Assembly (NCBI GenBank): GCA_002779995.1
Contig: PEWX01000033.1
Span: 1-34,360, forward strand
DNA: 34,360 bases
From: Piscirickettsiaceae bacterium CG07_land_8_20_14_0_80_44_28
GTDB taxonomy: Bacteria; Pseudomonadota; Gammaproteobacteria; Thiomicrospirales; Thiomicrospiraceae
Reading direction: 5' to 3'
Positions 1-34,360 of this stretch are shown piece after piece (positions within the stretch are counted from its first letter, which is position 1; every line of letters starts with the position of its first letter). The notes below the pieces were generated by a model. The model was not told the origin of the DNA, ran no database searches, and was given only the letters and a program-made list of their open reading frames with translations. The position numbers were made by a program, and so were the translations under genes.

Positions 1-1149
1 AATGAAAACGGCTACCACAATATTGAATACATTAAAGGCTCATTACCCGAAGACGAGTTAAAGCAGAAAATTGCCAAAGCCCATTTTATCGGCATTCGCT
101 CTCGAACCCAGTTAACAACAGAAATATTTGCCGCTGCCAAGCGATTAGTGGCGGTAGGATGTTTTTGCATTGGGACCAACCAAGTCGATTTAGAAGAAGC
201 CAAGCGCCGTGGCATTGCTGTTTTCAATGCACCCTTTTCTAACACACGTTCGGTTGCCGAATTGGTCTTAGGGGAAATCTTGCTGTTATTACGAGATATT
301 CCTGCAAAAAATACCAAGGTTCACCGAGGTGAATGGGATAAGTCCGCCGTGGGCTCAGTTGAAGCACGCGGAAAGACATTAGGAATTGTCGGCTATGGCC
401 ATATTGGTATTCAATTAAGCATTATGGCTGAAAACATTGGTATGAAGGTTATTTTCCATGACATTGAAACCAAACTGCCCTTAAGCAATGCATCTCAAGT
501 CAAGTCACTTGACGCCTTATTAAAAAAATCTGATATTGTTTCTTTACACGTCCCTGAAACGGATGAAACCCAAAATATGATGGGGGCTGAACAATTTGCG
601 TTAATGAAAAAAGGTGCTATTTTTATCAATGCGGCACGAGGCACTGTCGTGGACATCAATGCCTTGGCCGATGCATTAACCTCCAAACACCTTTCAGGCG
701 CGGCCATTGATGTATTCCCAGAAGAACCGAAGAGCAATGATGAAGAATTTCACTCGCCTTTACGTGGTATGGACAACGTCATCTTGACCCCGCATATTGG
801 TGGCAGTACCGAAGAAGCACAGGAAAATATTGGTTTAGAAGTCGCAACCAAACTTGTGCGCTATTCGGATACCGGCACCACTCTGTCAGCGAAGAACTTT
901 CCGGAAGTGTCACTCCCTGAGCATAAACATCGAAGCCGCTTATTACACATTCACCACAACCGCCCCGGCATTATGACCAAAATCAATGAAGCCTTTGCCT
1001 CACAAAACATTAATATTGCCGCGCAATATCTCCAGACTAATAATGAAATTGGCTATGTCGTCATTGACATCGATTCCAAAGATAGAGAAGCCGGATTAAA
1101 AGAACTGCAAGCGATTGATGGCACCATTCGCACCCGCGTTTTACATTAG
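1..1149 (+). CDS. serA: D-3-phosphoglycerate dehydrogenase (5' end outside window)
   Basis: Oxidises 3-phosphoglycerate to 3-phosphohydroxypyruvate with NAD, the first step of serine synthesis, in the cytoplasm. The reading frame is open from base 1, so about 28 N-terminal residues (by comparison with the 410-residue E. coli protein) are missing. Visible marks are the substrate-domain run GCFCIGTNQVDL, the NAD-binding GYGHIG, the catalytic-domain INAARGTVVD and TPHIGGSTEEAQENIG, and a C-terminal ACT domain starting near HIHHNRPGIMTKIN, the usual serine-feedback site. The next gene starts 7 bases after the stop codon, so the two are probably co-transcribed. SerA is known to reduce 2-oxoglutarate to D-2-hydroxyglutarate as a side reaction, which fits the neighbour. 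Identity is very secure; only the start lies outside the window. Confidence 0.97.
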   Translation, partial: NENGYHNIEYIKGSLPEDELKQKIAKAHFIGIRSRTQLTTEIFAAAKRLVAVGCFCIGTNQVDLEEAKRRGIAVFNAPFSNTRSVAELVLGEILLLLRDIPAKNTKVHRGEWDKSAVGSVEARGKTLGIVGYGHIGIQLSIMAENIGMKVIFHDIETKLPLSNASQVKSLDALLKKSDIVSLHVPETDETQNMMGAEQFALMKKGAIFINAARGTVVDINALADALTSKHLSGAAIDVFPEEPKSNDEEFHSPLRGMDNVILTPHIGGSTEEAQENIGLEVATKLVRYSDTGTTLSAKNFPEVSLPEHKHRSRLLHIHHNRPGIMTKINEAFASQNINIAAQYLQTNNEIGYVVIDIDSKDREAGLKELQAIDGTIRTRVLH

Positions 1150-1156
1150 GAAAATT

Positions 1157-3955
1157 ATGATTTCAACCGATGCATCTGTCTATGAAATTTTTCCGGAGGA
1201 TTTTCTTTATCCAAAGGATATCGCCATGCTGCAAGCACGCGTGCAGGCAGCCTTAAAGTCGCAGCAACCCATTACCATGCGCGCAGGCGGTACGTCATTA
1301 GGGGGACAAGCCATTGGTTCGGGCGTTTTAATTGACATTTCTAAACACCTTACCCATATTTTGGATTACCGCCCGGAAATGAAAGAGGTGGATGTTGAAC
1401 CGGGCGTCATTCAAGATGATCTAAACGATTTGATTAAACAAGATCATCTTCGTTTTGCACCGGACACCTCGACCTCAAACCGCGCAATGATTGGCGGCAT
1501 GATTGGCAATAATTCATGCGGTTCCTATTCAGTTTATTATGGCACCACCCGTGACCATGTTAAATCCGTGGAAGTGATTTTAGCTGATGGCAATTTGGTG
1601 CAATTTGAAGATTTATCGGCTGAAGCGTTGCATGAAAAACTTTCGTTGCAAACCCTAGAAGGGACGATTTATCGAACGGTTATCGAGCTACTGGAATCAC
1701 ATGGCCAGGCGATTGTTGATGCTTTTCCTGATCCCTCAATTATTCGCCGTACCACCGGCTATGCGTTGGATGTGCTTTATCGGGATTATCAACCTTTTAA
1801 CCCGGAAGGCAAACCCTTTAACCTAACGCCATTAATTTGTGGTAGCGAAGGCACTCTAGGGGTGATCACCAAAGCCACGTTAAAGTTGGTGGACTTGCCG
1901 AAACACCGTCAACTGTTTTGCGCCCATTTTGATTCGATTTACACCGCCATGCAAGTGGTGCCTCAGTATTTGGCGTTTAAGCCGGCGGCGATTGAATTAA
2001 TTGACAAGGCGACCTTAGACGGCACCAAAAATAATGCGGAACAAACTCAAAATCGTTTTTGGGTACAACAAGATCCCGAAGCAGTCTTGGTGGTTGAATT
2101 GTTTGACGAAGATGCCGAATCTTTGCAAAAATGTTTAAAAAATGACCAGGCCTGGATGTTACAACAAGGGGCTTATGCCTGCCCCATAATCGACCCCCAA
2201 GACAGCAGTAAAGTCTGGAACCTGCGCAAAGCAGGATTAGGGCTGTTAATGGGTAAACCAACTCGAGATAAGGCCGTTGCGGTCATAGAAGATGCGGCTG
2301 TTCCGGTAGCAGATCTTCCCGCCTTTTATCAAGATACCCAAGCCTTAATGGCAGAATTAGACATTGGCTGTGTGTATTATGGTCATGCGTCCGTTGGTCT
2401 GATTCACGTTCGCCCTGAAATGGATTTAGCGACCGATAAAGGCAAGCAATTGTTTCAAACGGTTGCAGAACGCAGCGCGGCTTTGGTTAAAAAATATCGG
2501 GGCGCGATTTCCGGGGAACATGGTGATGGACGTATCCGCGCGCCCTTTATTAAGGATCAAGTTGGTGACGCGGTTTATCAGCATTTGGTGACCTTAAAAC
2601 AGACATTCGACCCGCAAAATCTATTCAACCCGGGGGTCATTATCGGTGACACCCCCATTACCGAAAATTTACGAGCGAATCGACAACCTCAGCAGTTCCT
2701 GAGTCCCGGCTACAACTGGCAAAAAGATTTATCGCTGATGGATGCGGTGGAAAAATGTAATGGCGCCGGGGCTTGCCGAAAATCAGCGGGCAATGGCGTT
2801 ATGTGCCCTTCTTACCAAGCCACACGTGAAGAAAATTATTCCACCCGAGGTCGCAGTAATTTGCTGCGCCGTGCATTGACGGAACCCAATCCGTTAACGG
2901 CATTAAAACAACCCGAACTCCAAGATGCCTTATCCCTTTGTTTAGGCTGCAAGGCTTGTAAATCGGAATGCCCTGCCAGTGTGGATATGGCACGATTAAA
3001 GTCCGAAGTGCTTTATCAGGTAAATGATTTTTCATTAAGCGGACTCTCCATCAAATTTTATGGCGCCATTATGAAGCTAGGGGCAATTGCCCCCGGTCTC
3101 TATAATAGTGTGCAAAATCTTGCGATGGTTAAATGGCTCATGGCAGTTGATGCCAGACGCACCCTCCCTAAGTTGGCGAACCAATCCATAGCAAAATGGC
3201 TCGCGCATCAACCTGCTGCGGAAATCGTCTCAGATGATCAGCAAACCGTTTGGTTACTGCTCGATTTATATGTGCAATATCAAGAACCGAATATCGCTCA
3301 GGCCGCCATTCAAAGTTTGCAAGCACTCGGGCTTAACGTAAAACCGATTTTATTAACCAGTTCTCCCCGCGCACTTCTCAGCCAAGGATTGCTGAAGGAA
3401 GCAAAAACCGCTTTAGCCGAAATACAACAGCAATTGAACGCTGTCACTGCGGAAGACTTTGTGGTCGGTATCGAACCCTCCGATACCTTGGTTTGGCGTG
3501 ATGAAGCCATTGATTTAGTGACAGAAAACGACCAGGCCTGGTCATTTTCATCAGTATTATTATTTGAAGAATTGATTTTAAAACTGAATGAAACTCAGTC
3601 GCTTGACTTCCAGCCTTTGCGCCAAACCGTTTGGTTGCACGTGCATTGCCATCAAAAATCCTTAGCCAAACCGGAGGAAGTGGTGAAGGCGCTCCAACTC
3701 ATTCCTGAATTACGGGTCAATACCATTCAATCCGGGTGTTGTGGCATGTCTGGCGAGTTTGGCTATAAGAATTATGAGGTTTCACATAAGATTGCCAGCC
3801 AAACCTTATTACCCACTTTAGAAAAAGCGGACAATAATGATTTAGTGGTGGCAACCGGAACCAGTTGCCGCCATCAAATTGAAGACTTTGCCGACAAGCA
3901 AGGCCTTCATCCTGCTGAAATTTTTTGGATGGCGCTCAACCGCAAAAGCGACTAG
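1157..3955 (+). CDS. FAD-binding and Fe-S oxidoreductase, YdiJ / D-2-hydroxyglutarate dehydrogenase-like
   Basis: A 932-residue fusion protein. An FAD-binding (PCMH-type) domain at the N-terminus carries RAGGTSLGGQAIGSG (about 42-56), CGSYSVYYGTTRDHV (from 121) and CGSEGTLGVITKATLKL. An FAD-oxidase C-terminal domain follows, with GEHGDGRIRAPF. Two ferredoxin-like cysteine clusters begin near residues 534 (CNGAGACRKS) and 595 (CLGCKACKSECP). A C-terminal CCG-type module has HVHCHQKS and SGCCGMSGEFGY. This architecture matches E. coli YdiJ. The position right after serA supports oxidation of the D-2-hydroxyglutarate that SerA makes, with electrons passed through the Fe-S centres; the substrate is inferred, and D-lactate or glycolate are alternatives. 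The start at 1157 is chosen because AGGA precedes it and the longer frame from 1115 runs back into serA. Two CCAGGCCTGG words lie inside, both encoding Asp-Gln-Ala-Trp. Confidence 0.85.
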   Translation: MISTDASVYEIFPEDFLYPKDIAMLQARVQAALKSQQPITMRAGGTSLGGQAIGSGVLIDISKHLTHILDYRPEMKEVDVEPGVIQDDLNDLIKQDHLRFAPDTSTSNRAMIGGMIGNNSCGSYSVYYGTTRDHVKSVEVILADGNLVQFEDLSAEALHEKLSLQTLEGTIYRTVIELLESHGQAIVDAFPDPSIIRRTTGYALDVLYRDYQPFNPEGKPFNLTPLICGSEGTLGVITKATLKLVDLPKHRQLFCAHFDSIYTAMQVVPQYLAFKPAAIELIDKATLDGTKNNAEQTQNRFWVQQDPEAVLVVELFDEDAESLQKCLKNDQAWMLQQGAYACPIIDPQDSSKVWNLRKAGLGLLMGKPTRDKAVAVIEDAAVPVADLPAFYQDTQALMAELDIGCVYYGHASVGLIHVRPEMDLATDKGKQLFQTVAERSAALVKKYRGAISGEHGDGRIRAPFIKDQVGDAVYQHLVTLKQTFDPQNLFNPGVIIGDTPITENLRANRQPQQFLSPGYNWQKDLSLMDAVEKCNGAGACRKSAGNGVMCPSYQATREENYSTRGRSNLLRRALTEPNPLTALKQPELQDALSLCLGCKACKSECPASVDMARLKSEVLYQVNDFSLSGLSIKFYGAIMKLGAIAPGLYNSVQNLAMVKWLMAVDARRTLPKLANQSIAKWLAHQPAAEIVSDDQQTVWLLLDLYVQYQEPNIAQAAIQSLQALGLNVKPILLTSSPRALLSQGLLKEAKTALAEIQQQLNAVTAEDFVVGIEPSDTLVWRDEAIDLVTENDQAWSFSSVLLFEELILKLNETQSLDFQPLRQTVWLHVHCHQKSLAKPEEVVKALQLIPELRVNTIQSGCCGMSGEFGYKNYEVSHKIASQTLLPTLEKADNNDLVVATGTSCRHQIEDFADKQGLHPAEIFWMALNRKSD
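2146..2155. repeat. CCAGGCCTGG word inside the FAD/Fe-S oxidoreductase gene
   Basis: A coding copy, read in phase as C-CAG-GCC-TGG (Asp-Gln-Ala-Trp), preceded by AAAAAATGA. Confidence 0.9.
3530..3543. repeat. CCAGGCCTGG word, 14-base palindrome, inside the FAD/Fe-S oxidoreductase gene
   Basis: GACCAGGCCTGGTC is a perfect palindrome with AAAAC on the left and ATTTT on the right, so a coding copy looks like the intergenic terminators. It also encodes Asp-Gln-Ala-Trp. Confidence 0.9.
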
Positions 3956-3992
3956 CTTAATGCGTGCGGCGCTTTTGTTGCGGTTTCTTTTT
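3939..3992 (+). terminator. Candidate terminator at the convergent serA/der junction
   Basis: The arm ACCGCAAAAGCG (3939-3950) pairs with CGCTTTT-GTT-GCGGT (3970-3984), with a three-base bulge and a 19-base loop, followed by TTCTTTTT. It would end the plus-strand serA transcript and lies over the last codons of both convergent genes. The long loop makes it a weaker call than the palindromic terminators elsewhere. Confidence 0.4.
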
Positions 3993-5405
3993 ACGCTTAC
4001 GTTTCAATACCGCATTTTCTGCTTGCGATTCTGATTTTCCACGACGGAAGGTAAAGTTGGATTTGCGCCCTTCAAAAGGATTTTCTGTCACTCGGTACTC
4101 AATCATCACCGGCGTACCGACCCACTTAAACGCTTTACGAAAAACATTCATTAAATACTTCGAATAAGCTTGGGGCAGTTTATCCACCTGAGTGCCGTGA
4201 ATAATGACTCTGGGGGGATTTAATCCACCCAGATGCGCATAACGACACTTGACTCGACGGCCACCAATTAATGGCGGCTGATGATCTAAAATAGCCTGAG
4301 CCAATACACGATTTAAATCGGATGTGGGCACAGGTTTCATGGCGGCATCATAAACAGCATTGACGGTTTTAAATAAATCGCCAACCCCTGTACCATGCAA
4401 CGCTGAAATCAAATGCCGCTTGGCATAATCCACAAAGTGTAACTTATACTCTAACTCATGCTTAACTTTATCACGCTGTTCTTTAGAAAGGTTGTCCCAT
4501 TTATTAATGGCAATCACCAAGCCTCGACCGGATTCCATTGCCAAGCCCAGTAAGGTTAAATCCTGGTCGGTAATGCCTTCGGATCCATCAACCACCAAAA
4601 TCACCACATTAGAGTCTTCCATGGCTTCAATGGCTTTAACAATACTGAATTTTTCAATCTTTTCTTTTATGTTTTTACGGCGACGCACCCCGGCGGTATC
4701 AATGAGTGTGTAGAGACGATCATCACGCTGAAATGGCACATAAATACTGTCTCGTGTGGTGCCGGGTAAATCAAATGCGACCACGCGCTCTTCGCCCATC
4801 ATGCGATTAATTAAAGTGGATTTCCCCACATTAGGACGGCCAATCACAGCAACTCGGGTACCAGGGTGTTTATCTAAGTCTAAAGCATCGTCGTTTTCAT
4901 CAAATCCTTCAGGCGTCACATCCGTTAACACCTGACCAATCATGTCGGCGACATTGTCACCATGAGCGGAAGAAATGATATGAGGCTCTCCCAGACCCAT
5001 TTGATAAAATTCATTCGCAATAACGGCTTTCTTTTGCCCTTCTGCTTTATTGACCAATAAATAAATGGGTTTATTAAACTGACGGACGTAATGGGCAATG
5101 CTCTCATCGGCGGGAATAAGACCTGATCGGCCATCTACCAAAAACAACACTGCATCGGCTTCACTGATTGCAGCTTGCACCTGTCCTGCCATTAGCGGAT
5201 CCACCCCTTCCTGCTCACCACTCAAGCCCCCGGTATCCACCACTATATAAGGTCTATCGCCTAAACGACCGGTACCATATTGGCGATCTCGCGTTAACCC
5301 CGAATAGTCAGCAACAATCGCATCCCGTGAACGGGTTAAGCGATTAAATAAAGTGGATTTTCCCACATTGGGACGGCCTACCAAGGCAATAACCGGTTTA
5401 CTCAC
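3957..5405 (-). CDS. der: Ribosome-assembly GTPase Der (EngA)
   Basis: A tandem-GTPase protein needed for late assembly of the 50S ribosomal subunit. At 482 residues it has two G domains, each with GRPNVGKST (residues 10-18 and 189-197), a Switch II DTGG near 57-60 and DTAG in the second domain, and the base-recognition motif NKWD in the second domain. The first domain has NKAE (119-122) where many homologues have NKxD. A KH-like domain follows, then a very basic tail (KRKRKKKPQQKRR) suited to rRNA binding. The start codon is GTG and overlaps the bamB stop codon by four bases (GTGA), suggesting translational coupling. It is the last gene of the ndk-to-der operon and ends two bases from the stop of the opposing oxidoreductase gene. 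Confidence 0.97.
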   Translation of the reverse strand: MSKPVIALVGRPNVGKSTLFNRLTRSRDAIVADYSGLTRDRQYGTGRLGDRPYIVVDTGGLSGEQEGVDPLMAGQVQAAISEADAVLFLVDGRSGLIPADESIAHYVRQFNKPIYLLVNKAEGQKKAVIANEFYQMGLGEPHIISSAHGDNVADMIGQVLTDVTPEGFDENDDALDLDKHPGTRVAVIGRPNVGKSTLINRMMGEERVVAFDLPGTTRDSIYVPFQRDDRLYTLIDTAGVRRRKNIKEKIEKFSIVKAIEAMEDSNVVILVVDGSEGITDQDLTLLGLAMESGRGLVIAINKWDNLSKEQRDKVKHELEYKLHFVDYAKRHLISALHGTGVGDLFKTVNAVYDAAMKPVPTSDLNRVLAQAILDHQPPLIGGRRVKCRYAHLGGLNPPRVIIHGTQVDKLPQAYSKYLMNVFRKAFKWVGTPVMIEYRVTENPFEGRKSNFTFRRGKSESQAENAVLKRKRKKKPQQKRRTH

Positions 5406-6673
5406 TGAGTGTCCTTTAAGGGAGAAGCCGCACGGCTAAAGAGCTTAAGCGGGTCTTCGGGGTGATTAAATTGATACCAATCTGAAGGTTTCACCCGATA
5501 AACGGTCAGAAAGCCATCATTATCGAGCACATAGAGTTGCTGACCGGAAACTTGAATGCGAGCAATCTCTTCACTCGACCCCAAATGTGGGCTACCGTGC
5601 AATGTTCTGGCGATAGGGGTTCCATCCAACTTATCTATCCAGTGTAAATATCCCTGTCCATCTGCAACTAACAATTGGGTATCTTGATATAAATTGAGGT
5701 TACGTAATTGACGATATTTAAAATTTTGTTGTTGCCAGAGTTGGGTGCCATTAACAAAGTCAAAGGCGCTCATCAAATCATCTTCGTCTAATAAATAAAT
5801 GGCTTTATCATCCACGACAAAATTACGAAACCCGGAAATCTCTTTGGACCAATACAAATTCCCGGTATTCACATTCAATGCCGTCAATTTGCCTTGATAC
5901 CCAAACACAAATAACCGTTCTCCTTTTACAATCAAGGCGGCTTGAATGTCGACCATCCGCTCTAAATCGGTTCGACCGGATGGAACAATGACCTGAGTTT
6001 GCCAATTAAGTTCTCCTGTTTTGGCATCCAAAGACTGCGCTTGTCCGGTTTCCCAGCCAATATACAAATGTCCTGACGCATAGGTAATCGGCGCTAGGCC
6101 ACGAAAGGAAAGGTTGGGTAATCCATGCTCCACCCCCCATTCTTTGGCACCGGTTTGGATATTTAATGCGACAACCTTGCCATCCACTGACCGCACAAAG
6201 ACTTTACCTTCTGCAATGACAGGACGACTGATGACTTCACTGGATAGCTGAGTCATCCAAGCAATGGCGCCATCACTTTGACGCAAAGCCATGACCTGCC
6301 CTTTTGCTGTGCCGATAACAACCTTATCGGTGTAAACGGTTGGGCCGGCTGTGATTGGGGCTTGTAACTTAATTTGCCAAACAACCTGATCTTGCCAACG
6401 AGGCTGATTGGCTTTTTTGGCTTTTGTCAGACCGCCATTCGGGGTTGCAAAATAGACTGATTCTGCTGTTTCAGCAACATACAAGCCATGACTATCGGCA
6501 GCATTAAACGCATCCATTTGTAATTGCCACTGCTTTTCCAAAGCATAAGGGGAGGACATTTCCAAAAGAGGCGTCGGAACTCTGACCACTTTTGGGTTAG
6601 AAGAACAAGCGACCAAAATCAACAAAGAAAATAAAATAAAAAAGCGTCTGAATATCACCAAACCAAAACCCAC
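5402..6673 (-). CDS. bamB: Outer-membrane assembly lipoprotein BamB
   Basis: A lipoprotein subunit of the BAM complex, which inserts beta-barrel proteins into the outer membrane. A positively charged N-terminus and hydrophobic stretch end at a lipobox LVAC, followed by Ser-Ser, which favours outer-membrane sorting. The rest is a PQQ-like beta-propeller with repeated blades of the form 'G.v.AL....G...W' (for example KVVALNIQTGAKEWG and KLTALNVNTGNLYWSKE). The first possible start is a GTG at 6673, two bases from the yfgM stop. A second in-frame GTG at 6658 sits 11 bases after AAGGTGG and gives a cleaner signal peptide (VIFRRFFILF), so the true start may be 6658. Length and synteny between yfgM and der agree with the family. 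Confidence 0.95.
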   Translation of the reverse strand: MGFGLVIFRRFFILFSLLILVACSSNPKVVRVPTPLLEMSSPYALEKQWQLQMDAFNAADSHGLYVAETAESVYFATPNGGLTKAKKANQPRWQDQVVWQIKLQAPITAGPTVYTDKVVIGTAKGQVMALRQSDGAIAWMTQLSSEVISRPVIAEGKVFVRSVDGKVVALNIQTGAKEWGVEHGLPNLSFRGLAPITYASGHLYIGWETGQAQSLDAKTGELNWQTQVIVPSGRTDLERMVDIQAALIVKGERLFVFGYQGKLTALNVNTGNLYWSKEISGFRNFVVDDKAIYLLDEDDLMSAFDFVNGTQLWQQQNFKYRQLRNLNLYQDTQLLVADGQGYLHWIDKLDGTPIARTLHGSPHLGSSEEIARIQVSGQQLYVLDNDGFLTVYRVKPSDWYQFNHPEDPLKLFSRAASPLKDTQ

Positions 6674-6674
6674 C

Positions 6675-7316
6675 TTATTCTGCTAAATCAGCAAGTTTAA
6701 TACTGGCCATATTTTGAATTGCATCCACTGCAGCGTTATTATCCAACACCGATTGATAACCGGCTTTAGCCGCTGCGAGATCCCCTTGATTAAAGGCCAG
6801 TTCTGCTCGATAAAATGCCAAATTGGCTTTTTCAGACGCAGCCAATGGCTGTTCATCAATGGAGGATAATAGTTGCTGAGCCTCCTCAAAACGCTGTTGA
6901 TCACTATAAATGGTGGCTAAACGCAACTGGGCGACCAATTTTAAAGAGGCATCCGGCGCATGTTTCAAAACCCATTGATAATTCTCAATCGCTAAACCCA
7001 ATTCACCTTTTTCAAAATAATGTTTTGCCACCATCAAAGCAATACCCGTTGAATAAGGACTATCCGGATGCTCTTCCATCAGAGTCAACCCTTCTCTCAT
7101 CGCCTCACCAAAGGTTCCTTGCTGTTGGCGAATTTGTAGCATTTCAAACATGGCAGAGGCCTTTAGACCTTCATTCAGTTTGGTATTTTGCCAATAAGTC
7201 CATCCTGACCAGGCTAACACCACCACCAAAATACCCGACAGCAATTGGGTACCGTTTTTTTGCCACCATTGTTTGATTACTTCAACTTGATCTTCATCTG
7301 TTTCATAACGACTCAT
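6675..7316 (-). CDS. yfgM: YfgM-family TPR protein, SecYEG-associated
   Basis: A 213-residue inner-membrane protein with a short cytoplasmic N-terminus (YETDEDQVEVIKQWWQKNG), one membrane segment at about residues 25-43, and a periplasmic TPR-like helical domain with recurrent A/L/Y spacing. E. coli YfgM associates with the SecYEG translocon and periplasmic chaperones, consistent with its position directly upstream of bamB. The ATG at 7316 is preceded by AGGA at good spacing. It lies 36 bases downstream of hisS and abuts bamB, so it is part of the same operon. Family membership is clear from the N-terminus and gene order; the chaperone role is taken from the E. coli protein. Confidence 0.9.
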   Translation of the reverse strand: MSRYETDEDQVEVIKQWWQKNGTQLLSGILVVVLAWSGWTYWQNTKLNEGLKASAMFEMLQIRQQQGTFGEAMREGLTLMEEHPDSPYSTGIALMVAKHYFEKGELGLAIENYQWVLKHAPDASLKLVAQLRLATIYSDQQRFEEAQQLLSSIDEQPLAASEKANLAFYRAELAFNQGDLAAAKAGYQSVLDNNAAVDAIQNMASIKLADLAE

Positions 7317-7352
7317 GTTTGATTTCCTATTGCTCTATTTTAAGTTGCTTCA

Positions 7353-8645
7353 TTAACGGGACTCGACGACTGCCGATGAAAATTGATTGGCGAGATGTGC
7401 GGTTAAATCAGACCAGTTTATCACAAGCTGTTCACGATTCTCTCGTAGGTATTTAACCACCAGCTGCTGCTGTGCCACTTCATCCTCGCCCAGAACCAAG
7501 GCAAGTTGTGCGCCTGATTTATCTGCTTTTTTAAACTGACTTTTAAAACTGCCCCCCCCACAATTCATCTGGACTTTTAACTGTGGAAAATTCTCTCTAA
7601 TTTGCTCAGAAATGACCAGGCCTGGGCGTTTTGTTGCCTCTCCCGCCAACACCATATAAATATCCGCCGCTGCTACGGTTGGAATTAACCCCTTATCCAT
7701 CAATAACACCGCCAGCCTTTCCATTCCCATTGCAAATCCGACTGCGGGCGTCGGTTTACCCCCAATCTGTTCGACCAAACCATCATAGCGTCCACCTGCA
7801 CACACAGTGCCTTGCGCGCCCAGTTCAGTGGTGACCCATTCAAACACGGTGCGATTGTAATAGTCGAGTCCCCGCACCAAATTAGGGTTTTCTTCATAAA
7901 GGATGCCCAAATCTTCTAAATGGGCTTTGAGGTCTTCATAATGCTGTTTAGACACATCGTCTAAATGCTCAATTAGCTTGGGCGCTCCGGCAATGATTTC
8001 GGCCATATCCGGGTTTTTGCTATCCAGAATGCGTAAGGGATTGGTTTTCAAACGACGCAAACTGTCTTCATCCAAATGGGCTTGATGGCCTTCTAAATAA
8101 TCCACCAACAAGACTCGGTAAGCTTGACGCGCTTGCTGACTACCTAGTGAATTGATTTGCAACACTAACCCTGTCAGTCCCAACGATTCCCATAACCGTG
8201 CGGTCATGGCAATCAATTCGGCATCGGCATCGACCGTTTCAAGCCCAAAAACTTCCACCCCAATTTGGTTAAATTGACGATAGCGTCCCTTTTGGGGTCG
8301 CTCGTGGCGGAACATTGGCCCCGCATAATAGAGTTTTTGAATTTGGTTATGGGTCAAGCCATTTTCGATCACCGCGCGAACACAGCCTGCGGTACCCTCA
8401 GGGCGCAAGGTTAAACTGTCACCATTTCGATCAGCAAAGGTATACATTTCTTTTTCGACGATATCCGTTACTTCGCCAATGGAGCGAGCGAACAATTCGG
8501 TTTTTTCAACCAAAGGTAACCGAATCGATTGAAATCCATATTGTTTCAGAACCGCTTCGGCAGTTGCCATTAAATAATCATATGCAACTGATGCGTCTCC
8601 TACTAAATCATTCATGCCGCGAATGGCATTGATTTTTTTTGACAT
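7353..8645 (-). CDS. hisS: Histidyl-tRNA synthetase
   Basis: A class II aminoacyl-tRNA synthetase that charges tRNA-His in the cytoplasm. The 430-residue length is typical. Motif 2 is seen in [13 protein letters not shown] and [17 protein letters not shown], the histidine-specific loops are [15 protein letters not shown] and [12 protein letters not shown], and motif 3 is [14 protein letters not shown]-terminal anticodon-binding domain follows (about 330-425). A CCAGGCCTGG word at 7616-7625 encodes Arg-Pro-Gly-Leu-Val at the start of that domain. In enterobacteria ispG normally lies between rodZ and hisS; here only 41 bases separate the two. Confidence 0.98.
7616..7625. repeat. CCAGGCCTGG word inside hisS
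   Basis: A coding copy read on the minus strand as CCA-GGC-CTG-G (Pro-Gly-Leu-Val), a different phase from the copies in the oxidoreductase gene. Confidence 0.9.
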
Positions 8646-8686
8646 CCTACTTTCTCTTGTATTTTCTTCATTCAGGACGCGACGCC

Positions 8687-9109
8687 CTAGAGGTTAATCA
8701 TCACTAGTAAAGCCACTAACGCAATCAGAATGATGGTGGTCATCACCCTTAAGGTCGCAATTGAAAAAACGGGTTTAATGGAAGGGTCTTCTGAACTGAC
8801 CGACTGCAAAGGTGCCTCAATGGATTTAATGTCATTAAACATGGTTTGATAGTCGGATACATCGACACCAAGAACCTCTGCATAGTTCCGTAAATATCCG
8901 CGTTTGAAGGGGTCTAATGAGGCAATATCCAACTGTTCACTTTCCATAAAAGCCAAGTGTTCAGCGGCAATTTTTAATTTTTCAGCAACCTCTTCTATCG
9001 ACCACCCTTTTTCCTCTCGAGCTTTTTTAAGGGCACTGGTCAATGACAAGGTATCCACTGCACCTTCGGTTTGTTCAGAAACCATGTCGTCTGTTTTTTG
9101 ATTAACCAT
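8687..9109 (-). CDS. rodZ: Short RodZ-like protein: HTH domain plus membrane anchor
   Basis: A 140-residue protein with an N-terminal helix-turn-helix of the RodZ type (about 24-90: [37 protein letters not shown]), a short linker, and one membrane segment (about 119-138, [15 protein letters not shown]) that ends the protein. RodZ links MreB filaments to the membrane through this cytoplasmic domain. The usual periplasmic linker and beta domain (DUF4115) are absent, so this is a truncated or minimal form. It overlaps the end of rlmN by eight bases (ATGGTTAA), as expected for tight coupling. Position between rlmN and hisS supports the RodZ call over a generic transcription factor. Confidence 0.8.
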
Positions 9110-10262
9110 TTAATTGATCCAAATTGACAGTTTGTAGAGTTCGTTTTGTACGGTCTTTTACTTTTCCGGCCAGCTGCCCGCAAGCAGCATCAATATCATC
9201 ACCCCGAGTTTTACGCACCGTACAATTAATGCCGCCAGCCATTAACACATCTTGAAAACGATGCACCGCATTATTTGAAGAGCGTTGATAAGGCGCATTA
9301 GGAAAAGGGTTGAAGGGTATCAAGTTGACTTTGCAGGCCAAATCGCCTAGCAATGCAACCAATTGATGTGCATGTTCCACACGGTCGTTTACTTGATCCA
9401 GCATCACATATTCCACTGTCACATGCTTTTTACTGTGACCCCCTTCCACATAACGATGCAAAGCCGGCATTAACACTTCCAACGGATATTTTTGGTTAAT
9501 CGGCACCAATCGATTCCGCAATTCATTGTTGGGTGCATGCAACGAAATCGCCAAACTGACATCCAAAGCGGCTTTAATCTTATCAATGGCAGGAACCACA
9601 CCGGCGGTGCTAATGGTAACACGGCGTTTGGATAAACCATAGCCATGATCATCCATTAAAATTCTAGCAGCGGGGAAAGTGTGAGTCACATTCAATAATG
9701 GCTCACCCATGCCCATAAAAACGACATTGGAAATGACTCTGTCTTCTTTGGGCTGACAACCCAGCGCTTTGTTGGCGACCCACATTTGCGCAACGATTTC
9801 CCAATTTTCTAGGTTACGATTAAACCCTTGCTGACCCGTTGAACAGAAACTGCACTCTAAGGCACAGCCCACTTGCGACGAAATACACAAGGTTCCCCGA
9901 CTTTTTTCAGGGATAAATACGGCTTCAACACAATTATGATGATCGACTTCCAGCAACCATTTAATGGTGCCATCATTTGAGCGCTGCTCAGAAACAATCT
10001 TAGGCGTGCGAATCACCGCCGAATCCATTAACTTTTGCCGTAACGCTTTGCTCAGATTAGTCATGTCATTAAAATCTGACACCCCAAACTGATGAATCCA
10101 CTTCATGACTTGCCCGGCACGGAAAGGCTTCTCACCCATCTTGGCAAAAAAATCAACCAACCCCGCATAATCCATCCCCAACAAATCGATTTTTGCAGGA
10201 AATATAACTTCCTCAGAAGAAAATGGACGATTGGTGGTCACGGTATTCACACTGGTGCTCAT
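9102..10262 (-). CDS. rlmN: Dual-specificity 23S rRNA / tRNA adenine-C2 methyltransferase RlmN
   Basis: A radical-SAM enzyme that methylates C2 of A2503 in 23S rRNA and A37 in some tRNAs. The radical-SAM cluster motif CxxxCxxC is at residues 133, 137 and 140 (CALECSFC). [12 protein letters not shown] is the SAM-binding GGE-like region, [11 protein letters not shown] is typical of the family, and the C-terminal AACGQLAGK contains the cysteine that carries the methyl group. Length is 386 residues, slightly longer than E. coli at the N-terminus. The ATG lies seven bases after the ndk stop and lacks a strong ribosome binding site, so it may depend on coupling to ndk. Confidence 0.97.
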
Positions 10263-10269
10263 AACTGGA

Positions 10270-10698
10270 TTAGTTTGCCTCAGAGGTCAATTCAATTTCG
10301 CTAAAGAAGTAGCGAATTTCACGAGCCGCACTTTCTACCGAATCTGACCCATGGATGGAATTTTGTTGAATGGAGAGTGCAAAGTCTCTACGAATGGTGC
10401 CTTCTTCCGCTTTTTCGGGGTCGGTCACGCCCATCACTTCACGATTTTTGGCAATTGCATATTCACCTTCCAGAACTTGAACCACAATCGGTCCGGCTGT
10501 CATATTTTTAAGTAAGGTTTCATAAAAGGGCTTGCCAATATGTTCTGAATAAAAACCGGCGACTTGCTGCTCTGTTAAATGAATCATTTTTGCAGCAATA
10601 ATTTTCAAGCCGTTTTTTTCAAGGCGAGCCATAATCTCGCCGATTAAATTGCGCTGGGTTGCGTCGGGTTTAATAATTGAAAATGTTCTTTGCAGCAT
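10270..10698 (-). CDS. ndk: Nucleoside diphosphate kinase
   Basis: Transfers the gamma-phosphate of ATP to other nucleoside diphosphates through a phospho-histidine. At 142 residues it shows the N-terminal strand [13 protein letters not shown] with Lys10, the nucleotide-binding [13 protein letters not shown], and the active-site signature NSIHGSDS with the catalytic His at residue 116. It is the first gene of the ndk-rlmN-rodZ-hisS-yfgM-bamB-der operon, so the operon promoter should lie in the AT-rich 10699-10834 stretch. Confidence 0.98.
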
Positions 10699-10834
10699 GC
10701 CATCAACCTTCGTTAAGCAGAGTTAACTTTTCGTTAAATAATAATTTTGTTATTTTAACAACCTCGCCCCATCTTTGCATAAATAAACACCAAAAGATTT
10801 TAAGGCTAACACCACTTCTTTCTTAAAAAGCAAA
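10699..10834 (-). promoter_or_regulatory. AT-rich ndk upstream region with phased GTTAA boxes
   Basis: The region holds an inverted repeat TTGTTA-N3-TAACAA at 10747-10761. It also holds three GTTAA boxes at 10712, 10722 and 10733, spaced about one helical turn. No clean -35/-10 pair was found, but the ndk operon promoter must lie here or upstream of the iscA terminator. Confidence 0.3.
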
Positions 10835-10857
10835 AAACCCTGGCCAGGCCAGGGTTT
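10835..10857 (-). terminator. Intrinsic terminator after iscA
   Basis: An 11-base-arm inverted repeat (AAACCCTGGCC, one base, GGCCAGGGTTT) lies 28 bases after the iscA stop. On the minus strand it runs into TTTTTTG. The stem contains a CCTGGCCAGG-type word related to the CCAGGCCTGG family, with the halves in the other order. Confidence 0.85.
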
Positions 10858-10885
10858 ATTTATGCGCTAAACACTGAATTCAAAC

Positions 10886-11212
10886 TTAAACCGAGAAAGA
10901 CTCGCCACAACCACAACTGTCTTTAACATGAGGGTTATTAAAAACAAATCCTTCACTCAATAAGCTCTCTTTAACATAGTCGAGCTCCATCCCATCAATG
11001 AGTGGCAGGCTCTTTTCAGGCACAATCACCTTAACACCATGGCTTTCAAAAACCTGATCCTGATCAGTAATTTCATCAGCATAACCCACTTCATAAGAAA
11101 ACCCTGCACAACCACTGGTCTTGGTGCTGACCTTTAAACCAATACCTTGGCCGCGCTTGGCGATCATGGTATCAACCCTATCTGCTGCTGCTTGCGTTAA
11201 TGTCACTGCCAT
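10886..11212 (-). CDS. iscA: Iron-sulfur cluster assembly protein IscA
   Basis: An A-type Fe-S carrier or scaffold of 108 residues, close to E. coli IscA throughout. The three ligand cysteines are at 35 (TSGCAGF), 100 and 102 (CGCGESF). It follows iscR by 23 bases and is followed by a strong terminator. The usual iscS and iscU between iscR and iscA are absent, so the desulfurase and main scaffold must be encoded elsewhere. The near full-length match to IscA (the FVKE/YVKESL and VKDxCGCGESF regions) argues against ErpA or SufA. Confidence 0.92.
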   Translation of the reverse strand: MAVTLTQAAADRVDTMIAKRGQGIGLKVSTKTSGCAGFSYEVGYADEITDQDQVFESHGVKVIVPEKSLPLIDGMELDYVKESLLSEGFVFNNPHVKDSCGCGESFSV

Positions 11213-11235
11213 CTTATCACCTTCTTTTACTTCAA

Positions 11236-11673
11236 TTACTTCGCCAAACCTAAGGTTACTGGTCGCTGCATATGATGTTGATCAATGACTTGTTGAAGCG
11301 AAACACTGACGAGAAACTGCTGAATCATATTACTTAAATCTGACCATAACTCATGAGATAAACATTGAGAACCACCTTGACAGTTGGCTTTACCATAACA
11401 CCGTCTTGGCTCTAAATCTTCGTTAACCGCGACAATAATATCACCAACTGAAATGTCTTGTGCCGACCGACTTAAACGATAACCGCCGCCGGGACCTCTA
11501 GCACTGAGAACCAATCCTGATTTTTTCAGCTTTGCAAAAATTTGCTCTAAATAGGATAGCGATATCGCCTGTCTTTCTGAAATCATTGCCAGTGTAATCG
11601 GGCCTTTGGCTTGATTCAGCGCTATGTCCAACATAGCGGTTACGGCATACCGGCCTTTTGATGTAAGTTTCAT
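11236..11673 (-). CDS. iscR: Fe-S cluster-sensing transcriptional regulator IscR
   Basis: An Rrf2-family repressor that senses Fe-S supply by binding a [2Fe-2S] cluster. The N-terminal winged helix starts MKLTSKGRYAVTAMLDIAL, as in E. coli. Cluster ligands are Cys92, Cys98 and Cys104 with His107, all present in CYGKANCQGGSQCLSHELW. I place the start at 11673 because GGGG sits just upstream and because it matches the family; a frame starting at 11688 adds five residues. The promoter carries a type 1 IscR site, so the gene is probably autorepressed. The upstream gene is cysE, which supplies the cysteine pathway. Confidence 0.95.
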   Translation of the reverse strand: MKLTSKGRYAVTAMLDIALNQAKGPITLAMISERQAISLSYLEQIFAKLKKSGLVLSARGPGGGYRLSRSAQDISVGDIIVAVNEDLEPRRCYGKANCQGGSQCLSHELWSDLSNMIQQFLVSVSLQQVIDQHHMQRPVTLGLAK

Positions 11674-11753
11674 AATGCCCCTTTTCACAGTGAGAAAGCA
11701 ATGACTTTGCTATTAGAGAAACTGCTTGAGCTTCCCTTTATTGAATAGCCACT

Positions 11754-11787
11754 ATCTTACAATAACCTAGTATTTTACTCAAGATTT
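11754..11787 (-). promoter_or_regulatory. iscR promoter overlapped by an IscR type 1 operator
   Basis: On the minus strand TTGAGT (11777-11782) and TAAGAT (11754-11759) form a -35/-10 pair with a 17-base spacer. The block CTTGAGTAAAATACTAGGTT within 11762-11787 matches, from memory, the type 1 IscR consensus (TTGACT, AT-rich centre, AGTCRGGTAT). It covers the -35 and spacer. The -35 also contains the stop codon of cysE. Confidence 0.7.
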
Positions 11788-12582
11788 ATCCCCATCCTTC
11801 TCCAGTTTAATATGCGCTTGCTGAAGCGGGTCATCCGGCTCCAATACGGCATCTTCAAGACTGGGTAAATCAACATGAGTATCTTCCCCGCCCAGCCGCT
11901 TGACTTGCCTATTGAGTTTTTCCAACTGCTCATCTTGACTTTGAATATGATCCAATAAACTGTAAATTGCCTTTTCCACCGGGTCTTCAACATCTTGACC
12001 CACACCATAAGCATCAAATCCAATTTTTTGTGCCATTTTTTGACGACGCTTTTCTTTCTCCGACAAATTGGTTTCGACAATCCGCCCAGGAATCCCGACA
12101 ACCGTTCGCCCAGTCGGGACGGATTTAATCACCACCGCATTTGAGCCGATTCGAGCATCATCACCGACTTCTATCGGCCCCAATACTTTTGCACCCGCGC
12201 CAACAACCACTCGATTTCCCAACGTAGGATGGCGTTTCCCTTCATTCCAGCTGGTGCCGCCCAAAGTCACACCATGGTACAAGGTGCAATCATCACCGAT
12301 TTCAGCCGTTTCACCAATCACCACCCCCATACCATGATCAATAAATAAACGATGACCAATCGTTGCCGCAGGATGAATTTCAATGCCTGTAAACCAGCGC
12401 GCCAAGCCTGAAATAAACCGCGATGGCCACTTCAAGCCTTTTCCCCATAACCAATGAGACAGTCGATACCACAAAATGGCATGCAACCCAGGATAGGTCG
12501 TGAGCACTTCAAAGCTATTTCTGGCAGCAGGATCCCGATCAAACACCGATCGGATATCTTCTCTAATTCGTTTCAGCATCAT
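11779..12582 (-). CDS. cysE: Serine O-acetyltransferase
   Basis: Acetylates serine with acetyl-CoA to give O-acetylserine, the precursor of cysteine. The left-handed beta-helix of hexapeptide repeats is clear ([57 protein letters not shown]). A charged, likely coiled-coil C-terminal extension of about 80 residues follows. It overlaps the end of trmJ by 20 bases and lies directly upstream of iscR. The pairing of a cysE copy with an isc locus is known from other proteobacteria and suggests cysteine supply for sulfur transfer. No inhibitor-site assignment can be made from sequence alone. Confidence 0.95.
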
Positions 12583-13363
12583 TTTCCTTTTTGAGCCTTC
12601 GTAATTGCTCAGCTTGTCTTTGCGCAGCCGTCAACACGCCTCGTAGAATATCGACTTCTTTTATATCCAGTTGACTGCGATTAAATAATCGGCGCATACG
12701 TCGCATAAAGCGCGCATTTTTAGCCGGATCTAAAAACTCAATATCTTGCAACGCTTGATACAAATGTTCATAAAAACCTTCCATTCGTTCGCCACTTGCC
12801 AATTGATGACGATAGCCTTCCGCCTGGTGAACGCTTTTAATTTCAGTCGCCATCAATAACTCATACACAAAGACCTGAACGGCGGCGGCGATATTGAGTG
12901 AACAGTAAGTTGGATTGGTGGGAATGTGCGCCAAATAATGACATTTATCCATTGCAGCATTGCTTAAGCCGGAATCCTCGCGACCAAACAAAATGGCAAC
13001 GGGAGCGCTTGTGTCACGGGCACTCAAGGTTTCCATTGCCAAATTTGCGGTTTGTCGCACATCCAATTGCGGCCAAGAAACTTTACGCATTCTGGCACTG
13101 GCACCAATCACCAATTGACAATCGGCAACCGCTGCCTCCAGTGAATCAACCTTAAGTGCTGAATCCAAAACATCCGCCGCCCCCGAAGCCCGCGCTGAAG
13201 CCACCTGGGATGGAAATTCTTTTGGATTGATCAACACCAATTGACTCAGACCCATATTTTTCATGGCACGCGCCACCGCACCAATATTGCCCGGGTGAGA
13301 GGTTTCAATCAGCACAATTTTAATCTTTGCCAAATTTGGGTGGCTTCTGTAATCTTCTATCAT
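12563..13363 (-). CDS. trmJ: tRNA Cm32/Um32 methyltransferase TrmJ
   Basis: A SpoU/TrmH-type (SPOUT) 2'-O-methyltransferase acting on position 32 of tRNA. Family blocks are visible: [23 protein letters not shown] at the N-terminus, [12 protein letters not shown] and [19 protein letters not shown], which form the knotted SAM site. The 266 residues include a C-terminal extension of about 80 residues, as in E. coli TrmJ. It heads the trmJ-cysE-iscR-iscA cluster and is divergent from suhB, which matches the gammaproteobacterial gene order. Confidence 0.96.
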
Positions 13364-13374
13364 CTATTTTCCGC

Positions 13375-13446
13375 TATAATTCTATTATTATTCTAAAAGC
13401 CCCATCACCCAAGCCAACTCGGCTAATGTTGGGGAATATTTTAACA
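13375..13446 (+). promoter_or_regulatory. suhB leader: -10 box, hairpin and boxA-like sequence
   Basis: TATAAT at 13375-13380 is a good -10 box, although the -35 is poor. A hairpin follows, with outer arms CCCCA/TGGGG and an inner AGCC/GGCT. TATTTTAACA (13437-13446), just upstream of the suhB ribosome binding site, resembles the boxA antitermination element (CTCTTTAACA). E. coli suhB is reported to be autoregulated through a boxA in its leader. Confidence 0.35.
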
Positions 13447-13461
13447 ACTGGAAACAACCTT

Positions 13462-14259
13462 ATGCATCCTATTTTGAATATAGCCACCCTAGCAGCCAAA
13501 CAAGCCGGAGAATTTATTGCTGATCAAGTCAGCCAAATTGACCAACTCAATATCCAAGAAAAAGGCCGTCATGATTATGTCAGCGAAGTTGACAAGCGTG
13601 CTGAAAAAATGATTATCGATACCATCCGCAAATACTACCCTGACCATAGTATTCAAGCGGAAGAAAGTGGCCACCATAAAACCGATTCCGATTTTGAATG
13701 GATTATCGACCCCTTAGACGGCACCACCAATTTCTTACACCAATTTCCGGTTTTTTCCGTTTCCATCGCCATCACCGAGAAGGGACGCCTCAGTCATGGC
13801 GTGATTTACGATCCCTTAAGAGATGAATGTTTTTCAGCCTCTCGCGGAGATGGCGCACGCATGAACAATTACCGCATTCGCGTCAGTGAACAAAAAACCC
13901 TACAAAATGCCTTGATGGCAACAGGGATTCCATTTCAACAATTTGATTATGTTGATGCCTATTTAGCCAGCTTAAAACAATTCATGCTCAATACGGCGGG
14001 CATTCGCCGCGCGGGTTCTGCTGCATTGGATTTGGCCTATGTGGCCTGTGGACGGGTTGATGGTTACTGGGAACTCAACCTAAAGCCTTGGGATATTGCT
14101 GCGGGAGCGCTCATCGTACAAGAAGCAGGGGGTCTGGTCACGGATTTTAAAGGCGGCAATGATTTTTTGAAATCGGGTAATATCATTGCGGGAAACAGTA
14201 AAATGCTTAAAGCGATGGCCAAAATCATTGGCCAAACCATTCCCGAACAATACCGCTAA
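13462..14259 (+). CDS. suhB: Inositol-1-monophosphatase / Nus antitermination factor SuhB
   Basis: A Mg-dependent phosphatase of the inositol monophosphatase family. In E. coli it also joins the Nus complex during rRNA transcription. Metal-binding residues are seen at AEESG (66-70), DPLDGTTNF (83-91) and PWDIAAG near the C-terminus. The protein has 265 residues. The start at 13462 (MHPILNIATLAAKQAG) matches E. coli SuhB and is preceded by GGAAA. The longer open frame from 13327 would run into the trmJ promoter region. It converges on rimI across a palindromic terminator. Confidence 0.96.
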   Translation: MHPILNIATLAAKQAGEFIADQVSQIDQLNIQEKGRHDYVSEVDKRAEKMIIDTIRKYYPDHSIQAEESGHHKTDSDFEWIIDPLDGTTNFLHQFPVFSVSIAITEKGRLSHGVIYDPLRDECFSASRGDGARMNNYRIRVSEQKTLQNALMATGIPFQQFDYVDAYLASLKQFMLNTAGIRRAGSAALDLAYVACGRVDGYWELNLKPWDIAAGALIVQEAGGLVTDFKGGNDFLKSGNIIAGNSKMLKAMAKIIGQTIPEQYR

Positions 14260-14266
14260 CAAAAAC

Positions 14267-14285
14267 AGCCAGGCCTGGCTATTTT
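14267..14285 (+). terminator. Terminator between suhB and rimI with CCAGGCCTGG core
   Basis: A perfect 14-base palindrome AGCCAGGCCTGGCT (14267-14280) lies 7 bases after the suhB stop, flanked by AAAAAC on the left and ATTTTTG on the right. It can act on both strands for the convergent genes. The rimI stop codon overlaps its edge. Confidence 0.75.
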
Positions 14286-14779
14286 TGCGGGGTTTGCAGT
14301 GCGCAGGACATCAATAACGCATCCTCGCGCACTTTGACCAAATCCCCATCTTGATAATCCCAAGCGGAATAGTAATCTGGCCGAATGCCATTTTTTATAA
14401 ATCCAAGGGATTCATACAAGCCGATGGCAACATTGGAAACTCGCACTTCTAGCAACATGATCTGATAACTTGCCGCCCGAAAATGATTTTGCAAGGCCTG
14501 CAACGCGCAACGCGCAACACCTTGGCGTTGCCATTTGGGCGCCACGCAAAAGTTCAATAACTGCACTTCATCCAGCACCGTTAAAAAACAGGCGTATCCC
14601 AATGTGTTTTGTTGTGCATCACAAAAAATATAGGCCAAACCATCATCCAAGGCCTGCTCAAACCCACGACGAGACCAGGGAAAATCGTAACACTGTTGTT
14701 CAACCGTCAACACCCAATCCAAATCCAACTCGGTCATGGGTCGAAAAAAATCAAAACCACTCACCCATTCACCGTCCAT
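14279..14779 (-). CDS. rimI: Ribosomal protein S18 alanine N-acetyltransferase RimI
   Basis: A GNAT-fold acetyltransferase that acetylates the N-terminus of ribosomal protein S18. The acetyl-CoA loop is VAPKWQRQGVARCAL, followed by LLEVRVSNVAIGLYESLGF and a C-terminal IRPDYYSAWDYQDGDLVKVREDALLM, all typical of RimI. The 166 residues include a slightly longer N-terminus than E. coli. It lies 15 bases after the holD-like gene, reproducing the enterobacterial holD-rimI pair. Confidence 0.9.
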   Translation of the reverse strand: MDGEWVSGFDFFRPMTELDLDWVLTVEQQCYDFPWSRRGFEQALDDGLAYIFCDAQQNTLGYACFLTVLDEVQLLNFCVAPKWQRQGVARCALQALQNHFRAASYQIMLLEVRVSNVAIGLYESLGFIKNGIRPDYYSAWDYQDGDLVKVREDALLMSCALQTPQK

Positions 14780-14794
14780 CTCATGCGATTTGTC

Positions 14795-15373
14795 CTAGCC
14801 GGTTGCCTGGCACAAAATCTGATAAAGTGACCGTTTGGCTTCGGCACTGGCTAAAAGCTGATCAAACCGAGGCAAATCAATCAGTTCTGCTCCGGCTTGC
14901 AAGTCTTTTATAATCGCAGCATCTCGTTCAAAGACAAAAACCCGCTCAACGCCCAATTCAATAATCTTATCCAATGTATCCATCATCGTTTCTTCGCTTT
15001 GACAAAGCGTTGAATCAACGAAATGCAGTTGATCGGGTGCGCGTCCAAAGGCTTTTAAGATATTTAAGGTCAGTTGCCATTCAGGACGGTTTGAATTTTG
15101 CCAAATATCCGCCAATCCGGCGCCTACCCAAACCCAAGGGATTGGCTTCAAACCCACATCGTCGGAAATCACGGCTGAAGTTTCATGAGTCATAGGCGTT
15201 GCATTTTCTAAACCAGAATGACTGGCACTGGGCTGGGTGTTAGCCGATTCTGAATCGATATGGGATTCCAATGGCTGAGAAGCACGAGATCGCGGTGAAA
15301 AATAACCAGGCCTGGCTTGCCAGGCTGTTAGTCCCAACTCGGAAAAAAATGTCTGACTGAATCTCATCAACAT
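14795..15373 (-). CDS. holD: Probable DNA polymerase III psi subunit (HolD-like)
   Basis: A 192-residue protein with weak but ordered similarity to E. coli HolD. An N-terminal FFSELGLTAWQARPG resembles its LGITQWSLRRPG, which contacts the chi subunit. RPEWQLTLNILKAFGRAPDQL resembles its middle region, and LLASAEAKRSLYQILCQ resembles its C-terminal helix. Psi bridges the clamp loader to chi and SSB. A Ser/Glu-rich low-complexity stretch (about 28-70) lengthens it beyond the 137-residue E. coli protein. The position directly before rimI is the strongest support. It begins three bases after the leuA stop. A CCAGGCCTGG word at 15306-15315 encodes part of the ARPGY segment. Confidence 0.65.
   Translation of the reverse strand: MLMRFSQTFFSELGLTAWQARPGYFSPRSRASQPLESHIDSESANTQPSASHSGLENATPMTHETSAVISDDVGLKPIPWVWVGAGLADIWQNSNRPEWQLTLNILKAFGRAPDQLHFVDSTLCQSEETMMDTLDKIIELGVERVFVFERDAAIIKDLQAGAELIDLPRFDQLLASAEAKRSLYQILCQATG
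15306..15315. repeat. CCAGGCCTGG word inside the holD-like gene
   Basis: A coding copy read on the minus strand as CC-AGG-CCT-GG (Arg-Pro in ARPGY), the third possible phase. AAAAATAA flanks it on the plus strand. Confidence 0.9.
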
Positions 15374-15376
15374 AAA

Positions 15377-16924
15377 TTAAACGGCTACGGCCTGTGGATG
15401 CGCTTTACGACCTGGATCCAGTAATTTATTCAGCGCATTAATATAGGCTTTTGCCGAAGCCGTCACGATATCGGTATCCGCACCTTGGCCATTGACGATA
15501 CGCCCGGCTTTTTCCATGCGAACGGTCGTTTCGCCTAATGAATCTGTGCCATTGGTGACATTACTGACTGAATAAAGTTCCAAAGTGGCGCCTGAGTTGA
15601 CCAACTGCTCAATGGCCTTAAAGGTAGCATCCACCACGCCACCGCCGGATGCAGAAGCGGTTTTTTCTTCTCCCAGTATCCACAAAGTCACCTCGGCGCT
15701 CGGGGCATCGCCCATTTCGGTATTGGCTTTTAAGGCAATGAGTCGGAAGGTTTCATTTTCCACACGACGGGTATTATTGTCGGTGATCAAGGCTTGTAAA
15801 TCTTCGTCGTATATTTCATGCTTACGATCAGCCAAATCTTTAAAGCTGACAAATGCATCACTGAGTTCCTGTTCGGTTTCAAATTCAATCCCCAATTCTT
15901 TTAAACGGGCACGGAAAGCACTGCGGCCAGAATGTTTACCAAGTACCATTTTGTTGGTACTCCAACCCACATCTTCTGCGCGCATAATTTCATAAGTTTC
16001 ACGGTGCTTGAGCACGCCATCTTGATGAATACCGGATTCATGCGAGAACGCATTAGTGCCGACGATGGCTTTATTGGGTTGCACGGCAAAGCCGGTAATA
16101 CCCGACACCAAGCGCGACGCCGCTAAGATTTCGGGGGTGTGAATTCGCGTATCAACGGTAAAGATGTCCTGACGGGTACGCACCGCCATCACCACTTCTT
16201 CCAGCGCGGTATTACCGGCACGTTCACCCAAGCCATTAATGGTGCATTCGACCTGTCTTGCCCCTGCACTGACTGCCGCCAAGGAATTGGCCACAGCCAA
16301 TCCTAAGTCGTTGTGACAGTGCGCTGAGAAAATCGCCTTATCGGCATTAGGAATAGAATTGAGTAGTTGGTGAAACAAGGCGCCAAACTGTTCCGGAATA
16401 TTATAGCCAACCGTATCCGGAATATTAATGGTGGTGGCGCCGGCATCAATCGCTGCTTCAATGACTCGGCACAAAAAATCAATGTCAGAACGCCCGGCAT
16501 CTTCCGGTGAAAACTCAACATTATCGGTAAAGTCTCTGGCACGCTTGACCGCCCAAACCGCTTTCTCCACAACCTCGTCAGGAGACATTTTCAGTTTCTT
16601 CTCCATGTGAATTGGCGACGTCGCAATAAAGGTATGAATGCGCCCGGATTCGGCTGGTTTAATCGCTTCACCGGCTCGAACAATGTCATTTTCAACCGCT
16701 CTGGCCAAACCACAAACCGTGACATCTTTTACCGCGCCGGCCACGGCATGAACCGATTCAAAATCGCCTTGACTGGCCGCAGGAAAACCTGCTTCAATCA
16801 CATTCACTCTTAGTTTTTCTAATTGTTTGGCGATACGAACCTTTTCTTCCTTAGTCATGGATGCGCCGGGGCTCTGTTCTCCATCACGCAAAGTGGTATC
16901 AAAAATAATCAATTCGTCTTTCAT
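15377..16924 (-). CDS. leuA: 2-isopropylmalate synthase
   Basis: Condenses acetyl-CoA with 2-oxoisovalerate in the first committed step of leucine synthesis. At 515 residues it shows the HMGL-like TIM barrel with [13 protein letters not shown] at the N-terminus, the metal-binding [16 protein letters not shown], and [17 protein letters not shown]. The C-terminal leucine-binding regulatory domain (about 395-510) contains the typical [12 protein letters not shown]. It sits 14 bases after pssA and runs into holD. No leader peptide was seen, and transcription probably starts upstream of pssA. Confidence 0.97.
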
Positions 16925-16938
16925 AGTTATGCTGCTCT

Positions 16939-17781
16939 CTAGTCGGGCTTAGTTTGTTGAGGGGTTGAATCCGTTTTTTCCACAGGTTTATCAGCGTCCA
17001 CTTCTGGTTGATCATTCGCCGGGGAGGATGTCTTTTTCCCTTGACGACGCAATGTGCGCTTTTGCTGAACCATTCGCAAGGTTAACAAAGGGCCGGACAC
17101 AAAATACCCTAAAAACAACCCAAATAAAATCATCGCGGGTTTAATGGTAATGACCACAAATACCAGCACAATCACAAACAAAGTCACAAAAGGCACCTTG
17201 CCCTTTAAGTTCAATTCTTTAAAAGAGCTAAATCGAATATTGCTGACCATCATCAACCCGGAAAGCAACGTTAGAATTAGCACCACCACGGACTCGATGC
17301 CCGTTTCGATTTGGTTGGTTTCAATCATCCAGATAAATCCGGCTAATAACGCCGCCGCTGCCGGACTAGGCAACCCTTGAAAATAGCGTTTATCGGCAAT
17401 CCCCACTTGGGTGTTAAATCGCGCCAATCGTAATGCAGCGCCGACGGAGTAAATAAACGCAATCAACCAACCTAATTTACCAAAATCCTGTAATGCCCAT
17501 TGATAAACTAATAACGCGGGTGCCAACCCAAACGACACCATATCGGCCAAACTATCATATTCTGCGCCAAAGGCGCTAGAGGAATTGGTCATGCGGGCAA
17601 TACGCCCATCAAGACCATCAAAGACCATCGCCACAAACACGGCAATGGCACCCAGTTCATACTGACCATTCATCCCTGCAATCACCGCATAAAACCCGGC
17701 GAACAATGCCAGCGTGGTCATCAGATTAGGGAGGAGGTAAATGCCTTTTTCAAAGGGTTTCATAGTGCTCTTTTTTGTCAT
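16939..17781 (-). CDS. pssA: CDP-diacylglycerol-serine O-phosphatidyltransferase
   Basis: An inner-membrane enzyme making phosphatidylserine from CDP-diacylglycerol and serine. The CDP-alcohol phosphatidyltransferase motif DGxxAR...GxxxD...D is complete: [20 protein letters not shown] then [11 protein letters not shown]. About seven hydrophobic segments are visible. A charged C-terminal tail (about 230-280, [10 protein letters not shown] then an Asp/Glu/Lys-rich end) is probably cytoplasmic. A second ATG at 17763 ([13 protein letters not shown]) has AGAG close upstream and may be the real start. An element remnant lies about 40 bases upstream of this gene. Confidence 0.95.
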
Positions 17782-17820
17782 TAATTGTTTTATCCACTTT
17801 ATTTTTTTGAGCCCTTTTCA

Positions 17821-17887
17821 GGGGGGGGAGAGACGAAAGCAAATTTTAACCATTTTTATTCGTGTCGCCATCTCGTGCAAAGGTCTC
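17821..17887 (-). mobile_element. Truncated copy of the GAGACCTTTGCA inverted-repeat element
   Basis: Read on the minus strand, this begins GAGACCTTTGCACGAGATGG and matches the first ~48 bases of the intact element at 22131-22217 almost base for base. It then loses about ten bases, and the far inverted repeat is gone, replaced by a C-rich run. It lies upstream of pssA. Confidence 0.7.
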
Positions 17888-17997
17888 TTTTCGTAAAAAT
17901 ATTGTGATTATTCGCTCTGATAATGCCAAGCGGTGGCTGAAAAAGGTATCCATTCTAGCCATAAAAGCAACCTGATACAAGCGTTATTCACCGTATC
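17888..17997. other. Intergenic stretch without recognised gene
   Basis: This lies between the element remnant and the ugd-side palindrome. No open frame with a ribosome binding site and no RNA signature was seen. Confidence 0.5.
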
Positions 17998-18021
17998 AAA
18001 TCCACCAGGCCTGGTGGATTT
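17998..18021. terminator. 24-base palindrome with CCAGGCCTGG core, candidate terminator
   Basis: A perfect palindrome AAATCCACCAGG/CCTGGTGGATTT lies 26 bases downstream of the dehydrogenase-like gene on the minus strand. The T-run is better on the plus strand (TTTTT) than on the minus strand (TTTG), so termination of the minus-strand operon is plausible but not ideal. Confidence 0.6.
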
Positions 18022-18047
18022 TTGGGGTTGTTTCTTACATTTATTCC

Positions 18048-19358
18048 TTAAATCACTTCACCGCGACCGATGGCAAAATAACGAAAGCCATGTTCGGCCA
18101 ACACCGAGTGTTCGTAGATATTGCGGCCATCAAAAATCACCGGGCGGTTCATTAATTCAAACATGCGATCATAGTCAGGACTCCAGAAACGGCGCCATTC
18201 CGTTAGAATCATTAAGGCATCAACATGTTGCAGCGCATCATACATATTATCAACCAACGTCACACCAGGTTTTTCTCCCCAATATGCTGCGAAGGCCGGA
18301 CCCGCTTTAGGATCATAGGCAACCACTTCTGCGCCTTGTGCCACTAGTGCTTCAATGGTTTTAACGCTAGGTGAATTATCGACCGTGGCAGTATTTGGTT
18401 TAAAAGATAACCCCCAAACTGCTATTTTTAAGCCCCGTAAATCGTTTTTGAAGAAACGCCACGCCTTACGAAACAGAACCTCTTTTTGAATTTCGTTGTT
18501 TTCCAAAACCACTTTAAGGAGGTCTGCATCATAGCCTTTAGACTGTAAACTGCCGACCAATGTTTCAACATCGGCTGCAAAATTAGGCCCCCCAAACCCG
18601 CACCCGGGAAATAGATAACTAAAACCAATGCGCGAATCTGACCCTAATCCTTGACGAACCTCTTCAATATCAATATTGTAATGCTCAGCATTATTGGCCA
18701 ATTCATTGACCAAGCTGATTCGAGTTGCCAATAACGCATTCACCGCATATTTGGTATATTCCGCCGCGCGCGTTGACATGATTTTCACTTGATCAGTGAC
18801 ATGGTTAAAGGGGCGCATTAAATCCCGCAACAACCGAATCGCATCTTGGTCAGAAGATCCCAAAATCACTCGTGAAGGCTTTGAAAAGTCATTAATAGCC
18901 GACCCCTCACTGATAAATTCCGGCATCGAAACCACCGCCGCTTTCGCAACCAAACCCCGCTGAGCAAAGGCTAATTTTATTGAGGCTTGAAATCGATCAG
19001 CGGTTCCAACCGGGAAGGTACTTTGATTCACCACCACCACATCTTTACGAGCGGTTTTACCAATTTCTTCAATCACCCTTTCGGCGCGATCTGCTCGCCA
19101 GGAAGGCATACTTAAAATATACACATTCCCATGCACAATACCAGCCTGCCAATCTGCCTCAAAAGTCAGCCGACCTTCTTGATATTGATTTGCTATTAAT
19201 TGATCCAGCCCAGGCTCTTGTCGAGGTAAAATACCTTTCTCTAGATCGTCAACCTTGACATTCCCAACGGGTAAAGCCATCACTTCATTACCGGTATGCG
19301 CCAACAACCCTGCCGTCACCAATCCACTTAATTCACACCCAAATACTGAAACTTTCAT
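18048..19358 (-). CDS. UDP-glucose/GDP-mannose dehydrogenase family protein lacking the catalytic cysteine
   Basis: A 436-residue member of the UDP-sugar dehydrogenase family, recognisable from STFPVGTA, MPEFISEGSAINDFSKPSRVI, EYTKYAVNALLATRISLVNE, GLGSDSRIG and VWGLSFKPNTATVDNSPS. Key residues are changed. The catalytic Cys of the GG(S)CFPKD motif is Asn259 (GGPNFAAD) and the following Lys is Ala262. The N-terminal GxGxxG is GCELSG, with Glu9 replacing a glycine. The acidic residue that binds the NAD ribose appears to be Pro30. The substrate-domain Lys203 and Asn207 are kept. It overlaps pgi by four bases (ATGA) and is in an operon with galU, so a role around UDP-glucose is likely. I infer a pseudoenzyme or altered activity rather than a normal UDP-glucose 6-dehydrogenase. 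Confidence 0.85.
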   Translation of the reverse strand: MKVSVFGCELSGLVTAGLLAHTGNEVMALPVGNVKVDDLEKGILPRQEPGLDQLIANQYQEGRLTFEADWQAGIVHGNVYILSMPSWRADRAERVIEEIGKTARKDVVVVNQSTFPVGTADRFQASIKLAFAQRGLVAKAAVVSMPEFISEGSAINDFSKPSRVILGSSDQDAIRLLRDLMRPFNHVTDQVKIMSTRAAEYTKYAVNALLATRISLVNELANNAEHYNIDIEEVRQGLGSDSRIGFSYLFPGCGFGGPNFAADVETLVGSLQSKGYDADLLKVVLENNEIQKEVLFRKAWRFFKNDLRGLKIAVWGLSFKPNTATVDNSPSVKTIEALVAQGAEVVAYDPKAGPAFAAYWGEKPGVTLVDNMYDALQHVDALMILTEWRRFWSPDYDRMFELMNRPVIFDGRNIYEHSVLAEHGFRYFAIGRGEVI

Positions 19359-20986
19359 TTTGCAACCCTATCAATTAATGCTTTTGTGGAACTGTCAAAC
19401 CCCTCGGCCAAAGTCCGATCTTTTATCGCACTATAGGCTTCTTTGGCAATTAACTTACCGAGTTCAACCCCCCATTGGTCAAATGAGTTAATGTCCCAAA
19501 TGACCCCTTCTACATAAGTTTTATGTTCGTAAAGGGCAATCAACATGCCCAATGTTTTGGGAGAGATGGTTTTCATCAAAATGGTATTGGAAGGTTGGTT
19601 CCCCGGATAATGTTTAAACGGCGAATCAAAAGCCGATTTCAATGCATCCGGAATCGCATCATCTCCCAACATCAAAACCCGCGACTGTGCAAAACAGTTC
19701 GCCATTGCCAATTGATGCTGATGACGCAGACTTTCATTTCTTTCCGACTGAGAACCTTCGTCGATATCATCCCGTTCAACCGGGGCAATAAAGTCACACA
19801 TCACCGCTTGGGTGCCTTGGTGAAGTAATTGATAAAACGCATGCTGAGCATTGGGACCTACCTCCCCCCATAGAACGGGACACGTACGATAGGCCACCTT
19901 TTCACCCGATTTTGCCACCGATTTACCATTACTCTCCATCACCAATTGTTCCAGATAAGAAGGAATATATTTCAACCGCGCATCATAGGGCAGAATCGCC
20001 TTATCGTGAATATTTAAGAAGTTGACATTCCAAACATCAATCAAACCTAACACCACCGGAATATTTTTGGCCAAAGGCGCTGTGGCAAAATGCTGATCCA
20101 TAATATGAGCGCCTTGCAAAAGCTCACGGAAACGTGGCATGCCAATTTTAAGCGCAATGGGCAACCCAATAGCAGACCATAAAGAATAGCGCCCCCCCAC
20201 CCAATCCCAAAATAACAATTGGTTTTCCGGCGGAATCCCCCACTCGGTCATTTTATCCGGCTTGGTCGAAACCCCAATAAAATGTTGAGCATAGATCACC
20301 GCATCATCTTCAATACACTCTTGCAACCAATCTTTGGCCGTTTCGGCATTGGATAAAGTATCAATCGTCGTAAAAGACTTAGAGGCCAATATAAACAAAG
20401 TGGTTTCTTGTTTTAGGCTTTTTAATAAATTTGAAGTTTGCGTCCCGTCAATCGAGGAGATGAAATGCAAATTAACGGGTGAATCAATCGTTTGCAAACT
20501 GTGAGTTATCATTAGGGGGCCTAAATCTGAGCCCCCCACGCCGATATTAACCACATCGGTTATGGGCTTACCACTGTACCCTCGCCAATGCTTGGCACGA
20601 ATTTTATCCGCCATCACCGCCATTTTTTGCAAAGCTTGCTCAACTTCGGGTTGCACTTTTGCCGCTTCACCGCTGACCGCCTGACCATCGGCTCTTAATG
20701 CCGTATGCAGTGCCGGACGGCCTTCGGTATCATTAACTTTTTCACCTGTTAATAATGCTTGAATCGCCGTGGGTAACTTTTGTTGCTCCGCCAGATCGAC
20801 CAACAACGATAGCGTTTGTTCGTTAATACGATTTTTGGAGAAATCAACATATAAATCTTCCAATTCCAATGAAAATTGCTCTGTTCGTGACACCTCGTTA
20901 AACAGTGCCGACAGATGAGCCGATCCCATACCTGAATCACAATGTACCTGTAAAGCCTGCCACGCAGGGGATTGTTCAACGCCCAT
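19355..20986 (-). CDS. pgi: Glucose-6-phosphate isomerase
   Basis: Interconverts glucose-6-phosphate and fructose-6-phosphate. The 543-residue length is typical of the long bacterial form. Both family signatures are present: DWVGGRYSLWSAIGLP and NSFDQWGVELGKLIA. The sugar-phosphate site VVNIGVGGSDLGP and the active-site GPNAQHAFYQLLHQG are also seen. GGAG precedes the start codon. It lies between galU and the dehydrogenase-like gene, supplying hexose phosphate for UDP-glucose synthesis. Confidence 0.97.
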   Translation of the reverse strand: MGVEQSPAWQALQVHCDSGMGSAHLSALFNEVSRTEQFSLELEDLYVDFSKNRINEQTLSLLVDLAEQQKLPTAIQALLTGEKVNDTEGRPALHTALRADGQAVSGEAAKVQPEVEQALQKMAVMADKIRAKHWRGYSGKPITDVVNIGVGGSDLGPLMITHSLQTIDSPVNLHFISSIDGTQTSNLLKSLKQETTLFILASKSFTTIDTLSNAETAKDWLQECIEDDAVIYAQHFIGVSTKPDKMTEWGIPPENQLLFWDWVGGRYSLWSAIGLPIALKIGMPRFRELLQGAHIMDQHFATAPLAKNIPVVLGLIDVWNVNFLNIHDKAILPYDARLKYIPSYLEQLVMESNGKSVAKSGEKVAYRTCPVLWGEVGPNAQHAFYQLLHQGTQAVMCDFIAPVERDDIDEGSQSERNESLRHQHQLAMANCFAQSRVLMLGDDAIPDALKSAFDSPFKHYPGNQPSNTILMKTISPKTLGMLIALYEHKTYVEGVIWDINSFDQWGVELGKLIAKEAYSAIKDRTLAEGFDSSTKALIDRVAK

Positions 20987-21064
20987 TTGATCTCCTTAAA
21001 AAATTAATTAAACCCCAAATTCCATGACCCATAAACGAATTGCTTGTTTATACATCAGCTCAAG

Positions 21065-21949
21065 CTATTTTTTGCCTAATGCCAAGGTTTTTAAATAGTT
21101 CTTAAACCCCTCACCAAGCGTACTATCTCTTAATGCATATTCAACATTGGCTCTCAAATAGCCGAGTTTATCGCCACAATCATACGTTTTGCCATTTTTA
21201 AATTCGAAGCCAAACATCACTTCTTCTTCCAATAGCGTATCCATGGCATCGGTCAGCTGAATTTCGCCCCCTGCACCGGGTTGAGTGGTTTTTAAAATTT
21301 CCATTAATCTAGGCGTAAAAATATAGCGACCTACCACGGATAAATTAGAAGGCGCTTCATCAGGTTTAGGTTTTTCAACCAATTCGACAATTCGCATATC
21401 AGGCCCTTTTACACCGGCAATACCATATTTTTCGACTTCCGATTCATCAACGGCTTCCAGCGCCACGACGCTGGTGTGTATTTTTCGATATTGTTCAGCC
21501 ATTTGCGCCAAACACCCTCTTTTGGCGTGATACATTAAAACGTCCGGTAACAAGACGGCAAAAGGTTCATTGTCGGCAATAATGGGGGAGGCGCAAAGAA
21601 TGGCATGGCCTAATCCTAATGCCTCAGGTTGCCGAACACTGACAATGCGAACGCCTTCCGGGGTAATTTCTTGTAACGGCACCAATCGTTCAGATTTACC
21701 GCGGATATTGAGTTCGGCTTCTAACTCATAATGTTTATCAAAATGGTTTTCGATGGCGCCTTTGCTCGAATGGGTGACCAAAATAATATCGGTAATACCG
21801 GCCTCTGCCGCTTCGTGCACAATATACTGAATCAACGGTTTATCAACAACCGTCAGCATTTCTTTCGGAATGGCTTTGGTTGCCGGTAAAAAACGGGTTC
21901 CAAGTCCCGCAACAGGGATGACAGCTTTGGTTAATTTCTTATAAGACAT
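21065..21949 (-). CDS. galU: UTP-glucose-1-phosphate uridylyltransferase
   Basis: Makes UDP-glucose from UTP and glucose-1-phosphate. At 294 residues it begins with the nucleotidyltransferase core KAVIPVAGLGTRFLPATKA and IPKEMLTVVDKPLIQYIV. VLLPDVLM holds the metal-binding Asp, and VELVEKPKPDEAPSNL is the GalU-type sugar-binding segment. It is the first gene of galU-pgi-dehydrogenase. The gap to pgi is 78 bases with no clear terminator. Its upstream region has been invaded by small repeat elements, whose ends lie 20 bases from the start codon. Confidence 0.97.
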   Translation of the reverse strand: MSYKKLTKAVIPVAGLGTRFLPATKAIPKEMLTVVDKPLIQYIVHEAAEAGITDIILVTHSSKGAIENHFDKHYELEAELNIRGKSERLVPLQEITPEGVRIVSVRQPEALGLGHAILCASPIIADNEPFAVLLPDVLMYHAKRGCLAQMAEQYRKIHTSVVALEAVDESEVEKYGIAGVKGPDMRIVELVEKPKPDEAPSNLSVVGRYIFTPRLMEILKTTQPGAGGEIQLTDAMDTLLEEEVMFGFEFKNGKTYDCGDKLGYLRANVEYALRDSTLGEGFKNYLKTLALGKK

Positions 21950-21969
21950 TTAAATATTCTCTTTATTAT

Positions 21970-22060
21970 GATGACCTTTACAGGAAATGGCATCCTCAAT
22001 AAAAATTTTTACGCATTTTCATTTCGCGTCCCACTTTAAGCAAACTTATGCAAAGGTCTC
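21970..22060 (+). mobile_element. Diverged copy of the GAGACCTTTGCA inverted-repeat element
   Basis: The right end TTTCGCGTCCCAC and TGCAAAGGTCTC (22049-22060) matches the intact copy. The left end GATGACCTTTACA (21970-21982) is a decayed version of the other inverted repeat. Inner blocks such as AATAAAAATTT align in order. No clear target duplication remains. Confidence 0.65.
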
Positions 22061-22130
22061 ATTTTATATCATTCAATCGAGTGATCTCAGAACAGGGTTG
22101 CACTCGAATAGTGCAATTCTTTTATTATAA

Positions 22131-22217
22131 GAGACCTTTGCACAAGATGGCTACACGAATAAAAATGGTTAAAATTTCTCATCTTTTTCTTTCGCGTCCC
22201 ACTCATGCAAAGGTCTC
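22131..22217 (+). mobile_element. Intact 87-bp MITE-like element
   Basis: Perfect 12-base terminal inverted repeats GAGACCTTTGCA (22131-22142) and TGCAAAGGTCTC (22206-22217) enclose a non-coding, AT-rich centre. The direct repeat TATAA occurs on both sides (22126-22130 and 22218-22222), as expected for a target-site duplication. No transposase is encoded. The ends recall IS5-superfamily ends from memory, but the family is not established. Confidence 0.8.
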
Positions 22218-22456
22218 TATAAGGAATCAGACAACTGAATCTGAAACACTTTTCGCTCTGGTGAATCTATCAGCAGTTGGCATGCCAAACCTTGTTGCGA
22301 ACAAAACGCAGGGATATCTCTTAAAGCCGCTTTATCTGAAACCTGGAGTTCAATGGACTGACACAATAAATCCACTTCAGATAAGGCCTTTTTCAATTTG
22401 ACCAAGGGTAAAGGACATGGTAGATTTTTTGCGTCCAAAACAAACTTAGGCTGCAT
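22217..22456 (-). CDS. TusA/SirA-family sulfurtransferase-like protein
   Basis: A 79-residue protein with the family's Cys-Pro-x-Pro active-site motif near the start (NLPCPLPLVKLKKAL), followed by the beta-alpha-beta-alpha-beta pattern of the TusA fold. Such proteins carry sulfur as a persulfide on that cysteine, for tRNA thiolation or sulfur oxidation. Here the exact role is unknown. The stop codon TAG is formed across the junction with the MITE: TTA-TA comes from the target duplication and the G from the element end. It is divergent from the BepA-like gene, and the ATG follows GGGAGT. Confidence 0.85.
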   Translation of the reverse strand: MQPKFVLDAKNLPCPLPLVKLKKALSEVDLLCQSIELQVSDKAALRDIPAFCSQQGLACQLLIDSPERKVFQIQLSDSL

Positions 22457-22478
22457 CCTTCATACTCCCTTAATGCAA

Positions 22479-22506
22479 TTGCGATGGTTTTATCTTACAA
22501 TATATT
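22479..22506 (+). promoter_or_regulatory. Candidate promoter of the M48 protease gene
   Basis: TTGCGA (22479-22484) and TATATT (22501-22506) with a 16-base spacer form a fair sigma-70 pair. Transcription would then start near 22513, which supports the protein start at 22538 rather than an upstream ATG at 22484. Confidence 0.4.
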
Positions 22507-22537
22507 CCACTCAATTCTACAAAACTTATTGGACAAA

Positions 22538-23947
22538 ATGTTGCGTCTTGTTTTTTTTCTAATTCTTACCGTTACTTTTCAAGCCAACGCGTCTAATAAT
22601 CTACCTGATTTAGGGGCTTCTGACCTTAAAGATTATGACAGTCAGACTGAAACACTGTTAGGCAAATCCTTTTCAACGGCATTGCACACCCAATATCCCT
22701 TGATATACGACGCCACCTTATTAAGTTATATTCGCCGTATTGGCGAAAAAATCACCGGAGAAACCGGGCAAAACCGCCATTACAGTTTTTTTATTATCGA
22801 CAACCCAACCATTAATGCCTTTGCCGGCCCAAATGGTATCATCGGCATTCATACCGGACTGATTGCTTCCGCTCGATCAGAAGATGAATTGGCATCCGTC
22901 ATGGCGCACGAAATTGCCCATGTCACCCAACGCCACCTATCCAGAACCTATGAAAACCAAAGCACGGCGAGCACTGCCGGCATTGCGTCTATTTTAGCGG
23001 CCATCTTAATTGGCTCTCAAAACCCCACCGCCGGGGTCGCCGCCTATATGGGTTCAATAGGACTCAACATTGAAAAACAACTCAAAAATTCACGCATTCA
23101 TGAAAGCGAGGCGGATTATTTTGGCATTAAATACCTCAACGAGGCGGGCTATAATCCGTTCGCCATGGGCGACTTTTTTGACCGACTTTCAAAGGAGTCT
23201 CAACTCTTTAAAAATACCCCACCCGAAATTTTAATGACCCACCCGGTCACCGAAAACCGCCTCGCCAAAGCCAGAGATCGTGCCGAACAAATGAACACCC
23301 AAAAGGCGTTAAGCTACGACAGCCTAAAACTGATGCAAATGCGTCTGGCATTTGTCAGTCAAACCCATACTGATCCTTTTGAAAACAGTCAACTCAAACC
23401 TGAACACGCCTGTTATCTGCGGAACCTAAAGGTACTTTATTTACCTAACCAAGATATAAAACAGTTTGATCACCAATGCCTTGAAGCCATCATTGCAAAA
23501 AATCCCGATGAACGAGTATATAAACAACAATTGATTGAAGTTAAAGTCGCGCGACAGGACGCCAGCGCCCTTCTCGACCTAGAACGCTTAATGGACTTTT
23601 ACCCATCCGACTTTGCCATCCCCTACCTTTATGCAAAAAGTTTGGCCTACTTGGGACATAGAGACAAGGCCATTGAGCTACTGCGAAATCGCACCCCAAA
23701 CTACCATTATCAATACTTGTTATACAGCACGCTCGCCGAACTCTTTGCCCAACAACAGCAACCTCGCTTCAGTTATTATTATGATGCGTTGGCAAACTAT
23801 AATATTGGCAATATTCCAAAGACGCATCGCTTATTAAAACAATTGGAACCGATGATCGAAGATAAAAAATCCACTTTCTATTTAAAAGTTTCGCAACTGC
23901 TACAAGAAACCGAACAGACACTCAAACTTTACAAAAACGCCCGTTAA
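22538..23947 (+). CDS. bepA: BepA-like M48 metalloprotease with TPR domain
   Basis: A periplasmic zinc protease of 469 residues. BepA degrades or helps fold stalled outer-membrane proteins at the BAM complex. A signal peptide (MLRLVFFLILTVTFQANA) is followed by the M48 domain with HEIAH at 124-128 and the third ligand in HESEADYFG (Glu191). The C-terminal half (about 300-465) is TPR-like, as in BepA. The start at 22538 gives a proper signal peptide and has GGA upstream; the frame from 22484 adds 18 residues without one. It is divergent from the TusA-family gene. Loss of function of any part is not evident. Confidence 0.88.
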   Translation: MLRLVFFLILTVTFQANASNNLPDLGASDLKDYDSQTETLLGKSFSTALHTQYPLIYDATLLSYIRRIGEKITGETGQNRHYSFFIIDNPTINAFAGPNGIIGIHTGLIASARSEDELASVMAHEIAHVTQRHLSRTYENQSTASTAGIASILAAILIGSQNPTAGVAAYMGSIGLNIEKQLKNSRIHESEADYFGIKYLNEAGYNPFAMGDFFDRLSKESQLFKNTPPEILMTHPVTENRLAKARDRAEQMNTQKALSYDSLKLMQMRLAFVSQTHTDPFENSQLKPEHACYLRNLKVLYLPNQDIKQFDHQCLEAIIAKNPDERVYKQQLIEVKVARQDASALLDLERLMDFYPSDFAIPYLYAKSLAYLGHRDKAIELLRNRTPNYHYQYLLYSTLAELFAQQQQPRFSYYYDALANYNIGNIPKTHRLLKQLEPMIEDKKSTFYLKVSQLLQETEQTLKLYKNAR

Positions 23948-24054
23948 TTCACGCTAACCCCATCATCACCGCTTATTGAGCTTATCGCTTTTTCTGCAAA
24001 AAAGTGCGAAAATACGCTTTTTTAAAATTCAACCAAGAACTCATGGACTTCGCT

Positions 24055-25059
24055 ATGCAAAAACCAACGCTATTCAGTGGTATTCAGCCTTCAGGTGATT
24101 TAATGATTGGCAACTATATTGGCTCCATTAAAAACTGGGTTAAGATGCAATCGAATTACCACTGTTTGTTTTCATTGGTGAATATGCACGCCATTACCGT
24201 TGAGCAATCTCCAGCGGAACTCGCCAAACGCAGCCTGGATTTTGTTGCACTTTATCTCGCCAGTGGCATTGACCCGGATCAAAGCACCGTTTTTATCCAA
24301 TCCCATGTGCCCGCACACAGTGAACTGGCATGGATACTCAATTGCTCTACCTATATGGGCGAACTCAGTCGCATGACGCAATTTAAAGATAAATCGCAAA
24401 AACACGCTCAAAATATCAATGTCGGACTGTTTGACTATCCTGTGCTGATGGCAGCAGACATTTTGCTCTACCAAACTGAAAAAGTGCCCGTTGGCGCTGA
24501 CCAAAAACAACATTTAGAATTGGCACGCGATATTGCGCATCGTTTTAATAATCGGTTTAATCGTGAAATTTTCAAAATCCCCGAACCCTTTATTCCGCCG
24601 ACCACCTCGGGCGGGCGCATTATGAGTTTGCAAGACCCAACCGCTAAAATGTCTAAGTCGGATGACAATAAAAATAACTTTATTGCGCTGTTGGATGACC
24701 CCAAAACCATTATTAAGAAATTCAAAAAAGCACAAACCGACTCCGGCACAGAAATCAACTATGATCCTGAAAACAAGCCCGGCGTATCGAATCTGTTAAC
24801 GATTTATTCGGTGATTAGCGGCCAACCCATTGATTCAGTTGTAAAGCACTTTGAAGGCAAAATGTATGGCCATTTAAAAGTCGAACTTGGCGAACTGGTT
24901 GCCGATTATTTAGCCCCGATTCAACAACGCTATCACCAGTTGCGCCAAAATGAATCCGACCTCAAAGCCATTTTAAAACAAGGTTCTGACCGAGCGAAAG
25001 CACAAGCGCAACCGACCCTAGAAGCCGTCCAAGAAGCCATCGGTTTTATTCTGCCCTAA
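24055..25059 (+). CDS. trpS: Tryptophanyl-tRNA synthetase
   Basis: A class I synthetase that charges tRNA-Trp. At 334 residues it is exactly as long as E. coli TrpS and similar along its whole length. The HIGH-type motif is [10 protein letters not shown] (about 10-19) and the KMSKS loop is at about 198-202 ([12 protein letters not shown]). [19 protein letters not shown] and [18 protein letters not shown] are family blocks. The start at 24055 is chosen over 24004 and 24043 because of GGA at good spacing and the match to E. coli. It is followed by a strong palindromic terminator. Confidence 0.97.
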
Positions 25060-25094
25060 GCAGCAACAGCTTACAAACCTCCCTTTTTCCCTTT

Positions 25095-25119
25095 AAAACG
25101 CCCAGGCCTGGGCGTTTTT
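25095..25119 (+). terminator. Terminator after trpS with CCAGGCCTGG core
   Basis: A perfect 24-base palindrome (25095-25118), AAAACGCCCAGG and its complement, lies 35 bases after the trpS stop and ends in TTTTTG. It is one of four intergenic copies of the word CCAGGCCTGG. Confidence 0.9.
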
Positions 25120-25147
25120 GTTATTTCCGGCTTCACATTTTAAAAAC

Positions 25148-25178
25148 TGTTACACCAAAGTAACACCACATCCGTTAC
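25148..25178 (+). promoter_or_regulatory. Inverted repeat upstream of the efflux operon, candidate repressor site
   Basis: TGTTAC-N6-GTAACA (25148-25165) is a perfect six-base inverted repeat. A third CGTTAC follows at 25173-25178, and TACAAT there may be a -10 box. This lies 37-67 bases before the adaptor start and looks like an operator of a TetR-like regulator. No such regulator gene is next to it. Confidence 0.45.
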
Positions 25179-25214
25179 AATAGTGTTTCAATATAAATAG
25201 CAAGGATAGCTATC

Positions 25215-26393
25215 ATGGAAAACCGTTTATTTTCTGCACCGATTTTGATTGCACGCAAAGCACTATTATTGGCAAGTTTGGCATTAGGTCTCACGGCTTG
25301 CGACAACTCAAAAGCCCCCGCTGAAAAACCTGCACAGCAAGCCAATCCGGCAATAAGCTTACCGCAAGTAGGCATTATAAAAGTCGAAATGACACAGGTT
25401 CCTAATCAATTAGCCATCACCGGACGAGCCCAAGCATCCGCCACAGCAGAAATCCGCCCTCAGGTGGAAGGCATTATTACCCAACGTCTGTTCAAAGAAG
25501 GTTCTTTCGTTAATAAAGGGGAGACGCTTTATCAACTGGATGCGGCCAGCTATCAAGCCTTATACGAAAGCGCCAAGGCGGCGGTTGAAAAATCCAAAGC
25601 TTTGCTGACCAATGCGCAAATCAAAGTGACTCGTAATGAGCGATTAGTCAAAATCAATGCGGTCAGCGAACAGGTTCTTGATGATGCCAAGGCGTTATTA
25701 CGTGAAGCGAAAGCCAACTTGCAAGCAAACCAAGCGGCACTAAAAACCGCAGCCATTCAGCTTGAAAGAACCCAAATCAAAGCCCCTATCAGTGGTCGCA
25801 TTGGTCGTTCTACCGTCACCAAAGGCGCTTTAGTCACCACCAATCAAGCACAATCACTGGCGACCATTCAGCAACTCGACCCCATTTATGTTGATTTTTC
25901 GGTCACCGCCAATCAGGCATTGCCTTTGCGAAAAGCATTAGCAAATGAACAGGTGAATCTAGCGGATTATCCGGTGCGGCTCAAATTGCCACAGCAACCT
26001 TACCCGAGCACCGGCACAATCTTACTATCGGAATTCCAAGTGAATCCAGCCACTGACGCGGTGATTTTAAGAACCCAATTTCAAAACCCTGACACCTTAA
26101 TTCTGCCGGGGATGTTTATGCAAGGTCAAGTTACCACAGGCATACTGGAACAGGTCGCTTTGATCCCAACCCTTTCATTGCAGCGCAATGCGTTAGGCCA
26201 GCCATTTGTCATGGTTCTAACGCCAGACAATACCGTCGCCGTTAAGCCCGTTAAAGAAGCTGGGCTTTATCAACAAAGCTGGATTATTACCGACGGCTTA
26301 GCACCAGGAGACCAGGTAATCGTTAAAGGCCTCCAATTTATTCGCCCCGGTATGAAGGCTGGGCTAATTCCCTCACAGGGAGGCGCTCGCTAA
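25215..26393 (+). CDS. RND efflux periplasmic adaptor lipoprotein (AcrA-like)
   Basis: Membrane-fusion protein linking an inner-membrane RND pump to an outer-membrane channel. The N-terminus carries a lipoprotein signal with lipobox LTAC at Cys29. The order is then a barrel-sandwich hybrid start (GRAQASATAEIRPQVEGII), an alpha-helical hairpin rich in Ala/Lys/Gln (about 115-180), the returning lipoyl half (RTQIKAPISGRIGRSTVTKG), and a beta-barrel plus membrane-proximal domain ending in VIVKGLQFIRPGMK. AAGGA precedes the start codon. The stop shares one base with the start of the pump gene (TAATG), so the two are coupled. Substrates cannot be told from sequence. Confidence 0.93.
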   Translation: MENRLFSAPILIARKALLLASLALGLTACDNSKAPAEKPAQQANPAISLPQVGIIKVEMTQVPNQLAITGRAQASATAEIRPQVEGIITQRLFKEGSFVNKGETLYQLDAASYQALYESAKAAVEKSKALLTNAQIKVTRNERLVKINAVSEQVLDDAKALLREAKANLQANQAALKTAAIQLERTQIKAPISGRIGRSTVTKGALVTTNQAQSLATIQQLDPIYVDFSVTANQALPLRKALANEQVNLADYPVRLKLPQQPYPSTGTILLSEFQVNPATDAVILRTQFQNPDTLILPGMFMQGQVTTGILEQVALIPTLSLQRNALGQPFVMVLTPDNTVAVKPVKEAGLYQQSWIITDGLAPGDQVIVKGLQFIRPGMKAGLIPSQGGAR

Positions 26394-29300
26394 TGTCTGA
26401 AACCAGCCACCGCCACCACCGTCATTCTTTCGCTACCTTCTTTATAAACCGCCCCGTATTTGCCTGGGTGATTGCATTGCTAGTCATGATTGCCGGTACC
26501 TTGTCGGTCATTAACTTGCCGATTTCGCAATATCCGGCCATCGCACCACCGACCATTACCATTACCGCCACTTATCCGGGCGCCTCGGCAAAAACCATTG
26601 AAGATACCGTCACCCAAATCATTGAAAGCAAAATGAAAGGGTTAGATAACCTCATGTATATGTCCGCCACCAGTGAATCCACCGGGCAGGCCAATATTAC
26701 CCTGACCTTCAAAACCGGAACCGATGCCGACATTGCCCAAATGCAGATTCAAAACAAACTGCAAGCGGCCATGACCTCGCTACCCGAAGCGGTACAACGG
26801 CAAGGGATTCAGGTCGCCAAATCGGTACGGAACTTTTTAATGGTGGTCGGGTTTATCTCGCCGGATAACACCTTCAGTGCGACCGACTTAGGGGACTATA
26901 TTGGCACCCATATTGTTGACCCCATTAGCCGCTTAGATGGCGTTGGTGAAGTCATGCAGTTCAGTGCTGAATATGCGTTAAGAGTCTGGCTTGACCCCTA
27001 TAAATTGGCAAACCACCAATTGATTCCCAGCGATATTGTCAATGCCATTCGCACCCACAATGCCGTTGTGACTGCGGGGCAACTCGGTGATGCGCCTGCG
27101 CCGGTCAACCAACCCATTAACGTGGTGGTGAATTTACAAAGCCGTTTGAAAAATGTCAGTGAATTTGAACAGATCGTTATTAAAACCGCCGAAGACGGCA
27201 CGTCTGTCACGCTCAGTGATGTGGCTCGTGTCGAAATCGGTGCCGAAAGTTATGCCAGAGCCGCGCGATATAAAGGGTCGCCGGCTGCCGGGTTCGCAGT
27301 CAAAACCGCAGCCAATGCCAATGCCCTCGAAACCGCAGAAAAGGTCATGGCAAAGCTAGAAGAATTGGCACCCTTTTTCCCTGAAGGCATGAGCTATGTC
27401 AAAGCCTATGACACCACCCCTTTTATCAAACTCTCGATTGAAGGGGTGGTGCAAACCTTAATCGAAGCGATTATTTTGGTGGTGTTAATTATGTACCTTT
27501 TTTTGGGTAATGTTCGCGCGACCCTGATTCCCACCATTACCGTCCCTGTCGTGCTGTTAGGAACCTTTGGCATTCTGTCCTATTTTGGCTACTCGATTAA
27601 CACCCTCACCATGTTTGCCATGGTCTTGGCCATCGGTCTGTTGGTAGACGATGCCATCGTGGTGGTTGAGAACGTCGAAAGGGTCATGCACCAAGAAAAT
27701 TTGCCCGCCAAAGAAGCCACCCATAAATCTATGAACCAAATTTCCGGCGCTTTAATTGGAATTGGATTGGTGCTCAGTGCGGTGTTTTTACCCATGGCTT
27801 TCTTCCCCGGCTCGGCGGGGGTCATTTACCAGCAATTTGCAGTAACGATTGTTTCCGCAATGGTGTTATCGGTTCTCGCGGCCTTTATTCTCACACCCGC
27901 GCTCTGTGCAACGCTTTTAAAACCCGTGGATAAAACCGCTGAATCCAAAGGCTTCTTCGGCTGGTTCAATCGTCAATTTGACCGAGGCACTCATGCTTAT
28001 GGTCGTGGTGTCAAAGGCATTATCCGTCATCGTTTTGTTTTCTTTGCCGTCTATCTACTCATCGTCGGTTCGGTAGGCTATCTTTATGCCAAAACCCCTG
28101 CCGGCTTTTTACCCAATGAAGACCAAGGCATGCTATTAAGCCAAGTGATGATGCCATCCGGTGCCACTCAAGAAGATACCCTTGAAGTGGTTAAAAAATT
28201 GGAACATCACTATTTAGACACCGAGAAAGACAATATTGAAGCCCTGTTTACCGTTATCGGCTTTAACTTCTCGGGTACGGGTCAAAATACCGCCATCGCC
28301 TTTGTACGCCTCAAAGACTGGTCAGAAAGAACCGACCCCAGTCGCAGTGTCAATGCGATTGCCGGTCGAGCCATGGGCACTTTCAGTCAGATTAAAGAAG
28401 CAATGGTATTCGCCTTTGCCCCGCCGCCGGTTATGGAACTCGGCAACGCCATGGGCTTTAACTTTTACGTGAAGGATACCGGCGGTGTTGGCCGAGAACA
28501 ACTCTATAATGCCCGCAATCAAATGCTAGGCATGGCAAGCCAAAACCCCAATTTAGTCGGGGTTCGACCCAATGGTCAAGAACCCGCCGCGGTGCTATCA
28601 GTGCAGGTCAATAAACAAAAAGCGCAGGCATTGGGATTGTCGATTGCCGACATTAACCAATCCCTCTCCATTGCTTGGGGACGTGCTTATGTGGATGACT
28701 TTATAAAGCAAGGCAAAGTTAAACGCATTTATGTACAGTCTGAGGCAAAATACCGCTCCACCCCGGACAACTTTAACGACTGGTATGTGCGCAATAAAAC
28801 CGGTGATATGATTCCGGTATCAGCATTTGTGGAGATGACCTGGGTGAAAGAATCCCCAAAGTTAGAACGCTATAATGGTCAAGCCGCGCTACAAATACTG
28901 GGCATGTCGCCACCGCATATTAGTTCAGGGGAAGCCATGGACACAGTCGAAGCTCTCAGCCAACAATTGCCAAAAGGCGTTAGTATTGAATGGACAGGCT
29001 TGTCTTATGAAGAAAAAGCGGCGGGGGAAAAATCGACCTTGTTGTATATTTTGTCGATATTGGTGGTTTTCTTATGTTTAGCTGCACTCTATGAAAGTTG
29101 GACACTACCGATTTCAGTTATCCTGATTGTGCCTTTAGGCGTGCTGGGAACGCTTTTAGCCGCCCACTTTTTTGCCAAGCCCAGTGATATTTACTTCCAA
29201 GTGGGGCTGTTAACCATCGTCGGCTTAGCCACCAAAAATGCCATTCTGATTGTCGAATTCTCCAAAGACTTGGTTGAGGAAGGCATGGACGTGATTGAAG

Positions 29301-29536
29301 CCACTATTCAAGCCGCCAAGATGCGCCTCAGACCGATTTTAATGACCTCTCTGGCATTTGGATTTGGGGTACTGCCTTTGGCGCTTAGTTCGGGAGCCGG
29401 CTCGGGAGCACATAATGCAATTGGCACGGCAGTGTTAGGCGGCATGATTAGTGCAACTGCACTGGGGATTTTCTTAGTACCGCTATTCTTTGTATTAATG
29501 TACCAATGGTTTCAAGCGAAAACCGTGACAAACTAA
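26393..29536 (+). CDS. RND multidrug efflux transporter, HAE1 family (AcrB-like)
   Basis: A proton-driven inner-membrane pump of 1047 residues with twelve membrane segments and two large periplasmic loops. It has the AcrB-type N-terminus FFINRPVFAWVIALLVMIAG then PISQYPAIAPPTI. The proton-relay aspartates are Asp419-Asp420 in GLLVDDAIVVVENV, and the matching lysine lies in GLATKNAILIVEFSKD. The His-rich cytoplasmic start (SETSHRHHRHSF) makes numbering about 12 higher than in AcrB. No outer-membrane factor gene follows; the operon ends at a 34-base palindromic terminator, so a TolC-like partner must come from elsewhere. Confidence 0.95.
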   Translation: MSETSHRHHRHSFATFFINRPVFAWVIALLVMIAGTLSVINLPISQYPAIAPPTITITATYPGASAKTIEDTVTQIIESKMKGLDNLMYMSATSESTGQANITLTFKTGTDADIAQMQIQNKLQAAMTSLPEAVQRQGIQVAKSVRNFLMVVGFISPDNTFSATDLGDYIGTHIVDPISRLDGVGEVMQFSAEYALRVWLDPYKLANHQLIPSDIVNAIRTHNAVVTAGQLGDAPAPVNQPINVVVNLQSRLKNVSEFEQIVIKTAEDGTSVTLSDVARVEIGAESYARAARYKGSPAAGFAVKTAANANALETAEKVMAKLEELAPFFPEGMSYVKAYDTTPFIKLSIEGVVQTLIEAIILVVLIMYLFLGNVRATLIPTITVPVVLLGTFGILSYFGYSINTLTMFAMVLAIGLLVDDAIVVVENVERVMHQENLPAKEATHKSMNQISGALIGIGLVLSAVFLPMAFFPGSAGVIYQQFAVTIVSAMVLSVLAAFILTPALCATLLKPVDKTAESKGFFGWFNRQFDRGTHAYGRGVKGIIRHRFVFFAVYLLIVGSVGYLYAKTPAGFLPNEDQGMLLSQVMMPSGATQEDTLEVVKKLEHHYLDTEKDNIEALFTVIGFNFSGTGQNTAIAFVRLKDWSERTDPSRSVNAIAGRAMGTFSQIKEAMVFAFAPPPVMELGNAMGFNFYVKDTGGVGREQLYNARNQMLGMASQNPNLVGVRPNGQEPAAVLSVQVNKQKAQALGLSIADINQSLSIAWGRAYVDDFIKQGKVKRIYVQSEAKYRSTPDNFNDWYVRNKTGDMIPVSAFVEMTWVKESPKLERYNGQAALQILGMSPPHISSGEAMDTVEALSQQLPKGVSIEWTGLSYEEKAAGEKSTLLYILSILVVFLCLAALYESWTLPISVILIVPLGVLGTLLAAHFFAKPSDIYFQVGLLTIVGLATKNAILIVEFSKDLVEEGMDVIEATIQAAKMRLRPILMTSLAFGFGVLPLALSSGAGSGAHNAIGTAVLGGMISATALGIFLVPLFFVLMYQWFQAKTVTN

Positions 29537-29560
29537 GGGATGGGCAACTTTGAAATGAGT

Positions 29561-29594
29561 CCTTAAAAATGGCCAGGCCTGGCCATTTTTAAGG
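29561..29594. terminator. 34-base perfect palindrome, bidirectional terminator
   Basis: The arm CCTTAAAAATGGCCAGG is followed directly by its exact complement, with CCAGGCCTGG at the centre (29573-29582). It sits between the convergent RND pump and ppnP genes, with AAAAA and TTTTT tracts inside the outer arms, so it can end transcripts from both sides. Confidence 0.9.
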
Positions 29595-29615
29595 GTTGTA
29601 AGCGCTTTGATTGCG

Positions 29616-29927
29616 TTAAAAGTAACAACAGCAATAATCTGCCACGGTTTTCACTTTAATATCAAACGACGAATTGGCGGGCGCTTCAAAAGACTCTCCG
29701 GCTAATACTGTGCGCCATTCATTTTCACCGGGCAATAACACCGCAACTTCACCTGCCAACATTTCCATCAACTCTGCCGCTTCGGTGCCAAAGGTATAAT
29801 CACCCGGCAATAAAATGCCCAGCGTTTTTTTTGAGCCATCGGCAAACAAAACCGTACGGCTCGTCACCTTACCGTCGTAATAGATATTGGCGGCTTTAAC
29901 AACCGTGACATTTTCAAATTGAGACAT
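29616..29927 (-). CDS. ppnP: Pyrimidine/purine nucleoside phosphorylase PpnP
   Basis: A small cupin-fold enzyme of 103 residues that splits nucleosides with phosphate into base and ribose-1-phosphate. Family marks are [49 protein letters not shown] and [16 protein letters not shown]. The C-terminus ends DYCCCYF, with three consecutive cysteines where E. coli has LCRYL. A ribosome binding site AAGGAA is upstream. It follows gloA by 43 bases and is last in its transcription unit. Confidence 0.92.
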
Positions 29928-29970
29928 TATTTGTTCCTTATTAACTGTCTAGTATTTTTTAACTGAATGG

Positions 29971-30354
29971 CTATTTCGCGCCAATCAATTCGATTTGATA
30001 ACCATCCGGGTCTGCAACAAACGCAATAATGGTGGTTCCGGCATTCATCGGCCCGGCAGGTCGAAGAATTTTTCCGCCTGCGGCTTGAATCGCATCTGCG
30101 GCTTGATACACATCATCCACTTCAATGGCAATATGGCCATAGCCATTCCCCAAATCGTATTCTGACTGTCCCCAATTATAGGTTAACTCTAAAACGGTCG
30201 TATCCGCTTCATCGCCATACCCTAAAAATGCAAGGGTAAACTCTCCCTCAGGATAATCCTTTCGTCTTAAAAGCGTCATCCCTAACACTTCTGTATAGAA
30301 CTGTATCGACTTTTCTAAATCTCCGACTCTTAACATCGTATGTAATAAACGCAT
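29971..30354 (-). CDS. gloA: Lactoylglutathione lyase (glyoxalase I)
   Basis: Converts the hemithioacetal of methylglyoxal and glutathione to S-lactoylglutathione. The 127 residues align closely with E. coli GloA, including the metal ligands His5 (RLLHTML), Glu56 (VLELTYNWG), His74 ([10 protein letters not shown]) and Glu122 (QIELIGAK). The start at 30354 has a strong AAAGGAGG upstream; the open frame from 30399 adds 15 residues that lie in a terminator hairpin. Only a few bases separate that terminator from the ribosome binding site, so the gene's promoter is unclear. Confidence 0.95.
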
Positions 30355-30366
30355 ATAACCTCCTTT

Positions 30367-30406
30367 AGAAAAAAAGGCCTTGCAGGTTACCCCTGACAAA
30401 GCCTTT
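30367..30406 (-). terminator. Intrinsic terminator between metY and gloA
   Basis: On the minus strand AAAGGC-TTTG-(T)-CAGG pairs with CCTG-CAAG-GCCTTT around a GGTAA loop, followed by seven T residues. It lies 26 bases after the metY stop and immediately before the gloA ribosome binding site. Confidence 0.85.
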
Positions 30407-30432
30407 CTAATTAACCATTTACTAAAGCGCGA

Positions 30433-31713
30433 TTATACCTCAGTCACCGCCGCTAATGCTTGCTCGATATCCGCCAAAATATCATCAAAATGCTCAATGC
30501 CCACCGAAATCCGCACCAAATCTTCAGAGACTCCTGCGGCTTCAAGCTCTTCCGCATTCAGCTGACGGTGAGTGGTGGTGGCCGGATGGCACGCTAAAGA
30601 TTTGGCATCGCCAATATTCACCAATCGTAAAATCATTTGCAAGGCATCAATAAATTGCGCCCCTGCGTCACGACCGCCTTTAATCCCAAAGCTTAAAATC
30701 CCCGAAGCCTTGCCGTGGGTGACGGTTTGACATAATTCATGGTAACGGTTAGAGGGTAATCCTGCATAATTCACCCAAGAGACTTTTGGATGGGCTTTTA
30801 AATATTCCGCCACTTTCAAAGCATTTTCACAATGGCGTTCCATCCGTAAGCCCAGCGTTTCCAACCCTTGCATTAGCAAGAAGGCACTGTGCGCAGATAA
30901 CGCCGCGCCGGTATTACGCAAAGGCACCACACGACAACGGGCAATAAAAGCCGCCGCGCCTACATCTCGCGTATAAGACACACCATGATAAGAAGGATCC
31001 GGGTCATTCAAAACCGCAAAACGTTCGGGCTGAGCTGCCCAATCAAATTTTCCGGAATCAATCACCACGCCACCAATCGTGGTGCCATGACCGCCAATAT
31101 ATTTGGTTAACGAATGCACCACAATATCGGCACCCAACTCAAAGGGACGACATAAATAAGGCGTGGCAACGGTATTGTCCACGATCACCGGAATGCCATG
31201 TTTATGCGCAATTTCCGCCAAACGCGGAATATCCACCACATTCCCTGCCGGATTGCCGATAGATTCACAATAAATCGCACGCGTTCGGCCATCTATTGCC
31301 GCTTCAAACCCCGCAAAATCATCCGCCTTTTTCATCCGCACTTCAATGCCTTGATTAGGGAAAGTATGGGCAAATAAATTGTAAGTTCCGCCATACAATT
31401 GACTGGTACTAATAATATTGTCACCGGCCTGAGTAATGGTCTGAATCGCATAGGTAATGGCCGCCATTCCCGAGGCCACCGCCAAAGCGCCAATTCCGCC
31501 CTCCATAGCCGCCATCCGTTGTTCCAACACATCACAAGTGGGATTCATAATGCGGCTATAAATATTACCCGGCACTTTTAAATCAAATAAATCAGCACCA
31601 TGCTGAGTATTGTCGAAGGTATAAGACGTGGTTTGATAAATCGGCGTGGTCGCCGCTTTGGTGGTGGCTTCTGATTCATAGCCATGATGTAATGCAAGCG
31701 ATTCTAATTTCAT
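30433..31713 (-). CDS. metY: O-acetylhomoserine sulfhydrylase (aminocarboxypropyltransferase)
   Basis: A PLP enzyme that makes homocysteine from O-acetylhomoserine and sulfide, for methionine synthesis by direct sulfhydrylation. At 426 residues it shows the Cys/Met-metabolism fold with ATTPIYQTTSYTFD, YSRIMNPTCDVLEQR, the phosphate-binding ISTSQLYGGTYNLF, and the PLP lysine at Lys204 in VHSLTKYIGGHGTTIGG. The length and the IGGHGTTIGG block favour MetY over MetB/MetC. It has its own promoter about 70 bases upstream. Direct sulfide use would suit a sulfur-oxidising host. Confidence 0.93.
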   Translation of the reverse strand: MKLESLALHHGYESEATTKAATTPIYQTTSYTFDNTQHGADLFDLKVPGNIYSRIMNPTCDVLEQRMAAMEGGIGALAVASGMAAITYAIQTITQAGDNIISTSQLYGGTYNLFAHTFPNQGIEVRMKKADDFAGFEAAIDGRTRAIYCESIGNPAGNVVDIPRLAEIAHKHGIPVIVDNTVATPYLCRPFELGADIVVHSLTKYIGGHGTTIGGVVIDSGKFDWAAQPERFAVLNDPDPSYHGVSYTRDVGAAAFIARCRVVPLRNTGAALSAHSAFLLMQGLETLGLRMERHCENALKVAEYLKAHPKVSWVNYAGLPSNRYHELCQTVTHGKASGILSFGIKGGRDAGAQFIDALQMILRLVNIGDAKSLACHPATTTHRQLNAEELEAAGVSEDLVRISVGIEHFDDILADIEQALAAVTEV

Positions 31714-31783
31714 ATCAACCTCTGATTATGATGGATTTTGATTATTAGGAATGAAGCCATCTGATTCATTAAGAATGGATTTT

Positions 31784-31812
31784 AGTCTAGAATTGCCACC
31801 CAAATAAGTCAA
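31784..31812 (-). promoter_or_regulatory. metY promoter
   Basis: On the minus strand TTGACT (31807-31812) and TAGACT (31784-31789) are separated by exactly 17 bases. Transcription would start near 31777, leaving a leader of about 64 bases. No SAM riboswitch fold is apparent in that leader. Confidence 0.65.
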
Positions 31813-31844
31813 ACATAAAAAAAGCATGTTGATATCTCATATTG

Positions 31845-33023
31845 TTATAGCGTTGAAGCAGTGAATGATTTAGGCGCTTTACCAACCCATTTCAGTGCAA
31901 TCCAAATAGACAAAACAATGGCCAAGGCACTGATACCGAATCCCCAAATAGCACCGCCAAAATGCCAACTATACCCCGCAACCAGCATTCCGATTGCGCC
32001 CCCTAAACCATGGCTGGCTGACGCATAAATCGCCTGCCCTTTATGCTGATTGCGTCCGGTGAAATAGGCATCCACCAAATAAATGGCTGCGGCATGAAAT
32101 AAGCCATAACTGGCGGCATGTAGTAATTGCGCAAACAACAACAATGGCAAAGAATCCGCCACCAAAGGAATCATTACCCAGCGCAATAGCGTTAACACCA
32201 AACTGATCAATAATAACATCACCACCGAATAGCGTTCAAATAACGGGCGCATCCAAAAGAACACCCCAATTTCCGCAACAACCCCCAGCGTCCATAAAAT
32301 GGCAATCCATTGATGACTATAACCATGGTCGGTGAGAAAGATACTGTAAAAGCTGTAATAGGTGCCATGAGAAAATTGCACCAACACACTGACCCCTAAC
32401 AAACTGGCCACATGCGGTTGTTTTAAAATGGCTAAAAACCCATTATCATCCGCTTCATGTATCGGCATATTGGCCTCTCGCACCCCAAACGTAATCAACC
32501 AGATAATCGCAGCCAAAACCAACAACACCCAAGGGAAAGTCGTCATCGCAAACTGATCTAACTGCCAACCGACTCCAATGACTGCGGCGATAAATCCCAA
32601 AGAGCCCCAAAGCCTGACGAGCCCGTAGCGACTTTTGAACTCGGCCAAACTGACAAAAGTATAGGATTCAAATAACGGTAAAGCGGCATGAAAGAAAAAA
32701 CTCATCCCCAAGACGGTGAGCAATAGCCCCCAAAATTGATCAAAGAATAACCAGCCAAGCGAGAAAAGCACCGTTAAAAAGGCACACCACCTCAGCCAGC
32801 GTATCGGTTGCCCTGTGTGATCAGAAAGCCAACCCAACAGATTCGGCGCCACCACTTTGGTGCCAACAAACACCGCCATCAATTGACCAATTTCAATCGC
32901 ACTCAAGCCTAATGACTGATAATAGAGCCCGATATAAGGAATAAAGGCCCCAAACAACATAAAGTAAACAAAGTAAAAACTCGACAGTTTGGGGTAAACA
33001 CGTTGATAGTGCTTTTCTGGCAT
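31845..33023 (-). CDS. MFS transporter, phenylpropionate-permease-like group
   Basis: A 392-residue inner-membrane protein with about twelve hydrophobic segments and an N-terminal FYFVYFMLFGAFIPYIGLYYQSLGLSAIEIGQLMA, typical of the MFS_1-like group that contains E. coli HcaT. The loop after the second segment, GWLSDHTGQPIRWLRW, is the MFS A-motif region. Substrate cannot be inferred, and the HcaT name should not be taken as evidence for phenylpropionate. It lies 39 bases after aroC on the same strand and is probably transcribed with it. Confidence 0.85.
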   Translation of the reverse strand: MPEKHYQRVYPKLSSFYFVYFMLFGAFIPYIGLYYQSLGLSAIEIGQLMAVFVGTKVVAPNLLGWLSDHTGQPIRWLRWCAFLTVLFSLGWLFFDQFWGLLLTVLGMSFFFHAALPLFESYTFVSLAEFKSRYGLVRLWGSLGFIAAVIGVGWQLDQFAMTTFPWVLLVLAAIIWLITFGVREANMPIHEADDNGFLAILKQPHVASLLGVSVLVQFSHGTYYSFYSIFLTDHGYSHQWIAILWTLGVVAEIGVFFWMRPLFERYSVVMLLLISLVLTLLRWVMIPLVADSLPLLLFAQLLHAASYGLFHAAAIYLVDAYFTGRNQHKGQAIYASASHGLGGAIGMLVAGYSWHFGGAIWGFGISALAIVLSIWIALKWVGKAPKSFTASTL

Positions 33024-33062
33024 AAAGTGGCCTTTTAAAGCGATTTAGGGTGTAACGTGAAA

Positions 33063-34163
33063 CTAAGGTGTCGGATGCGCCAAATCCATAATCGGCGCAA
33101 CCACATCGCCATTCTGAGCGCGATTGCGCATAAAGTGATCTAAGATAACAATGGCCATTTGCGCTTCCGCAATCGGGGTGGCGCGAATGCCCACACAAGG
33201 ATCATGTCGCCCTTTAGTCACCATTTCAACTGCTTCCCCGGCGGTGTTAATACTGCGACCCGGCGTCATAATACTGGAAGTCGGTTTTAAAGCGATATGT
33301 GCCAGAATATCCTGCCCAGAAGAAATCCCACCTAAAATGCCACCCGCATGATTGGAAACAAACCCTTCCGGCGTCATTTCATCACGATGATCCGTTCCCA
33401 ACTGGCCTGCCACCGCAAACCCATCGCCAATTTCCACGCCCTTAACGGCATTGATGCTCATTAATGCATGCGCCAAATCCGCATCCAAACGATCAAAAAT
33501 CGGCTCGCCTAACCCCACGGGGACATTTTTCGCCACAAGGGTAATTTTGGCACCGACTGAATTTTTTTGTTTTAACAAATCATCCATAAACCGGCGAATT
33601 TCTTCACGCTTTTCCGGGTCAGGGCAAAAATATTCATTGTCATTATCAAACGGCCAGCTCACATCTTCGACCTGAATCGGCCCCAATTGCGACAAATAGC
33701 CTTTAATTTCCACACCCAACCGCTCTTTTAAATACTTCTTAGCAATCGCCCCCGCCGCAACCCGCATCGCAGTTTCCCGCGCCGAAGCACGCCCTCCACC
33801 ACGATAATCGCGGAAACCATATTTTTGAGTATAAGTATAATCGGCATGCGCAGGTCGAAAAGTGTCCGCCACTTTAGAATAGTCTTTAGAACGCTGATCG
33901 GTGTTATGAATCAATAAGCCAATCGGCGTGCCGGTGGTTTTGCCTTCAAAAACCCCAGATAAAATCTGCACCTCATCGCCTTCACGGCGCGCCGTCGCAT
34001 GCTTGGAAGTCCCCGGTTTACGGCGATCTAATTCCTGCTGAATATCCGCTTCGCATAAATCCATGCCCGGCGGACACCCGTCCACAATTGCGCCCAGCGC
34101 AATGCCGTGACTTTCCCCAAATGTAGTGACTCGAAAATTTTGTCCTAAGGTATTCCCTGACAT
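33063..34163 (-). CDS. aroC: Chorismate synthase
   Basis: Last step of the shikimate pathway: 5-enolpyruvylshikimate-3-phosphate to chorismate, with reduced FMN. At 366 residues it shows the three family signatures: [19 protein letters not shown], the [22 protein letters not shown] block, and a C-terminal [19 protein letters not shown]. The start at 34163 ([20 protein letters not shown]) is preceded by GAAGG and matches the family; an upstream in-frame ATG at 34214 would add 17 residues that overlap the promoter. Confidence 0.97.
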
Positions 34164-34196
34164 AACGGCCTTCTCAAACTTGATTGCAAAACAGAT

Positions 34197-34226
34197 ATTA
34201 TACAAAACCCCCAAAGCGAGTGTCGG
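34197..34226 (-). promoter_or_regulatory. aroC promoter
   Basis: On the minus strand CCGACA (34221-34226) and a perfect TATAAT (34197-34202) are separated by 18 bases. This gives a leader of about 27 bases before the start at 34163. Confidence 0.55.
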
Positions 34227-34290
34227 CTATTCAATTAACGATTTCTAATTCATACACACCACCCGCAACCTAAAAAACACCCAAAAACAA

Positions 34291-34360
34291 CCAGGCCTTA
34301 TATGTTGAAAGTGTTCTCCAGAAGTGGAGAATTTACTAGGGACGCTTAGTAAAAGGATAG
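34291..34360. other. Interrupted CCAGGCCTGG word and hairpin at window edge
   Basis: CCAGGCCT at 34291-34298 is followed by TATATG instead of GG. A seven-base-arm hairpin TTCTCCA-GAAG-TGGAGAA (34314-34331) follows. The sequence then runs out of the window without a recognisable gene. Confidence 0.4.

Follow-up and report, generated by a model that had tools for sequence, protein, structure and literature searches.

A cysteine-less UDP-glucose dehydrogenase homologue encoded beside pgi and galU: a likely pseudoenzyme and possible UDP-sugar sensor

BceC, the UDP-glucose 6-dehydrogenase (UGD) of Burkholderia cepacia (PDB 2Y0C/D/E), shares with the protein described here (hereafter pUGD, for a putative UGD-like pseudoenzyme) a full-length fold, about 40% identity, and the UDP-sugar residues, but has the catalytic cysteine, the NAD loop, the GTPPDEDG loop, and Tyr10 (2Y0C and 2Y0D are mutants at this position), none of which is present in pUGD. 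The short-type Ugd of the E. coli and S. pyogenes kind belongs to the same superfamily and is expected to use the same sugar nucleotide, but its catalytic YGGYCLPKD is intact, and it is 22–25% identical to pUGD. In the part of PMC9927302 drawn on here, the NAD motifs of UGDs are given as GxGYV, I(A/S)(V/T)(G/P)T(P/D), and KST(V/I)P(V/I), and the UDP-glucose motif as (Y/F)xx(P/A)(S/G)xG(Y/F)GG; the same part states that a Cys to Ala substitution in four characterised UGDs abolished their in vivo effect. Residue roles used below come from sections of PMC4794789 (the source for the diphosphate-binding role of Lys320), PMC3184952, and PMC9927302. A precedent for keeping an inactivated enzyme of the UDP-glucose branch is GalF of enteric bacteria. 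According to the section of PMC4643126 cited here, GalF is an inactivated GalU paralogue that lost most, though not all, of its activity, whereas pUGD, likewise a retained protein of this branch, is derived from a dehydrogenase and is without the nucleophile altogether.

pUGD is encoded in the window (the whole 34,360-nt stretch of DNA analysed), which comes from a genome placed in the Hydrogenovibrio/Thiomicrospira lineage. Among named relatives, identity is 91% for Hydrogenovibrio sp. SC-1 and 80% for both H. halophilus DSM 15072 and Thiomicrospira sp. WB1. The genes concerned are:

18048..19358, minus strand: pUGD, UGD-like putative pseudoenzyme of 436 aa, coding sequence with stop
19355..20986, minus strand: pgi, glucose-6-phosphate isomerase (named from its translation), overlapping pUGD by 4 nt (19355–19358)
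21065..21949, minus strand: galU, UTP-glucose-1-phosphate uridylyltransferase (named from its translation), upstream of pgi

The pUGD reading frame in the window is intact and starts with ATG. Pfam recognises the three UGD domains in its product (PF03721, PF00984, and PF03720). The protein scores 309 bits against the NCBIfam model TIGR03026, "nucleotide sugar dehydrogenase" (cut-off 189.8), and, at 307.4 bits, falls far below the cut-off of 700 of the TuaD equivalog NF047673. The three-domain fold and the profile score place it in the NDP-sugar dehydrogenase superfamily, and it is filed here as a member of that superfamily, not as a UDP-glucose dehydrogenase. Since the window protein passes TIGR03026, and all 23 of the 23 pUGD members scanned match this model (E ≤ 0.001), automatic annotation is likely to call such proteins nucleotide-sugar dehydrogenases; models of metabolism in these sulfur oxidisers might thereby gain a UDP-glucuronate route that the pUGD gene is unlikely to supply. 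A structure prediction, proposed as a check in an earlier sequence-only reading of this DNA, returned the UGD fold. The model was computed from 27 rows (pLDDT 92.9, pTM 0.86), 23 of which are UGD homologues found on viral contigs (out of 36 loci), so that it leans towards the UGD fold; an earlier four-row model (pLDDT 54.8) was discarded. The nearest solved structure is BceC (2y0c; Z 50.7, 1.7 Å over 433 residues), followed by the Porphyromonas gingivalis UGD with UDP-glucuronate (3gg2; Z 50.6). The predicted model and the structure matches confirm the fold alone and say nothing on ligand binding.

We compared, residue by residue, 61 pUGD sequences with 21 ordinary UGDs. In the pUGD set, the window's family (f1) is represented by 57 genomes with 58 sequences (that of the window included; one genome contributes two), and a second family (f102) by three sequences. 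The ordinary set consists of 18 class relatives from the high-scoring end of a class-wide sample and three proteins from the window's family. Numbering follows S. pyogenes UGD, whose catalytic residue is Cys260; the equivalents of the key positions in the window protein are Lys203, Asn207, Arg243, Asn259, Ala262, and Asp263. Lys263, Arg326, and the Arg of DGRN were assigned their roles from general background. Every tabulated column is invariant (21/21) in the ordinary UGDs. The segments of interest in the window protein are:

19317..19358, minus strand: residues 1–14, degenerate dinucleotide loop G7-C-E-L-S-G12; in pUGDs, Gly7 is kept in 61/61, Gly9 in 0, Tyr10 in 4, and Gly12 in 28
19269..19271, minus strand: Pro30 in place of the acidic NAD residue (Asp in 21/21 ordinary UGDs and 0/61 pUGDs)
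19098..19115, minus strand: residues 82–87, approximate site of the shortened GTPPDEDGSADL loop; the Thr83 column is a gap in 61/61
18729..18761, minus strand: residues 200–210, EYTKYAVNALL, with the UDP-sugar residues Lys203 and Asn207, kept in 61/61
18570..18632, minus strand: residues 243–263, with Arg243, the YLFPGCGFGG motif, Asn259 for Cys, Ala262 for Lys, and Asp263
18399..18401, minus strand: Lys320, the diphosphate-binding lysine, kept in 61/61

The four replacements first noticed from the window sequence (Glu9, Pro30, Asn259, and Ala262) were confirmed, each falling in a column invariant among the ordinary UGDs, and further ones were found. Glu9 occupies the second glycine position of GxGxxG and is followed by Leu in place of Tyr10, so that GCELS stands where GxGYV is expected. 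An acidic residue at 29/30, after β2, is found in none of the 61 pUGDs. The FIAVGTPPDEDGSADLQYV (GTPPDEDG) loop is seven residues shorter and Thr83 is gone; ILSMPSW stands in place of I(A/S)(V/T)(G/P)T(P/D), and KST has become QST (QSTFPV), the KST lysine being absent throughout the clade. Arg326 is replaced by Asp327 in the window protein and retained in 3/61, and Lys263, replaced by Ala262, is retained in 5/61. Overall, six NAD-side residues are retained in 0–5 of the 61 pUGDs. Because other parts of the NAD pocket survive (Gly7 as listed, Ser117 in 51, Glu145 in 49, and Thr118 in 27 of 61), the sequences are consistent with a weak or altered nucleotide site, which pUGDs may still possess.

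The UDP-sugar side presents a different picture. Eight residues, Pro140, Lys204, Asn208, cross-subunit Arg244', Gly257, Gly258, Lys320, and the Arg of DGRN, are kept in 61/61 pUGDs, as are Asn219 and Asn287; Asp264 is kept in 60 and Glu201 in 53. In the window protein, the UDP-glucose motif is present as YLFPGCGFGG (residues 248–257), and Lys204, Asn208, Lys320, Asp264, and Arg244 are represented by Lys203, Asn207, Lys320, Asp263, and Arg243. Glu141 is kept in just 21/61, mostly with Asp instead, so the region of the sugar pocket appears from the alignment to be changed somewhat. We took the 164 columns invariant in 20 ordinary UGDs (all but L064) and counted those kept in at least 95% of pUGDs: 15 of the 71 columns of the N-terminal NAD domain versus 44 of the 93 elsewhere in the protein (Fisher p = 0.0006); 36 of the 164 were kept in no more than 10%. 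Thus, as judged from the table of 61 versus 21 sequences, the dinucleotide side is largely gone, and the UDP-sugar side, including the inter-subunit arginine, is nearly untouched. Glu293, Trp300, and Gln341 are invariant in pUGDs yet variable in ordinary UGDs, and could form a candidate contact surface or interface.

The catalytic position itself holds no cysteine in any of the 61 pUGDs. It is occupied by Ser in 23, Asn in 19, His in 11, Tyr in 5, Asp in 2, and Gly in 1. Since the position is free to vary among six different residues, Asn was ruled out as a new nucleophile, and the proposal of a different mechanism resting on Asn259 loses ground. Catalytic residues are lost across an orthologous clade with intact frames, as expected of a pseudoenzyme, and pUGD is very probably just that, a retired UDP-glucose dehydrogenase; the pattern of conserved residues makes it likely, with somewhat less assurance, that it still binds a UDP-sugar. 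It is improbable that the bound UDP-sugar undergoes other chemistry, either NAD-free catalysis by Asp263, Lys203, and Asn207 (hydrolysis, elimination, or isomerisation) or a reaction with a new cofactor in the remodelled N-terminal site. The near-complete retention of Asp264, Lys204, and Asn208 despite the lost nucleophile, the survival of Gly7 and much of Ser117 and Glu145, and the family-wide invariants Glu293, Trp300, and Gln341 would all agree with such a reaction. However, the nucleophile position, Thr118, and Glu145 are all variable, and the N-terminal loop differs by clade (GCELSG, GHDYPA, GSTISA, and GSNPPA), which speaks against one shared new cofactor.

The gene neighbourhood is conserved as well. 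A same-strand pgi lies upstream of pUGD in 61/61 cases. The gap between the two genes is 30 nt or less in 58; they overlap in 54 (by exactly 4 nt in 36), a read-through case described below being counted, and the three larger gaps are 75, 196, and 1632 nt long. The coupling by a four-base overlap described earlier for the window holds for pgi (19355–19358) and fails for galU, which ends 78 nt before pgi. A same-strand galU accompanies pgi and pUGD in 56/61; in four others (L041, L065, and L066, at a contig end, and L063, at a chosen cut) the stretch ends too early for galU to be counted, and in L048 galU was not found within about 3.5 kb upstream of pgi. The 18 class UGDs that were read had no pgi or close galU within 5 kb (two, L127 and L134, are cut by contig ends); near one, L135, there is a weak 27% match to GalU. 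When loci were collected by pgi search in 30 class genomes (30 loci, of which 27 matched pgi clearly; roughly 1.5 kb of flank covered), an ordinary ugd was found directly downstream of pgi in one genome, G040. This pair has the same order as pgi and pUGD, but its ugd differs from pUGD in having GGSCFPKD and the NAD motifs intact; with its apparently live enzyme, it may resemble the ancestor of the pUGD arrangement. In another genome, G065 (locus L159), a single open frame of 943 codons runs through pgi and pUGD, with the junction at about 3995–4003. Relative to the sister locus L054 (genome G056), one base is missing at the junction, which falls within an A-run; the genome is a draft, and the read-through could be either a true fusion or an error.

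Because the cofactor site and the catalytic cysteine are lost and the key UDP-sugar residues are kept, pUGD is probably a sugar-nucleotide sensor and not an enzyme. We favour, at a probability of roughly 45%, the reading that pUGD is a UDP-sugar-binding pseudoenzyme reporting UDP-glucose to Pgi and/or GalU. A pUGD dimer or higher oligomer would bind UDP-glucose or a close UDP-sugar, which it would be unable to oxidise, and a ligand-driven change would be relayed to Pgi and/or GalU, the products of its operon neighbours. As a UDP-glucose sensor, pUGD would thus tune the branch leading from fructose-6-P through glucose-6-P and glucose-1-P to UDP-glucose in cells that we take to be autotrophic. 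The residue table, the clade, and the gene context support, as likely readings, two ideas put forward from the window sequence, a UDP-glucose-binding regulator or a pseudoenzyme. Regulation of Pgi or GalU is the tentative component, its chances falling a little short of even, and operon position alone shows no physical or allosteric contact. If the regulatory reading is true, a UDP-glucose dehydrogenase fold has been converted to a UDP-sugar sensor, which would offer a handle on how flux in autotrophs is shared out between the Calvin cycle on one side and glycogen or cell-surface sugars on the other. The clade provides 61 natural variants. A bolder version, in which phosphoglucose isomerase has in pUGD a regulatory subunit of its own that senses UDP-glucose and is made from the overlapping reading frame, is unlikely; if true, a dehydrogenase would have turned into an allosteric meter, and these autotrophs would have end-product control over the entry of Calvin-cycle hexose phosphate into the glucose branch.

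The same overlap (or gap of 30 nt or less) with pgi in 58/61 operons, as well as the single pgi–pUGD read-through frame, would also suit a ligand-independent structural partner, that is, a Pgi assembly or stability factor. We hold this about as improbable as the alternative chemistry, since it leaves the eight invariant UDP-sugar-side residues unexplained in a protein in which 36/164 UGD-invariant columns are kept in 10% of sequences or fewer.

Another proposal makes pUGD a partner, regulatory or heteromeric, of an active UGD produced by the cell alongside it. A second, normal ugd, which the sequence-only reading had suggested looking for, was found in the window's own genome: an ordinary short-type gene on contig C61 that has YGGYCLPKD and whose N-terminal part contains a stretch of N. 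At E ≤ 1e-12, another PF03721 match is present in this genome and in 44 others of the 57 carriers. However, 12 of the 57 carriers show no other match to this nucleotide-sugar dehydrogenase domain at E ≤ 1e-12 (G007, G013, G014, G015, G023, G033, G058, G061, G067, G073, G074, and G077), a count that depends on the cut-off, because the most divergent pUGDs themselves miss it and G015 has a weak 26% fragment match. Several of the 12 are drafts, and six (G013, G015, G023, G033, G058, and G061) are at least 99% complete. Since these carriers show no other nucleotide-sugar dehydrogenase at that cut-off, pUGD is not simply the partner of an active UGD, and the proposal, weakened by these genomes, has a slim chance of being correct. 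Contig C61 has a peculiarity of its own: at 1390–3855 of the locus (L078), there are four direct repeats of the terminal ~89 nt of the short ugd, 0.7–1.0 kb apart; copies 2–4 are 79, 71, and 93% like the first. Between the repeats are toxin–antitoxin-like genes (Phd/YefM with YoeB/ParE, DUF4160 with DUF2442, and a hypothetical gene with PemK/MazF), and the arrangement resembles a cassette array that is being extended at the 3' end of ugd.

The distribution of pUGD was studied with profile A1, built from 23 pUGD members. Orthologues scoring 573–675 bits were found in 57 of the 62 genomes of the window's family, in all seven genera; four ordinary UGDs recovered in the same search scored 299–491 bits, and a search of the order gave the same 62 genomes. 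Incomplete assembly is a likely cause of the five absences, because four of these genomes (G027, G068, G070, and G075) also have no pgi match and in the fifth (G011) the contig ends inside pgi. Among 369 sampled genomes of the class, pUGD-level scores (>550 bits) outside the family were obtained in f102 alone (G162 and G278); the sequence of the next-best match (511 bits) was that of an ordinary UGD. Twenty of the 188 class genomes with a match were read residue by residue in addition to the window's family (two f102 pUGDs and 18 ordinary UGDs), and the rest were classified by score. In the order of f102, pUGD is present in 3/6 genomes. A phylum sample of 398 genomes contained no pUGD beyond that of the window's own genome at E ≤ 1e-150. 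Searches of the open-licence literature on inactive homologues of UGD or nucleotide sugar dehydrogenases, and on UDP-glucose genes or such dehydrogenases in Thiomicrospira and Hydrogenovibrio, gave no record of the clade.

In a midpoint-rooted tree, with some rows on long branches, the 61 pUGD rows are split from 21 ordinary rows by one 100/100 branch (drawn as 1.26 + 0.18). The question raised earlier, whether homologues with the GGPNFAAD signature form a separate clade in a galU–pgi context, is thus answered positively as to clade and context; the signature itself does not describe the family, Asn being present in 19/61. A sequencing error, raised earlier as something whose correction might restore Cys, and an isolated mutation were both ruled out by the 60 further sequences that lack Cys. 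That pUGD is an ordinary UDP-glucose dehydrogenase whose motif differences are immaterial is very unlikely: homology is full-length and the window protein exceeds the TIGR03026 cut-off, but the whole clade is without the cysteine and several NAD residues, and in the cited part of PMC9927302 replacing this cysteine by Ala abolished the in vivo effect of four characterised UGDs.

The description of pUGD as an intact gene kept under selection stands, with frames intact and dN/dS low in the computed pairs. In nine close pairs, dN/dS of pUGD was 0.018–0.103 (eight computable), within the range of galU (0.012–0.124, nine pairs) and comparable to pgi (0.013–0.101, six computable); for pUGD, dS is above 1 and close to saturation in six of the eight pairs, so the ratios are qualitative. 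Mean protein distances over 54 operons were 0.37 for GalU, 0.40 for Pgi, and 0.48 for pUGD, and the three sets of distances correlate at 0.95–0.96, which shared ancestry alone would also give. A pseudogene in decay, which the loss of catalytic residues might suggest, is taken as refuted by the full-length frames in 57/62 genomes, the low dN/dS, and the invariant UDP-sugar-side residues, and has next to no likelihood.

In the three f102-order genomes without pUGD (G427, G429, and G377; loci L154, L155, and L156), pgi is present and no galU match was found near it. Instead of the galU–pgi–pUGD set, they have pgi near glgC and genes that look like those of glycogen enzymes. The glgC gene adjoins pgi in G427 and G429; in G377 another frame intervenes and the distance is about 1.3 kb. 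In this order, glgC and pUGD are mutually exclusive (3 versus 3 of 6). The exclusion is not general, because 43 of the 62 genomes of the window's family, the window's own included, have glgC, and pUGD as a general replacement of glycogen synthesis was rejected. The draft genome that contributed two pUGD sequences, G024, has two galU–pgi–pUGD operons, on contigs C103 and C24 (L043 and L045); on C24, a 1.6-kb gap separates pgi from pUGD, and one of the two pUGD copies is cut by a contig end. The double operon may be a duplication or contamination (4%). Elsewhere in the window, at 1115–3955, a 946-aa open reading frame was named by eye from its translation as an FAD-linked oxidase (D-lactate dehydrogenase-like) with a C-terminal ferredoxin/CCG (GlpC-like) part.
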